Below, piece by piece: positions 1 through 64,000 of a DNA stretch of 64,000 bases (positions are counted from its first letter, which is position 1; the number at the start of each line of letters is the position of its first letter). The translations under genes and the position numbers were made by a program. The DNA is from Vagococcus penaei (lineage in GTDB: Bacteria; Bacillota; Bacilli; Lactobacillales; Vagococcaceae), in assembly GCF_001998885.1 (NCBI RefSeq), contig NZ_CP019609.1, positions 310,001-374,000 on the forward strand, read 5' to 3'. The notes under the pieces are model-generated. The model ran no database searches. It was not told the origin of the DNA and worked only from the letters and a program-made list of their open reading frames with translations.

Positions 1-1449
1 TTTTTATAAAATGGTGGCAATTTGAATTGATGATCAGCTTCGAATGCTTGTCCAACATCAATTAATAACTGATCATTTCCCTTTGCAGCCATCAGTTGAA
101 TCCCTATCGGTAAGCCGTTGTCAGCTATATGGGTTGGTAAACTAATCGCGGGTTGACCTGTTAAATTAGCTAATTGTGTATAAGGTGTCAACCATAAACT
201 TTTTTCAAACATGTTATAAACTAATTCAGCTAACTCTAATTTAGTTAATTCGGCTGCTCCTAACATCGCTTGACGAATCTTATCACTTTGCAAATCAGTT
301 GTAATTAAAGGAGCCGTTGTTGTCGCTGTTGGTGATAAAAATAAATCATAGTCGTCAAATAGAGTCTCCATAATGGCTGTTGCATCATCCCAAACTTGAA
401 AAGAGGAAACATAATCGGCTGCTGATAATTTTAGACCATACTGATAAATTGTCCAAGTCATTAACTCCATATCTTGACGTGTTAGAGGACGATTTAATGC
501 CTGACTAATATCAGCCATCATACTAGCCGTCTCGCCACCATTCATTTGATAGTAACTACGAATTAACTGCGTTCCATTAATGGGATAATCAATCAATTCA
601 ACTGAATGACCAGCTTTCTCTAAAAATTTAACCGCATTTTTCACCGCCATTTTTGCATCTTCTGAGACTGGATTGCCAATTGGAGATTCCCAACAAACAG
701 CTATTTTAAGTGGACGATTTTCTTTAGGTAAACGCGGACGTGGCATGATAAATGGCGAGATCTGACTGTCTGGAGCCATCAAAGGTAGTAAAGTTGCCAT
801 ATCACGCATCGAAACACCTAGTACAAAATTGACCGATGCTCCTTGCCAGTCACGCCAGCTATTAGGTCCATTACTAATCGCTCCACGACTCGGTTTCAAA
901 CCAATTAAACCACTAAAACTTGCAGGAATACGGATCGAACCACCGCCATCACTTGCGCCAGCGATTGGTGAAATACCCGAAGCCACTACACTAGCAGCCC
1001 CACCACTACTGCCACCTGAAAAATAATCTAGGTTCCACGCATTACGTGTGGGACCATAAATCGTAGCATCAGTAATATTTTTAAATCCATATTCTGGGCT
1101 TGTCGTTACACCAAACGGTATAAAGCCCGCTGTTTCAATTTTTTTGAACGTAATGATTGGTTTCATTTGCCCGAACCTCCCTAAATAATCGTGAACCAAC
1201 TGTTTGCTTGAATCCCTTTTTGGCCTGACCTAAATCTTTTAAGGCAAATGGGACACCATAAAAAGGCTGGTTAGCTGATGAGAGCATTTTTTGGTTTAAT
1301 TGTGCAAAAGCTAATTCAGGATTAAGTTCAACAAACGCATTTAACGCTTCCATCTTATGCGCTCTTTTGAGAGTTTCCGTTAGTAATTCACTCGGTGACA
1401 ATTGACCAGTTTTAATTAGTTGAGCATAGTAAGTCGCATCTTTAATCAT
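1..1449 (-). pseudogene. Amidase (amidase-signature family), frameshifted and cut by window edge
   Basis: Two frames together give a normal amidase-signature enzyme (GatA/6-aminohexanoate hydrolase type), which hydrolyses amide bonds through a Ser-cisSer-Lys triad. The 5' frame (1449 down to 1135) carries the catalytic Lys in GVPFALKDLG. The second frame carries the Ser-rich signature GGSSGG followed by DGGGSIRIPASFSGLIGLKP, and runs off the left edge close to the expected C-terminus (QLMAAKGNDQLL near position 60). The frames meet at an A7 run (coding strand, 1139-1145); removing one A restores a continuous protein (VQKIETAGFIPFG). GGAG precedes the ATG. It stands alone, so it is not the GatCAB amidotransferase subunit. 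Either a true pseudogene or a one-base homopolymer error. Confidence 0.85.
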
Positions 1450-1607
1450 TTTTAGTCTCCATTCTCATTTATCATTAATTATAGTGTACATTTTTTTCAT
1501 CTTCCCTTACAATAAAAAAGAAGATAACTAGTGTTTTTCATCTAAAACGCTCAAATATCATGGTCTATCTAAACAATTTTGTTTATTAATTTTTAAGGAG
1601 CTATCAT

Positions 1608-2147
1608 ATGATTAAAATTAATCAAGAATTACACTTAAAACCTTATCGTACAATGGACATCCAACCTATGTGGGAGCTAACTTATCAAAATGACTTAGAA
1701 TGGATGAAATGGAATGGTCCTTACTTTAACGATCCAATTCTAGAATTAGGCTCTTACAAACATGAAGCCCATGCCTATTTTGTTAACTCACCTTTAACCG
1801 CTATCATTGAATACAAACATCAATTAGTCGGTCAAGTCTTCGCTTATTGGGATGATGGTGCCATGAAGCATTGGTTAGAAATTGGGATTTGTATTTACGA
1901 TAGTCGCTTTTGGAATTTAGGCATTGGTGAAACCGCTATTAAACACTGGATTTCTTACCTTTTTAACAAATTGCCTACAATTACTCGAGTTGGCTTTACT
2001 ACTTGGTCTGGCAATAAAGGCATGATGGCAATTGGTGAAAAGCTCAATATGACACAAGAAGCACGGATTCGTAAAGTACGTGTCGTGAATGATACTTACT
2101 ATGATTCCATCCGCTATGGAGTCTTACGTGAAGAATGGCACATGTAG
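1608..2147 (+). CDS. GNAT family N-acetyltransferase (RimJ/RimL type)
   Basis: A 179-residue protein with the layout of RimJ/RimL-like acetyltransferases, which move an acetyl group from acetyl-CoA to an amine (protein N-terminus, drug or small molecule). Visible features are an N-terminal LKPYRTMDIQPMWELT segment, a central beta-strand LEIGICIYDSRFWNLGIG that contains the acetyl-CoA loop (a loose R/Q-x-x-G-x-G/A match), and a C-terminal GFTTWSGNKGMMAIGEKLNM segment typical of the family. TAAGGAG lies 8 bp before the ATG. It is a single-gene unit, convergent with the next gene. The substrate cannot be read from sequence. Confidence 0.88.
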   Translation: MIKINQELHLKPYRTMDIQPMWELTYQNDLEWMKWNGPYFNDPILELGSYKHEAHAYFVNSPLTAIIEYKHQLVGQVFAYWDDGAMKHWLEIGICIYDSRFWNLGIGETAIKHWISYLFNKLPTITRVGFTTWSGNKGMMAIGEKLNMTQEARIRKVRVVNDTYYDSIRYGVLREEWHM

Positions 2148-2151
2148 CCGA

Positions 2152-2670
2152 TTAAACGTCTATTCCTCGACTTGTCAGCCACAAACTGACTTGTCGAGGA
2201 TTTTTTAATTCGATAAATTTATCGGAATAGTCCCGGCCAACTAGTTTGTAATGCTTGCGACGACTACGACTACGTCCTTTGGCTAAAACCCACCAAATAA
2301 ATGGCCAATCTATTTTTTCGATACATCCATCTGCCATGTCTGAACGTGTTTTGCCTTTATTTTGTCGGTAACGATTTAGCACACGCATGAGACAACGCAA
2401 ACGAGAAAAATTTAAATAGATAATCTCGTCAGCCATGTCTAAACGTTCTTGCTGATAAAAACCTGTATAGTTACCGTCGATTACCCAACTATCATATATT
2501 GTCATAAACTCTTTAACTAATTGTTGCCCTTCCTCTTTTTCACGTATTACCCAGTTCGGTTGAAATTGGATGGTATCTAGATGAAGAACAGGTATTTGAT
2601 AAAAAGAGCCCAACTGCTTGGCTAACGTCGATTTTCCACTACCACTAAATCCTAAAATAGCCAGTTTCAT
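2152..2670 (-). CDS. P-loop nucleotide kinase-like protein (FlaR/'topology modulation' family)
   Basis: A 172-residue P-loop protein of the family annotated as DNA topology modulation protein/FlaR, structurally like adenylate kinase. The Walker A motif GFSGSGKST is at residues 7-15; it continues with LHLDTIQFQPNW, an ...WVIDGNY strand typical of the family, and an Arg-rich lid (RVLNRYRQNKGKTR). The start at 2670 is chosen because GGGAGTG precedes it; a longer frame to 2739 has no ribosome binding site and adds residues the family lacks. The phosphate acceptor is unknown. A related but distinct kinase lies at 58288-58842. The 3' end contains the terminator of the facing gene. Confidence 0.8.
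   Translation of the reverse strand: MKLAILGFSGSGKSTLAKQLGSFYQIPVLHLDTIQFQPNWVIREKEEGQQLVKEFMTIYDSWVIDGNYTGFYQQERLDMADEIIYLNFSRLRCLMRVLNRYRQNKGKTRSDMADGCIEKIDWPFIWWVLAKGRSRSRRKHYKLVGRDYSDKFIELKNPRQVSLWLTSRGIDV
2164..2206 (+). terminator. Terminator of the GNAT gene, inside the 3' end of the convergent kinase gene
   Basis: The inverted repeat TCCTCGAC-TT-GTCAG / CTGAC-TT-GTCGAGGA is followed by six T. It sits entirely within the last codons of the minus-strand gene ending at 2152, because the two stop codons are only 4 bp apart. Confidence 0.75.
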
Positions 2671-2753
2671 ATATATCACTCCCTTTGTCTTTTTATTTGT
2701 CATAATAAAAAGAAGATGCCACATCTCGCGATATAGCAACCTCTTTGTGTTAT

Positions 2754-4187
2754 CTATTTTTTCTTCTTATTTTTTTTATTCTTTTTAACTTTTTTCTTAT
2801 TTTTCTTCATCATGCGATTCATCGCCATTTTCCCAAGTTTTCCTTGTACACCATTGCCAAACATATTTTCCATGCCAGCTGGCATATTGCCTTTTGTCAT
2901 TTGTTGCATCATTTTTCGCGATTCGTTAAATTGCTTAATCATCCGGTTAACTTCAACAACACTGTTACCAGAACCAGCAGCAATTCGGCGGCGACGACTT
3001 GGGTTTAATAAATCTGGATTTTCGCGCTCAGCAGGCGTCATAGAAAACACAATAGCTTTTTTGCGAGCAACATCTTTTGGATCTACTTGTAAATTATCTA
3101 ATCCTGGCACATTATTCATCCCAGGAATCATTTTTAGTAAATCTTCCAAGGGTCCCATGTTCATTACTTGGTCTAATTGCTCAATAAAATCATTGAAGTT
3201 AAAACTGTTTTCACGCATTTTCTTCGCAAGTTCTTCTGCTTGCTCATCATCGTATTCACGTTGTGCCTTTTCAATCAAGGTCAACATATCACCCATACCT
3301 AAAATTCGACTAGACATCCGGTCAGGGTGGAATTTCTCAACATCGGTTAGTTTTTCACCAGTCCCGATAAATTTAATTGGTTTACCTGTTACTGCACGAA
3401 TAGATAGTGCAGCCCCACCACGAGTATCACCATCTAATTTTGTTAACACAATTCCTGTCACATCTAATTGTTCGTTAAAACTTTGTGATACAGTTACCGC
3501 ATCTTGTCCAGTCATTGCATCAACGGTTAATAGGATTTCATCTGGGTGAGCATATTCTTTAATCTGTTGTAACTCACCCATCAGTGCTTCATCAATATGT
3601 AAACGACCAGCCGTATCAATAAAGACATAGTCATTTTTATTTTGTTTGGCTTGTTCTAAACCTTGTTTCACAATCTCAACTGGATTAACATCTGTCCCTA
3701 GCTCAAAAACAGGAATATCTAGTTGTTGACCAATAACTTTTAATTGATCAATCGCTGCCGGACGATAAACATCGGCCCCAATTAATAATGGGCGTGCGTT
3801 TTCATTTTTCTTTAAGAAATTAGATAATTTACCAACAAACGTCGTTTTACCAGCACCTTGTAAACCGACCATCATCACAACAGTTGGAATTTTTGGTGAT
3901 TTATTTAATTCAGACACTTCTGAACCCAATACTTTAGTTAATTCTTCGTCAACCACTTTAACAATTTGTTGTGTCGGGTTTAACGACTCTAAAATCTCAA
4001 CACCAACCGCACGTTCACCAACACGTTTGGTAAAACCACGAACCACTTGTAAGTTAACATCGGCCTCTAGCAAAGCCAAACGTATCTCACGCATCATTTC
4101 TTTTACGTCTTCTTCTCTAACTGTTCCTTTTTTCTTTAACTTACTCATTGCGACCTGTAAGCGGTCTGTTAAACTCTCAAAAGCCAT
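2754..4187 (-). CDS. ffh: Signal recognition particle protein Ffh (SRP54)
   Basis: This is the GTPase of the signal recognition particle; with 4.5S (scRNA) it binds signal sequences on the ribosome and delivers them to FtsY at the membrane. Length 477 is slightly long for the family. The N domain is residues 1-85 and the G domain has GLQGAGKTT at about 108-116, then DTAGRLHIDE and TKLDGDTRGG. The M domain has the RNA-binding segment (NPSRRRRIAAGSG) and a Met-rich finger (MMQQMTKGNMPAGMENMFG). The last 20 or so residues are almost only Lys/Asn, a basic tail beyond the usual end. It lies 21 bp after ylxM, the standard pairing in Firmicutes. Confidence 0.98.
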   Translation of the reverse strand: MAFESLTDRLQVAMSKLKKKGTVREEDVKEMMREIRLALLEADVNLQVVRGFTKRVGERAVGVEILESLNPTQQIVKVVDEELTKVLGSEVSELNKSPKIPTVVMMVGLQGAGKTTFVGKLSNFLKKNENARPLLIGADVYRPAAIDQLKVIGQQLDIPVFELGTDVNPVEIVKQGLEQAKQNKNDYVFIDTAGRLHIDEALMGELQQIKEYAHPDEILLTVDAMTGQDAVTVSQSFNEQLDVTGIVLTKLDGDTRGGAALSIRAVTGKPIKFIGTGEKLTDVEKFHPDRMSSRILGMGDMLTLIEKAQREYDDEQAEELAKKMRENSFNFNDFIEQLDQVMNMGPLEDLLKMIPGMNNVPGLDNLQVDPKDVARKKAIVFSMTPAERENPDLLNPSRRRRIAAGSGNSVVEVNRMIKQFNESRKMMQQMTKGNMPAGMENMFGNGVQGKLGKMAMNRMMKKNKKKVKKNKKNKKKK

Positions 4188-4208
4188 ATTATCGTACTCC
4201 TAATCTTT

Positions 4209-4550
4209 TTAATCTTCTTCTATTTCTTGAATCCGGTCCAACAATTCACTGATTGCTGTTGTATCGTTCGGTTCATTAACAAGTTTTTCTTTAATTACTT
4301 GAATGAGCTCACTGCGTACTACATAATTTGAATATAGATGTAGCTTTCGCTCATATTCTTCGAGCAATTTTTCTGTCCGTTTAATATTATCATAAACTGC
4401 TTGACGACTAACACCGTATTCTTCAGCAATTTCACTTAATGAATAATCATCAGCATAATATAACTCAATATAATTCATTTGCTTTACAGTTAGCAGGGTA
4501 GAATAGAACTCAAATAAGGCATTCATGCGATTGGTTTTTTCGATTTCCAC
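4209..4550 (-). CDS. ylxM: YlxM/p13 family helix-turn-helix protein, SRP-associated
   Basis: A 113-residue YlxM-like protein. The family is always next to ffh and is thought to modulate SRP function or its expression. The sigma-70 region 4-like helix-turn-helix is clear: [18 protein letters not shown] then [20 protein letters not shown], the most conserved part. The start is taken as GTG at 4550 because AGGAGGGG lies about 7 bp upstream; an in-frame TTG at 4574 lacks a ribosome binding site and would translate through that Shine-Dalgarno. It is expressed with ffh. Confidence 0.93.
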
Positions 4551-4625
4551 CGTCACCCCTCCTTTTATAGTCAAACTAAGTCCATAACATTATATCACAA
4601 GATGAGACGTTTGTTGACGAACTAT

Positions 4626-4657
4626 GAGAAAAAAGAGCCTCACTTATTGAGACTCTT
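4626..4657 (-). terminator. Terminator of the two-component operon
   Basis: On the minus strand AAGAGTCTCA-ATAA-GTGAGGCTCTT is followed by a T-rich tract. It overlaps the last codons of the histidine kinase gene and separates it from ylxM-ffh. Confidence 0.75.
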
Positions 4658-6194
4658 CATTTTGCTGCTTATCAGTTGTATCATCCAGTCCATCTCGTTT
4701 TAAAGGAATATAGAACGTAAACGCAGATCCGTGATTAAGAACACTTTTTAACGTCATTTTCCCATCATAATTTTCAACTAATTGTGAGGCAATTGATAGG
4801 CCTAACCCATTACCACCAGTATGACGCGCTCGCGCTTTATCAACTCGATAAAAACGATTGAATACTTGCTCAATGTTTTCAGGTGAGATACCTTCACCAA
4901 AATCTTGAACCATAATTTCTAGATACTTATACGACAAACTCATAGAAATTAAAATTTCTTTGCGATCTGTCGAATATTTTACAGCATTATCTAAAAGAAT
5001 AATCAAAATCTGCTCTAAATGATTCCGATAAATCTTGATTTCTTTCTCCTTAGACAAATCATCGTCTAAGTTAAACGTAAACTCTGGATAGAGCATCCGA
5101 AAGTTGTTAACCGTTGTATGCACAACTTCTTTCGCGTTAGAAACTCTATCTTTGTAATGAAAATCTGATTGCTCTGCTCGCGATAAATCAAGCATTTCTT
5201 GTACTAAACTTTTCATTCTGACAATCTCTTGTAAAGACGCATCTAGCGATTCAGCTAAGACTTGAGGATCATCTTTACCCCAGCGATTTAATAAGCTCAA
5301 GTGTCCTTCAATCACAGCAACAGGTGTCCGTAATTCATGCGACACATCTTCGACGAATTGTTGCTGTTGTTGTATAAAACGTTGCATACGCTCCAACATA
5401 TTGTTAAAAGCCTTCGCTAAATCAGCAATTTCATCTTCTGCTTTTGGCACTGGCATCCTAACACCAGTATGCGGTGCTTCCTCAATACTATTAATTGTTT
5501 TCGCCATTTTACGCAAAGGATATGTAAAGTAAGTCGATAATAAAAAGCCAGCGACTAAACTGATAAACATCCCAACCACGCTAACCACAACTAACGTCTC
5601 TAATAATTTTTTCCGAATGGAATAATAATTCGTCAACTCAAAAAAGCCTTGAGCGTAACCAACTAAATCATCTCCTTCATGCGAATAAATTGGTCGTGTC
5701 ATTAAGATTCCTGTCCGATTGTTAAATGTTTCAATCATCATTTTTCTTTGACCCTCAACATCGAATGGTAAATAAAAATTCTTTGTTTCGAATAAAACGA
5801 CACCTTCATCACTATAAATTTTGACATTTAACTCAGGCTGTGATAACTCAGAAATAAAACTATTTAGATTCATTAAATTCGACTCTAACGTTTCACGGTC
5901 ATAGTATTTATTCCCTAAAAAGTCCCCAGCAGTTTCTTTAAGATAAAAAACCGAGCTACTTAGCGTCAATGGATCACGTGATCGACCTAAGCGGGAAACA
6001 ATTTCATCCATCGTCCGATTAAAATTAGCTTCTTCTTGGTTAACAATTACTTTACTTGTAATCTGATACGTCACAAAACCAAACGCGGTAAATAAGACAG
6101 AAATGGACAAAGCAGTTAGCAATGTCCATTTTAGTGTGATTGATTTAAACGAAAATTTTGATGACTCTCTTAATTTCTTAATGCGAGCTTTCAT
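4644..6194 (-). CDS. Sensor histidine kinase, LisK/EtaS/CovS-like
   Basis: A 516-residue membrane kinase. TM1 is about residues 22-43, an extracytoplasmic sensor follows at 44-195, TM2 is about 199-221, then HAMP at 222-275. The dimerisation domain has the phospho-acceptor His286 in VSHELRTP, followed by an ATPase domain with N-box ([10 protein letters not shown]), DFGEGI and GGNGLGLSI. The downstream ...[13 protein letters not shown] segment is shared with ArlS/LisK-type kinases. It overlaps the regulator gene by 4 bp (ATGA), so the two are translationally coupled. LisRK and EtaRS control envelope stress and acid tolerance, and CovRS virulence; which of these roles applies here is inference. 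Confidence 0.92.
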
Positions 6195-6880
6195 GAGCGC
6201 ATCACATACCCAGTACCACGAACAGTCTGGATATAACTATCTTCACCAGCTACATCAATTTTATTACGTAAGTAACGAATGTAAACATCCACAACATTAG
6301 TTTCGACTTCAATTTCGTAACCCCAAACTTTATTTAAAAGCACATCACGTGATAAAACCACATTAATATTTTCCATTAAAATTAGTAAAAGCTCATATTC
6401 ACGTTTGGTTAACTCAATAATTTCATCGCCACGGCGTACAACACGATTTTCTTTTTCAATTGTTAAATCGCGATAAGTCAATGTGGTTTGCTTCGTTACA
6501 TTTTTATCGCCCTCAATATCAATTCGGCGTAATAATGCCCGTAAACGCGCTAATAATTCTTCAATCGCAAACGGCTTAACGATATAGTCATCTGCTCCAT
6601 GATCTAATCCTGAGACACGATCGATAACTGAATCTCGAGCTGTCATCATAATAATCGGTGTATTTTTAACTTGGCGAATGCGACGGCATACTTCAAGCCC
6701 GTTTAATTCAGGTAGCATTAGGTCTAATAAAATTGCCTCCCAATCACCCTCAACAGCAGCCTCTAGTCCTGTCCGTCCATTATAGTGCACTTCTGTTTCG
6801 TAACCTTCGTGTTTTAATTCTAGCTCAACAAAGCGTGCTAGGTTTTTTTCATCTTCAATAATTAAAATTTTATTTGACAT
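6191..6880 (-). CDS. OmpR-family response regulator, LisR/EtaR/CovR-like
   Basis: A 229-residue OmpR/PhoB regulator. The receiver domain has the acidic pair IIEDEKN, phospho-acceptor Asp in [11 protein letters not shown], Thr in MMTARDS and Lys in [20 protein letters not shown]. The winged helix ends RYLRNKID...[11 protein letters not shown]. The receiver is very close in character to LisR/EtaR/CovR regulators. The start at 6880 is preceded by AGAAAGG (slightly distant); an in-frame ATG ten codons upstream has no ribosome binding site. It is the promoter-proximal gene of the two-gene operon. Confidence 0.93.
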
Positions 6881-7000
6881 AAAGACACATGCCTTTCTAC
6901 TTTTTTCCATCAGTAATTAATCATTACCTAATCATTATAACGATATCTTAATAAAAAAGCTACGTAAATGTTTAAATTAGGTTGTAACTTTTGGTTATGA

Positions 7001-7040
7001 CTGCATAATAAAGCTCTCAACCTTATCAGATTGAGAGCTT
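7001..7040 (-). terminator. Terminator downstream of gnd
   Basis: A perfect 10-bp inverted repeat AAGCTCTCAA/TTGAGAGCTT (7011-7020 and 7031-7040) is followed on the minus strand by TTTATTAT. The U-tract is imperfect. Confidence 0.65.
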
Positions 7041-7051
7041 CTCAATACTAA

Positions 7052-8476
7052 CTATTTTGTTTCACCGTACCAATCGTAATGGAATACACCTTCACGATCT
7101 TTACGTAAATAAGTATGCGCACCAAAGTAATCTCTTTGAGCTTGAATAATATTAGCCGGTAAATCAGCTGTACGATATGAATCATAGTAGGCAATCGCTG
7201 ATGAGAATGTCGGACTTGGCACACCAGATTGTACTGCTAATGAAACAACATCACGAACAGCTTGTTGATAATCTGTCGTAATTGATAAGAAATACTCATC
7301 TAATAATAAATTCTTCAATTTAGGATTACGTTCATAGGCTTCAGTAATTTTTTGTAAAAATTGCGCCCGAATAATACAACCAGCACGGAAAATCTTTGCA
7401 ATCTCACCATAATTTAAATCCCATTGGTACTCTTCGCTTGCCATTCGCATTTGTGCGAAGCCTTGGGCGTAGCTCATGATTTTACTAAAATATAACGCTT
7501 GACGAATTTTTTCAATCATCGCTTGCTTATCCCCTGTAAATTGTGGGGCTTCAAATTGTGGAATTACCTTGCTAGCCGCAACACGTTCCTCTTTAAGAGC
7601 AGAAATATAGCGAGCAAAAACAGATTCTGTAATCAATGGCAATGGTGTTCCTAAATCTAAAGCATTTTGACTTGTCCATTTACCAGTTCCTTTATTACCC
7701 GCCGCATCTAAAATAACGTCAACGATTGGTTTACCAGTTCCTAAATCGTCTTTACGAGTTAATAAATCAGCTGTGATTTCAATCAAATAGCTATCTAATT
7801 CGCCAAGATTCCACTCTGTAAAAATGGCTGCTGCTTCATCAACAGATAAGCCTAAAACACGTGTTAAGATATCGTAAGATTCTGCAATCAATTGCATATC
7901 ACCATACTCGATCCCATTATGTACCATTTTGACATAGTGGCCAGCACCATTAGGACCAATATAAGTCACACAAGGTTCGCCATCATTGGCTTTTGCTGCC
8001 ATTTCAGTAAAGATTGGTGCTACTAAGTCATACGCTTCACGCTGTCCACCAGGCATCATAGCAGGTCCTTTTAATGCGCCTTCTTCACCACCAGAAACAC
8101 CAGTTCCGATAAAGTTAATACCAGAGTCAGCTAACTCTTCATTCCGACGAATAGTATCTTTAAAGAATGTATTTCCACCATCAATTAAAATATCGCCTTT
8201 ATCTAAATAAGGAAGTAAAGCTTGAATCGTCATATCAGTTGGTTTTCCTGCTTTAACCATCAACATAATTCTTCTAGGTCTTTCTAACGAATTAACAAAC
8301 TCTTCAATTGTATAAGTTGCCACTAAATTTTTATCAGCATGCTCCTTAATGACTTCTTCCGTTTTCGAAGCCGAACGGTTGAAAATAGCCACACTGTACC
8401 CTCTACTTTCAATGTTTAAAGCCAAATTCTTGCCCATAACGGCCATACCGACAACGCCGATTTGTTGTTTTGTCAT
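7052..8476 (-). CDS. gnd: 6-phosphogluconate dehydrogenase, decarboxylating
   Basis: It oxidises and decarboxylates 6-phosphogluconate to ribulose 5-phosphate with NADP+ in the oxidative pentose phosphate pathway. Length 474 is normal. The N-terminal Rossmann motif reads [17 protein letters not shown]; the substrate and catalytic region has [31 protein letters not shown] (catalytic Lys) and GNKGTGKWT; the C-terminal tail ends [10 protein letters not shown]. The start at 8476 has TAGGAGG 7 bp upstream; a 14-residue upstream extension is not family-like. Single-gene unit with its own terminator. Confidence 0.98.
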
Positions 8477-8601
8477 TAACTTACCTCCTAATGTATTAAA
8501 AAAAGTATTCTTTACCATTATACAGTATTTCCAACAAAAATATAAGTTTCAACATCAGATTAACCAAAAAACAATCGATTTATTTTAGTTTGACTAGTCA
8601 A

Positions 8602-9542
8602 TTATTTAATTGTTAATTTTAACATATTAAGATTTTCTTTCATCACTGACAAATAATCTTGCCCAGCTTCTTGATCTTTTTTTGATAAACTTTCTAAAGG
8701 ATTTAGCACTTTGAGTTCTGCTCCAGTTGCTGAGGATATTGTTTTAGCAATTTTAGCAGAGCCAATGTTTTCAACATAAATAATTGAGACTTGTTCTTTT
8801 TTAACTAAATCTTCAATTTGCTTTAATTCTTTTGGTGTTGGTTCTTGATCGGGATTCAACCCAGAGATTGGTATTTGTGTCAAATCATACTGATGTGCCA
8901 AATAAGAAAATGCTTGATGCTGTGTCACAAATTTACGCGTGGTTGCCCCTTTAAAAGCTGAAACATAATCATCATTTAATCCTTCCAGTTTTTTTGATAG
9001 TCTTGACTATTTTTTTCAAAATTCGCTTTTTTATCAGGAAATTTATCTGTTAAATTAGCTGTAATAGTCGCTACTTCTTGTTTAGCTAAAACTGGGTCTA
9101 GCCAGACATGTGGATCATAAGCATGGTCATGCCCTTCATGCTCATCTCCTTCTTCTTCATGTTGACCATCAAGCAACTTAATACCTTTAGATGCTTCGAT
9201 GATTTGCACTTTATCAGTATCGATATTTTTTAAAACCGCTCCTACCCAAGTCTCCATCTCATTTGAATTATAAACAAAGACATCAGCTTCTTGAATCTTC
9301 GCCATATCTTTTGCACTTGGTTCATAATCATGCGGTTCAACACCGGCTTCAATTAACATTGATACATCTGCATCATCTCCAACAACCTGCTTAGTAAAAT
9401 CATACATTGGATAAAATGTTGTGATGATTTTTAACTTCTTATCTGAGCTTGTTTTTGTGTCTTGCTGTGCGTTTTTACTCCCGCAAGCAGTAACTAGAAA
9501 TAGCACTGACAATAAACCGATAAATGATAGTATTTTTTTCAT
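8602..9542 (-). pseudogene. adcA: Zinc ABC transporter substrate-binding lipoprotein AdcA/ZnuA-like, frameshifted
   Basis: A cluster A-1 zinc-binding lipoprotein that would hand Zn2+ to an AdcBC permease. A lipoprotein signal peptide with lipobox VTAC is at residues 16-19. Metal-site histidines are in VEPHDYEP, in the His/Glu-rich loop (HEEEGDEHEGHDHA) plus YDPHVWLDP, and in TQHQAFSYL. The first two are in the 5' frame (9542-8976), the last in the second frame (to 8602). The frames are separated by a coding-strand A7 run (8989-8995); one extra A gives YQKKLEGLNDDYVSAFKG and a full-length protein. As sequenced, translation ends after NWKD and loses the C-terminal lobe. No ATPase or permease gene is adjacent. 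Confidence 0.87.
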
Positions 9543-9586
9543 GGTAATCTCCTCTAATACGTAATTATTACAATCTGTAATCCAGT

Positions 9587-9598
9587 GTAACTAGTTTT
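9587..9598. promoter_or_regulatory. Candidate AdcR (zinc repressor) operator
   Basis: GTAACTAGTTTT matches 9 of 12 positions of the TTAACTAGTTAA-type AdcR operator and lies about 50 bp upstream of the adcA-like start, where zinc-dependent repression would act. Sequence resemblance only. Confidence 0.45.
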
Positions 9599-9612
9599 CA
9601 ATTGTTTTTCAA

Positions 9613-9665
9613 GTAAAAATAAGCTTGTAGCAATAGATTAATTGACAATCCCTTGCTACAAACTT
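9613..9665 (-). terminator. Terminator downstream of dnaJ
   Basis: An AGTTTGTAGCAA/TTGCTACAAGCTT inverted repeat with a long AT-rich loop is followed on the minus strand by ATTTTTA. It closes the chaperone operon. Confidence 0.6.
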
Positions 9666-9675
9666 ATTCACTTAG

Positions 9676-10836
9676 TTATTTACGTTTTTTTCCACCGAAA
9701 GCATCTTTCATTTTATCGAAAAAACCTTCTTCTTGCTCAACCACCGCTTTACCGCCACTTGCAATAACAAAATCACGTAGCGCTTGTTTTTGAGCATCAT
9801 TTAAATCAGTTGGTGTTTCAATCGTCACAGTGACATGTTGATCACCGTTACTATTACCACGCAAACGTGGTGCACCTTTACCTTTCAAACGGAAAGTCGT
9901 TCCGGTTTGTGTTCCAGCAGGTATTTTCAGTTTTACTCGTCCATGAACTGTCGGTACTTCAACTTCATCACCTAGAGTTGCTTGAGCAAATGAAATCTTT
10001 TGATTGTAGTAAATTTCAGAACCATCACGTTCAAAAATCGGACTTTCTTCTACTCTGAAAATAACAAATAAATCACCATAAGGTCCACCATTGTATCCTG
10101 CTTCACCTTGGCCTGCTAAACGCATTTGTTGTCCACTTTCAACACCCGCAGGAACGGTTACTTTTACAGAATGTGACTTCATCATTCGACCAGAGCCATG
10201 ACATGTTTCACATTTTTCTTTGATAATTTTACCAGTTCCATGACACTCATCACAAGTTTGACGGCTCATCATCCGACCTAGTGGTGTTTGACGTTCAACA
10301 TTAATTGAACCCGCACCTTGACATTTTGGACAAGTTTCAGGATGAGTTCCTGGTTTAGCACCAGATCCACCACATGTCACACATTCATCTTCACGATTGT
10401 AACGAATATTTTTTTCTAAACCAAAAATAGCTTCATTAAAAGTCAAATCAAGTGTGTACTGTAAATCAGATCCTTGTCTCGCAGCTGTGGCTGAATTAGA
10501 ACGACCGCCTCCGCCACCAAAGAAAGATTCGAAAATATCTTCAAAACCACCAAAACCGCCGCCACCAAAATCACTAAATCCGCCACCGAATCCACCACCA
10601 GCACCAAAATTAGGATCCGTACTTGAATGACCATACTGATCATAGGCTGCACGTTTTTGGGGATCACTTAAGACTTCAAAAGCTTCAGATATTTCTTTAA
10701 ACTTATTTTCTGCGTCGGCCTCTTTGTTAATGTCTGGATGGTATTTTTTGGATAATTTACGATACGCTTTTTTTATTTCATCTTCACTTGCTGTTTTAGA
10801 TACGCCTAAAACATCATAAAAATCCCTTTTTGCCAT
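9676..10836 (-). CDS. dnaJ: Chaperone DnaJ (Hsp40)
   Basis: DnaJ delivers unfolded clients to DnaK and stimulates its ATPase. Length 386 is typical. The J domain is residues 1-70 with HPD in [10 protein letters not shown]. The Gly/Phe-rich linker is at 72-110. Four zinc-finger repeats follow ([32 protein letters not shown]), then the client-binding C-terminal beta domains and a short basic tail. GGAGGG precedes the ATG. It is the last gene after dnaK, 150 bp downstream with a hairpin between them, so its level can be set separately from dnaK. Confidence 0.98.
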
Positions 10837-10922
10837 AGTATCTTACCCTCCATTTAAAGATGTATCTTAGTCCAATAAATCATATCATAAAATTGATTTA
10901 TTCGATAGCATTTCATGCAAAA

Positions 10923-10962
10923 ATCAAGAAAAGAAAAGCCAAAAGCTCAATGCTTTGGCTTT
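10923..10962 (-). terminator. Hairpin/terminator between dnaK and dnaJ
   Basis: On the minus strand AAGCCAAAGC-ATTGA-GCTTTTGGCTT is followed by TTCTTTTCTT. It probably lowers transcription into dnaJ or stabilises the dnaK 3' end. Confidence 0.7.
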
Positions 10963-10985
10963 CTCTTATACTATGCACTTATGCC

Positions 10986-12839
<1,854 letters not shown>

Positions 12840-12875
12840 TTAAGTTTATTATTTTATGTAGTTAATCTATTTAAT

Positions 12876-13469
12876 TTATTGCGACACAACAACCATCGTT
12901 GGTCGTAAAATACGATCATTTAATTTATATCCTTTTTGCAAGACTTGCACAATTACATCAGAATCTTGGCCATCTTCAGCTGGTACTGTTTGGACAGCTT
13001 GATGCAAGTTAGGATCAAATGGATGACCCATAGCCTCAATTTCTTCAACATTGGCTTCTTTTAGGGCGTGTAGGATGCTCTCGCGAACCATCTCAATACC
13101 TTTTTTCATGCTTTCACCGTGATCATCAGTTACTTCAATAGCTAATGCACGATCCAAGTTATCTAACGCTGGTAGTAAATCTTTAGCTAAATCTTGTGCA
13201 CGATATTTTGCTGCTTCTTCGCGCTCCTTACGATTGCGATTACGCATATTAGCCATTTCGGCCTGTGCACGTAAAAACTTATCTTCCATTTCTTGTAGCT
13301 GTTCTGTTAATTCTGCTACTTGATTAATTTCAACTGATTCGTCATTGTTGCTTACATGATCATCTTGATTGTGTTGACAACAATTTTCAGATTGGCAACC
13401 ACACTTTTCTTCAGACACTTCTTCTTTCATTACGTCTTCTTGATGATTTGTTGTTTTTTCTTTACTCAA
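12876..13469 (-). CDS. grpE: Nucleotide exchange factor GrpE
   Basis: GrpE releases ADP from DnaK. A 197-residue protein with a disordered acidic N-terminus, a long coiled coil (about 50-110: [20 protein letters not shown]) and the conserved C-terminal beta domain ([31 protein letters not shown]). The start codon is TTG at 13469 with AAAGGAG 10 bp upstream; an out-of-frame ATG sits directly against that Shine-Dalgarno and leads to a stop after five codons. The N-terminal tail has an unusual Cys/His cluster ([11 protein letters not shown]). It lies 33 bp after hrcA. Confidence 0.97.
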
Positions 13470-13502
13470 CTTCAGCCATCTCCTTTCTATTAACGGGTTA
13501 TT

Positions 13503-14540
13503 TTACGACATATCTAAATTTCGATAATACGTTTCTAATTGGCCCGATACTTCAACGGTTAAAGTATCAATTAATCCTAACAATCGTGAATAGGACATTG
13601 TCGTCGGGCCAAGTAATGCGATGACACCACTACCGTGATTAGTGACATGATAGGTCGCCGTGATTAAACTCATATCTTTTAATAGTAGGTTACCTAACTC
13701 ATCCCCAATCCGAATAGCTTGATTAGACTGACTCGGTAAAATGAGTTCAGTTATTTGCTCACGGTCATTCAAAAAGGAATAGAGTGACTTAAACTGTTCC
13801 ACATTGGTCATATCAGTTGTGTCAAGCAAATTCATTCCGCCGCTGATGTAGACATCTTCATCAAATAATTGATGAAAAACGTGACCAAATAAAGCAAGCA
13901 TATCAGATGAATTAGAAAAATAACGCTGTAATACTAATGGTATTTCTGTTCGTAATTGCTGATAAACAGTAACTAAACTCTTACCAACTAAACGCTCAGT
14001 AATCACTCGTGTCATTTTTTCTAAATCTTCTACCGTAATCATCGCTGGTACTGCAAATACTTGACTTTCAACTGACCCCTTATCTGTGACTAAAATAGCT
14101 ATAAGCTGACTTCGATTTAATTGAATTAGTCGAAAATCTGTCAATCGCTTGTCCTTAACATCAGGACCTAATGAAAAAGCAGTGTAGTTAGTCAAATCCG
14201 ATAATATTTCCGCCGATAAAGCAAGAATCTCATCTGTGGCATTGTACGGTCTATCCAAAAGCTTTTTAATCTCGTATCGCTCGTCAACTGGTGGATTTGT
14301 TGGCTTCAATAAGTAGTCAACATAAAAACGATAGCCTTCAATCGATGGCATTCGACCCGATGAGGAGTGTACTTTTTGGATTAACCTCATATCTTCCAAT
14401 CTAACTAACTCATTTCGAATGGTCGCGGAGCTCGCGTTAATACCATTTTTCATTAATGTGTTAGAGCCAACAGGCATTTCGGTTTCAGTATATAAGTCAA
14501 CGAGTAGTTTAAAAATTGCAAGTTGTCTGTCACTGAGCAC
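13503..14540 (-). CDS. hrcA: Heat-inducible transcription repressor HrcA
   Basis: HrcA binds CIRCE operators and represses the class I heat-shock genes; GroEL keeps it active, so unfolded protein relieves repression. 345 residues. The N-terminal winged helix is LSDRQLAIFKLLVDLYTETE to SSATIRNELVRLEDM with the SSSGRMPSIEGYRFYVDYL signature, followed by a GAF-like domain and a C-terminal segment ending LGLIDTLTVEVSGQLETYY. GTG at 14540 is preferred: AAGG lies 8 bp upstream, and an earlier GTG three codons upstream overlaps it. It is the first gene of the operon and autoregulated through the sites directly upstream. Confidence 0.97.
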   Translation of the reverse strand: MLSDRQLAIFKLLVDLYTETEMPVGSNTLMKNGINASSATIRNELVRLEDMRLIQKVHSSSGRMPSIEGYRFYVDYLLKPTNPPVDERYEIKKLLDRPYNATDEILALSAEILSDLTNYTAFSLGPDVKDKRLTDFRLIQLNRSQLIAILVTDKGSVESQVFAVPAMITVEDLEKMTRVITERLVGKSLVTVYQQLRTEIPLVLQRYFSNSSDMLALFGHVFHQLFDEDVYISGGMNLLDTTDMTNVEQFKSLYSFLNDREQITELILPSQSNQAIRIGDELGNLLLKDMSLITATYHVTNHGSGVIALLGPTTMSYSRLLGLIDTLTVEVSGQLETYYRNLDMS

Positions 14541-14556
14541 TAATATCACCTTCTTT

Positions 14557-14583
14557 TTAGCACTCTTTAAATCTAAGTGCTAA
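14557..14583. promoter_or_regulatory. CIRCE operator, promoter-distal copy (one mismatch)
   Basis: TTAGCACTC-N9-AAGTGCTAA; the consensus right arm is GAGTGCTAA, so there is one mismatch. It lies between the -10 region and the hrcA start, where bound HrcA would block transcription. Confidence 0.93.
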
Positions 14584-14594
14584 CTACATTTATT

Positions 14595-14623
14595 AATATA
14601 CCAACTATTAAAATAAATGTCAA
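14595..14623 (-). promoter_or_regulatory. Main promoter of hrcA-grpE-dnaK-dnaJ
   Basis: On the minus strand TTGACA (14618-14623), a 17-bp spacer and TATATT (14595-14600) form a near-consensus vegetative promoter. It lies exactly between the two CIRCE elements. Confidence 0.88.
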
Positions 14624-14641
14624 TAGATATTACTCATTTTT

Positions 14642-14668
14642 TTAGCACTCAATAGCAAAGAGTGCTAA
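14642..14668. promoter_or_regulatory. CIRCE operator, upstream copy (perfect)
   Basis: TTAGCACTC-N9-GAGTGCTAA, a perfect 9-bp inverted repeat. It is immediately upstream of the -35 box, so the promoter is bracketed by two HrcA sites. Confidence 0.95.
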
Positions 14669-14744
14669 AAGTTCAAATAACCGCATATTTCTGCTCTGTG
14701 TAAGGCATTGAGACAACTCTTGAACTAACACTAAACTGTAGAAA

Positions 14745-14794
14745 TAAAGAAAACATATAACTATTAGTAGGTGCCTAATAATTCATATGTTTTC
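14745..14794 (-). terminator. Terminator downstream of hemW
   Basis: A long imperfect inverted repeat (GAAAACATAT...CTAATA / TATTAG...ATATGTTTTC) around loop GGCACCTA is followed on the minus strand by TTTATTTC. Confidence 0.65.
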
Positions 14795-14805
14795 AAATAC
14801 TTTCA

Positions 14806-15972
14806 TTATTTACTTAATAAAAATTGTTCAAATACATTATTACCTAAAATCAAACCTTGATTGCTTAGTGCTAGCCAATCACCATCTTGATTAAGTAATC
14901 CTTCTGCTAATAAACGCTTAACAGTTTCGCCATAAATTTGATTAAAGGATTGTTGGAATTTTTCTTCAAAATGTCTCATTGATACACCTTGACGTTTTCT
15001 TAAACCAAGGAACATTTCTTCTTCCATCTTGTTTTGTAAAGTCAAAACTTCCTCAGTAATGACCGGCAAGCTATTTTGCCGTAATGGCTCAAGATAATGT
15101 TGAATTGGCCCATGATTTTTATAGCGGATACCATTCAAATAGCCACTTGCACCGGCACCTAAGCCATAATATTCTTCATTATTCCAATACACTAAATTAT
15201 GTTGGCTTTCATGTCCAGGTTGTGCAAAATTGCTCACTTCATATTGTTCTTTACCAGCTGCCGTCATCCGTTCGATTGCTCGCTCAAACATGTCACCTTC
15301 GACATCTATTCCTGGTAAATGCAACCGACCTTGTCGCGCCCAATTGTAAAACATTGTTTTATTTTCTAAAATCAATGAGTACAATGAATAATGTGGTAAG
15401 TCTAATGCTAACGCCTTATCTAGTGTATCGTTAAAGCTTTCCATTGTTTGATTGGGTAAAGCATAAATCAAATCAATACTGACGTTTCTAAAATCAGCTT
15501 GCTCAAAAATAGCCATGGTATCAAAAACATCCTGTGCGGTGTGCTTGCGCCCAATTTTCTTTAATAAGCGATCATCAAAGGTTTGAACTCCCATTGATAA
15601 ACGATTCACACCATAATTTTGTAGAACACGTAATTTATCAAGTGTTAAATCTCCAGGATTCGCTTCAACCGTAAATTCATTTTTCTCATCAAATGGTAGC
15701 TCAGATCGAATTCCTGCTAATAAGACATCTAGTTGTTTAGCAGATAAAGATGTCGGTGTTCCACCACCAATATAAATCGTTCGAGTATCACTAGCTGGAT
15801 GAGCTTCCCGCAATAATCTTGTCTCTTTAATCAATGCTTGAATATACTCATCAACTGGTTGCCCTTCAATAAAAACTTTATTAAAATCACAATAAAAACA
15901 GATATGCTCGCAAAACGGAATATGGATATAAGCGGACAATTCTTTTGTGGGTAATGTATTGTCTTTTGTCAT
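14806..15972 (-). CDS. hemW: HemW-like radical SAM protein (heme chaperone family)
   Basis: A 388-residue radical SAM protein of the HemW family, long mis-annotated as oxygen-independent coproporphyrinogen III oxidase; HemW proteins bind and transfer heme. The [4Fe-4S] cluster motif is CEHICFYC (Cys21, Cys25, Cys28) in HIPFCEHICFYCDFN. The SAM-binding segments are IYIGGGTPTSLS and TVEANPGDL, and the family signature NRLSMGVQTFDDRLLKKIGR is present. The C-terminal HemN_C domain contains EEEMFLGLRKRQGV. It lies upstream of hrcA, a neighbourhood common in Firmicutes, but has its own terminator. Start at 15972 follows GGAGAG. Confidence 0.93.
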   Translation of the reverse strand: MTKDNTLPTKELSAYIHIPFCEHICFYCDFNKVFIEGQPVDEYIQALIKETRLLREAHPASDTRTIYIGGGTPTSLSAKQLDVLLAGIRSELPFDEKNEFTVEANPGDLTLDKLRVLQNYGVNRLSMGVQTFDDRLLKKIGRKHTAQDVFDTMAIFEQADFRNVSIDLIYALPNQTMESFNDTLDKALALDLPHYSLYSLILENKTMFYNWARQGRLHLPGIDVEGDMFERAIERMTAAGKEQYEVSNFAQPGHESQHNLVYWNNEEYYGLGAGASGYLNGIRYKNHGPIQHYLEPLRQNSLPVITEEVLTLQNKMEEEMFLGLRKRQGVSMRHFEEKFQQSFNQIYGETVKRLLAEGLLNQDGDWLALSNQGLILGNNVFEQFLLSK

Positions 15973-16144
15973 TCTATAATCTCTCCTAAATTTGTTAATA
16001 CCAAACGACTATGTCGCTACCCCGATTAATCAATAGGTTAGCCCAATCAAATTATTTACAATCATCTGACACGTCTCCCAATTCTACCACAATTAAAAAG
16101 AGGATTATAGTAACGAGCATATCATACTTCTTATCTAGTTTATT

Positions 16145-16963
<819 letters not shown>

Positions 16964-16967
16964 TTAG

Positions 16968-17075
16968 CTAACTCTGTGTATTATTAAGTTTCATCGACTA
17001 ATAATACAATTATTATTAACTACCTCCTTTTTATTCTTATAGTCATTATAAACCTAAATACCCCGTTTAAATCAA
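16968..17075 (-). promoter_or_regulatory. Leader and promoter region of the SDR gene: dyad, -10, orphan ribosome binding site
   Basis: Reading on the minus strand there is a dyad ATACCC-N18-GGGTAT (about 17051-17087), a TATAAT-type -10 some 10 bp downstream, then a perfect AAAGGAGG (17024-17031) with no ORF at normal spacing. An AATAATAATTG/TATTATTA hairpin follows, then an 8-codon frame (ATG 16994 to TAG 16968, peptide MKLNNTQS). The -10 and dyad are plausible promoter and operator elements; the leader peptide is speculative. Confidence 0.4.
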
Positions 17076-17137
17076 GCAAAAGGGTATAAATTAACTATTT
17101 TTTCACATTTGTTCATGAAAAAGGCGTAATTACGATT

Positions 17138-17176
17138 AAAAAAAGACATTAGATCGTATAAAACAATCTAATGTCC
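17138..17176 (-). terminator. Terminator downstream of ribF
   Basis: On the minus strand GACATTAGATTG, an AT loop and GATCTAATGTC are followed by seven T. It closes the truB-ribF operon. Confidence 0.8.
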
Positions 17177-17186
17177 ATCAACCTAT

Positions 17187-18122
17187 TTAATTAAAATATG
17201 TGCGAGTATGCTCTTCATCCATCTGCAATTGCTTGATTAAACCGTCCATACCTGAAAACTTCATTTCTGGACGTAAAAAATGGTTCCATTGGACAGCAAC
17301 GTGTTCACCGTAGATATCTTGATTAAAATCAAGGATGTTCACTTCAATAGTCATTGGTCGATCTTTTTCGAATGTAATATTGTGACCAATTTGCGCCATG
17401 CCATTGTACCATTGATTAGCAACTTTAATTTTAACCGCATAGACACCAACTTTTGGAATCAAAGACTGAAATGTCGGTTTAATATTAGCAGTAGGATAGC
17501 CTAATAAACGCCCTCGCTTATCTCCATGAACGACGATACCATCAATTTCATAAGGATAGCCTAAAAAATGATTCACGTCTTCCATTTGACCATCAGCCAT
17601 CATTTGCCGTACATTGGTTGAACTAATTTTTAAATCAGCTTCTTTCTTTTCCGAGACAGTCACGACTTCAAATCGACCTTTCGCATAATTTGGCAATGTC
17701 TGCATATTGGCTACGTCTGCTTTTCCATAAGTATAATCAAAACCTGCCACTGCAATTTTAGCATTTAAGCCCACAATATATTGATCCACAAAATCTTGCG
17801 GTGACAAACTAGCAAATGACGAGGTAAACTCAACAACATATAAATAATCAACGCCCAATTTAGCCATTAATTTAGCCTTCTGCTCAACTGTTGTTAAATA
17901 TTTTATTTGTGAGACGTCAACTTTTTGAAAGACAACTGACGGATGATGATTGAATGTCATCAATGCCAATTTTAATCCTTTTTTATTTGCTTCTTCACGA
18001 GCTATTCGAATCACTTCTTGATGACCTCGATGGACACCATCAAAAAAACCTAAAGCTAACACAACATCATCTGACGGAATTTGATTCTTCCGATACGGAT
18101 GATGAATATCAATCACTTTCAT
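17187..18122 (-). CDS. ribF: Bifunctional riboflavin kinase/FAD synthetase
   Basis: It phosphorylates riboflavin to FMN and adenylates FMN to FAD. 311 residues. The N-terminal adenylyltransferase domain (1-180) has the nucleotidyltransferase signature LGFFDGVHRGHQEVI and ISSTNVRQMMADG. The C-terminal kinase domain (about 185-305) has HGDKRGRLLGYPTANI (the GxPTAN substrate loop) and a VNILDFNQDIYGE segment. It follows truB by 14 bp, the conserved truB-ribF arrangement downstream of translation genes in Firmicutes. The usual partners (infB, rbfA) are not in this window. Confidence 0.97.
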   Translation of the reverse strand: MKVIDIHHPYRKNQIPSDDVVLALGFFDGVHRGHQEVIRIAREEANKKGLKLALMTFNHHPSVVFQKVDVSQIKYLTTVEQKAKLMAKLGVDYLYVVEFTSSFASLSPQDFVDQYIVGLNAKIAVAGFDYTYGKADVANMQTLPNYAKGRFEVVTVSEKKEADLKISSTNVRQMMADGQMEDVNHFLGYPYEIDGIVVHGDKRGRLLGYPTANIKPTFQSLIPKVGVYAVKIKVANQWYNGMAQIGHNITFEKDRPMTIEVNILDFNQDIYGEHVAVQWNHFLRPEMKFSGMDGLIKQLQMDEEHTRTYFN

Positions 18123-18136
18123 TATTCACTACTCCT

Positions 18137-19054
18137 TTAATCATTTCGAAATACTTTTATTGGTTTAATTAATCCAGTTTTAGTTGGATGACTAGCATAT
18201 ATACAACGCGCAGACTCTTGATAGAAAATAGCAACCGGTTCATCAGAAACGACCGTGCCAAAATAATCATTTGGTAAAATAGCGCCATTTTTAACTTTAG
18301 CATATTGAGCTTCAGTTATATCGAGTCGTTTAAATTCACTTAGTGCGGTTTCAAGAGCAAAGAACGTTTCTTCAATCTTACCATTACTTACAATTTCTTG
18401 AACTTCTTCAAGTGTCAAACTATCAACAGCTGTATAGCCCCCACTACTTAAACGGGTTAAATCCGACATATGCGCAGCAACACCCAATTTTTTCCCAGTA
18501 TCTACTGCTAATGTCCGGACATATGTTCCTTTGCCACATTCGACTTCAAACGACCATTTTTGCGTTTGAGTATGCGCATCATAAATTATATCACTCGTTC
18601 TTTGATAACGATAAATTTGAGCTTGTCGGATTGGTCGCTCCACAGTTTCACCCGCACGAGCATATTCGTATAAGCGTTTACCATTAACTTTAACAGCCGA
18701 ATACATCGGAGGTTGTTGATTAATTGTCCCCACAAAGCTTGCGATGGCCTCATCTATCACTTTTTCTGCGAAAGGGGTAGTGATTGGCGTTTCCTCAATG
18801 ACTGCACCACTCTTATCTTCTGTCTCAGTAGAAAAGCCTAATGTAACCTCCCCTTGATAGACCTTACGTGAATCTTGCAAATATTCAACAACTTTTGTTG
18901 CGCGTCCGACACAAATTGGTAATACGCCATCGACATCAGGATCAAGCGTGCCACTATGTCCAACTTTTTTAGTTTTTAATATTTTTCGTAGTTTAAACAC
19001 GCAATCATGACTTGTCATGCCACGTGGTTTCCATAATGGTATAATTCCGTTCAT
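18137..19054 (-). CDS. truB: tRNA pseudouridine(55) synthase TruB
   Basis: It converts U55 in the T-loop of tRNAs to pseudouridine. 305 residues. The active-site motif GHSGTLDPDVDGVLP contains the catalytic Asp (residue 38), preceded by the family start GIIPLWKPRGMTSHD. The second core motif is QPPMYSAVKVNGKRLYEYAR, and VECGKGTYVRTLAVDTGKKL is the third. GGGAG lies upstream of the ATG. It forms an operon with ribF and faces away from the amino-acid transporter, sharing a 240-bp intergenic region. Confidence 0.98.
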   Translation of the reverse strand: MNGIIPLWKPRGMTSHDCVFKLRKILKTKKVGHSGTLDPDVDGVLPICVGRATKVVEYLQDSRKVYQGEVTLGFSTETEDKSGAVIEETPITTPFAEKVIDEAIASFVGTINQQPPMYSAVKVNGKRLYEYARAGETVERPIRQAQIYRYQRTSDIIYDAHTQTQKWSFEVECGKGTYVRTLAVDTGKKLGVAAHMSDLTRLSSGGYTAVDSLTLEEVQEIVSNGKIEETFFALETALSEFKRLDITEAQYAKVKNGAILPNDYFGTVVSDEPVAIFYQESARCIYASHPTKTGLIKPIKVFRND

Positions 19055-19116
19055 TTAAACGCTCCCTTATAAAAAATTCTCTATCATTATAACACAGTTC
19101 AGTCACTAGGTAATGA

Positions 19117-19130
19117 TATAAGCGCTTGCA
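19117..19130. promoter_or_regulatory. Candidate cre (CcpA) site between truB and the amino-acid transporter
   Basis: TATAAGCGCTTGCA matches 13 of 14 positions of the cre consensus TGWAARCGYTWNCW. It lies 62 bp upstream of truB and 167 bp upstream of the binding-protein gene. Which gene it serves is unclear. Confidence 0.4.
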
Positions 19131-19296
19131 CGTTATTATACAATATTGTTTTTATTTTTAGTTAAAAACCTTTTAATCACACACTTTTAAAACCGTCAAT
19201 CCATAATTCCTCTAGTAATCACACAAAAAAACTAGTCAATTGACTTTTCTTCGTTATAATCAAAAGCGTATTAATTAAAGAAAGAGGTTTTTCATT

Positions 19297-20138
19297 GTGA
19301 AAAAAAATTAATTGCATTATTATCTATTGTAACACTAACAACTCTAGCTGCGTGTGGTAAACAAACATCTGATACCACCCAATCTAAGAAAGAGTCTGAA
19401 AATACGGATAAAAAAGAGTGGGTTGTTGCAACCTCAGGAACACTTTTCCCATCATCTTACTACAATGATGACAATAAATTAACCGGCTACGATGTTGAAA
19501 TCGTTAATGAGTTGGCAAAACGGTTGGACAAAAAAGTAACCTATAAAGAATATAATGTTGACGGTATGTTAACATCTGTCCAAAAAGGCTCGGCCGACTT
19601 TGCAGCTAATGATTTTTCTTTATCTGGTAAACGTAAAGACAAATTTGCTTTGTCAATTCCCATTAAATACTCATTTGGTAGTATGATTGTCCGTGAATCA
19701 GATGATTCTGGCATTAAGTCCCTAAATGATTTAAAAGGTAAAAAATCGGCTGGTGAAGCTACGACATCTTATATGAAAATCGCAGAAAAAAAAGGTGCTG
19801 AGCTTGTCAGCTACGACAATGCAACAAATGATCAGTATCTAACTGATGTTGCAAATGGACGGACAGATGTTATCTTGAATGATTACTACAAACAAAAAAT
19901 GGCTATTCAAGCCATGCCTGAGATTCCAGTTAAAATTTTAGAAGACGTTTATTTTAACGAAGAACAAAGCGGATTGCTCTTTAAAAAAGAGAATGTTGCC
20001 TTACGTGAAGAAATCGACCGCCAATTGGAAGCCATGAAGAAAGACGGTACATTGAAAAAACTTTCTGAACAGTTTTTCCAAGCCGATGTCCTTGAAAAAC
20101 CAGACGTAACGATTACAGAAACCATTGCAGTTGACTAA
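19297..20138 (+). pseudogene. Amino-acid ABC transporter substrate-binding lipoprotein, start codon out of frame
   Basis: A family 3 solute-binding protein for a polar amino acid. The body has VVATSGTLFPSSYYNDDNKL, TGYDVEIVNELAKRLDKKV, a GKKSAGEATTSYM segment and DVYFNEEQSGLLFKKEN. GTG at 19297 (AAAGAGG upstream) should be followed by MKKKLIALLSIVTLTTLAAC, a lipoprotein signal with lipobox LAAC, but the A-run after it is 8 long where 9 are needed, so the GTG is out of frame. No ATG/GTG/TTG lies in the correct frame until TTG at 19512, which would delete the signal peptide. Homopolymer error or an OFF phase state. Confidence 0.85.
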
Positions 20139-20140
20139 CG

Positions 20141-20815
20141 ATGCTTATGACGTACATACCTACACTTGATATGACACTATTTTTCGAATCAATCCCTTTT
20201 GTTTTACAAGGGCTTCCTTATACGATACTCATTAGTTTATTATCGTTTCTTTTTGGAAATATAATCGGCCTAATATTAACAACATTATCCATGGTTAAAA
20301 TAAAACCTTTGACGTTATTAATCCGTTTTTACATCTCCTTTTTACGTGGGACACCTGGAATTGTCTTACTATTTATTTTATACTTTGGCTTACCTATTCA
20401 ATTACACCCAGTTGTCGCTGCGATTATTTGTTTCAGTTTAAGTAGTAGTGCTTTCTTAGTTGAAATTTACCGTGGTGCCATCTACGGTGTCGATAAAGGA
20501 CAATGGGAAGCAGCAACGGCACTTGGTTTACCTTTTTTAAAAATTATGCAAAAAATTATTTTGCCGCAAGCCATGCGACTGGCTATTCCATCACTAGGAA
20601 ATGTTGCTGTCGATATATTAAAAGGCTCATCACTAGCCGCAATGATTACCGTTCCAGATATTTTTCAAAAAGCCAAAATTGTTGGTGGTCGTGAATTTGA
20701 TTTTCTAACTATGTATCTACTGGTAGCATGTATTTACTGGATACTATGTTTGCTAATCAACTTTATTCAACAGCGTCTCGAAAAGCGCTTCAATCAATTC
20801 TATCAACAAGCTTAA
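20141..20815 (+). CDS. Amino-acid ABC transporter permease (His/Glu/Gln/Arg family)
   Basis: A 224-residue inner-membrane permease with about five TM helices. The cytoplasmic EAA loop that docks the ATPase is clear: EAATALGLPFLKIMQKIILP. It starts 2 bp after the binding-protein stop with no evident Shine-Dalgarno, suggesting translational coupling. No ATP-binding subunit follows; a terminator does, so an ATPase encoded elsewhere would be required. Substrate unknown; the family carries glutamine, glutamate, arginine, histidine or cystine. Confidence 0.93.
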   Translation: MLMTYIPTLDMTLFFESIPFVLQGLPYTILISLLSFLFGNIIGLILTTLSMVKIKPLTLLIRFYISFLRGTPGIVLLFILYFGLPIQLHPVVAAIICFSLSSSAFLVEIYRGAIYGVDKGQWEAATALGLPFLKIMQKIILPQAMRLAIPSLGNVAVDILKGSSLAAMITVPDIFQKAKIVGGREFDFLTMYLLVACIYWILCLLINFIQQRLEKRFNQFYQQA

Positions 20816-20860
20816 AAAAATAGTTGCCCCTAACCTTTAGCAGTGGGGCAACTATTTTTT
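20814..20860. terminator. Bidirectional terminator between the permease and pepA genes
   Basis: AAAAAAATAGTTGCCCC / GGGGCAACTATTTTTT is a strong GC-cored stem with A- and T-tracts on both sides, serving both convergent genes. Confidence 0.92.
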
Positions 20861-20861
20861 A

Positions 20862-21953
20862 TTAATCAAGTGGATGTAACAGATGGTTTAGTCGTGATTC
20901 AGTTAGTGAACGCAATAGAGCTAGTACTAATTCTTTAGCGGCAAGATAATCGTCTAGCGATACATAACAATGATGTGTATGGGCATAACGTACAGGAATA
21001 CCCACAACAATAGCTGGCGCCCCATTATACCGCGTAATTGCTGCACCGTTTGTTCCACCACCACTACGCACCGATACTTGGACTGGAATTTGATGTTCTT
21101 TTGCAATATCTAATGCGTACTGTTGCCATTCTGGATTGGTAATCATCGAGACATCAAAATAACGTAACATAGGACCTTGATTAAGGGCCGATTGAACCAA
21201 GAACTCATCAACTGATGTATCGTCGGCTGGACAACCTTCAAACACAATCGCTAAATCAGGTTTTACCCGCTTTGCCGCTACTTCAGCTCCGCGCAAACCA
21301 ACTTCTTCCTGTGAAGTTAACGTACCAACAACATCATAAGCAGCATCCCTTAATTCATCAGATGCTAACTCAGCCAATACTTCCATCAAACAAGCAACAC
21401 CTATCCGACAATCGAAAGCTTTACCAGTAAAAAGTCCATTGCGTTCATTAAATGAACACTCAACATCAGGAACTATCGGTGAACCAATTGTCACACCATA
21501 ATCAGTTAGTACTTCTTCTTTCGAGGAAGCACCGACATCAATTGCTAGAGATTGCATCGAAACGCCCTGCGCTCTTTCCGTCTCTGTCATAAAATGTGGT
21601 GGTTTACTGGTAATAATACCCGAGATGTATTCTCCACTACTATTACGAATTTTAACTTTTTGAGCAGCTAAATTGCTAGGAATCCAACCACCAACTGGTA
21701 AAAATTGAATTAATCCATTTGGCTTAATCGCTTGAACAATTAACCCCACTTCATCGCTGTGCGCATCTAATTGAATCAGCGGCCGATTCCAACTATTTTT
21801 AGGTAATTCAACATATAAATTTTTCAAACTATCGGTATGTGTATCACCAATTTTCTGCCAATCTTCTCGCACAAAACGGACAACGTCATCTTCAAAACCT
21901 GACACACCAGGTAAATCAGATAACTGCTTAATTCGCTCAATTTGCTTTTTCAT
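20862..21953 (-). CDS. M42 family metallopeptidase (glutamyl aminopeptidase-like)
   Basis: A 363-residue cytosolic di-zinc aminopeptidase of the PepA/FrvX/TET group, which trims N-terminal residues (often Glu/Asp) from peptides. Metal ligands and catalytic residues are visible: LDAHSDEVG (His, Asp), GKAFDCRIG (bridging Asp), LTSQEEVGLRGA (catalytic Glu pair), IVFEGCPADD, and RYAHTHHCYVSLDD (last His). ATG at 21953 has AGGAGG 7 bp upstream. It lies 22 bp downstream of an oxidoreductase gene, likely co-transcribed. Exact specificity is not determined. Confidence 0.9.
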   Translation of the reverse strand: MKKQIERIKQLSDLPGVSGFEDDVVRFVREDWQKIGDTHTDSLKNLYVELPKNSWNRPLIQLDAHSDEVGLIVQAIKPNGLIQFLPVGGWIPSNLAAQKVKIRNSSGEYISGIITSKPPHFMTETERAQGVSMQSLAIDVGASSKEEVLTDYGVTIGSPIVPDVECSFNERNGLFTGKAFDCRIGVACLMEVLAELASDELRDAAYDVVGTLTSQEEVGLRGAEVAAKRVKPDLAIVFEGCPADDTSVDEFLVQSALNQGPMLRYFDVSMITNPEWQQYALDIAKEHQIPVQVSVRSGGGTNGAAITRYNGAPAIVVGIPVRYAHTHHCYVSLDDYLAAKELVLALLRSLTESRLNHLLHPLD

Positions 21954-21978
21954 CAAACAACCTCCTACGTTTAATCAA

Positions 21979-22938
21979 TTATAATGTCCAGCCCCACTCT
22001 TGACGCATTTCATCCATCAAATGAATCACCCGATTGGTCACTTGCCGATGATCGACAATCAATGAGTCACCTTGATAAAGAGTATTCATATGATCCATTT
22101 CATAAGTAAAAACATCTTGCGCATTTCCTTCTGATATTTCAATTATTTGACCATCATTTAAATAAATCACACCATTAGTTGCTCTTGGAAAATCATCAAT
22201 TACTAGATACCCTAAATCTCCTGAGAGAATAATTTGTTTTGGCATTTTACCTCTAAACGACAACATCACACTTGCTAACTCACCCGTTGATGTTTTCAAA
22301 ATGGTACTTGATTTTTCATCAACACCACTCTCAGCCATAACAACATCGCTTGCTACTAACTTAATATCCGTCCCTAATAAATAAACCGCTGCTGATAAAC
22401 CATATGGCCCAATATCAAATAAAGCTCCACCACCTTTATCTTTAGAGAAAAAACGATTTTCTGGATCATATTCTTTACAACTACCAAATGACACGTTGAC
22501 ACCACTTAGCTTACCTAACACACCATCGGCTAATAATTCTTGAACTTTAGTATAAAGTGGCATATAAAATAAGCTAACAGCTTCCAAAAGAATCAATTGT
22601 TTTTCTTCTGCTAAATTGAAAAGCTCATGTGCTTCAGCACCAGTTAAGACCATTACTTTTTCACATAAGACATGTTTACCAGCCTTTAATGCCCGTAAAG
22701 CATACTCATAATGCGTTTGATTGGGCGAACCTATATAGACGACATCTAAATCAGGTTGTGCTAGGAAAGCATCATAATCAGTAAAGCCATTTGTTATCTG
22801 TTGCTCCGTTAAAAATCGCTCGAGTGATTTTGGATTACGGTTATAAATACTATGGATTGTATACTTATTTTGATCAATTTGTGTCACGAATTCTGTCGAA
22901 ATCCAGCCGGTACCAATGACGCCAATATTTTTTAACAT
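21979..22938 (-). CDS. Gfo/Idh/MocA family NAD(P)-dependent oxidoreductase
   Basis: A 319-residue sugar or inositol dehydrogenase-type protein. The N-terminal Rossmann fold has IGVIGTGWISTEF; the family motif is in VYIGSPNQTHYEYALRAL followed by GKHVLCEKVM (the EKP-like catalytic loop, here EKV). The C-terminal domain has GGGALFDIGPYGLSAAVYLL, matching the GGG-x-x-x-D-x-G-x-H pattern except that the His is replaced by Gly/Leu. The substrate is unknown. AAGGAGG precedes the ATG. It is followed by the M42 peptidase and preceded by the asnS terminator. Confidence 0.88.
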   Translation of the reverse strand: MLKNIGVIGTGWISTEFVTQIDQNKYTIHSIYNRNPKSLERFLTEQQITNGFTDYDAFLAQPDLDVVYIGSPNQTHYEYALRALKAGKHVLCEKVMVLTGAEAHELFNLAEEKQLILLEAVSLFYMPLYTKVQELLADGVLGKLSGVNVSFGSCKEYDPENRFFSKDKGGGALFDIGPYGLSAAVYLLGTDIKLVASDVVMAESGVDEKSSTILKTSTGELASVMLSFRGKMPKQIILSGDLGYLVIDDFPRATNGVIYLNDGQIIEISEGNAQDVFTYEMDHMNTLYQGDSLIVDHRQVTNRVIHLMDEMRQEWGWTL

Positions 22939-22962
22939 GTTGAATCAGCCTCCTTCTATTTT

Positions 22963-22994
22963 AAAAAAAGACCCAGAGATATCCTCTCTAGGTC
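22963..22994 (-). terminator. Terminator downstream of asnS
   Basis: On the minus strand GACCTAGAGA-GGATA-TCTCTGGGTC is followed by TTTTTTT. Confidence 0.88.
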
Positions 22995-23004
22995 GTTCAT
23001 CACT

Positions 23005-24303
23005 TTATGGATAAATACGGTGTAATAAACGTGGGAATGGGCTAGCTTCACGTACGTGATCAATACCACAAACCCAAGTCACTGTTCGCTCTAAACCTAA
23101 ACCAAAACCAGAGTGAGGAACTGGACCGTATTTTTGTAAATCTAAATACCATTCATAGTCTTTACGATCTAAACCATCTTTTTCAATTTGTTCTACGATA
23201 TAGTCATATCCAATAGCACGTTCGCTACCACCGATAATTTCACCATAGCCTTCTGGTGCAATTAAGTCAGCACGAATCACAACATCTTCACGTGTTGGAT
23301 GTGGTTTCATATAGAAAGGACTCATTGATTTTGGATAATTTAAAATAAAGACCGGTTTTTCAAAATGGTTTGCAATAAATGTTTCATGTGGTGAACCAAA
23401 ATCGTCACCCCAAGTAATGTCTTCAAAACCATTTTGTTGTAACAACTCAACCGCTTCGTCATAAGAAATGCGTGGGAAAGGTAATTCTGTATATTTTTTC
23501 AATAAGTCTTTATCACGTTCTAATACATCTAATGCATAGTCACAATTTTCTAAGACTTTAGTAATCATAAATGCAACATATTCTTCTTGAATTTCTAAAC
23601 TTTCATCTTGAGAAACAAAAGCCATCTCTGGTTCCATCATCCAAAATTCTGTCAAATGACGACGAGTTTTTGATTTTTCTGCTCTAAATGTCGGTCCAAA
23701 TGAAAAGACTTTACCAAACGCCATTGCTGCTGCTTCTAAGTAAAGTTGTCCAGTTTGTGACAAGTAAGCTGGTTCACCAAAGTAATCTGTTTCAAATAAT
23801 TCAGTTGTGCCTTCAGGTGCACTACCAGTTAAAATTGGTGGGTCAATCTTAATGAAATCACGATCATTGAAGAATTCATATGTTGCACGAATTAATTCAT
23901 TACGTACTTGCATAACCGCATGTTGTTTTGATGACCGTAACCATAAATGACGATGATCCATCAAAAAGTCAATCCCATGTTCTTTTGGTGTGATTGGGTA
24001 ATCATGACTTTCACCGACAACTTCGATACCAGTAATACCAATCTCATAACCAAATTTTGATCGTGTGTCTTCACGGATTTCTCCAGTAATCATCACTGAC
24101 GTTTCTTGAGGTAAATTTTTTGCTACATCAAATAATTCTTCCCCAACTTCATTTTTTACTAATACGCCTTGGAAATAAGCTGTTCCATCACGTAATTGTA
24201 AAAAGGCAATTTTTCCACTTGAACGCTTATTAGCAACCCAAGCACCAATTTTCACTGTTTCTCCTACATGATTCTTAGAATCAATAATTTGTATCGTTTT
24301 CAT
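23005..24303 (-). CDS. asnS: Asparaginyl-tRNA synthetase
   Basis: It attaches Asn to tRNA-Asn. A 432-residue class IIb synthetase. The N-terminal OB-fold anticodon-binding domain is residues 1-110 ([23 protein letters not shown]). The catalytic core has motif 2 [20 protein letters not shown] and motif 3 [15 protein letters not shown]. The C-terminal RLLHRIYP ending is typical. It follows aspB by 17 bp in the conserved dinG-ypmB-aspB-asnS order. No T-box is seen; the gene is expressed from upstream. Confidence 0.98.
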
Positions 24304-24320
24304 GCCAACGCTCCATCCAT

Positions 24321-25514
24321 TTATCTATTATTAATTTTTTGTTCAACAAACTGATGTATTCGACTAACCGCTTCTTTTAATGTTGCCATATCAGTCGCAT
24401 AACTTAATCGAATATTATTAGGTGTTCCGAATCCTGCACCCAGGACGACTGCTACATGTGCTTCAGCCAACAAATCATCAACCCACGCACTGACCGTTTG
24501 GTAGCCACATAGCTTCACTGTTTCCGAAACGTCTGGATACAAATAAAAAGCACCATGTGGTTTAATGATTTTAATACCAGGAATCGTTTCAATCAGTGGA
24601 TAAATCGTATTCAAACGATCTTCAAACGCTAATCGCATTTGTTCAATACTTGACTGATTTCCTGTCAATGCTTCAACTGCTGCATACTGACAAACAGTTG
24701 TTAGGTTACTGGTTGATTGGCTAATAAGTTTACCCATTTGTTTCAACACGCCCGCATCACCCATTGCATAACCAACGCGCCAACCAGTCATCGAATAAGA
24801 CTTAGACACACCAGTTACAACAATCGTTTGGCGCCGTATTGCGTCAGAAATACTTACAATTGGCGTAAACCTATGTCCATTATAAACAAGTTTACCATAA
24901 ATATCATCTGCTATGATTAAAATATTTTTTTCAACAGCCCACTCACCAATCGCTTTTAACTCATCATATGAATAGACCATGCCCGTTGGATTAGACGGTG
25001 TATTAATAATGACTGCTTTAGTTTTCTCAGTTAAAGCAGCCTCTAATTCCACAACGGTGACTTTATAATTATTTTCAAGACTAGTCTCAACAAATACTGG
25101 CGTACCTTCTGCCAACTCAACTTGTGCCTCATAACTCACCCAATAAGGTGTAGGTATAATTACTTCGTCTTGGGGATTTAAAATTGATTGAAATAAAGCA
25201 TATAAAATAAATTTAGCACCCGTTCCAATCACAATTTCATCCGACTCATACGTCACACCATAATCTAGCTGAGTCCTATGCTGAATGGCAGCAACTAATT
25301 CTTGAATACCCGTTGCCGCTGTATAAAAACTCGCACGACCATCCTCAATTGATTTAATCGCAGCCTTCTTAATATTCTCAGGTGTTTGAAAGTCCGGTTC
25401 ACCGATTGTTAAACTCAACACATCAATGCCTTGGCTCTGTAATTCTCTCGCCTTCGCAGCTGCAGCTAGCGTTGCTGAAGGTTTTATCTGACTAACCCGC
25501 TTTGCAATCTCCAT
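24321..25514 (-). CDS. aspB: Pyridoxal-phosphate aspartate aminotransferase (AspB-like, class I)
   Basis: It transfers the amino group between aspartate and 2-oxoglutarate, linking oxaloacetate and amino-acid pools. 397 residues. Family features are [15 protein letters not shown], the [13 protein letters not shown] helix, [11 protein letters not shown], the PLP-contacting DDIYGKLVY and the PLP-binding Lys in [17 protein letters not shown]. It lies between ypmB and asnS, so aspartate/asparagine metabolism and Asn-tRNA charging are co-expressed. Confidence 0.95.
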
Positions 25515-25528
25515 TCACAATTCATCTC

Positions 25529-26017
25529 CTACACATTTTTAATCTCTTGGACTACCTTTCCATTCGTGTAGTCTAGTAAGTAATAATTTAAGCCACCATC
25601 TTGACTAGTCGTGACAACCTCCCAAACCGGTTGCTTCTTTTGCATACCGAGTGAGATTTTTTTAATTCGCTTGACCCCATCAAATTCGAGCACAGATTGG
25701 ATAATATCATCTTCAGTTGTTCCCTTGGCTTGATCCATTACTACTGCTTCACTGCCATCATCGGGAATAAAAACTGTCAGATTAGTTCCCTTAGTATCAG
25801 AACCTAAAATAGTAAAATAAGTTTTTTCTCTAGTAAACCAATAAAAATCAGTTACTCGGTCAATTCCTGCAATATCAGCGGCAATCTTTTTCGCTTCAGA
25901 TTTAGCTTTTCTAACTGGACGATTTGCAATATGAATAATAGCAAGACTACTAACAATAATAACAATAATTAGAGCTGTAACAATTTTCAATAATTTTTCA
26001 TGTTTTTGCTTTTTCAT
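25529..26017 (-). CDS. YpmB-like membrane-anchored protein (DUF5590)
   Basis: A 162-residue protein with a basic N-terminus, one TM helix (about 11-33, IVTALIIVIIVSSLAIIHIA) and an extracytoplasmic part resembling paired PepSY-like modules, as in Bacillus YpmB. The function of YpmB proteins is unknown. Position between dinG and aspB is the conserved context and supports the assignment. The intergenic gap to aspB is 14 bp. Confidence 0.85.
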   Translation of the reverse strand: MKKQKHEKLLKIVTALIIVIIVSSLAIIHIANRPVRKAKSEAKKIAADIAGIDRVTDFYWFTREKTYFTILGSDTKGTNLTVFIPDDGSEAVVMDQAKGTTEDDIIQSVLEFDGVKRIKKISLGMQKKQPVWEVVTTSQDGGLNYYLLDYTNGKVVQEIKNV

Positions 26018-26063
26018 GTGTCACCTCACTCATTTTTCCATTATAGCAGAAAATTAAATTTTT

Positions 26064-28793
26064 TCAGTTATTTTTCTTAAAAAAATCAGTTACCGTATCA
26101 ACAATTTCAGTTGTTGATGCTGTGTTGATTGGTAAGCCTTTTGGTAAGTAGCTTTTCAGATACTCATGATAACTAGACGACATAAGACGTTGATCTAAAA
26201 TCAGCATGATACCTCGGTCAGTTTCTTTTCTCAAAAGTCTACCCAACCCTTGTCTTAAACGCAAGCCAGTTTTAGGCAAGACTTCTTCATAAAAAGGATT
26301 TTTTCCCTGTTCAATCAGCAAATCATTTTTCGCTTTAACTAATGGTCTGGAGGGCGGTTCGAAAGGTAATTTAGTAATCAATAAAATATCTAGAGAATGT
26401 TTAGATAAATCGACCCCTTCCCAAAAACTATCTGCACCCAAGACAATCACTCGATTACTCTTTTCGTAACGTTTCACGATTTTTTCATTACTACCAGTCA
26501 AATTTTGAGCCAATAATTCGATACCTAGTTGTTGACAAATGGGGGATAATTGACGATAGACTTGTTGTAATACTTGATGCGAAGTAAACAGGATTAAAAA
26601 TCGATTCACACCATCAATAGCAAGCAGTTGCTTAATCATCTCACTAATCAGATGACTATAAGCATGACTATCACCAAAATCAATAGGGTCTTGATAAACT
26701 AAAAATTTTGCGTGATGTGTATAATCAAATAAATCAGCCGTCTTATGTTTAATCACATCAGTTAGACCTAATTGGTTTTCAAAATAAGTATCTTCAACAG
26801 TAAGTTGTAACGTACCACCAGTAAAAATAACTTTGTCAAATTGTTGATACCAAGTTAAATCTTCAAGATCAAATAATTCTAAATCAAATTGTGAAATCAC
26901 CAAATGATTAGAATGGTAACTAAACCATTTGACGCAATGAGGTGAAAATAATTTGAAATAGTCATGAACAACAACTAACTTTTCATGAAGTTGGTCGATC
27001 GTGGACCAGTGCGACTTAATCATATGACCCAAATGTTTATCTAGCATATAAGAAGTCAATTCTTTTTGTACTTGCTGACTTTCTTGAATTAAGACCTGTA
27101 CTTGTTTTAACTCACGTCTCATACCTACTGACCAATTATCTTTTAAATCTTCTTCAGTAAAATAAAAATCTTTTGTTATCTTACCTTGCTTGTTCACTCG
27201 GTAATGTTTAAAAATAAAATTTTCTATTAATTGTAGACCATCTTTTAACTCGTTTAACATCAACTGGTACATCTCTGTTAATTCATGTAACCTATCAAAG
27301 TCTTGTCTATTGGCTCCTTGTTGGTCATCAAAAGTCATTCCTTTTAATTGATTCATAAAATAATATATCTCTTTAAATGAGACTCTTGCAGTCCCTTTAT
27401 GCTCAATCACTGGTAATAATTTATGTGCCTCATCGACAACTAGACAGCTAACATCCCTTAAATCATGCATATCCGTCATTAAAAAAGCATGATTAATTAA
27501 AATAATATCCGCATATTCTTTCTTCTGGTATAAATACCGGACAAAGTCATCTAGATAAAAAGGGGATTTTTTTGATAAAGTTGACAAGCCACGATGATAA
27601 ATATCGTCATAAAAAGGGTGTTGCATATTTAACGAAAGTTCTGATAAATCCCCTGTATCCGTTTCAAGTAACCAAACTAAACAAGCCATTTGGTATAAGC
27701 CATATTGCTTTTGTTTAAAAGGAGCCTGTAGAGTTAACGCAAAGCGACTTAAATCAATAAAATGCTGGCTGCTCTTAAATACAACTCCTTGCCAATCATA
27801 TTGCGTAATTTGAGATAATTTAGGCAATTCTTGCGTAAGTATTTGGTGTTGCAACATAATAGTCGACGTTGAGACAACTAACGGTTTTTTACTACTTAAA
27901 ACGGTTGGTACTAGATAACCTAATGTTTTACCGATACCTGTACTTGCTTCCAAAATCAAGTTTTTTTGTGGTTTTTCTATCAAAAAATCAAACACCCAAT
28001 CCATCATTTGGACTTGTGGTTCTCGAAGATCAAATGTCGGTTCAAAGAGCGTTTGCTTGGCCTCTAAACTTTTCGGATAAGCTAACGTTATTGAATCACG
28101 ATGCTCCATAAATTGATAGCTTTTCTTTTTCAAGACCAACTCACTAATTACCGTATAGCCTTCTGTCACATATTCAACATGATAATTTTCGGTCAAAAAT
28201 AACGACAAAAATTGATGATTATTCATTCCTAAAACATCAGACAACTCAACAATTTTTTTCATCGTCAACTGTGGTAAAGTTTCTAACTTTTGAGTCAGTT
28301 GAATAAAAATTTCAGCCGTCACTAGAGCATCGCTCAACGCTTGATGTGGTTGATCGTGACTAATACCCAAGTAATGTGCTAAGTCATTGACACGATGACC
28401 TGGCGAGCTTGGGTAGACAATCTGTGATAGTTCAACTGTATCTAAGCTTTCGACTGCTAGTTCTCGTTCTTGACAACGCGCGAATTCACTATTCAAAAAC
28501 GATAAATCAAAATAAGCATTATGCGCTACAAACACGCAATCCTCCAACAGTTGGCGAATAAAATAAGACACATCCTCAAAATAAGGCGCCTTAGCTACTT
28601 GTTTATTTGAGATACCTGTTAACTGCTCAATGGCCTTTGGAATGTGGCAGAGCGGATTTAAATCAGTTGAAAACTGATTTATCACTTGGCCATCCTGAAC
28701 AAGAACACAGCCGAATTGAATAATCTTATCCTGTTCTAAATTAGTGCCTGTCGTTTCAATATCGACAATTGCAAATATTGAGTGTCTATTCAC
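26064..28793 (-). CDS. dinG: DinG-type helicase with N-terminal 3'-5' exonuclease domain
   Basis: A 909-residue fusion typical of Gram-positive DinG. The N-terminal DnaQ-like exonuclease (residues 1-170) has FAIVDIETTGTN, FVAHNAYFDLSFL and HQALSDALVTAEIF. The XPD/DinG-like helicase has Walker A LEASTGIGKTLGY, DEAH box VVDEAHKL and the C-terminal GRLLRKETDRGIM motif. The four Cys of an XPD-type iron-sulfur cluster are not evident, as usual for this Gram-positive form. GTG at 28793 is chosen (GGGAG 9 bp upstream); a 26-residue upstream extension has no family match. It heads the operon to asnS. Confidence 0.95.
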   Translation of the reverse strand: MNRHSIFAIVDIETTGTNLEQDKIIQFGCVLVQDGQVINQFSTDLNPLCHIPKAIEQLTGISNKQVAKAPYFEDVSYFIRQLLEDCVFVAHNAYFDLSFLNSEFARCQERELAVESLDTVELSQIVYPSSPGHRVNDLAHYLGISHDQPHQALSDALVTAEIFIQLTQKLETLPQLTMKKIVELSDVLGMNNHQFLSLFLTENYHVEYVTEGYTVISELVLKKKSYQFMEHRDSITLAYPKSLEAKQTLFEPTFDLREPQVQMMDWVFDFLIEKPQKNLILEASTGIGKTLGYLVPTVLSSKKPLVVSTSTIMLQHQILTQELPKLSQITQYDWQGVVFKSSQHFIDLSRFALTLQAPFKQKQYGLYQMACLVWLLETDTGDLSELSLNMQHPFYDDIYHRGLSTLSKKSPFYLDDFVRYLYQKKEYADIILINHAFLMTDMHDLRDVSCLVVDEAHKLLPVIEHKGTARVSFKEIYYFMNQLKGMTFDDQQGANRQDFDRLHELTEMYQLMLNELKDGLQLIENFIFKHYRVNKQGKITKDFYFTEEDLKDNWSVGMRRELKQVQVLIQESQQVQKELTSYMLDKHLGHMIKSHWSTIDQLHEKLVVVHDYFKLFSPHCVKWFSYHSNHLVISQFDLELFDLEDLTWYQQFDKVIFTGGTLQLTVEDTYFENQLGLTDVIKHKTADLFDYTHHAKFLVYQDPIDFGDSHAYSHLISEMIKQLLAIDGVNRFLILFTSHQVLQQVYRQLSPICQQLGIELLAQNLTGSNEKIVKRYEKSNRVIVLGADSFWEGVDLSKHSLDILLITKLPFEPPSRPLVKAKNDLLIEQGKNPFYEEVLPKTGLRLRQGLGRLLRKETDRGIMLILDQRLMSSSYHEYLKSYLPKGLPINTASTTEIVDTVTDFFKKNN

Positions 28794-28980
28794 TATTACT
28801 CTCTCCCTTGTTCGTGTCAGTATCTTTTGTATTATACTATAAAATTTGAGGTTTTTCATAATATTCATCATTAATCACTATGAATTAAGTAGCTAGACGC
28901 TATCTGTGATTGTGTTAAGTTTTAATTTATGGTTAAATAGATAATAAGAGATTAACTAATTTATTAGGTGGATATATAAC

Positions 28981-29904
28981 ATGAAAAATTTGCGACTAAC
29001 AGCTCTAATAGTGACAGTCTTGTGGGTCATTGCGTTATGGTTTTCATATAACCCCTCTCTTTTTTGGTATGCTTACCTGTTTTTATCTGGTATAACACTT
29101 ACATTTGCATTTTTTCTCTTATATCAAATTAAACTAAAACAAACATATCAACAAAGCAATGAACAAAAACGTCGTAAAGCGACAAGAAAGCGTTTAAAAT
29201 TATTAACTTACTTCAGTAAACAACAACGATTAACTGGTGACAATTCAACTAGCCAGCCTGACCCAAATGTTAAAAGTCGTCGTTATATTGAAACAACAAA
29301 CCGACCACGTAAAAATGCCCAAAACAATCTATCTTTTTTTACAACAAAAGATAAAATGTCTTCAATTAAAAATAAAGAATATTTGCATAGTAAAATCCCT
29401 TTACTCTATCAAGGTAGTATGCAAGAAACATTGTCTCAAGCCATTCAACAGTTAAAAGAGCAACACTATTTTACGAGCTTTTATGGCAATGTCACCAATA
29501 ACGACTTAATTCTACACTTTGAAGAATACGAAGGACGCAATATTTTTGAACTGTATGATAATATTATTCCAAATACATTTGCAAAAGTTCTTTATGATCC
29601 AAATACCGATACTAATCGAATTGGTATTTTTTTACACATCGTTCCGAAAAACTGTTTAAGTGAACCGATAATGGATGAAGATAGTCAAGAAGAATCGACT
29701 GATATCATGCTTGGTTTTATTGCAATGGAGGATACTCATCGTGCCAATTTATTACTAAAAAAATACGATAATATCCAAGTTTTCGCAACAATTGTTGGCG
29801 GAACATATAAACGCGTTTACCAAAATGAACTTGGCGAAATCAGAATCATTAAAGATTTTATTAATTATGATTTGACTATTTCATTAGCTTTTTACAATAG
29901 TTGA
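28981..29904 (+). CDS. Unknown membrane-anchored protein with a cytoplasmic-type C-terminal domain
   Basis: I do not recognise this 307-residue protein. Two TM helices form a hairpin at about residues 6-24 and 29-50, followed by a strongly basic linker (QKRRKATRKRLKLLTYFSK) that places residues 51-307 in the cytoplasm by the positive-inside rule. The C-terminal domain (about 150-305) looks globular and mixed alpha/beta. AGGTGG precedes the ATG. It is a single-gene unit with a strong terminator, facing away from dinG. Codon use looks like its neighbours. Confidence 0.8.
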   Translation: MKNLRLTALIVTVLWVIALWFSYNPSLFWYAYLFLSGITLTFAFFLLYQIKLKQTYQQSNEQKRRKATRKRLKLLTYFSKQQRLTGDNSTSQPDPNVKSRRYIETTNRPRKNAQNNLSFFTTKDKMSSIKNKEYLHSKIPLLYQGSMQETLSQAIQQLKEQHYFTSFYGNVTNNDLILHFEEYEGRNIFELYDNIIPNTFAKVLYDPNTDTNRIGIFLHIVPKNCLSEPIMDEDSQEESTDIMLGFIAMEDTHRANLLLKKYDNIQVFATIVGGTYKRVYQNELGEIRIIKDFINYDLTISLAFYNS

Positions 29905-29913
29905 TGACCAAAT

Positions 29914-29957
29914 AAAAAAGCAAGTTGCCTATGACTTAACTAGACAACTTGCTTTTT
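29914..29957. terminator. Bidirectional terminator
   Basis: AAAAAAGCAAGTTG / CAACTTGCTTTTT around a 17-nt loop, between the convergent unknown membrane gene and ridA. Confidence 0.88.
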
Positions 29958-29983
29958 AACATTTTCAAGCTATATCAAGCGAT

Positions 29984-30382
29984 TTAATTTTGAGGTTTAG
30001 CTGCCAATAAATCAATTTCAATAGATAATTCTGGCAAACCTAAAGCTGTGACATAAACAATCGTCATCGATGGATTTTCTGGAAAAAAATCATGCCATAT
30101 TGCATCAAAATGCTCCCAATCAATTTCTTCAACCGACCAAATATTAACTTTAATCACATTTTCTGCTGTCAATCCCTCAGCATCTAATACTCGGCGCATA
30201 TTGGCAAACGTATACTCTACTTGTTGCCGATGTGTTTTAGGTATTGTTCCAGATGAATCAATACCAATTTGACCTGAAAAAGTATATAAAGTACTATTTG
30301 CTGGAATCACTGTTACGTGGCTATATTCACCCACCGGTGCGGGAACTGCATTGGGGTTACGTCTGATAATTTTATTCGTCAT
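29984..30382 (-). CDS. RidA/YjgF/YER057c/UK114 family protein
   Basis: A 132-residue RidA-superfamily protein. Family members hydrolyse reactive enamine/imine intermediates or have other small-molecule roles. The fold is recognisable from YTFSGQIGIDSSG, an ANMRRVLDAEGLTAENVIKV helix-strand and FPENPSMTIVYVTALGLPEL. The canonical IdnDH-type Arg (usually in CPARSCV/NPARTTV) is replaced by Met/Thr (PSMTIVYV), so it probably belongs to a subgroup other than true RidA deaminases. It has its own ribosome binding site and stands alone. Confidence 0.85.
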   Translation of the reverse strand: MTNKIIRRNPNAVPAPVGEYSHVTVIPANSTLYTFSGQIGIDSSGTIPKTHRQQVEYTFANMRRVLDAEGLTAENVIKVNIWSVEEIDWEHFDAIWHDFFPENPSMTIVYVTALGLPELSIEIDLLAAKPQN

Positions 30383-30497
30383 GTTATTTTCCTCTATTCT
30401 TTTTATTGTCTAACTCATGAATGATTAAATTAGTCAATCTAATAACTAATCTAAGTAAAAATAGTTGATAACTTTTTTAGTCACCAGTTAGACGATT

Positions 30498-30563
30498 TTA
30501 GAAGAAAACAGCTGTTGAATAACCAATACCAATTGATAAAAAACCTAAAATTCTTTTTTTCAT
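30498..30563 (-). CDS. Possible 21-residue membrane peptide
   Basis: ATG at 30563 is preceded by GAGAGGTGAG at good spacing and opens a 21-codon frame, MKKRILGFLSIGIGYSTAVFF (shown here only as a short peptide: MKKR, then about 17 hydrophobic/small residues). A basic start plus one hydrophobic helix is typical of small membrane proteins and type I toxin-like peptides. I see no antisense RNA promoter that would prove the latter. It fills a 319-bp gap between ridA and ywbE that otherwise holds no gene. No family recognised. Confidence 0.4.
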   Translation of the reverse strand: MKKRILGFLSIGIGYSTAVFF

Positions 30564-30701
30564 TGATTACTCACCTCTCTTTCACTTCAAATTGTAGCCA
30601 ATCCTAAAATATAAGTCAACAAATAACCTAATTGATCCTCCTGTATACAACAAACTATGCTAAAATAAACTCTATGTCATGTACAAGAAAAGAGGTATAT
30701 T

Positions 30702-30902
30702 ATGGACGGAAAAACTCGGAGCAATCTTAAAGTAGGTCAACTTGTCGATATTGTTTTAAAAAAAGATCAACGAACCGGAAACTTAACAAGAGGCCATATT
30801 AAAAAAATTTTGACAAATAGCGCGAATCACCCACATGGGATTAAAGTAATGCTTGACGAACAAAATCAAGTTGGACGTGTCAAACAAATCATCTCTAACT
30901 AA
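30702..30902 (+). CDS. YwbE family protein (DUF2196)
   Basis: A 66-residue protein matching the YwbE family: GKTRSNLKVGQLVDIVLKKD, QRTGNLTRGHIKKILTNS and HPHGIKVML are its hallmarks. It is a small basic beta-rich protein of unknown function, predicted by others to be nucleic-acid related. AGAGG precedes the ATG. It is monocistronic with a strong shared terminator. Confidence 0.92.
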   Translation: MDGKTRSNLKVGQLVDIVLKKDQRTGNLTRGHIKKILTNSANHPHGIKVMLDEQNQVGRVKQIISN

Positions 30903-30907
30903 TCAAG

Positions 30908-30958
30908 CAAAAAAGTAACAAAAAAATGATAGTTCGACATCATTTTTTGTTACTTTTT
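30908..30958. terminator. Bidirectional terminator between ywbE and the GtrA gene
   Basis: AAAAAAGTAACAAAAAAATGAT / ATCATTTTTTGTTACTTTTT, a long AT-rich stem with tracts on both sides. Confidence 0.88.
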
Positions 30959-31496
30959 ATTGCTTTTCCTTAGTACTAGGTACTGTCTTTTTCTCAGCGA
31001 AAATAGCTTTTTTAGAGATAATGTAATTAATTACAATAGCTAATACTTGTACTAATAATGCAAAAATAAATTCATTTAATAGCGCCGCATTGCCTATGAA
31101 TCTGACTAAAATAGGATTACTAAAAAAGAATGATTCATAATTAAATTGATCAAAAAACAGAAAGTGAATAAAAAAATCTGAATACTGATCAACTGCAAAC
31201 CATGTAATACCAATATCTAAGAAAAACACAAAAAGACGGCCAATAATAAAACCAATTAATTGTGTCAAAATTGCAATTGGTTGCCAATTCTTATCTTGAA
31301 AGACAAAAATTTTATTGGTAAAATAGGCAAATAAAATAGCAGTAACTTGAGCCCATATCACTGCTCGCATCGAGTTTTCAGTTATTGCAATAACTGAAAA
31401 TCGGGTGATAAAGTATACCGCAGTAGTCAAAATACCAAAAATCAAATAAGTGATTGTTTCACGGTTAACAAATCGTTTCAATTTATTCACTTCCAT
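30957..31496 (-). CDS. GtrA-like flippase family membrane protein
   Basis: A 179-residue GtrA/DPMS-like protein with four TM helices (about 13-35, 40-62, 75-97 and 140-165) and an unusually long loop between TM3 and TM4. GtrA proteins are thought to flip polyprenyl-phosphate sugars made by a GtrB-type GT2 enzyme. A GT2 enzyme, a GT-C-like protein and other membrane partners lie 1 kb away. The ATG at 31496 has no clear ribosome binding site; TTG at 31481 with GGAAG 8 bp upstream is an alternative start. The C-terminus is basic and cytoplasmic. Confidence 0.85.
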   Translation of the reverse strand: MEVNKLKRFVNRETITYLIFGILTTAVYFITRFSVIAITENSMRAVIWAQVTAILFAYFTNKIFVFQDKNWQPIAILTQLIGFIIGRLFVFFLDIGITWFAVDQYSDFFIHFLFFDQFNYESFFFSNPILVRFIGNAALLNEFIFALLVQVLAIVINYIISKKAIFAEKKTVPSTKEKQ

Positions 31497-31680
31497 TTAT
31501 CAAAGATAGTTAATTAATATATATGTTTAAAACATACTACTAAATATACTATTTAAATATTTTAACGTCAAACATTTCCTAAAACATAAAACGTAAATTT
31601 TCAAGATAAATTCAAAAAAATAGAAACTCATTAAAAATCATGTTATCATTATTATAGAAAATAATTTAGGAGTGATAGTT

Positions 31681-32058
31681 ATGAAAATGGCACATACTTG
31701 TGTACGTGTAAAAAATTTAGATGATTCATTAAAGTTTTACAAAAATGCATTTAACTTTGAAGAAAGTCGTCGTCGTGATTTCCCAGAACATAAATTTACC
31801 TTGGTTTATTTAACACTACCTGGTGATGACTACGAACTAGAACTAACTTATAACTACGATCATGAAGGTTATGATTTAGGTAATGGTTACGGACACATTG
31901 CAATCGCAACTGAAGACTTGGAAGGTTTACACGCCAAACAAAAAGCAGCTGGATTTGATGTAACTGACTTAAAAAACTTACCTGGCGTACCACCTTCTTA
32001 TTATTTTATTACTGATCCTGACGGCTATAAAGTTGAAGTCATTAGAGTTAAAAAATAA
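31681..32058 (+). CDS. VOC family protein, lactoylglutathione lyase-like (glyoxalase I)
   Basis: A 125-residue vicinal oxygen chelate protein similar to bacterial glyoxalase I, which isomerises the methylglyoxal-thiol hemithioacetal. Two beta-alpha-beta-beta-beta modules are seen, and candidate metal ligands are His5 (MAHTCVRV), Glu in YELELTYNY, His in GYGHIAIA and Glu in YKVEVIRV, as in GloA. ATG at 31681 has AGGAG 8 bp upstream. It stands alone inside the glycosylation region, divergent from the GtrA gene. Confidence 0.9.
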   Translation: MKMAHTCVRVKNLDDSLKFYKNAFNFEESRRRDFPEHKFTLVYLTLPGDDYELELTYNYDHEGYDLGNGYGHIAIATEDLEGLHAKQKAAGFDVTDLKNLPGVPPSYYFITDPDGYKVEVIRVKK

Positions 32059-32097
32059 TATCACCAAATGAAGCTTATTTCTATTATTTAAAATGAC

Positions 32098-32145
32098 AAA
32101 TCGCATGAAAATGGTTTAATTAACCATTTTCATGCGATTTTTTAA
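32098..32145. terminator. Bidirectional terminator
   Basis: AAATCGCATGAAAATGGT / ACCATTTTCATGCGATTTTTT, an 18-bp near-perfect stem serving the VOC gene and the opposing glycosylation operon. Confidence 0.92.
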
Positions 32146-32161
32146 TATATATTCTTTATTA

Positions 32162-32500
32162 TTAACGATTAATTAATAAGGTACCAGCTAAAACTAAAAC
32201 AATCCCAATGACACTAGTCATACTGATTGTTTCTTTTAAAACAAATGCTGATCCAATTAAAATTAAAATATTTGTTAGACCTAAACCTAAAGGAACTACA
32301 ATATGAACATCTGATTTAGAAATAATCATCATCCATAAAACAAAACTAACTAAATAACATGATAAGCCCACTAAACTTAAAAATGGGAAATTCATATTTA
32401 ATTGATTATCTAATAATTTGATAGATAAATCAGTTGAGCCCAGTTTAAATAAAATAATCCCTGATGATGATAGGATAACATAAATTATAAATAGTATCAT
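32162..32500 (-). CDS. EamA/SMR-like small membrane transporter
   Basis: A 112-residue protein with four TM helices, half the size of a DMT exporter and like the ArnE/ArnF or SMR type. The pattern HIVVPLGLGLTNILILIGS followed by FVLKETISMTSVIGIVLVLAGTLLI is typical of EamA C-terminal halves. Its start overlaps the upstream gene stop by 4 bp, so it is translationally coupled to DUF2304 and the glycosyltransferase. By context it may flip or export a lipid-linked sugar; that is inference. Confidence 0.8.
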   Translation of the reverse strand: MILFIIYVILSSSGIILFKLGSTDLSIKLLDNQLNMNFPFLSLVGLSCYLVSFVLWMMIISKSDVHIVVPLGLGLTNILILIGSAFVLKETISMTSVIGIVLVLAGTLLINR

Positions 32501-32847
32501 TGTTCTTTATTTTTCTCCTCAATTTCTTTTTTTAATAGTGACACTTCTTGAACCAAGCTTTTAATATAGTTTGATTGCTTTGTTAAACTCATAGTAAACA
32601 AAATCAACTGAATCAGACAAAACAATACAGCAGCAAACAATAAAAAATTAGATGTCACTTCAAAGCCAAATATTTTAGCTAGATATGCCGGTATGGCTGG
32701 AAGAAGAGAAAAAATTAGTAACACAACCCCAACTAATAACCAGGTCAATGCATAATTAATAGTAAATGTATCATTACGAATCAAGCGAATAACAAACCAT
32801 AAAAAGCCGATTGAAATGAGCGTCATAACAAGTGATAATATCGTCAT
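32497..32847 (-). CDS. DUF2304 domain membrane protein
   Basis: A 116-residue protein with three TM helices (about 4-22, 34-55 and 66-90) and a charged coiled-coil tail (LVQEVSLLKKEIEEKNKE). DUF2304 proteins regularly sit next to GT2 polyprenyl-phosphate glycosyltransferases and may anchor or assist them. It overlaps the genes on both sides by 4 bp (ATGA). Function not established. Confidence 0.85.
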   Translation of the reverse strand: MTILSLVMTLISIGFLWFVIRLIRNDTFTINYALTWLLVGVVLLIFSLLPAIPAYLAKIFGFEVTSNFLLFAAVLFCLIQLILFTMSLTKQSNYIKSLVQEVSLLKKEIEEKNKEQ

Positions 32848-33563
32848 TTACGACTCCCCTTTCCAAACAATAATAAAATAGACGTACAAACTTCAGCCAT
32901 ATAAACTACTGACTTTAATTGAGTAATTGATGATTGACCTTCTAAACGCTCAAACATATTAGCACCAATCTCAGATACACGATATTTTTTCTGAATTAAT
33001 TCTGCTGTTAACTCAGGTTCAGGATATTTTAATGGATAGTCATGAGCAAATAAGTCAATAATTTCCTTATTAGCCGCCCGATAGCCTGAGGTAACATCGT
33101 ATACCTTTTTTCCAGTAACTAATTTAATACAAAAAGAAATAATCTTGATACCCATTCTACGCGAAAATGATGTTTTGAATTCTGAAGGTGAATCCGTTGT
33201 AAACCGTGAACCAATAGTAAAATCGGCTACATCAGTCAGAATCGGCTGTACTAAATTATTGATAGATCTAATATCATGTTGACCATCACCATCAAATTGT
33301 ACAGCAATGTCATAATCATGATAATAAGCGTATAAATAACCAGTCTGCATAGCACCACCGATGCCTAAATTTTTAATTAAATGAACGGCATTTAATTTGT
33401 TTGTTTCAATTATTTCTTTTGTTTTATCTGTTGAACCATCATTAACAATAATATAATCCAACTGAAATGGTAATTCTTGTTTGTAACTCTCAACTTTTTT
33501 TATATTGTCGAGTATATTTCCTTCTTCATTATATGCAGGTATGACGAGTAACACTTTCTTCAT
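32844..33563 (-). CDS. GT2 polyprenyl-phosphate glycosyltransferase (DPM1/GtrB-like)
   Basis: A 239-residue family 2 glycosyltransferase like dolichol-phosphate mannosyltransferase or GtrB, which makes a polyprenyl-phosphate sugar from a nucleotide sugar on the cytoplasmic face. Motifs are LVIPAYNEEGNI, the IIVNDGSTDKT loop, metal-binding DxD in VQFDGDGQHD, and SGYRAANKEI. Unlike GtrB it lacks a pair of C-terminal TM helices, with only a weak hydrophobic end; DUF2304 encoded next could supply the membrane anchor. Its sugar is unknown. Confidence 0.92.
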   Translation of the reverse strand: MKKVLLVIPAYNEEGNILDNIKKVESYKQELPFQLDYIIVNDGSTDKTKEIIETNKLNAVHLIKNLGIGGAMQTGYLYAYYHDYDIAVQFDGDGQHDIRSINNLVQPILTDVADFTIGSRFTTDSPSEFKTSFSRRMGIKIISFCIKLVTGKKVYDVTSGYRAANKEIIDLFAHDYPLKYPEPELTAELIQKKYRVSEIGANMFERLEGQSSITQLKSVVYMAEVCTSILLLFGKGSRK

Positions 33564-33565
33564 AT

Positions 33566-35395
33566 TTAATGTTTTTCTCCTTCTCTATTACTACTCATTG
33601 CTAACACAAGTAGTAAAGGTGTAAATAAAACTAATGGCAAGATATATCTAATATACCCTAAAGTAATTGGCCCTGCAATTAAAGTTCCTAAAAAAGCACC
33701 CATTGGAATCACAATAGCCGCCAATAGAAATTTCTTTTGACGTAGCCATAAAACAAACACTGCTAGCATCACAAAAATATATGTACCATAATTATTTATT
33801 TGTGACAATAACGGTAACCTATCCCATAACTGATAAAGCTTCACTCTACCACGGTTGAGTTTTACTGATAATGAATTATCAGTCAATCCAATTTTACTAA
33901 CGCGTTCTACTTGGTTTTCACCATCAGAATCAATCAAGCCATTGGAATAATACCAATTAACAGAAAGATTTAAATTAAATAAATTTGAATGATTTGCCAT
34001 AACAGATTCAACTAAGACAAAAGGGTGTTTTTTAATTTGTCTGCCTACTAAATTAAAATACTGTGACATTTCAGCTTTTGTAGCATTCTCATCATGAGTC
34101 CTTTTTACCGCATCAGAACGATGAGGCACATAACTTTTTCTTATCACATCGTATTTTAACACATTATTAATTATTGCTTTATCATTTGAACTAATATCAT
34201 CTTCATGATACTTAATGTAACGTGCTGTATGTTGAAATGGTAAAGATAGCATCTCACGTCGATTTGGTTTAGGTTGTGCTTCTGCAAATTGACTAACGAA
34301 AATATTATTAATTAGCGTCCCACAAACTAACCCTAAAATCATCATTGGAACAATAGTTAATGGTAAATATATTTTTCGACGCAAAATTAAGCCACCAATG
34401 ATATAGACAACTAACGTTAATGCAATAAAGTGCAGTGTATTATAACGGAATAATAGCATCAATAAAACACTTAAAAAAGTCATTATAAACATTTTATTTT
34501 TTCGGTACATCTCTTGGTTGAAGAAATACGTTGCGGTAGTTGTCATGTATACCACAAAAAATACAGAAAAAATAATATCTTTAGTCGCCAAAATCACAGA
34601 AGCATTTACCATAGGAATAAATGTCATCACTACAGTAACTATCATCAACATTTTTGTCTTCAAAGTAAGCTTATACACAGTACTAATAGCATATGCCATA
34701 GAACTAGCAACTAATGTCACTTGTAAAATAGTAAAAATAAATAGTCCAATATTAGGATGATTTATTATAGCACCAAATTTAACTAAACTTCCAATGAGCA
34801 CTGTCGATAACACAGGATGTGCCGCTGTTCGAACTTGGTAGTGAAAATATTGTTCTATCTGATCAAGGGTGTCTCCCATGAACACACTTGGATAGGCTGT
34901 TACAGCAATGTATAACCAGACACACATCATAAGCCCAAAAGGCACTAAAAAAGGATGGTTTGCAAACGTCACTTGAAGTTTGCGACTGATTGGTAATTTA
35001 ATTGTTTGGTGCTCTGTTGTACTAAAATATGTAAGGATTTTTTGCAATGATTCAATAATTAAGTAAAAACTCACAACAAACAATATACTGTACAGCAAAC
35101 TAATAGGATGGTGAAAAACTTTATTAGCAGTATCAATTCCGGCTTCATATATCGTTGTAAACCATGTACAAATAGCAAAAAATAATGATACAATTTTCTG
35201 TAAAATATTTGTTTTTTGTTTCAAACGATCAACTAAAATAAAAAAAAGTACACAGCCTACTAATGCAAAGGTTGTGAGATAAGGATCATTCGTTAAAGTT
35301 TTATAGATTAATGAATAACCTTCTGTCGTCTTTATATTTTTAAAAGAGACTGTTAATCCCAATGCTACAATAACTCCTTGTATCACTTTTTTCAT
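33566..35395 (-). CDS. Polytopic membrane protein, DUF6020/GT-C glycosyltransferase-like
   Basis: A 609-residue protein with about 12-13 TM helices. After the fifth or so helix comes AYPSVFMGDTLDQIEQYFHY, where Asp in an external loop after a TM is typical of GT-C enzymes that use lipid-linked sugars. A large extracytoplasmic segment (about 400-500) lies between late helices. ATG at 35395 follows GGAGG; an upstream extension to 35464 has no ribosome binding site. It heads a tight operon with a GT2 enzyme 2 bp downstream, so it is the likely transferase moving a polyprenyl-P-sugar onto a surface polymer. Confidence 0.78.
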   Translation of the reverse strand: MKKVIQGVIVALGLTVSFKNIKTTEGYSLIYKTLTNDPYLTTFALVGCVLFFILVDRLKQKTNILQKIVSLFFAICTWFTTIYEAGIDTANKVFHHPISLLYSILFVVSFYLIIESLQKILTYFSTTEHQTIKLPISRKLQVTFANHPFLVPFGLMMCVWLYIAVTAYPSVFMGDTLDQIEQYFHYQVRTAAHPVLSTVLIGSLVKFGAIINHPNIGLFIFTILQVTLVASSMAYAISTVYKLTLKTKMLMIVTVVMTFIPMVNASVILATKDIIFSVFFVVYMTTTATYFFNQEMYRKNKMFIMTFLSVLLMLLFRYNTLHFIALTLVVYIIGGLILRRKIYLPLTIVPMMILGLVCGTLINNIFVSQFAEAQPKPNRREMLSLPFQHTARYIKYHEDDISSNDKAIINNVLKYDVIRKSYVPHRSDAVKRTHDENATKAEMSQYFNLVGRQIKKHPFVLVESVMANHSNLFNLNLSVNWYYSNGLIDSDGENQVERVSKIGLTDNSLSVKLNRGRVKLYQLWDRLPLLSQINNYGTYIFVMLAVFVLWLRQKKFLLAAIVIPMGAFLGTLIAGPITLGYIRYILPLVLFTPLLLVLAMSSNREGEKH

Positions 35396-35464
35396 AATGT
35401 TAAATTGCCTCCAAATTTTAAAATTGAATATATAGTATAGTATATCATAAAAAATTAATATCAA

Positions 35465-35495
35465 TTTATAAATAAAAGCCCCTTTTATTTATAAA
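35465..35495. repeat. Perfect 14-bp inverted repeat upstream of the glycosylation operon
   Basis: TTTATAAATAAAAG-CCC-CTTTTATTTATAAA. On the minus strand it lies just before TTGATA (possible -35) with a TATACT further down, about 70 bp upstream of the start at 35395. Candidate operator, or a weak terminator for readthrough. Confidence 0.6.
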
Positions 35496-35518
35496 TATAG
35501 ACTTCTAGATTTGACGTA

Positions 35519-35556
35519 TTAAAAAAGTAATAACTATACAAGTTATTACTTTTTTT
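35519..35556 (-). terminator. Terminator downstream of the DUF1846 gene
   Basis: AAAAAAGTAATAACT / AGTTATTACTTTTTTT with a 5-nt loop; A and T tracts on both sides. Confidence 0.82.
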
Positions 35557-35573
35557 AAACTAGTGATTCTAAA

Positions 35574-37094
35574 TTAAATATAAAATAAATTTTCAGATGA
35601 AAAGACTGCATCAGTTGTCACATCAATACCAAGTTTTTTCAAAATTTGCTCATCATCTTTATTTAATATCACCGTTGAATGAGCTTGTGTCCCAACTAAT
35701 TTTGTTAACTGCTCATATGCCAATTGAGCTGTTGGATTAGTCACCGCACTCATGGCTAAAGCAATTAATACCTCATTTGTATTTAATGCTGTAATTTTAC
35801 TGTGTAATTCTGATACTTTCATTTTCTGAATAGTCTCTAAAATAACCGGTGATAATAATAAAATATCGTCACTAATACTTGCTAAATGCTTAACTGAATT
35901 TAAGATAGCTGAGGCTGAAGCATCCATTAAATGAGTTGAACGACCTGTTATAATTTTACCATCAGGTAATTCAAATGCCATAACCGATGTAATCGCAAGA
36001 TCATCTTTAACCTGACCTCTTTGTTTTACTTCCTTAGCATACTCTCTTGCTGGTACGACTGGTCGACGGTCTTCTTTTTTCAATTCCATCTCTTCCATGA
36101 TTAATTGAATGCGATTTACAACTTCATCATCAACTAATCCGCGCTTATAATATGATTCAGTATCAAAACAACGACGAATAATCTCTTCTTTAGATGCCGC
36201 TTGGACTACTGCATCATCGATAATGCCAAAGCCAACACGGTTTACACCCATGTCAGTTGGAGACTTAAAAACAGATGGTTCATTTGTAATACGTTCGATG
36301 ATTCGCTTAATTACAGGGAAAGTTTCCAAATCACGATTATAATTTACTGCAACTTCACCATATGCTTCATAATGGAAAGAATCAATCATATTAACATCTT
36401 TTAAATCAACAGTTGCAGCTTCATAAGCAATATTTACCGGGTGTTTTAGTGGTAAATTCCAGACTGGGAAAGTCTCGAATTTTGAATAGCCTGCTACACG
36501 GCCTAATTTATTTTCATGATAAATCTGACTAAGACTAGTAGCTAGCTTGCCACTTCCAGCTCCTGGTGCTGTTACTACAACGATGGGTTTTGTTGTTGGA
36601 ATATAAGGATTTTTACCAAAGCCCTCATCACTAACAATTTGATCAATATTGTAAGGATAGCCTTCAATGGCTTCATGTGTATAAACTTTAATATCACGTT
36701 TTTCTAGTTTATTAATAAAAATTTTCGTAGCTGGTTGGCCAGTGTAACGCGTAATAAGCACACTATTGACTGATAACCCATATTCATTAAACTCGTCAAT
36801 TGATTTCAAAATATCCATATCATAAGTAATTCCATAATCGCCACGAATTTTATTACGTTCGATATCACCAGCATAGACACAAATTAAAATTTCTGCTTTA
36901 TCCTTTAATTTTTGTAAAATTTTAATTTTAGAATCCTCATCAAAACCAGGCAATACACGTTTTGCATGTTTATCACCAATCAATTTACCACCAAATTCTA
37001 AATATAACTTATCATAATGATTGACACGCTCTAAGATAAACTTAGACTGTTCTTCAATATATTTTTTTGAATCAAAACCTATTTTTTTAGCCAT
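35574..37094 (-). CDS. DUF1846 family protein
   Basis: A 506-residue cytosolic protein of the DUF1846 family, widespread in Firmicutes; structures are known but no defined reaction. The sequence starts [18 protein letters not shown]. It has a nucleotide-binding-like loop [18 protein letters not shown] at about residues 175-192, a [11 protein letters not shown] segment and a C-terminal [18 protein letters not shown] motif. It sits between pyrG and the glycosylation operon as its own transcription unit. The loop suggests NTP use, but that is inference. Confidence 0.9.
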
Positions 37095-37181
37095 CTAAAT
37101 TGCCTACCTTCAAATTAATAATCATGTAAAAAAATCTATCTTGTTATTAGAGATGTATTATCTCAGCTGATAACTACTCTA

Positions 37182-38873
<1,692 letters not shown>

Positions 38874-38908
38874 CTTCGTCAACTGACTTCTGACCCTATT
38901 AAAAGGGT

Positions 38909-38948
38909 GCCCAAAAAGAATGATACAAGGTTACGTAGTTTAAGTCAA
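38909..38948 (-). promoter_or_regulatory. pyrG promoter with GGGC initiation site
   Basis: TTGACT (38943-38948), a 17-bp spacer and TATCAT (38920-38925), with GGGC starting at 38912, 7 nt after the -10. A GGGC start is the hallmark of CTP-sensitive reiterative initiation at pyrG. Confidence 0.88.
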
Positions 38949-38985
38949 GGGAAATTATCAGAAAATAAGTGAAATTTTTCATTGA

Positions 38986-40776
38986 CTATTTTTCAGTCGT
39001 TACACCATCAATCGTTATATCATCAATTGTGGTGATTCGACTGTCTTTATCAATCGTCGCTTCAAAACTAACTTTATCCCCCGGTGTTAAGAACATGCTG
39101 TACACATTATTTGAGGTGCTAATTGTATAAACAGTTGGATTATCTTTTAATAAGAAAGAAACTGTTTCATTGCCCTCAATAACCATTTTATTGACACGTC
39201 TAACTTCACCAGAGACTTTCTCTAAACCTAACTTATCAACGTTTTTATTTGAGCTACCTTTCATACCTAAGCGTAATTTATAAGCTTCTAGTGTTTTTTG
39301 AGCATCGTTTCCATCTACAACAATATCACTATCCGTTGCTGAGATATAGACATAACCTTTAAAAATACCATTGACATCTAATAAAGAGACGACCCAAGTT
39401 GGAACACCTTCAACGTTATAAAGAATTGGCATTTTTGCTTCCCATTTTTTTTCAGGATAAATTTTTTCAGCAATCTGGATAGCCCCATCACTGTCCATCA
39501 TTCCTTTACCGTCACGATAATACTCCATAACACCAGTACGCGCATTAATTAGGCTATAACCTAGCGCGCTATCTTGTTTCGCATCATCACTGGTAAAATC
39601 AGTAAAGTACAATAATTCGCCAGATTTTGAGAGAAGTGGTGTTACTGCTCCTTTTGAATAAATACCGTTATTCGTTGGCTGTTTAACATCATCTTTCGTA
39701 AACAAGCTATTTAACCAACCTTTACCATATAAACCAAAATAACTATTCATACTACTTGCTACAGCACTTGTTAACGGCGCATCAATGTCCTTTGGTGTAT
39801 CCTTTAGTTCATATACCTTAGTTTCACCAGTAACGCTGTTCAAAACACCAACTTTAAAGTCATCATAGCGTTTAATACCACTAACACCATACTCTTTATA
39901 TAGTGTTTCCACATAATATGGCGTACCATCATTACCAATTTCTAAATTCACCGTACCAATCGTGGCATAGCGGCTAGCTTTTGCATAAATTTTGCGTTCC
40001 GCGTCTTGGCCTAAATAAGCACTCGGAATATATCTCATCTTTTTATTAATAAATTCTGGCTGGGCATTAATATCTGTCGCACTAATTTTAAAGTAACCAG
40101 GAACTTCTTTAAATCGATTCCATTTCCAAAAGCTACGATACTCCAGTGCAGCTACATATACATACTCACCATCAATCACTTGAGCTGTCGTAGAGCCTAA
40201 TTGGTAGGCACTGTAATTCGGTACACTACTAATCATTTTTTGCATTTTATTTTGAGCACTTTGGATTGACATGGCGATTGGCGTCTCTTTCGTTGAAACT
40301 AATTCTTCTGTTTTTTTCACTTTTTTAACATCAATTGTGTTAAAAACGTCATCAATACTGATGATTCGTGCAATTGGTGTATAAATGATTAAACCGACTA
40401 CAGCGATAACACCCCATACAAAAAACTTAGTTAATCGACGGTTAATTCCACCGGGACCATTAATAATCTGTTTATTTTTCAAACTAGGTTTGATAAAAAG
40501 ATGGCTAATTTTATCTACAGAAATAAGCATCATAACGGCCATTCCAATTAAAAAGTTAATCCCATTTAACATTAATAAATTACTTAATGTTTGTGGCGGT
40601 AAGGCAAAGTAAACAATCGTCACAGCAATAATTAAATAAATAATAGAACTAATTAATGTTCGTTTAAGCATTTTGTTACGGTTAGGACTAAAGATTAAGC
40701 CTAAAATCAAAGCCAGTAAAAACCCTCCACTAAAACGACATGCGACAATCAAAAAATCTAATATTAATTCCATCAT
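38986..40776 (-). CDS. Unknown conserved-looking membrane protein with large extracytoplasmic domain
   Basis: 596 residues, not recognised with certainty. Four N-terminal hydrophobic segments (about 5-26, 38-60, 66-88 and 117-138) precede an extracytoplasmic region of about 450 residues. That region has repeated beta-rich stretches, and WEAKMPILYNVEGVPTWVVS followed by FKGYVYISATDSDIVVDG resembles a PepSY-like module, as found in YpmB-type proteins. The C-terminus (about 520-596) looks like a small beta domain. It lies between pyrG and corA as a single gene. A role at the cell envelope is inferred from topology only. Confidence 0.72.
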   Translation of the reverse strand: MMELILDFLIVACRFSGGFLLALILGLIFSPNRNKMLKRTLISSIIYLIIAVTIVYFALPPQTLSNLLMLNGINFLIGMAVMMLISVDKISHLFIKPSLKNKQIINGPGGINRRLTKFFVWGVIAVVGLIIYTPIARIISIDDVFNTIDVKKVKKTEELVSTKETPIAMSIQSAQNKMQKMISSVPNYSAYQLGSTTAQVIDGEYVYVAALEYRSFWKWNRFKEVPGYFKISATDINAQPEFINKKMRYIPSAYLGQDAERKIYAKASRYATIGTVNLEIGNDGTPYYVETLYKEYGVSGIKRYDDFKVGVLNSVTGETKVYELKDTPKDIDAPLTSAVASSMNSYFGLYGKGWLNSLFTKDDVKQPTNNGIYSKGAVTPLLSKSGELLYFTDFTSDDAKQDSALGYSLINARTGVMEYYRDGKGMMDSDGAIQIAEKIYPEKKWEAKMPILYNVEGVPTWVVSLLDVNGIFKGYVYISATDSDIVVDGNDAQKTLEAYKLRLGMKGSSNKNVDKLGLEKVSGEVRRVNKMVIEGNETVSFLLKDNPTVYTISTSNNVYSMFLTPGDKVSFEATIDKDSRITTIDDITIDGVTTEK

Positions 40777-40872
40777 ACACCCCTAATTTATGTCTTATTT
40801 TTATTCTAGTTGGTTGCTTATGATAAAACCAGAATAAAATACTTACCATTTAAATAAAACTGGCTAAACACA

Positions 40873-41782
40873 CTATTCAATAAACTTTTTTAAAACATAG
40901 GACAATAAAAACCATAAAAAAATACTAATAAGGATGGTAATTATCCAGCCGAATGCATTATCTTCTAATGGTAATGGCATGTTCATACCAAAAAAAACCA
41001 GTGATAATCGTCGGAATTGTTAATAAAACCGATAAAACGGTTAAAATACGGATTGTTTCATTTAAATTATTATTTAAAACATTATTATAAGTACCGGATA
41101 ATTGCTGTAAAATTTGCGAAGAAATTTGTGTCATCTCCATGACCTGTTTTGCTTCAATTAAAGCATCTTCTAACTCTTCTTTTTCAGCATCATTTAACTG
41201 CTTATAGACGATATGTATCTTAATTTGTTCAAGTAGGACTATATTTTGTTTAGAAGCAGAAATATAATAGACTATCCCTATTTCTAAATCAGAAAGAGAT
41301 AACAAATTTTGTTTACTAGTTTTTTCCTTCAAGCGATTACTGACTTTAATTCGATCAGTATTCATTTCTTCCACATAAGGAAAAAATTGATCCGTAATCA
41401 TCAATAGACAAGTAAATAAAAATTCAAACACAGAAATATTAGATGCTTTATTTAAATTATTTTGCATTTTTGAAACTAAATAATGATTACGGTTATTACT
41501 AATGGTAATTAAGGTATTATTTTTAATGATAAACGTCATTGGAATCGTTTCATAATGATTATCAATTTTCTCTTGATTTGGGACATTGTAAATTAACATA
41601 AAAATATTAGTATCTTTATCATAATCTAAATGAGCACGCTCATTCTTATCGAGTGAATAATTAATAATTTCTTCATCAATATCATAATCAGCATAAACTT
41701 TTTTTAATTGACGAGCATCATCCTGATCCGTGTTCACATTCAACCAATTATTTTTTTGTTGGTTAAATTGAATTTTCAGCAT
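40873..41782 (-). pseudogene. corA: CorA family Mg2+/divalent cation transporter, frameshifted before the GMN motif
   Basis: A CorA-like transporter. The cytoplasmic domain is intact (residues 1-240, with the long coiled helix before TM1: ILQQLSGTYNNVLNNNLNE and MTVLSVLLTIPTIITGFF). A coding-strand T8 run (40990-40997) shifts the frame, so the ORF ends 10 residues later. Removing one T gives FFGMNMPLPL, then TM2 (ITILISIFLWFLLSYVLKK) and a stop at 40873, a normal end. The GMN selectivity motif and TM2 are thus lost in the sequenced frame. GAGGAGG precedes the ATG. Error or genuine inactivation cannot be separated here. Confidence 0.87.
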
Positions 41783-41871
41783 TCTCTTAACTCCTCCTCA
41801 TGCACTATTAGGTTTATTTTTTTATTATACCATCTCTTGCAAACTTATTCAGTAATCATTAGATTCAATAC

Positions 41872-41905
41872 TCAAAATAAAAAAAGAACCACTAAAAGTG
41901 ATTCT
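41872..41905 (-). terminator. Terminator of the pdh operon
   Basis: On the minus strand AGAATCACT-TTT-AGTGGTTCT is followed by TTTTTTTATTTT. Confidence 0.88.
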
Positions 41906-41953
41906 CTTTACGTCCGGACAGATAGTACTCTATTAATTCAATTATTTGATTAA

Positions 41954-43360
41954 TTATACGTGAATTGGTAAGCCTAATGCTAATTCAGCTGTATCCATAA
42001 CCGCTTCAGCTAGTGATGGATGTGAATGAACTGTTAATGCGATATCTTCAGCATTCATACCAGATTCAATCGCTAAACCAATTTCAGCAATCATATCACT
42101 TGCGCCAACACCGACAACTTGTCCACCGACAATAACGTTGTCTTCTTTAGTTGTTACTAAGCGTACAAAACCTTCAGTTTGGTTTAATGATAAAGCACGG
42201 CCATTTCCACCTAAAGTGAATTTAGATGCTTTAACGTCTAAACCTTGTTCTTTTGCTTCTTTTTCAGTCATTCCGACTACTGCTAATTCAGGATCTGTAA
42301 AGGCTACAGCCGGCATCGCAATATAGTCATTGGCAACTGCTTTACCAGCAATTGCTTCAGCTGCAATTTTAGCTTCAAAACTTGCTTTGTGTGCTAATGC
42401 AGGTCCAGGAACGATATCACCAATTGCCCAAATACTTGGAACATTTGTACGTCCTTGATTATCAACGACTACTAACCCACGATCAGTTAACTCAACACCA
42501 GCAATTTCAAGTCCTAAATCATCCGTATTTGGACGACGACCAACTGTTACCATTACGTAATCAGCATCAATTGCTTCTTCTTTGCCATTTGCTTCATATT
42601 TAACAGTTACGCTATCACCATTATCAATCGCTTCTTTAGCCATTGCTTTAGTAACAACTGTAATACCTTTTTTCTTGAAGTCTGATTCGACAAATTTAAC
42701 CATGTCTTTTTCAAATGTTGGTAAAATTTGTGGAGATCCTTCTAAGATAGTTACTTCAGCACCAAGGTTAGCATATGCACTACCTAATTCAGCACCGATA
42801 ACTCCCCCGCCAACAATCACTAATTTTTTAGGTACTTCTGTTAAATTCAAGCCACCAGTTGAATCAATGATACGTTTACCGAATTTAAAGCCTTTAATTT
42901 CAATTGGGCGACTACCAGTTGCCACAATTGCATTTTTGAATTCATATGTTTGTGCACTATCTTCATGAATGACACGTAATGTGTTGGCATCAACGAAGAA
43001 AGCTTCCCCACGAATGATTTCGACTTTATTTTTTTTCAATAGGAATTCAACGCCCGCTGTTAATTTTGATACAACGCTATTGTTTTTCCATTCTTGTGTT
43101 TTAGCAAAATCTAAAGTGACATTCTCAGCTGTAACACCAAAAACCTCAGAGTGTTTTGCATCGTGTAATTTGTGACCAGCACTGATTAAGGCTTTTGAAG
43201 GGATACAGCCTACGTTTAGACAAACCCCTCCAATATATTCACGCTCAATGATTGCGACTTTTTGCCCCATTTGTGCGGCACGAATTGCTGCTACATAGCC
43301 ACCAGGTCCTGCCCCAATGACAACTGTATCTAATTCTAATGCGAAATCTCCTACTACCAT
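41954..43360 (-). CDS. pdhD: Dihydrolipoamide dehydrogenase (E3)
   Basis: It reoxidises the dihydrolipoamide of the E2 core with NAD+. 468 residues. FAD-binding [16 protein letters not shown] is at about 14-29, with redox disulfide [18 protein letters not shown]-binding [36 protein letters not shown] and the His-Glu pair in [11 protein letters not shown]. It is the last gene of pdhABCD, 13 bp after pdhC. Confidence 0.97.
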
Positions 43361-43372
43361 GCGTGTTTCACC

Positions 43373-44977
43373 TTAACCTTCCATTAATAATAATTCTGGA
43401 TCTGCTAATAAACGTTTAATATTGTTCATAGCTTTTTGAGCAGTTGCTCCATCTACGATACGGTGGTCAAAGCTCAATGATAATTTCATCATACGTCCGA
43501 CAACAATTTCACCATCTGCATTTACAACTGGTTGTTGTACAATCGTACCAACACCTAAAATTGCTACTTCTGGGTAGTTAATTACCGGTGTGAACCAGCT
43601 TCCACCAACAGAACCAATATTACTAATTGTTACTGTACCACCACGCATGTCAGCTGCAGTTAATTTTCCTTCAATCGCTAAAGCAGCTTTTGAATTAATT
43701 TCATCTGCAATATCAAACATACTCTTAGTATCAGCATTTTTCACGTTTGGTACATATAATCCGTGATCTGTATCTGTTGCGATACCAATATTGTAATAGT
43801 TTTTGTAGACAATTTCATCTGTTGAATCATCAATTGATGCGTTCATAATTGGGAATTTTTTCATTGTTACTGTTAAAGCTTTAACAACATATGGTAAGAA
43901 TGTTAATTTTGTGTCGCGATCTGCTGCAACTGATTTAAATTTCTTACGGTGATCCCATAATTTAGACACTTCAACTTCATCGTGTAAAGTAACATGTGGA
44001 GCTGTATGTTTACTATTAACCATTGCTTTAGCAATTGCTTTACGTGTTGGTGTCATTTTTTCTCTAACTTCAGCTTCTGGTGCGCCAACAAATGGAGCTG
44101 GTGCTGCTTTTGGTGCTGCTGTTTTTGATGCTGCTGGAGCTGCTTCAGGAGTCGCTTGAGTTGAAGCTACTTCTGGTGCTGCTACCGGAGCGCCACCGAA
44201 GTTATCAATATCTTCTTTAACAACACGTCCACCTTTACCAGTTGGAACAACTGTTGTAATATCAATACCTTTTTCACGTGCATATTGTCGAACAGATGGC
44301 ATTGCTAAGACACGCTTAGATGGATTACCTGTTGCTGCGCCAGTAGACGTTGCTTTTGGTGCTGCTGATGTTGAAGCTGCCGCAGGTGTTGCAGGAACTG
44401 CTGCCGGTGCATTGTTGTGACCAGGTGCATCAATCTCTACTAACACGTCACCAACATTAGCCACTGTCCCTTCTGGAACAACAACTTTAACAACTTTACC
44501 TGTTACTGGAGATGGAATCTCTTCAACAGATTTGTCGTTTTGAACTTCTAACATTGTATCATCTTCATTGATTGTATCGCCTTCTTTAACGAACCATTTT
44601 ACGATTTCGCCTTCTGCAATACCTTCACCAATATCTGGTAATTTAAATTGGAATACGCCGCCTGCTGGTGCAGCTGGTGCTTCAGCTTTTGGAGCTTCCA
44701 CTACTGGAGCTGGTGCACTTGCTTCGTCATCTTCATGACCAGGTGCATCAATCTCTACTAATACGTCACCAACGTTAGCTACTGTCCCTTCTGGAACAAC
44801 AACTTTAATAACTTTACCTGTTACTGGAGATGGAATCTCTTCAACAGATTTGTCATTTTGAACTTCTAACATTGTATCATCTTCATTGATTGTATCGCCT
44901 TCTTTAACGAACCATTTTACGATTTCGCCTTCTGCAATACCTTCACCAATATCTGGTAATTTAAATTTAAACGCCAT
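43373..44977 (-). CDS. pdhC: Pyruvate dehydrogenase E2 (dihydrolipoamide acetyltransferase), two lipoyl domains
   Basis: The structural core of the complex; it passes acetyl groups from E1 to CoA. 534 residues. Lipoyl domain 1 is residues 5-81 and lipoyl domain 2 is 111-187; each has the lipoylated Lys in [14 protein letters not shown]. Ala/Pro-rich linkers at about 85-108 and 190-225 join them. The E1/E3-binding domain is about 230-270 ([19 protein letters not shown]), and the acetyltransferase domain (about 310-534) ends with [19 protein letters not shown]. The two lipoyl domains differ by a single residue (Ile/Val) and are nearly identical in DNA, a recent duplication or gene conversion. 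Confidence 0.97.
44417..44965 (-). repeat. Tandem lipoyl-domain repeat in pdhC
   Basis: The copies are 44735-44965 (residues 5-81) and 44417-44647 (residues 111-187), 231 bp each, separated by an 87-bp Ala/Pro linker. They translate identically except one Ile/Val, and third-codon positions are also nearly all conserved, so the match is at the DNA level. Confidence 0.93.
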
Positions 44978-45014
44978 GTTTCATACTCTCCTTCTCTATC
45001 TGTTAAGCTCGTGA

Positions 45015-45992
45015 TTAAAATTCGTAAACTTCTTTAACTTTCGCTTCAATGTCAGATGCATTTGGTAACCAAGTGTTTTCAGCTTGACCGAATGGGAATA
45101 CAGTATCTGGCGCAGAAATACGTCCGATAGGTGCTTCTAATGAAAGAACAGCTCTCTCAGAAATTTCAGATACAACTTGTGCACCAACACCTGCTTGTTT
45201 TTGAGCTTCTTGAACCACAACAACACGGCCAGTTTTTTCAACTGATGCAATAATTGTATCAATATCTAAAGGAGCCACAGTACGTAAGTCGATAACTTCT
45301 ACTGAAATATCTTGTTTTTCTAATTCTTCAGCGGCTTTAACTGATTCACGAACCATTGCACCATAAGTAATGATTGATACATCAGTTCCTTCACGAGTAA
45401 CAGCTGCTTTATCTAAAGGTACTGTGTAAGCACCATCTGGCACTTCCTCACGGAATGAACGGTATAATTTCATGTGCTCTAAGAAGATAACTGGATCGTT
45501 ATCACGGATAGCTGAAATTAATAGGCCTTTTGCATCATATGGATTACTTGGAATAACCACACGTAAACCAGGTGTTTGTGCCATTAAACCTTCTAAGTTA
45601 TCTGAGTGTAGCTCAGGTGTATGTACCCCACCACCAAACGGAGAACGAATAGTGATCGGCATGTTACGAGTACCACTCATACGGTAACGTGTACGTGACA
45701 TTTGGCCGGCAACTGAGTCAAAGACTTCAAACACAAAACCAAAGAATTGAATTTCAGGAACTGGGCGGAAACCTTCAAGTGCTAAACCAAAAGCTAAACC
45801 ACCAATACCAGATTCTGCTAATGGTGTATCGAATACGCGGTCTTCACCAAATTTTTCTTGTAAACCTTCAGTGGCACGGAATACCCCACCGTTGTTACCT
45901 ACGTCCTCACCAAATACTAATACATCTGGATTTAACTCTAATTCTAAAGCTAAAGCATCAGTAATTGCTTGAATCATTGTTTTTTGTGCCAT
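45015..45992 (-). CDS. pdhB: Pyruvate dehydrogenase E1 component, beta subunit
   Basis: With PdhA it decarboxylates pyruvate and acetylates lipoyl-E2 using thiamine diphosphate. 325 residues. Conserved segments: [61 protein letters not shown] and [15 protein letters not shown]. It starts 3 bp after pdhA. A functional alpha2beta2 E1 is expected from the two genes. Confidence 0.97.
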
Positions 45993-45995
45993 GAT

Positions 45996-47227
<1,232 letters not shown>

Positions 47228-47396
47228 GTAATAATACTTAATTTTTTTACCTAAAATTTGCGATATTTTAACTGTTATCAGCGATAGTGAAAACTGTAAC
47301 TAACACCTGACCATTATGTCAGTTCAAAACAGTTTCTTTTTCGAACTGTTATAATCTGTCACACTTTCAAAGGTCGTCTGTTATAGGTTATTTTTC

Positions 47397-47410
47397 AGAA
47401 AACGCTTTTA
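47397..47410. promoter_or_regulatory. cre-like site just downstream of the pdh promoter
   Basis: On the minus strand TAAAAGCGTTTTCT matches 13 of 14 positions of the consensus TGWAARCGYTWNCW. At about +11 to +24 of promoter P1 it would act as a roadblock for CcpA repression. Confidence 0.6.
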
Positions 47411-47427
47411 CACTAGATGTTTCCTCG

Positions 47428-47455
47428 ATTATACCAAAAAAACAAAATTAAACAA
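47428..47455 (-). promoter_or_regulatory. Main pdh operon promoter (P1)
   Basis: TTGTTT (47450-47455), a 16-bp spacer and a perfect TATAAT (47428-47433). The implied start is near 47421, leaving a 5' leader of about 310 nt before pdhA. Confidence 0.65.
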
Positions 47456-47465
47456 TCTTGTTTTT

Positions 47466-47479
47466 ATAAAACGCTTTCT
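47466..47479. promoter_or_regulatory. Second cre-like site upstream of pdh promoter P1
   Basis: ATAAAACGCTTTCT on the plus strand matches 12 of 14 cre positions (also 12 of 14 in reverse orientation). It lies about 12 bp upstream of the -35. Confidence 0.4.
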
Positions 47480-47599
47480 TTATAAACAATAAAAATGCAC
47501 AAATTAAGAGCATTTTAGTTGTCAATCTTACTCTATCAGAACTTTCAACATGTGAATAAATTAATTTGTTTTTCTTTTACATTCTTAACAATTTTTTAA

Positions 47600-47635
47600 T
47601 CAAAAAGAGCAAGCAACTATTTGTTGCTTGCTCTT
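47600..47635 (-). terminator. Terminator downstream of sodA
   Basis: On the minus strand AAGAGCAAGCAA-CAAATAG-TTGCTTGCTCTT is followed by TTTGATT, a strong 12-bp stem. Confidence 0.85.
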
Positions 47636-47657
47636 GACAGCTAGATATAAAAATGAA

Positions 47658-48266
47658 TTATTTTGTTGCTGCGTAGTTTTTATTTACTTGATCCCAGTTA
47701 ACAACATTGAAAAATGCTTCAATATAATCAGGACGAACATTACTATATTTTTTGTAATAAGCATGTTCCCAAACATCAATACCTAATAAAGGCGTTTTAC
47801 CTTCTGTTAAAGGTGAATCTTGATTTGGCGTTGACATAATTTCTAATTTTCCATTATTATCAACTAACCAAGCCCAACCAGAACCAAAACGGCCAACAGC
47901 TGCTGCTTTGAATTCTTTCTTGAATGTGTCAAAGTCGCCAAATGCTGATTCGATTGCACCTTTAATTGCTCCCGTTGGTTCACCACCAGCATTCGGTGCC
48001 ATTACTTCCCAGAAGAAAGCATGGTTAGCATGTCCACCACCGTTGTTACGGACAGCCATCTGGATATCTTCAGGAACATCGTTTAAATTAGCAACTAATT
48101 CTTCAATTGTTTGTTTGCCTAATTCAGGGTGTTTTTCAATTGCTGCGTTTAAGTTAGTCACGTATGTATTGTGATGTTTATCGTGATGTAATTTCATTGT
48201 TAATTCATCAATGTATGGTTCCAATGCATCATAAGCATATGGTAATTCTGGTAATTTATAAGTCAT
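47658..48266 (-). CDS. sodA: Superoxide dismutase [Mn/Fe]
   Basis: It converts superoxide to oxygen and hydrogen peroxide. 202 residues. Metal ligands: His in [12 protein letters not shown], His in [10 protein letters not shown], and Asp plus His in [11 protein letters not shown]. The Gly-Gly/Gln arrangement (GGGH and QDSPL) is compatible with the Mn form. AGGAGG precedes the ATG. Monocistronic between two terminated units. Confidence 0.98.
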
Positions 48267-48441
48267 AAGTAAATTCCTCCTAAAGAAATAAGTTATAATA
48301 ATTCTAACATGCCTAATATAACATTATCCCTTCATAAAGACAAAATATTAGTCTGATAGATACTAACCTCTGCTTGTATCTTCTATATAAACACGATAAA
48401 ATAAGGACGTATCTAAATTTGGGAAGGACGTCTTAATACCT

Positions 48442-49245
48442 ATGAAAACACTCTTTACAACCATCAACAAGACCATTAAAAGTCCCGTTGAACTGTTACA
48501 TTATCGCAATAAAAAAGGCTTCGCAGCTTTTGGTTACTTACTATTATTAACGTTAATTTTAAGCATTCCAATGATTGTTGAATCAATTAGTTTAGGCAGT
48601 ATCTTTCAAAAAGATGGCGAATTAATTTTAAATAAATTACCAGATTTTTCAATTAAAGATGGGACGCTTACAACTGATAAAGAGGACTCAGGCTTTGTCT
48701 ATCAAACAAACTCAATTATCTTTACTTTTGATCCAGAAAACAAACGCTCTGCCCACGACGTTACTGAAGACGGTGCAACAGGTGCCTTAGCAGTTGGCTT
48801 ATTAAAAAATGAAGTAGTTGTTGGTCTACCAACAGTTGGTACAGCATCGGATATGGTCGAAAACCTAACATTTCCATATAAAAGTATGCCTTTAGCGCCT
48901 ATTCTAAACAAATCAACTGTTTCGGCTATGCTAACCAATAAATCAAGTATGATAACTTTTTTAGTTGTCATGATTATAACAGCCTTTCTACTTGTCTTAG
49001 GTAATTTTGTCATGAATCTATTACTACTAACAATTGTTGCGAATCTATCAAATAAATTAAGACAGACAACTTTGACTTTTGGTCAAACATTTAAACTACT
49101 TATCTATTGCTCAACTATCCCTAGTATTCTATCGGTTATCCTGCAACTATTAGTGCCGACAGACTTGCCATATAGTACTTTTAGTGTCGTTCTAACCGTC
49201 TTTATTTATTTTAGTATGTTCCCAAGATTAACAAAAAAAAGCTAG
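48442..49245 (+). CDS. DUF1189 family membrane protein
   Basis: A 267-residue protein with one N-terminal TM helix (about 29-48), an extracytoplasmic domain (50-165), and three C-terminal TM helices (about 172-197, 205-235, 240-262). This matches the DUF1189 layout found in Lactobacillales, with the typical start FTTINKTIKSPVELLHYRNK. Function unknown. The ribosome binding site (GGGAAGG) is distant. It stands alone between sodA (divergent) and a HesB-like gene (convergent). Confidence 0.85.
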   Translation: MKTLFTTINKTIKSPVELLHYRNKKGFAAFGYLLLLTLILSIPMIVESISLGSIFQKDGELILNKLPDFSIKDGTLTTDKEDSGFVYQTNSIIFTFDPENKRSAHDVTEDGATGALAVGLLKNEVVVGLPTVGTASDMVENLTFPYKSMPLAPILNKSTVSAMLTNKSSMITFLVVMIITAFLLVLGNFVMNLLLLTIVANLSNKLRQTTLTFGQTFKLLIYCSTIPSILSVILQLLVPTDLPYSTFSVVLTVFIYFSMFPRLTKKS

Positions 49246-49318
49246 CTTATAGCGCCTTACCTTGAGTTAGACAGCAATGTCTAACTCATTAGTATGGTAC
49301 TATAGCTAGTTTTTTTAT
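49232..49318. terminator. Nested bidirectional terminator
   Basis: The outer stem AAAAAAAGCTAGCTTATAG / CTATAGCTAGTTTTTTT encloses a second perfect stem GAGTTAGACA-GCAA-TGTCTAACTC. It covers the last codons of the DUF1189 gene and the stop of the facing gene. Confidence 0.82.
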
Positions 49319-49596
49319 TGATACACGTAAGTTGGTTCATCATGTTCCAACTCAATTTTTAGTACATAGTCATCGAAAAACCATGCGTCAGTTTCTTCTA
49401 TATAATACGTGATGCCATCTTTTTCAACGGAATAAGCTGGTTTGGTTGGCGCTGTCACGGTAATACCAGTGGATAGGCCAACATGTACATTTGTCGCTCC
49501 ACCATATTTTCCATAAATACGCAAACTATCGCCTTTTTCTAATTCTAGCTCATTCACATACCAGTTATGAGCATCATTTGAAATATCTAACTTCAT
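49315..49596 (-). CDS. HesB/IscA-like fold protein (YneR family)
   Basis: A 93-residue protein of the YneR-type iron-sulfur cluster biosynthesis-like family. It has LDISNDAHNWYVNELELEKG at the start and GDSLRIYGKYGG, the position where IscA/HesB would have Cys; there are no cysteines, so it cannot bind a cluster in the IscA manner. Function unknown. It has its own unit between two terminators. Confidence 0.82.
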   Translation of the reverse strand: MKLDISNDAHNWYVNELELEKGDSLRIYGKYGGATNVHVGLSTGITVTAPTKPAYSVEKDGITYYIEETDAWFFDDYVLKIELEHDEPTYVYQ

Positions 49597-49645
49597 CTAA
49601 ACAGCAACTCCATTCCATTTTCTTTAGTGACATTGTAACACACAT

Positions 49646-49678
49646 AGAAAAAAAGCAATGAGTTATTTGCTCATTGCT
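49646..49678 (-). terminator. Terminator downstream of ktrA
   Basis: On the minus strand AGCAATGAG-CAAATAA-CTCATTGCT is followed by TTTTTTT. It overlaps the ktrA stop codon and closes the liaFSR-ktrA run. Confidence 0.9.
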
Positions 49679-50342
49679 AATCCATCTTATTATCAAAATA
49701 GTCGACAGCCTTGTTGTCACCAACAACTAAAAGTATGTCATTTTCTAAAATGACTTCATCGGCTTGTGGTGAAACAATCAATTCTTTTTTACCTCGGCGA
49801 ATCGCTACAATCGTCAAATCAAAATTTTGACGGAAATTAATGTCTTGAATCGTTTTATCGAAGAATTTGCGATTTGTCACCATAACTTCTGCTAATGAGT
49901 AGTCCTCAGATAACTCAATAAAATCTAACATGTTATTCGACGTTAGCTTGTGACCAATCCGAATCCCCATATCACGTTCAGGATGGACAACCGTATCCGC
50001 TCCAACTTTTTCGAGTACTCGCGCATGGTACTCATTTTGTGCTTTTGCTGTAATTCTTGGCACACCCATCTCTTTTGCCATTAAAGTGACCAAAATACTC
50101 GCTTGAATATCTTCACCAATCGCAATAATGACATGGTCAAAGTTACGCAACCCTAACGAGCGCAAAGTCGCCTCATCTTGAGCATTTGCAACGACTGCGT
50201 GAGTAGCAATATTCATAAACTCATTCACTTGCTCCTCGCAGCTATCAATGGCAAGGACTTCTTGATCGGACTCGATTAATGTCCGACACACGCTACCACC
50301 AAAACGGCCTAAGCCGATAACAACAAAAGATTTTCTTAACAT
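49677..50342 (-). CDS. ktrA: Ktr-type potassium uptake regulatory subunit (RCK domain protein)
   Basis: A 221-residue RCK protein that gates a KtrB/D-type K+ channel by binding NAD(H)/ATP/ADP and c-di-AMP in related organisms. The N-terminal Rossmann RCK-N domain has VVIGLGRFGGSVCRTL and VVANAQDEATLRSLG; the RCK-C domain is about 135-221 (AEVMVTNRKFFDKTIQDINF). The channel subunit is not adjacent. It starts 21 bp after liaR with no terminator between, so it can be co-transcribed with the envelope-stress operon. Confidence 0.92.
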   Translation of the reverse strand: MLRKSFVVIGLGRFGGSVCRTLIESDQEVLAIDSCEEQVNEFMNIATHAVVANAQDEATLRSLGLRNFDHVIIAIGEDIQASILVTLMAKEMGVPRITAKAQNEYHARVLEKVGADTVVHPERDMGIRIGHKLTSNNMLDFIELSEDYSLAEVMVTNRKFFDKTIQDINFRQNFDLTIVAIRRGKKELIVSPQADEVILENDILLVVGDNKAVDYFDNKMD

Positions 50343-50363
50343 CTTGATTTTCCTTCTTTCTAG

Positions 50364-50996
50364 CTAATCCACTAAGCCATTTTTAAATGCATAAATCGTT
50401 GCTTGCGTCCGATCCTCAACATTTAGTTTTGATAAAATATTTGATACATGGGTTTTTACAGTTTTCAGCGTAATAAACAATTCATCTGCAATGTCTTGAT
50501 TGCTTTTACCTTCAGTAATCAACAATAAAATTTCTCGTTCTCGGTTAGTTAAATCCTCATGTAAAACATGCACTTTTGGTTGTGAAAGACGCTCCATCAT
50601 TTTATTCGTCACTTCAGGCTCTAGCACTTTATTTCCCGCATTTGCAGAACGAATCGCGTCAGCAATTTCCTTAGCAGACGACGTTTTTAATAAATAGCCA
50701 ACTGCACCTGCTTCGATAGCTGGATAAACTTTTTCATCATCAATAAAACTGGTGACAATAATGATTTTGGCTTCAGGCCACTCAGCTAAAATCTTTTGTG
50801 TTGCAGTAATGCCATCCATCACATCCATCACTAAATCCATTAAAATTACATCTGGTCTCAACTCTAAAGCATGCTCATACCCTTTCAAGCCATTTTCAGC
50901 CTCTCCAACCACTTCAATATCCGACTGAATAGATAAATAAGACGATACACCTAAGCGTACCATTTCATGGTCATCAACTAACAACACTTTAATCAC
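50364..50996 (-). CDS. liaR: LiaR-type response regulator (NarL/LuxR family)
   Basis: A 210-residue regulator of the envelope-stress system. The receiver domain has [13 protein letters not shown], phospho-acceptor Asp in [12 protein letters not shown] and Lys in [11 protein letters not shown]; the LuxR-type helix-turn-helix is [20 protein letters not shown] to [19 protein letters not shown] at 50996 has GGAAGG 8 bp upstream; a GTG three codons earlier overlaps it. In enterococci, LiaR mutations affect daptomycin response. Confidence 0.93.
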
Positions 50997-51009
50997 ACAA
51001 TTCACCTTC

Positions 51010-52053
51010 CTAAATTAACGGGATTTTAATTTCGATACTTGTACCTTGATTTTTAAAACTAACAATTTTCAGTGTGCCACCAATCCCAGTTACCCGTTCT
51101 TGGATGTTTCCTAAACCATAACTACCCACTTTATCTTGTTCCATATCAAAGCCAACACCATCATCCACGACTTTTAACAGAAGGTTTTGATCGATTGATT
51201 TTAAATACACTTCTAAAGTCGTAGCTTTAGCATGACGCAATGTATTCGATAATAATTCCTGAACAATACGGAATAAATGATCTTCAATAGCACTTTTAGT
51301 TGAAACATTTTCAATATCCCAAACTACTTCAATATTGATTTTAGTTTGTAACTCTTTTAATAATAATTCTACACCACTTTTTAGTGATTTGTTTTCTAAA
51401 TTAATTGGACGTAAATGGAGTAATAACGCACGCATTTCAGATTGAGATGAATCAATAATACCAGTAATGACCTTTAATTGCTTCTCAATAATTTCCGGAA
51501 TCTCACTTTCTGCGACAATCTCATTTAAAGTCGACAACATCATCGTTGCCGCAAAAAGCTGCTGGCTTACAGAATCGTGCAATTCTCTAGCAATACGATG
51601 ACGTTCTTCTTTAATAATATTTTCTTTTGTTTGACCATCTACTAACTGCGGTCGTTGGCTAAGTTCTTGTAGATCTTTAGTCATATCAACTAACTTCATC
51701 CGAATCGATTGAATGTCTAAATCAATCTGTGTCGGATGATTTTCAAGACTTTCCATTGTTTTACGATGCTCATATTGACCTAGTGCCATCAAACGCAATT
51801 GCATTTCCACTTTGCCATAGATTTTATAATCGATAAAATAAAGAAAAGCCAGAACAACAAAACCCACCACAATTGAAATTAAAATGACATAAATCAAGAG
51901 AGGAATTTTAAACATTTGAACCGTTAATAATTCGCCCATCCAGTAATTTTGTTTTTTAGCAAAAAAGTACATATAAAGTGTCAAAATTAGAACTATAAAC
52001 GTAAAAAGGAACGTATAAAAAAAGACTAACGGTCGATTTAATTTTTCCATCAT
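51010..52053 (-). CDS. liaS: LiaS-type sensor histidine kinase
   Basis: A 347-residue kinase. Two TM helices (about 8-31 and 49-73) enclose a very short outer loop, the intramembrane-sensing layout of LiaS/VraS/CesS. The HisKA_3 motif [19 protein letters not shown] has phospho-acceptor His159; the ATPase domain has [26 protein letters not shown] and [12 protein letters not shown]. It overlaps liaF by 4 bp (ATGATGG), and its stop is 13 bp before the liaR start. Confidence 0.94.
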
Positions 52054-52781
52054 ATGCGTATTACCTCAACATCGCCAAATAATGAGTTAGTAATGACTTT
52101 TAAACGTCTTGTCGCATTATCATAGTCAGAACTATACAATTTGATTGACTCATTTGTTAGAGAATACTCTTCTCCATCAAAACTCAAATTACCAATCATT
52201 GTTGAATGCTCAACCACAATTCCAATGCCAGTTGGAACTAATAAACGCGTCCGACCAAAGCCTTTTCTCACTATCACTATATTATCATCTTTTGGCAACA
52301 AAGTATTCCCAAAATCAATAATCGTGTCTCCCGAAACAACCGCGATATTAATATCATTCCATTCGTACATTGCATCACCAAAACGTTGAGTACCTAACCA
52401 TTTACGTTTAAAACGGCGACCAGATTTTGGTTCACTAGCAGTTGTCTTGACCATCATCATGTGTTTTTTATTCCACGGCGCATGAGAAAAAACGTTGACT
52501 CCTGATACTTCAATCCCTTTAGACCCAATAAAAACAATAGCGATAATGAGCATGAGCCAAATTGCTGGACTACTCAAAAGACATAAAATGACAATAATCA
52601 CACTAGCAAAAAATTGAAATTGATTAAAGGATGTCCGTTGACTTTTCTTTGACACGTAATAAATATTTAAAAGTGCAAATAAGAAAAATAAGAAGATCGG
52701 TACGTTACTCAATAAGTGATAGGCTCCCCAAAGTAGTAACAATAACTCAATCACAATAAAAAACTTCCATGAGCTCTGCAT
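52050..52781 (-). CDS. liaF: LiaF-like membrane inhibitor of LiaS
   Basis: A 243-residue protein with a block of three to four hydrophobic helices (about 6-95), then a cytoplasmic C-terminal domain of the LiaF/DUF2154 type (DINIAVVSGDTIIDFGNTL, NIVIVRKGFGRTRLLVPTGI, IGNLSFDGEEYSL). LiaF holds LiaS inactive in Bacillus and enterococci. First gene of liaF-liaS-liaR; the promoter region upstream has a putative LiaR site. Confidence 0.92.
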   Translation of the reverse strand: MQSSWKFFIVIELLLLLWGAYHLLSNVPIFLFFLFALLNIYYVSKKSQRTSFNQFQFFASVIIVILCLLSSPAIWLMLIIAIVFIGSKGIEVSGVNVFSHAPWNKKHMMMVKTTASEPKSGRRFKRKWLGTQRFGDAMYEWNDINIAVVSGDTIIDFGNTLLPKDDNIVIVRKGFGRTRLLVPTGIGIVVEHSTMIGNLSFDGEEYSLTNESIKLYSSDYDNATRRLKVITNSLFGDVEVIRI

Positions 52782-52820
52782 GATCTATTTAACCCCTTTT
52801 CTAAGAATAACTTATACTTA

Positions 52821-52888
52821 ATTATAACTAGCCCCTAAGTATCCAGTAAACCGCAAAAGAAGTAATCTGTACTCAGTCTTTAGTCTGA
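52821..52888 (-). promoter_or_regulatory. liaF promoter region with putative LiaR/CesR box
   Basis: TATAAT (minus strand, 52821-52826) with a poor -35. About 50-60 bp upstream is ACTCAGTCTTTAGTCTGA (52871-52888), with two AGTCT copies 7 nt apart, resembling operators of the LiaR/VraR/CesR family. Position and weak -35 suit an activator; the match is from memory, not computed. Confidence 0.5.
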
Positions 52889-52895
52889 TTTTCAA

Positions 52896-52922
52896 AAGAA
52901 AAAGCTATGCCAAAGCATAACT
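52896..52922 (-). terminator. Terminator downstream of greA
   Basis: On the minus strand AGTTATGC-TTTG-GCATAGCT is followed by TTTTTCTTTT. Confidence 0.82.
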
Positions 52923-53393
52923 TTAAGAAATTTTTTGAATTTTAACGGTCATATTACCACCTGGTGTTGAGATAACGACTTCATCGCCTAATTTTTTACC
53001 TAATAAAGCTCGAGCAATTGGTGAGTCGTTAGAAATTTTACCAGAAAATGGATCAGCTTCTGCACTACCAACAATGATGTATTCTTCTTCTTCACCATCT
53101 GGTAATTCAATGAATGATACCGTACGTCCAAGTGCCACTTCATCTTTTGCTACGTTACCGTTATCAATAATTTGTGCAAAACGAATCATATTTTCAATCG
53201 TTGTAATTCGTCCTTCAACAAATGCTTGCTCGTCTTTTGCTGACTCATACTCAGAGTTTTCTGATAAGTCCCCAAAACTACGGGCAATTTTAATTCGTTC
53301 CACGATTTCAGGACGTTTCACCATAATTAAATGTTCTAATTCTTTTTCTAATTTGTCTTTACCTTCTAAAGTCATTGGATACGTTTTTTCCAT
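52923..53393 (-). CDS. greA: Transcription elongation factor GreA
   Basis: It enters the secondary channel of RNA polymerase and rescues backtracked complexes by stimulating transcript cleavage. 156 residues. The N-terminal antiparallel coiled coil (about 8-75) has tip residues in [20 protein letters not shown]; the C-terminal FKBP-like domain has [17 protein letters not shown] and [22 protein letters not shown] precedes the ATG. It follows mltG by 159 bp, with a hairpin in between. Confidence 0.98.
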
Positions 53394-53450
53394 TTTGTTG
53401 TCACTTCTCCTTAATCAATAATCCCTTATAATCCTTTATATAAAAGGAAT

Positions 53451-53479
53451 AGCTTTTCTGATAAAGTATCAGAAAAGCT
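53451..53479. repeat. Perfect 13-bp inverted repeat between mltG and greA
   Basis: AGCTTTTCTGATA-AAG-TATCAGAAAAGCT. No good U-tract follows on the minus strand (ATTCC), so it is more likely a processing/attenuation hairpin or an operator than a simple terminator. Confidence 0.7.
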
Positions 53480-53552
53480 TAATTTGTTCAAGAAACAAGA
53501 TACCACGTTCAAAAACAAAAGTAAACAAAAATTCGCAAATTAATTTTATTTG

Positions 53553-54767
53553 TTATTTTTTGTTATCGATATATTCTTGTTTGAGTGCTAAATGCTCTTC
53601 ATATGTTTTAGCATAATAAACTTTACCAGTTGATACATCAGCTAAAAAGTAAATGTCATCGTTAGCACTTGGGTTTAAAACAGCTTCAATTGCCTGTTGA
53701 CTTGGATTATTAAACGGCCCAGGACCATAACCTTTATTAATATACAAGTTATACGGTGATTCCACTTGAGTATCTTGATTTGATAAATGAACTTTATGCT
53801 CATCTAAAGCATATAAAATTGAAATATCAGATTGTAAAGGCATATCGATTTTAATCCGATTAAAGAAAACTTGGGCAATTTTTCGACGATCATCTTCATG
53901 AACGCCTTCTTTTTCAACTAATGAAGCTAAAGTTAACACTTCTTGTACCGTTAGATTTTTTTCCTTAATCGAGTCATAATAAGGGGTTAACACTTGATTT
54001 GTTTTAGCCACCATTTGATCAACTAAATCTTCTAATTTAGAATCTTCATAGTAATTATAAGTCGCCGGATATAAATACCCTTCTAAGCGGAACTTAACAT
54101 CTTTCGCTTCTTTAGCACTTGTTAATAAATCCGGATACTTTTCAACTAATTGATTGAAAAACGTCTCATCTTTCATTAGTTTCAGAAAATCATCTTTTTT
54201 AACCGTTGTTTTCTTAGCTAATAAATCAGCAATTTGATCAATTGTATACCCTTCAGGAATAGTTATTTTAGCGTCAGCTAGAGCTTCTGGCTCATCTGTC
54301 CCACCTTGTTGTAAACTGCTAGCAATCTCAGATAACTTCATGCTAGGAGCCATTTGATAATATCCAGCTTGAAAATCAGATAAATTATTCATCTTCACAT
54401 AATAAGAAAAAACCAAACCGCTCTTTATTACTTTATCTTTTTCTAGAATACGACCAATATCTTTACTTGAACTACCTACAGGGATTTCAACTTGAACTAA
54501 TTTTTTATTATTAGGATTTAATGGTTGCAAACTAGACTTAAAAAAGTTATAAAAAGAAAATCCAGCTATTACTAAGGCCATAACAAGTAGGCCAATGACA
54601 ATGGCAACAATTTTGCCAACCATTTTATTTTCTTTTTGTCGTTTATCATACTTTTTTTTACGTGAACGCTTTTCTGTATATGTTGGTTCTTGATTGTCAG
54701 TCTGCTCAGTTGCACCATTTCTAGATGTTTCTGGCTCTAAATTATTTGGGTCATGTTCATTTGCCAA
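53553..54767 (-). CDS. mltG: Endolytic murein transglycosylase MltG
   Basis: It cleaves nascent glycan strands and sets their length. 404 residues. A charged cytoplasmic tail (1-48, with KRSRKKKYDKRQKENK) precedes one TM helix (about 49-72), then a LysM-like region (VEIPVGSSSKDIGRILEKDK) and the YceG catalytic domain with Glu in ASLVEKEGVHEDDRRKIAQV and QSDISILYAL. The gene ends with ...LALKQEYIDNKK. It precedes greA as in many Firmicutes. Confidence 0.96.
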   Translation of the reverse strand: MANEHDPNNLEPETSRNGATEQTDNQEPTYTEKRSRKKKYDKRQKENKMVGKIVAIVIGLLVMALVIAGFSFYNFFKSSLQPLNPNNKKLVQVEIPVGSSSKDIGRILEKDKVIKSGLVFSYYVKMNNLSDFQAGYYQMAPSMKLSEIASSLQQGGTDEPEALADAKITIPEGYTIDQIADLLAKKTTVKKDDFLKLMKDETFFNQLVEKYPDLLTSAKEAKDVKFRLEGYLYPATYNYYEDSKLEDLVDQMVAKTNQVLTPYYDSIKEKNLTVQEVLTLASLVEKEGVHEDDRRKIAQVFFNRIKIDMPLQSDISILYALDEHKVHLSNQDTQVESPYNLYINKGYGPGPFNNPSQQAIEAVLNPSANDDIYFLADVSTGKVYYAKTYEEHLALKQEYIDNKK

Positions 54768-54991
54768 AGGAGAACCTCCTCTACTTTCTTTTAAATAATT
54801 GCACTACTCATTATACATGATTCTCTATAAATTCCAACTATTCTACTTATTTTTATCAATTATTTTATTGATTATGCTACTCCCATGAAAAGTTTCAAAC
54901 GTAACTAATTAAAAAAACAGATTTGTTCTTTATTTTTTTAACCACATGAGATAGAATGAGCATGACGACACAGAATAAAGGAGTGAAAGAT

Positions 54992-55327
54992 ATGGAAATG
55001 CCTCAATGCCCGATGTGTGGCTCAACATACACCTATGAAGACCGTGGATTATTTGTCTGTCCAGAATGTGGTCATGAATGGTCGGAGTCAGCTGCAGCAC
55101 AAGAAGAATCAGGTTTAATCGTCAAAGATTCAAATGGGAATATTTTAACTGAAGGTGATAGCGTCACAGTTATCAAGGATTTAAAAGTCAAAGGTGCAAG
55201 CAATCCAATTAAACAAGGAACTAAAGTGAAAAACATCCGTTTAGTTGAAGGTGATCATAACATTGATTGTAAAGTCGATGGTTTTGGACCAATGAAACTA
55301 AAATCAGAATTTGTAAAAAAACTATAA
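54992..55327 (+). CDS. PhnA/YjdM family zinc-ribbon protein
   Basis: A 111-residue protein of the PhnA (YjdM) family. A four-Cys zinc ribbon, [10 protein letters not shown] and CPECGHEW, is at the N-terminus, then the PhnA C-terminal domain ([40 protein letters not shown]). Despite the name it is not tied to phosphonate use here. ATG at 54992 follows AAAGGAG; a longer frame begins at 54956 without that spacing. Monocistronic. Confidence 0.9.
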
Positions 55328-55337
55328 ACTCACCACA

Positions 55338-55388
55338 TAAAAAACTTCGATTTGACTAGTATAATGACAGTCAATCGAAGTTTTTTAT
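55338..55388. terminator. Bidirectional terminator
   Basis: AAAAAACTTCGATTTGACT / AGTCAATCGAAGTTTTTT between the PhnA-like gene and the DUF805 gene. Confidence 0.88.
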
Positions 55389-55395
55389 TAATTTT

Positions 55396-55977
55396 TTACG
55401 CTTTTTTTGTATAAAATAAAGCCTTTAAAACTGGATTTTTACTATTTGTTGCAAACATCCCTGTCGGTAAAACAGTACAAACACTAATAAATAGTGATAT
55501 CAGGATAGTTATAAAAGTTAATAATGGTGATGAGACATAGTTCATCATCATTGGGATCGTCTCATGAGTACCATATGAAAATTGGTTTATCACGGAGCTA
55601 ATAATACTACTATAAGATAGCATTGCCATAGTATAAGATAGCGCGAAGAAAACTAAATAAAGACCTAAAATTGTTTTACTCTGAATCCCAGTATCACGCA
55701 AGCGTCTAACCGATAAAGCTAGACTAGGAACAAGAATCGCTAAGGTAAAAAGACCTAATAACATAATACCAAAAATACTTAGTGCACTAATCGAGTCAGA
55801 AACCACCATTGTAATCATCATAATTAACATTACCACAGCATAGATAAGGCAAAGCGCTAATTGTGCCCACCAGTAGCCAGCACGTGTACTCCGACCTCTG
55901 AAGTCGATATATCCAAGCCAAAAATCTTTAAATGCTTGGCCAAAGGAAACCATTCCTTTTTCATTAATTTTTTTCAT
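55396..55977 (-). CDS. DUF805 family membrane protein
   Basis: A 193-residue protein with four TM helices (about 38-62, 70-92, 102-125, 150-172). The hallmark start is FGQAFKDFWLGYIDFRGRST then RAGYWWAQL, and ALSVRRLRDTG is also typical of DUF805. Function unknown. AGGAGG precedes the ATG. Single gene upstream of the tRNA. Confidence 0.9.
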   Translation of the reverse strand: MKKINEKGMVSFGQAFKDFWLGYIDFRGRSTRAGYWWAQLALCLIYAVVMLIMMITMVVSDSISALSIFGIMLLGLFTLAILVPSLALSVRRLRDTGIQSKTILGLYLVFFALSYTMAMLSYSSIISSVINQFSYGTHETIPMMMNYVSSPLLTFITILISLFISVCTVLPTGMFATNSKNPVLKALFYTKKA

Positions 55978-56104
55978 TTGTCTTTCCTCCTTATCATAAT
56001 ATAGTTATAGTGTACTCCAATTAATAAAAAAATGCATTTATCAAATATTAGTTTCATAAAACGTAATTTCCTAATTAGATTCAAATCAATAACCTGAAAA
56101 TACA

Positions 56105-56139
56105 ACAAAAAAATCAGTAGGTATCGAAACACCTACTGA
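56105..56139 (-). terminator. Terminator of the tRNA-Thr gene
   Basis: On the minus strand TCAGTAGGT-GTTTCGAT-ACCTACTGA is followed by TTTTTTTG, 18 bp after the tRNA 3' end. Confidence 0.9.
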
Positions 56140-56156
56140 CTTAACAACTTTAGATA

Positions 56157-56229
56157 AGCCACCTATGAGGCTTGAACTCACGACCCCCACCTTACCATGG
56201 TGGTGCTCTACCAGCTGAGCTAAGGCGGC
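56157..56229 (-). tRNA. tRNA-Thr (anticodon GGT)
   Basis: A 73-nt cloverleaf. The acceptor stem GCCGCCT/AGGTGGC has one G-T pair, the D arm is GCTC-AGCTGGTAG-AGC, the anticodon stem CCACC/GGTGG has loop ATGGTAA giving GGT, and the T arm is GTGAG-TTCAAGC-CTCAT. CCA is not encoded (TTA follows). Confidence 0.95.
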
Positions 56230-56385
56230 AAAATTAACTACAAATAGTATAATACCGATATTCAGATGGCTTGTCAATATCATATTTTAGTTTAGTCCAA
56301 GAATACTTTGGGTTTAAAATAAAGTCTTATAGAAAACAAAAAGCTAAGAAATAATTGAACTTACTCCTTAACCCTTTATCAGTAT

Positions 56386-58011
56386 TTATTTAGCACTTGT
56401 TGAAGCTTTTTTCTTAGAGTCTGGTTTCTTTTGATATAACCCAATTGTTAATAATAAACTAATTAGCATGACACCAGAAGCAATACCAATCGTTTTTACG
56501 ACGCTTCTTGTAAATGTATCATCTAATTTAGACACAATTTTTGTTTGTTCCTCTTTAGTAATGTGCATTGTTTCAGGATTGGCTTCTTTTAAAGCCTTAA
56601 TCGAAGAACCAGCACTTTCTACCACAGATTTCTCTAGTGGTTTTTGCACCTCACTTGGTAAATTTAAGTTATCTAGTGAATGTGGCACATCCGTTTGTAA
56701 CTGCATGACAAAAATAGTCCCAATAATCGCAATACCTAGAGCAGAGCCAATTTGACGAATCGTTGATTGAACGGATGACCCTTGACCCGATTCTTTTGGT
56801 GGTACGTCTTTCAAAACAATTGACGTTAATTGTGCTGAAGCAAAACCTAGTCCAATACCATAGACAATTAACCAAAAAATAATCCAATTAAGACTGCTTG
56901 TTGGTGAAACGGTCTTAAAGAATCCAAAGAAACCAAGCGTTTCTAAAAATAGACCAAGTGACACAACAAAGGCTGCAGACGTTTTTTGAACGATAAATGA
57001 GGCTAAACCTCCTGCGATAAATGCCCCAACACCCATCATAGCTAAAATGACACCTGATTTGATTGGAGATAATAGTAAGATGTTTTGTAAAAACAGTGGT
57101 AATAAAAATAATAACCCCGACTCACCAATTGCTACTACACCCGCAATCATATTTCCTAAAGAAAAACTCTTGAAGCGGAATAAGGAAATATCTAAAAGAT
57201 GTGATTTATTCGCTTTATTTAAGTGACGTTCCCATACTAGAAATAGCACTAAGATAATGGCACCTACTCCAAGCATATAAGGAATAGCTGACAAATTACC
57301 AATTGTCCAGTGATCACCTTTTGGCTTCCACCATCCATAGTTACGACCCTCAATAATTCCAAAAATAAGTAAGCCTAATGAAACCGTTGATAAAATAAAA
57401 CCAATAAAATCAAAACCATTGGTCATTTTTTGACCATACGTTTCCGGTAATACTTTTAATGCGCCAATAATAATGAAAATCCCAATCGGAATATTGATCC
57501 AAAAAATCCAATGCCAGGTTAGATAAGTAGTGAAAAAACCTCCTAACAGAGGACCAATAGCCGCCATTCCAGAAATAACCGAACCCCAGACAGCAAAAGC
57601 TGTAATTCGATCTTTACCAAAGAACAACGAATTAACAGCAGATAAAGTTGTTGGTAAAACTGTTGCTCCCCCAATCCCCTGAATTGACCGAGCAACCAAC
57701 ATTAACACTACGTTTGTTGAAAAGCTTGCCATGATAGAGCCAATACTAAAAATTATAATACCGGTAATCAGCGTTTTACGACGACCAATATGATCGGCAA
57801 TTCGCCCCATTGTAATAAGTAAAGTTGAAAAAATGAGTGAATATAAAGTAATAATCCACTCAGCATTGGTAAATGTTAATTTTAAATCTTTCATAATGAC
57901 AGGTAAAGACACATTAACAATTGTTCCATCAATAACAACCAAAGAAACCGATAATGCCAGTATGGTGAGTGCAAACCACTTATGTTTAAACTCCGTTACC
58001 TGATTTTCCAT
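56386..58011 (-). CDS. MFS drug exporter, DHA2 family (14 TM)
   Basis: A 541-residue transporter of the EmrB/QacA type, with 14 predicted TM helices and a long charged loop before the last one. Family motifs: motif A GRIADHIGRRKTL in the 2-3 loop, and the antiporter motif C-like WGSVISGMAAIGPLLGGFF in TM5. The Asp in LVVIDGTIVNVSLPV in TM1 is typical of DHA2. ATG at 58011 has GGAGG 8 bp upstream; an earlier ATG at 58026 overlaps that site. Substrates are not predictable. No regulator gene adjoins. Confidence 0.92.
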   Translation of the reverse strand: MENQVTEFKHKWFALTILALSVSLVVIDGTIVNVSLPVIMKDLKLTFTNAEWIITLYSLIFSTLLITMGRIADHIGRRKTLITGIIIFSIGSIMASFSTNVVLMLVARSIQGIGGATVLPTTLSAVNSLFFGKDRITAFAVWGSVISGMAAIGPLLGGFFTTYLTWHWIFWINIPIGIFIIIGALKVLPETYGQKMTNGFDFIGFILSTVSLGLLIFGIIEGRNYGWWKPKGDHWTIGNLSAIPYMLGVGAIILVLFLVWERHLNKANKSHLLDISLFRFKSFSLGNMIAGVVAIGESGLLFLLPLFLQNILLLSPIKSGVILAMMGVGAFIAGGLASFIVQKTSAAFVVSLGLFLETLGFFGFFKTVSPTSSLNWIIFWLIVYGIGLGFASAQLTSIVLKDVPPKESGQGSSVQSTIRQIGSALGIAIIGTIFVMQLQTDVPHSLDNLNLPSEVQKPLEKSVVESAGSSIKALKEANPETMHITKEEQTKIVSKLDDTFTRSVVKTIGIASGVMLISLLLTIGLYQKKPDSKKKASTSAK

Positions 58012-58287
58012 CTTCTTAGCCTCCATATTTCAATTTGTTCGTTATTAATTTTAACACTATCTCATAGTGATTGCACGATTTTAATTAAACTTAAACGCTT
58101 GATAACGTTCTCTATAAAGTTTTTTAACTTATCTAAAAAACACTTAATCAATACAGGAAACGTTTGAAGAATATAACAAGATAAAAAACAACATATCTTT
58201 AAACAGAGTAATAGTTGTCAAAAAGTATAAAACAATGTATTGTTAAATATAAATCAGACTAAATCGTTTGGGGGTTCGACGCATACT

Positions 58288-58842
58288 ATGAAAATTAGAA
58301 TAATTGGCTATGCTGGTAGCGGAAAAACATCACTCATGAAGAAACTTGAAGATAAATATGAAATCCCCGGTATTTCATTAGACGATTTTTTAAAAATTAA
58401 AGACAAACAAAAGCGATTTGACCGTGTCAATGAGACCATTTCACCACTTCCCTCTTGGATTGTCGAAGGTGTCCAAATTAGCCAGTGGACGAAATCATCG
58501 TTTGAAGAGGCTAATTTAATCGTGTTACTAGATTACCCACTATATGTGTCACAATCGCGAGTAGCTAAACGGTCAATGTCCCAATTATTAGAGCCTGGTA
58601 AAACATTAGAACAGCGAGATGCAATTATAAAAAGGATGTTTAAATTGTTTAAATGGAACCGTCGCTTTAAAGAACGCCTTCCAACTGTTAAGAGCACTTT
58701 ATATAACTATCCTGTGACCATTATGATTTTGGAATCTCCAGAAGATGTCGGTCGCTTATATCGCTTTTTAAATCGAAATAAGGATAACATCATCAGTACT
58801 AAAAGAAAAAGTTATACCAAAAGCGTCGCTGTTAAAGATTAA
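58288..58842 (+). CDS. Small P-loop nucleotide kinase-like protein (FlaR-related)
   Basis: A 184-residue P-loop protein: Walker A GYAGSGKTSL at residues 7-16, GISLDDFLKIKD, then ...SWIVEGVQ and an Arg-rich lid (SRVAKRSMSQLLEPGK). It is like the protein at 2152-2670 in layout but divergent in sequence. ATG at 58288 is chosen; GGGGG 13 bp upstream is a weak ribosome binding site. The phosphate acceptor is unknown. Divergent from the drug exporter. Confidence 0.78.
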   Translation: MKIRIIGYAGSGKTSLMKKLEDKYEIPGISLDDFLKIKDKQKRFDRVNETISPLPSWIVEGVQISQWTKSSFEEANLIVLLDYPLYVSQSRVAKRSMSQLLEPGKTLEQRDAIIKRMFKLFKWNRRFKERLPTVKSTLYNYPVTIMILESPEDVGRLYRFLNRNKDNIISTKRKSYTKSVAVKD

Positions 58843-58876
58843 TGATTACAGCCAGATAAATAATCTTGGCTAAAAC

Positions 58877-58938
58877 AAAAAACGTCCAACATTAGCGAGA
58901 ACCAAATCTCGTCAATGTTGAACGTTTTTTGTTTTTTT
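58877..58938. terminator. Bidirectional terminator
   Basis: A long three-part stem (AAAACGTcCAACATT, CGAGA / TCTCG, AATGTTGaACGTTTTTT) between the P-loop kinase gene and apt. Confidence 0.88.
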
Positions 58939-59449
58939 AAAATTCCATTAATGCTAACATGTCATAGCCAGCGATTTTATCGCGACCATGTAGGTCCATT
59001 AACTCAACTAAGAATGCACAACCTACAACGATTCCACCTAGTTCTTCAACCATTTGAATTGTTGCTGCAATCGTACCACCTGTTGCCAATAAGTCATCAC
59101 AGATTAATACTTTTTGACCAGGCTTAATAGCATCTTTATGTAAAGTCAGCGTTGCTTTACCATATTCTAAGCCATAATCTACTTCAATAGTTTCACGAGG
59201 TAATTTACCTTTTTTACGTGCGGGTGCAAACCCAATACCTAATTCGTATGCGACTGGACAGCCAATAATAAAGCCACGAGCTTCTGGCCCAACGACCATA
59301 TCAGCATCCTTTTCTTTCGCATAAGCAACAATTTGACGTGTTGCTTCTTGATAAGCTGCGCCGTTACCCATCAATGGTGAAATATCTCTAAAAATCACGC
59401 CTTTTTCAGGGTAATCTGGGATACTCGCAATATAATCTTTTAAATTCAT
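58937..59449 (-). CDS. apt: Adenine phosphoribosyltransferase
   Basis: It salvages adenine to AMP with PRPP. 170 residues. The PRPP-binding motif is [13 protein letters not shown]; the hood region is [17 protein letters not shown] and the flexible loop is [24 protein letters not shown] at 59449 overlaps the recJ stop by one base (TAATG), the conserved recJ-apt coupling. GGAGG lies within the end of recJ. Confidence 0.98.
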
Positions 59450-61770
59450 TATGTTTCCTCCTGTTGCAGCAGCCATTCTTTTATATCTGAAACATCACTA
59501 TAAACAAATAGCTTTTCTGCGTCGATTCGTTTTAAATAGCTTTGATACTCTTGACTTTCTGTTAGCGGATGAGGCTCAGGGTTATCCACACGCTTCATCA
59601 CACCATCATCTATTGTAACAAATCCTAATTCAAAAAACACTTTTATCATAAAAATTAATTGGTCTTTATCAATTTTTAAATAATTCGCTAAGTTAGCTAA
59701 CTTGTATCGGATATCAAATTGTTGATGTTCTTTAATGACTTTAAACAATTTACCAAAATCGTCACGCTTAGGCATTCCTTTTAAATAATGCTCAACAGCC
59801 ACATCACATTTTAAATAAAGACGATCTAACTGACAATAACTAACTAATTGACGAGCAGCATCTAATGACGTTGGACAATCCAATAACACAAGAGCATCAT
59901 GTTTTAAACGTGCCTGTAACCCAGCATTATCTGCTATCTCAGAAAAAAGTACCACGTCTGATATCGTTGCATACCGACTACGCAACTGCTCATCAAACAA
60001 CACACAGCACACGTTATGTGTATCAATGACCACATCGTTAGCTTTTTTACCTCGAATATCAAAAATCTGTAAGCCATTAATCTGGAAATCTTGCATCATT
60101 AATTGCGGTTTTTGTCGACCATTCCACTCATTAATGCTCAGTTGGCCAACCACTTCAAAAGAGTCACCAGCTAAAAACTCTGCATAGGATGACCCAGATG
60201 AAAAGCCAATACAATCGATTTGACTATCCGGTGTCGTTAAACTGAATTTTAAGTGCGACTTATCTGATCCAATTTGTTTTAATTGATCAATCCGCTCACC
60301 AACGACACGAATGATTGGCGCTTTATTATCAACACCAAATGGTCGCAAGCAATCAAATGATTTAATATAAGGAATGGTGACATCAGCTAAAGCTAATGTC
60401 TCATCAATTAATAAAGAATCCTTTTGCGTTAAATCAATTGGCATAGCTAGTAGTAAAGAAGCTAGTCGCTCCTTAACTGCTTCTAAATCAGTCAATGCAA
60501 AAGATAAGCCAGCAGCCATATGATGCCCACCAAAACCAATAAACAAATCTTTCGCTTGATTTAACAACTGAAATAAATCTAACGCTTCGATACTACGACC
60601 TGAGCCTTTAACAATTTTAGTTACAGGATCAACGGTTAAAATCAGAGCTGGCTTATGTGTCTGTTTGACTACATGATTGGCAACAATCCCTAAAACACCT
60701 TCATGCCAACCTTCTTTGACTAAAATATTAATCGGCAAATCAGCCGAATGATCAATCATGGCTAACGCTTCAGTAGTAATTTCTTTGACTATTGCCTGAC
60801 GTTTAGTGTTAACCTCTTGAATCATCTCAGCCAAATTTTTAGCTTCATCCTCATCAAAGGTTGAAAGTAATTCCACTCCCGGTGTCGCATCGTCTAACCT
60901 CCCTAAGGCATTTAGACGTGGCGCAAATTGAAACCCAACTGTTTCTTCATTCGACTCAGATAATGACGTGCCAGTTACTTCGGCTAACGCATGTAAGCCA
61001 ATCCGATCTGTTTGCTTCATTAAGTTTAAACCTAACTTAACTAGTATTCGATTTTCACCAGTCAAAGAAACCATATCTGCTATCGAACCAATCGCAACTA
61101 AATCTAGTGCTTCAACTGGAATTTCACCAAGTAAAGCTGTCGCAAACTTAAAGGCAACACCAACACCCGCTAAATCTTTAAATGGGTAATCAGCATCTGG
61201 ATGTTTAGGATGCACAATTGCAAAAGCATTTGGCAATTCATCTGGCAACTCATGATGGTCCGTCACAATGACATCGACACCCTGTCCTTGCGCGTAAGCA
61301 ATCGCTTCGTGACCACTAACACCATTATCGACTGTAATAATTAATTGAACTCCTTGTGTCTCAATCATCTCTTGATAAACTTTAAGATTAGGCCCATAGC
61401 CATCTTTAAAGCGATTAGGTAAATAGTACAAAACATTGGCACCTATTAACTCAAGCGTGTCTTTCATGACTGTTGTACTAGTAATCCCATCTGCATCATA
61501 ATCGCCATAAATTAAAATCGTTTGATCCTCGGCAATTGCCTCTTGGACACGATTAATACTTTTTTCCATATCATGCAATAACATTGGATCATGTAAATCA
61601 TTTAAGGTTGGCGCTAAAAAGGTCGCTAATTTTTCAGCCGTATCAACCTTGCGATGCAATAATAATGGTACAAGCTTTTCTGACAGGCCTTGCTCTTTTA
61701 CCGCATCAGCCAAATCAGTCGTTGGATAATTTTGATCAAGCAACTGCCAGTCAAATTGTGAATTTCTCAA
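59449..61770 (-). CDS. recJ: Single-stranded-DNA-specific exonuclease RecJ
   Basis: A 5'-3' exonuclease of the DHH family that acts in recombination and mismatch or base-excision repair. 773 residues. Metal-binding motifs: [40 protein letters not shown] and [13 protein letters not shown], then an OB-fold and a C-terminal Gram-positive extension. The start is TTG at 61770 (AAGGGAG upstream), as no ATG is in frame near the family start. Coupled to apt. Confidence 0.96.
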
Positions 61771-61923
61771 AAAAACACTCCCTTTTCAACGTAAAAAAAG
61801 ACCTTTTTCAGTCCTTAGCTAATAAATTCTATCATAAATAATGGCATCTCACAATCACCAGAGTTCGACTTGCCAGCCGTTCAGAGATTTGATAAACTGA
61901 AAAGAAAAAACAAGGAGATTATC

Positions 61924-62835
61924 ATGAAAAAATGGATTTGGCTCGTTTCAATCTTATTGATTGTTGAAGTAATGGTAGTTGGCATGTTCCTGATGAAAAA
62001 CCGGACAAATTCAGCTAATCAAATAAAAAACAAATCGCAACAAGAAACAAAACTCATTGAAGTCGGTTCAGACGGGAAAATGACGACTGATACTTCAAGT
62101 GATTCCATATCTGACAAACAGAAAAAGGAAAAACCAGATACTAGTAAATGGTTATCAAGTGAAACAGAAATCGCTTTTCCTATTTTAATGTATCACAGTT
62201 TAACAACTAGTACTGATGGTAATACCTTAAAAGTACCACCAGCAGAATTCAAAGAACACCTGAAATGGCTCAAGGATAATGGCTACTATACATTATCAAC
62301 TGAAGAAGCTTACCTGGTACTAACTGAACAGAAAAAACCAGCTGATAAAATCGTTTGGATTACTCTAGATGACGGTTACTTAAATAATTTTGAAGCTGGC
62401 TTCCCAGCGTTGAAAGAAAATAATCAGCATGCAACGATTAATTATATTACTTCTAAAATGGGATCTGACAACTACTTTAACTTAGATCAGATGAAGGAAA
62501 TGGCCGATAGTTCGATCATCGACATTCAAAGTCACACAGTCAATCATCTTGAGTTAAACACCTTATCAGATGAACAAATAAAAACTGAACTGACTGATTC
62601 AATGGCTTTTCTAAATAAAAACTTAGATCAACAGACGTTAATGATTTGTTATCCTGTTGGACGTTATGATGAGCGTGTTGTCCAAATAGCTCAAGAAACC
62701 GGCTATAAACTAGCCCTAACAACTGAACCAGGACTGGCTCGACAGTCAGATGGGCTATTTGCTTTAAAACGTGTCAGAATTAATCCAGGATTATCTGGTG
62801 AGATGTTTGGCCAAACGATTACGGCTTACCAATAG
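61924..62835 (+). CDS. Polysaccharide deacetylase family protein (NodB/PgdA/IcaB-like)
   Basis: A 303-residue membrane-anchored carbohydrate esterase 4 protein. A signal anchor is at about 3-25, then a Ser/Thr/Lys-rich linker to about residue 80. The catalytic domain starts FPILMYHSLT and has IVWITLDDGYLNN (TFDDG-like, with the base Asp) and metal His in QSHTVNHLEL. CYPVGRYDERVVQIAQETGY is the later NodB motif. It may deacetylate peptidoglycan or a surface polysaccharide; the target is unknown. AAGGAG precedes the ATG at 61924. Confidence 0.92.
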   Translation: MKKWIWLVSILLIVEVMVVGMFLMKNRTNSANQIKNKSQQETKLIEVGSDGKMTTDTSSDSISDKQKKEKPDTSKWLSSETEIAFPILMYHSLTTSTDGNTLKVPPAEFKEHLKWLKDNGYYTLSTEEAYLVLTEQKKPADKIVWITLDDGYLNNFEAGFPALKENNQHATINYITSKMGSDNYFNLDQMKEMADSSIIDIQSHTVNHLELNTLSDEQIKTELTDSMAFLNKNLDQQTLMICYPVGRYDERVVQIAQETGYKLALTTEPGLARQSDGLFALKRVRINPGLSGEMFGQTITAYQ

Positions 62836-62838
62836 GAC

Positions 62839-62886
62839 AAAAAAAACACCTACACTTCAAAAAACGAATAGTGTAGGTGTTTTTTT
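62839..62886. terminator. Bidirectional terminator
   Basis: AAAAAACACCTACACT / AGTGTAGGTGTTTTTTT between the deacetylase and lysozyme-like genes. Confidence 0.92.
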
Positions 62887-62903
62887 GTCTGCATTTTTCA
62901 GTT

Positions 62904-63521
62904 TTAACTAAATAATTTTAGAAAAGTTAAATTCATTTTAACACTTTCCGCATATAAAAAGTTACCACCATTTTTATAAAGCATGCCTCGATTATTTAGT
63001 AAAGCCAATGGATGCTTATAAAAATATGTTTCTTTAGTATGATTACCTAGTAATGGTGCCAAGACATCTCTTGAATAGACCTTAGCTAGATCGATTGTTT
63101 CTTTGTGCCCATGACTGGCAACATAATCAATGTAGCTTGTCCCAAAGTTATAAGCCTGCACTGCTGTCCAAATATCACAATTTTTAGCCTCTGCAGCTTT
63201 GATAACTTCGGCTAAATGCTCCACACCCGAATCAATACTTTCTTCAGTTGTAGTAATTTGATTACGGACACCATAGCGGCTCTCGCTACTCTGCATCACA
63301 TCAACATGATTACCCTTTGACTCAGTATAGATAATCGCTAAAGCAATTTCACTATACTCACTAATACCATATTTTTTACTAGCTTCCTCAACTTCAGGTT
63401 GCCATTTTCTAACCTGCTGCACTTGGCGATAAACGATAATTCCTGCAGCTAATACTCCACAAATAACCACTAGCAAAAATGTTATTCCTAATTTTTTGAG
63501 CCATTTTCTTTTTTTTGTCAT
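62904..63521 (-). CDS. Lysozyme-like cell-wall hydrolase (PvaA/CwlT-type)
   Basis: A 205-residue membrane-anchored protein of the lysozyme-like family that includes the N-terminal part of CwlT and pneumococcal PvaA. A basic start and TM/signal anchor are at about 8-31. The catalytic Glu is in ALAIIYTESKGNHVDVMQSS; later SIDSGVEHLAEVIKAAEAKN and VQAYNFGTSYIDYVASHG match the fold. It lies just after dltD on the same strand (42 bp), so both may be one transcript. Glycan-cleaving activity is likely, but not proven here. Confidence 0.9.
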   Translation of the reverse strand: MTKKRKWLKKLGITFLLVVICGVLAAGIIVYRQVQQVRKWQPEVEEASKKYGISEYSEIALAIIYTESKGNHVDVMQSSESRYGVRNQITTTEESIDSGVEHLAEVIKAAEAKNCDIWTAVQAYNFGTSYIDYVASHGHKETIDLAKVYSRDVLAPLLGNHTKETYFYKHPLALLNNRGMLYKNGGNFLYAESVKMNLTFLKLFS

Positions 63522-63563
63522 AACATCTGCTAAACCTTTCTCTAAATAACTAGTTGATAGCTT

Positions 63564-64000
63564 CTAATGATTATATGCTGAACGCCAATCCTTACTCAAA
63601 TATTTATCAGAATCGATACGATAATCAAGTGACTCTTGTTGTTTTAAAAACTCTTGTAATCGGGTATCTAAGTCTAGCCAACCAACCCAGCCAATATGAA
63701 TGGTGTCTTGCATAAAGTAAGGCACATCTCGCTTATCCGTAAAATCAACAACTTGGTTGAAGCCTTGTGAAGTTAATTGCTCATTTATTTTTTCACTAAA
63801 TGTATCTAACATTTCAGTTGATAAGCCCGTATAATTGGACCAGCGTTCATTCACAGGTGGGATCACAAATAAAGCATCAATATTATGTTTAGCAATTTCA
63901 TTTAGCACAAGTTGGAAATCTCCGAACTCAGGTGAAGATAAGTAATTGAAATCTTTTTGTGAATTCTTTAATTGATTTTTAGCAGGTAATATACGTTTCG
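63564..64000 (-). CDS. dltD: D-alanyl-lipoteichoic acid biosynthesis protein DltD, C-terminal part (runs off window)
   Basis: The C-terminal 145 or so residues of DltD, which helps transfer D-Ala to teichoic acids outside the membrane. Seen: KNSQKDFNYLSSPEFGDFQL, DALFVIPPVNERWSNYTGLS, QGFNQVVDFTDKRDVPYFM and the family-typical QDTIHIGWVGWLDLD with a conserved Asp/His pair. The frame is open to the right edge, so the start and the rest of the dlt operon lie beyond. Its stop is 42 bp before the lysozyme-like gene. Confidence 0.95.
   Translation of the reverse strand, partial: KRILPAKNQLKNSQKDFNYLSSPEFGDFQLVLNEIAKHNIDALFVIPPVNERWSNYTGLSTEMLDTFSEKINEQLTSQGFNQVVDFTDKRDVPYFMQDTIHIGWVGWLDLDTRLQEFLKQQESLDYRIDSDKYLSKDWRSAYNH

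Follow-up and report, generated by a model that had tools for sequence, protein, structure and literature searches.

The locus raises the question of which protein carries a lipid-linked sugar across the membrane of Vagococcus penaei, and to what kind of glycosylation system that protein belongs. Gene content, coupling, families, folds, co-occurrence and Wzx exclusivity were computed, starting from a window of 64,000 nucleotides (the whole stretch of DNA analyzed). Open reading frames and profile searches delimited a four-gene operon on the minus strand (35395-32162), encoding a DUF6020 GT-C protein, a GT2, a DUF2304 protein and an EamA/SMR-like protein of 112 aa. The features are listed in Table 1. 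The first-pass annotation had proposed a coupled operon of these four genes, and their spacing bore this out: 4-bp overlaps (ATGA) were found at GT2/DUF2304 and again at DUF2304/EamA, and 2 bp separated the GT-C gene from the GT2 gene. All of the genes that it had named were found where it had placed them, and no further glycosyltransferase gene was present within or adjoining the operon. Weak sigma-70-like sites in the region upstream of the operon were no more frequent than expected by chance. The VOC enzyme, described earlier as inserted between the parts, was gloA; it lies on the opposite strand, convergent with the operon across the terminator-like hairpin, and was rejected as a part of the system. 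The distance from the GtrA gene to the operon was about 0.7 kb.

Table 1. Features of the operon and its surroundings (positions in the window).
Feature	Position	Strand	Evidence and remarks
GtrA-family protein, separate gene; probable flippase for the CsbB-type GT2s of the genome	30957..31496	-	PF04138, 43.4 bits
gloA, lactoylglutathione lyase; neighbour outside the system	31681..32058	+	NF050074, 204 bits (cut-off 165)
Bidirectional intrinsic-terminator-like hairpin	32098..32140	.	19-pair stem; between operon and gloA
EamA/SMR-like protein, 112 aa, 4 TM; predicted sugar-P-undecaprenol flippase, EpaK position	32162..32500	-	PF00892, 31.1 bits
DUF2304 protein, 116 aa, 3 TM; GacJ/WpsB/EpaJ-like GT2 membrane partner/activator	32497..32847	-	PF10066, 82 bits
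GT2 without TM helices, 239 aa; GacI/WpsA/EpaI-like polyprenyl-phosphate-sugar synthase	32844..33563	-	PF00535, 68.5 bits
DUF6020 polytopic membrane protein, 609 aa	33566..35395	-	PF19484, 126 bits; GT-C fold
Region upstream of operon, likely promoter region	35396..35573	-	178 bp up to next gene

Judged from their sequences, the GT2 and DUF2304 proteins are an undecaprenyl-phosphate-sugar synthase of the GacI/GacJ (WpsA/WpsB, EpaI/EpaJ) type. The GT2 matched the profiles of DPMS (5mlz, 2.7e-18) and ArnC (9hwj, 1.3e-14). The absence of a TM pair of its own, pointed out in the first-pass annotation, was confirmed, as no hydrophobic segment was detected, unlike in the two CsbB-type GT2s of the genome, each of which has a C-terminal pair. 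The DUF2304 protein was the single PF10066 member in the whole genome, and a sequence search with it against the PDB gave no meaningful match. In the Lactobacillales survey described below, the GT2 gene was directly upstream of the DUF2304 gene in 50/50 clusters. An anchor for the GT2 outsourced to DUF2304 is not unusual and the pairing is not new, having been published for GacI/GacJ and WpsA/WpsB (PMC10821137, PMC8327497). DUF2304 is typical for GacJ-like proteins (PMC8327497), the enhancement of GlcNAc-P-Und or other sugar-P-Und synthesis by the partner was shown for GacIJ and WpsAB, and the activity of WpsA/WpsB was demonstrated in vitro (PMC10821137).

The DUF6020 protein has, according to its AlphaFold model (pLDDT 78, pTM 0.82), a GT-C fold. 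The closest solved folds in VIA-align were Pmt4 (Z 17.5), ArnT (Z 16.1) and PglB (Z 14.7), and each of the best 41 rows was a GT-C enzyme; the Foldseek E-values were weak by themselves (best 0.013). A sequence search against the PDB returned no meaningful match, and no papers on DUF6020 were found in the literature search. In the alignment, D175 in the first long loop was invariant in 7 homologues. Its predicted role is to pass the lipid-linked sugar on to the acceptor. The operon thus encodes together a donor synthase (GT-A), a flippase and a GT-C transferase, the role of the flippase being assigned from fold and context only.

The SMR-like protein showed the traits of the lipid-flippase subtype of SMRs, namely 4 TM, about 110 aa, an EmrE-like fold and no central Glu in TM1. 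It resembled EmrE in profile (E 0.0022) and in modelled fold (TM 0.7), and TM1 was free of acidic residues in 12/12 homologues. In the lipid-type SMRs ArnE/ArnF, the central Glu is often absent as well (PMC9574504). Against the curated ArnF model the protein scored 22.8 bits (E 9.8e-5), below the cut-off of 99; it is therefore predicted from its sequence to work like ArnE/F, but is not an ArnF orthologue. It was about 46% identical to the aligned Enterococcus sequence. It occupies the position of EpaK, although for E. faecalis EpaK itself the correspondence is one of gene order only. No paper calling EpaK a flippase was found in the literature search; a contribution of EF2184 and others to transport or to transfer has been considered possible (PMC7188991).

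The comparative evidence on the flippase is what is new in this work. Among 295 Lactobacillales genomes, 50 GT2-DUF2304 clusters were found, and reading the DNA around them showed the flippase slot to be filled by an SMR-like protein in 19, by Wzx in 31 and by both in none. Exclusivity (p 3e-14, from counts that ignore shared ancestry) was assessed over about 10-14 kb around each cluster, and a distant Wzx can coexist: the V. penaei genome itself has one, in an EPS cluster. Several Wzx assignments rest on homology to proteins with weak Pfam matches, and the Wzx clusters include L204 and L205, whose Wzx sits slightly farther from the cluster. Enterococcaceae alone gave the same exclusive pattern (SMR 8 vs Wzx 5, p 8e-4, again ignoring shared ancestry). 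Furthermore, an intact SMR-like gene occurred in 19/295 genomes, every one of them DUF2304-positive, and in none of the 245 genomes without a strong DUF2304 (Fisher 8e-17, not phylogeny-corrected). It was directly 3' of DUF2304 on the same strand in 18 of the 19 and inverted in one (G286). MAGs of distant Bacilli (L098 and L099) again showed the order GT2-DUF2304-SMR-DUF6020. Among the SMR clusters, 2/19 carried an additional GT2 of the 'ICAYKES' type, vs 25/29 of the Wzx clusters first tabulated (at least 25/31 overall). Since such GT2s are rare with SMR and common with Wzx, the gene contents suggest that the SMR cargo would be single sugars and the Wzx cargo longer units. We lean towards the view that the EpaK-type SMR-like proteins constitute a distinct Firmicutes clade of dedicated sugar-P-undecaprenol flippases and that the GacI/GacJ slot is exchangeable, with SMR serving single sugars and Wzx serving where the sugar is first extended on the lipid.

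With a probability of roughly three in four, the operon encodes a four-component transmembrane glycosylation module of the GacI/GacJ type, with the SMR-like protein as flippase and the DUF6020 protein as transferase. The activities, the identity of the sugar, the transport mechanism and the acceptor are what we infer. In the proposed scheme, DUF2304 would keep the TM-less GT2 at the membrane and activate it, and the GT2 would load one sugar from a nucleotide sugar onto undecaprenyl phosphate at the cytoplasmic face; by analogy, the donor would most likely be UDP-GlcNAc. A small dimer of the EamA/SMR-like protein would then let the sugar-P-undecaprenol cross the membrane, probably by uncoupled facilitated diffusion, because the proton-binding acid of EmrE is absent. 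Finally, the DUF6020 GT-C protein would move the sugar onto an extracellular polymer.

The first-pass annotation had named either the EamA or the GtrA protein as a possible flippase. If GtrA were the true or shared flippase, the SMR-like protein would be otherwise employed, for example as another membrane subunit of the synthase formed by GT2 and DUF2304. In CsbB/GtcA systems, GtrA proteins are the accepted candidates for the flippase, several systems can share one GtrA (CflA, L. lactis, PMC8035078), and the gene is close to the operon. However, a terminator and the convergent gloA lie between, so GtrA is outside the operon, as a separate transcription unit. At least two GtrA matches were present in every Vagococcus genome searched, including five without DUF2304 (in V. 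penaei a second one, at 1.795 Mb, shared 43% identity with the GtrA near the operon), and GtrA did not adjoin DUF2304 in the loci of relatives. As GtrA is present with or without DUF2304, it is unlikely to be dedicated to the operon, and that role was rejected on the basis of this occurrence and the gene arrangement. Moreover, the two TM-anchored CsbB-type GT2s of the genome need flippases too, and a synthase subunit would not be expected to be swapped for Wzx. This explanation is therefore unlikely, and the SMR-like protein is clearly the better of the two candidates.

It is also improbable, at about one-in-ten odds in our judgement, that the module supplies, on undecaprenyl phosphate, the priming sugar of a longer repeat unit, with DUF6020 ligating the finished oligosaccharide. 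The lactococcal WpsA/WpsB act in this manner (PMC10821137), and many DUF2304 clusters have extra glycosyltransferases; yet the present operon has none inside or alongside, the extra GT2s are concentrated in the Wzx clusters, and the pocket of a 4-TM SMR is small. The EamA and SMR families include exporters of drugs, metabolites and guanidinium, and an ordinary small-molecule exporter could stand at the operon end by chance. Such an accident is very hard to reconcile with 19/19 intact copies adjoining DUF2304, the absence of a TM1 acid in all 12 homologues and the mutual exclusion with Wzx.

The four-component module was compared with known systems. The Enterococcus epa locus shares the triplet GT2-DUF2304-SMR-like (EpaI-EpaJ-EpaK), and named Enterococcus loci had the epa order of rml genes, GT2, DUF2304, EamA, ABC permease, ABC ATPase and a 1055-aa protein; unlike in epa, the Vagococcus triplet is outside any rhamnan locus and accompanied by a DUF6020 GT-C, in a genome without rhamnan genes. 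GacI/GacJ/GacK/GacL of S. pyogenes likewise combine a TM-less GT2, DUF2304, a flippase and a GT-C, adding one sugar extracytoplasmically, but the putative flippase is a Wzx (GacK) and the acceptor a rhamnan. In Lactococcus WpsA/WpsB (with WpsG and WpsJ), a DUF2304-type partner also activates the GT2 (PMC10821137), while the product is lengthened into an oligosaccharide that Wzx flips. ArnC/ArnE-ArnF/ArnT similarly comprise a GT2 synthase, an SMR-type flippase and a GT-C transferase; this Gram-negative system differs in having no DUF2304 and lipid A as acceptor. ArnC has its own TM segments. The likeness to GtrB/GtrA/Gtr(type) or CsbB/GtcA/YfhO suggested earlier holds for the general three-component logic, and not for the components: those systems use a GT2 with its own TM pair and a GtrA flippase without a DUF2304/SMR-like partner, whereas the Vagococcus GT2 is TM-less and GtrA is outside the operon.

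As for the acceptor, teichoic acid or a rhamnose polysaccharide had been suggested, and the former fits better. RgpF, a bona fide RmlD and an EpaN-like protein were not found in the V. penaei genome, where the best RmlD score was 54 bits vs 346 for a true RmlD. Because RmlD and RgpF were not found, a rhamnan acceptor is unlikely, and rhamnan (Rgp/Epa) decoration was rejected. Teichoic-acid polymerases (PF04464) were near the module in three other loci (L028, L035 and L037), and V. penaei has them at about 402-408 kb. Teichoic acid or another glycopolymer is thus the more likely acceptor.

In S. mutans, the flippases of Scc-type decoration have been drawn as question marks (PMC11754754). The SMR/Wzx pattern names a 112-aa flippase candidate for GacI-/Scc-type decoration, predicts which clusters use SMR, and offers a directly testable rule of cargo size. 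If it is true, a tiny EmrE-like protein fills the place usually held by the much larger Wzx, and so small a flippase without an obvious energy-coupling residue would be a handy model for lipid-linked sugar transport.

All the genes named in the first-pass annotation were real at this locus of the Vagococcus penaei genome, a complete single contig of 2.365 Mb (window at 310001-374000). The four operon genes were coupled by one 2-bp gap and two ATGA overlaps. The VOC gene, gloA, matched a curated lactoylglutathione lyase model and ran towards the operon. Given this arrangement, the intervening hairpin and the position of gtrA beyond gloA, neither the VOC gene, previously regarded as inserted in the system, nor gtrA is part of the operon. 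The earlier interpretation was therefore right in outline and wrong on these two members. At lower coordinates in the window lay a reading frame whose product had N-terminal hydrophobic segments and no Pfam match.

Features at the locus (window positions)
Feature	Position	Strand	Remark
DUF6020 (609 aa), GT2 (239 aa), DUF2304 (116 aa), EamA/SMR-like (112 aa)	35395 to 32162	minus	coupled genes
Hairpin, 19-pair stem	32098-32140		between operon and gloA
GtrA	30957-31496		on far side of gloA from operon
307-aa protein	28981-29904		

The profile of the operon GT2 matched dolichol-phosphate-mannose synthase and ArnC, and the protein had no hydrophobic segments; each of the two CsbB-type GT2s of the genome had a C-terminal pair. 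One DUF2304 was present in the genome. GacJ-like proteins are typically DUF2304 proteins, and the named pairs are GacI/GacJ, WpsA/WpsB and EpaI/EpaJ (PMC8327497). The product of WpsA/WpsB and GacI/GacJ is GlcNAc-P-undecaprenol, and the activity is raised by the small partner (PMC10821137). Thus, the GT2 anchor outsourced to DUF2304, proposed earlier as unusual, belongs to an established type of pairing and is not novel. The activities of the operon proteins are putative, and purely by analogy GlcNAc may be taken as the leading guess for the sugar.

No solved relative of DUF6020 was found by sequence. The best alignments of its structure model (pLDDT 78, pTM 0.82) were GT-C enzymes, namely Pmt4 (Z 17.5), ArnT (Z 16.1) and PglB (Z 14.7); the best 41 rows were all GT-C, and the next fell to 7.5. 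Outside Vagococcus, DUF6020 without DUF2304 often adjoined a GT2 with its own TM pair (seven loci: L167, L168, L170, L171, L174-L176), so the transferase module is found with donor modules of both kinds. The GT-C-like protein adjoining the GT2-DUF2304-SMR-like triplet was, in several relatives, DUF2142 and not DUF6020. Locus L171 also encoded a protein of 970 aa with 19 TM segments (2737-5649), part of which is DUF6020; its neighbours were another DUF6020 gene and a GT2 with a TM anchor.

Regarding the acceptor, a rhamnan appears unlikely, since this genome gave no match to RgpF, no EpaN-like protein and no true RmlD (best match 54 bits vs 346 for real RmlD). Teichoic acid is the leading guess, not a result. 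It is suggested by the region near 402-408 kb, which encodes CDP-glycerol polymerases and an ABC transporter, by genes that we read as dlt-like, by three sulfatase-fold proteins, which could include an LTA synthase, and, in relatives, by Glyphos_transf proteins a few genes away from the module at most. TagF-like proteins (L028, 1451-4786; L027, 8611-12186) combined Glyphos_transf, GW and group-1 glycosyltransferase domains in one chain, with no evident membrane segments.

Either the EamA/SMR-like protein or GtrA had been proposed as the flippase. At least two GtrA matches occurred in every Vagococcus genome searched, including five without DUF2304. This genome had two GtrAs, 43% identical to each other, and two TM-anchored GT2s; GtrA therefore more likely serves the latter, and its inclusion in the system was not upheld. 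Directly after the second gtrA was a Pfam-confirmed Cas9 of 1132 aa, and after it came three ORFs whose sizes and order are those one would expect of cas1, cas2 and csn2 (together L044, 9425-15222; about 1.795-1.801 Mb of the genome); the locus is probably type II-A.

The SMR-like protein resembled EmrE (profile E 0.0022; fold TM about 0.7), and none of 12 SMR-like homologues had an acid within TM1. An Omnitrophota contig (L100, 6390-7174) carried two adjacent overlapping EamA/SMR-like frames, like paired ArnE/ArnF. In relatives, the SMR-like gene directly followed DUF2304. Strong DUF2304 genes (E <= 1e-19) were present in 50 of 295 Lactobacillales genomes, and all 19 genomes with an intact SMR-like gene were among these. 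A genome without DUF2304 (G027, L085) held only an SMR-like fragment with an internal stop, possibly the remnant of a decaying module. The DNA around all 50 strong DUF2304 genes was read (10-14 kb each). A GT2 preceded DUF2304 in every cluster, and within the DNA read the flippase slot held an SMR-like gene in 19, a Wzx-type gene in 31 and both in none (Fisher's exact test, p 3e-14, shared ancestry ignored). Enterococcaceae alone gave 8 SMR vs 5 Wzx without overlap (p 8e-4). In one of this family (G286, L183), the SMR-like gene (6355-6696) was inverted relative to DUF2304 (6770-7120) in an epa-type locus. Of the 29 Wzx clusters tabulated first, 25 encoded an additional cytoplasmic GT2 belonging to one family, as did 2 of 19 SMR clusters; this is consistent with SMR handling single sugars and Wzx extended ones.

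The Enterococcus plantarum, moraviensis, crotali and termitis loci contained rml genes, GT2, DUF2304, SMR-like, two ABC-transporter genes and a 1055-aa protein. This is the epa gene order, so the SMR-like protein holds the EpaK position; E. faecalis EpaK was matched by order alone, by which EF2184 would be EpaK. EF2184 and three other proteins have a hypothetical function and could contribute to lipid-bound sugar transport or transfer (PMC7188991). No biofilm phenotype resulted from epaJ or epaK insertions (PMC8428557). Our literature search found no paper assigning a flippase role to EpaK.

The GT2-DUF2304-SMR-DUF6020 order also occurred in two Bacilli MAGs (L098, L099), indicating that the set is old or moved as a unit. 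The G+C content was about 30% at window 30001-36000 (gtrA, gloA and the operon) vs about 35-37% across most of the window; this and the shifting gene neighbourhoods in relatives are compatible with horizontal spread. The computation shows which genes are present, how they are coupled, their families and folds, and the patterns of co-occurrence and mutual exclusion; from these we infer the enzyme activities, the sugar, the acceptor, and the direction and energetics of flipping. The genomic context argues strongly that this variant uses the SMR-like protein as its flippase, which is the new part of the result.
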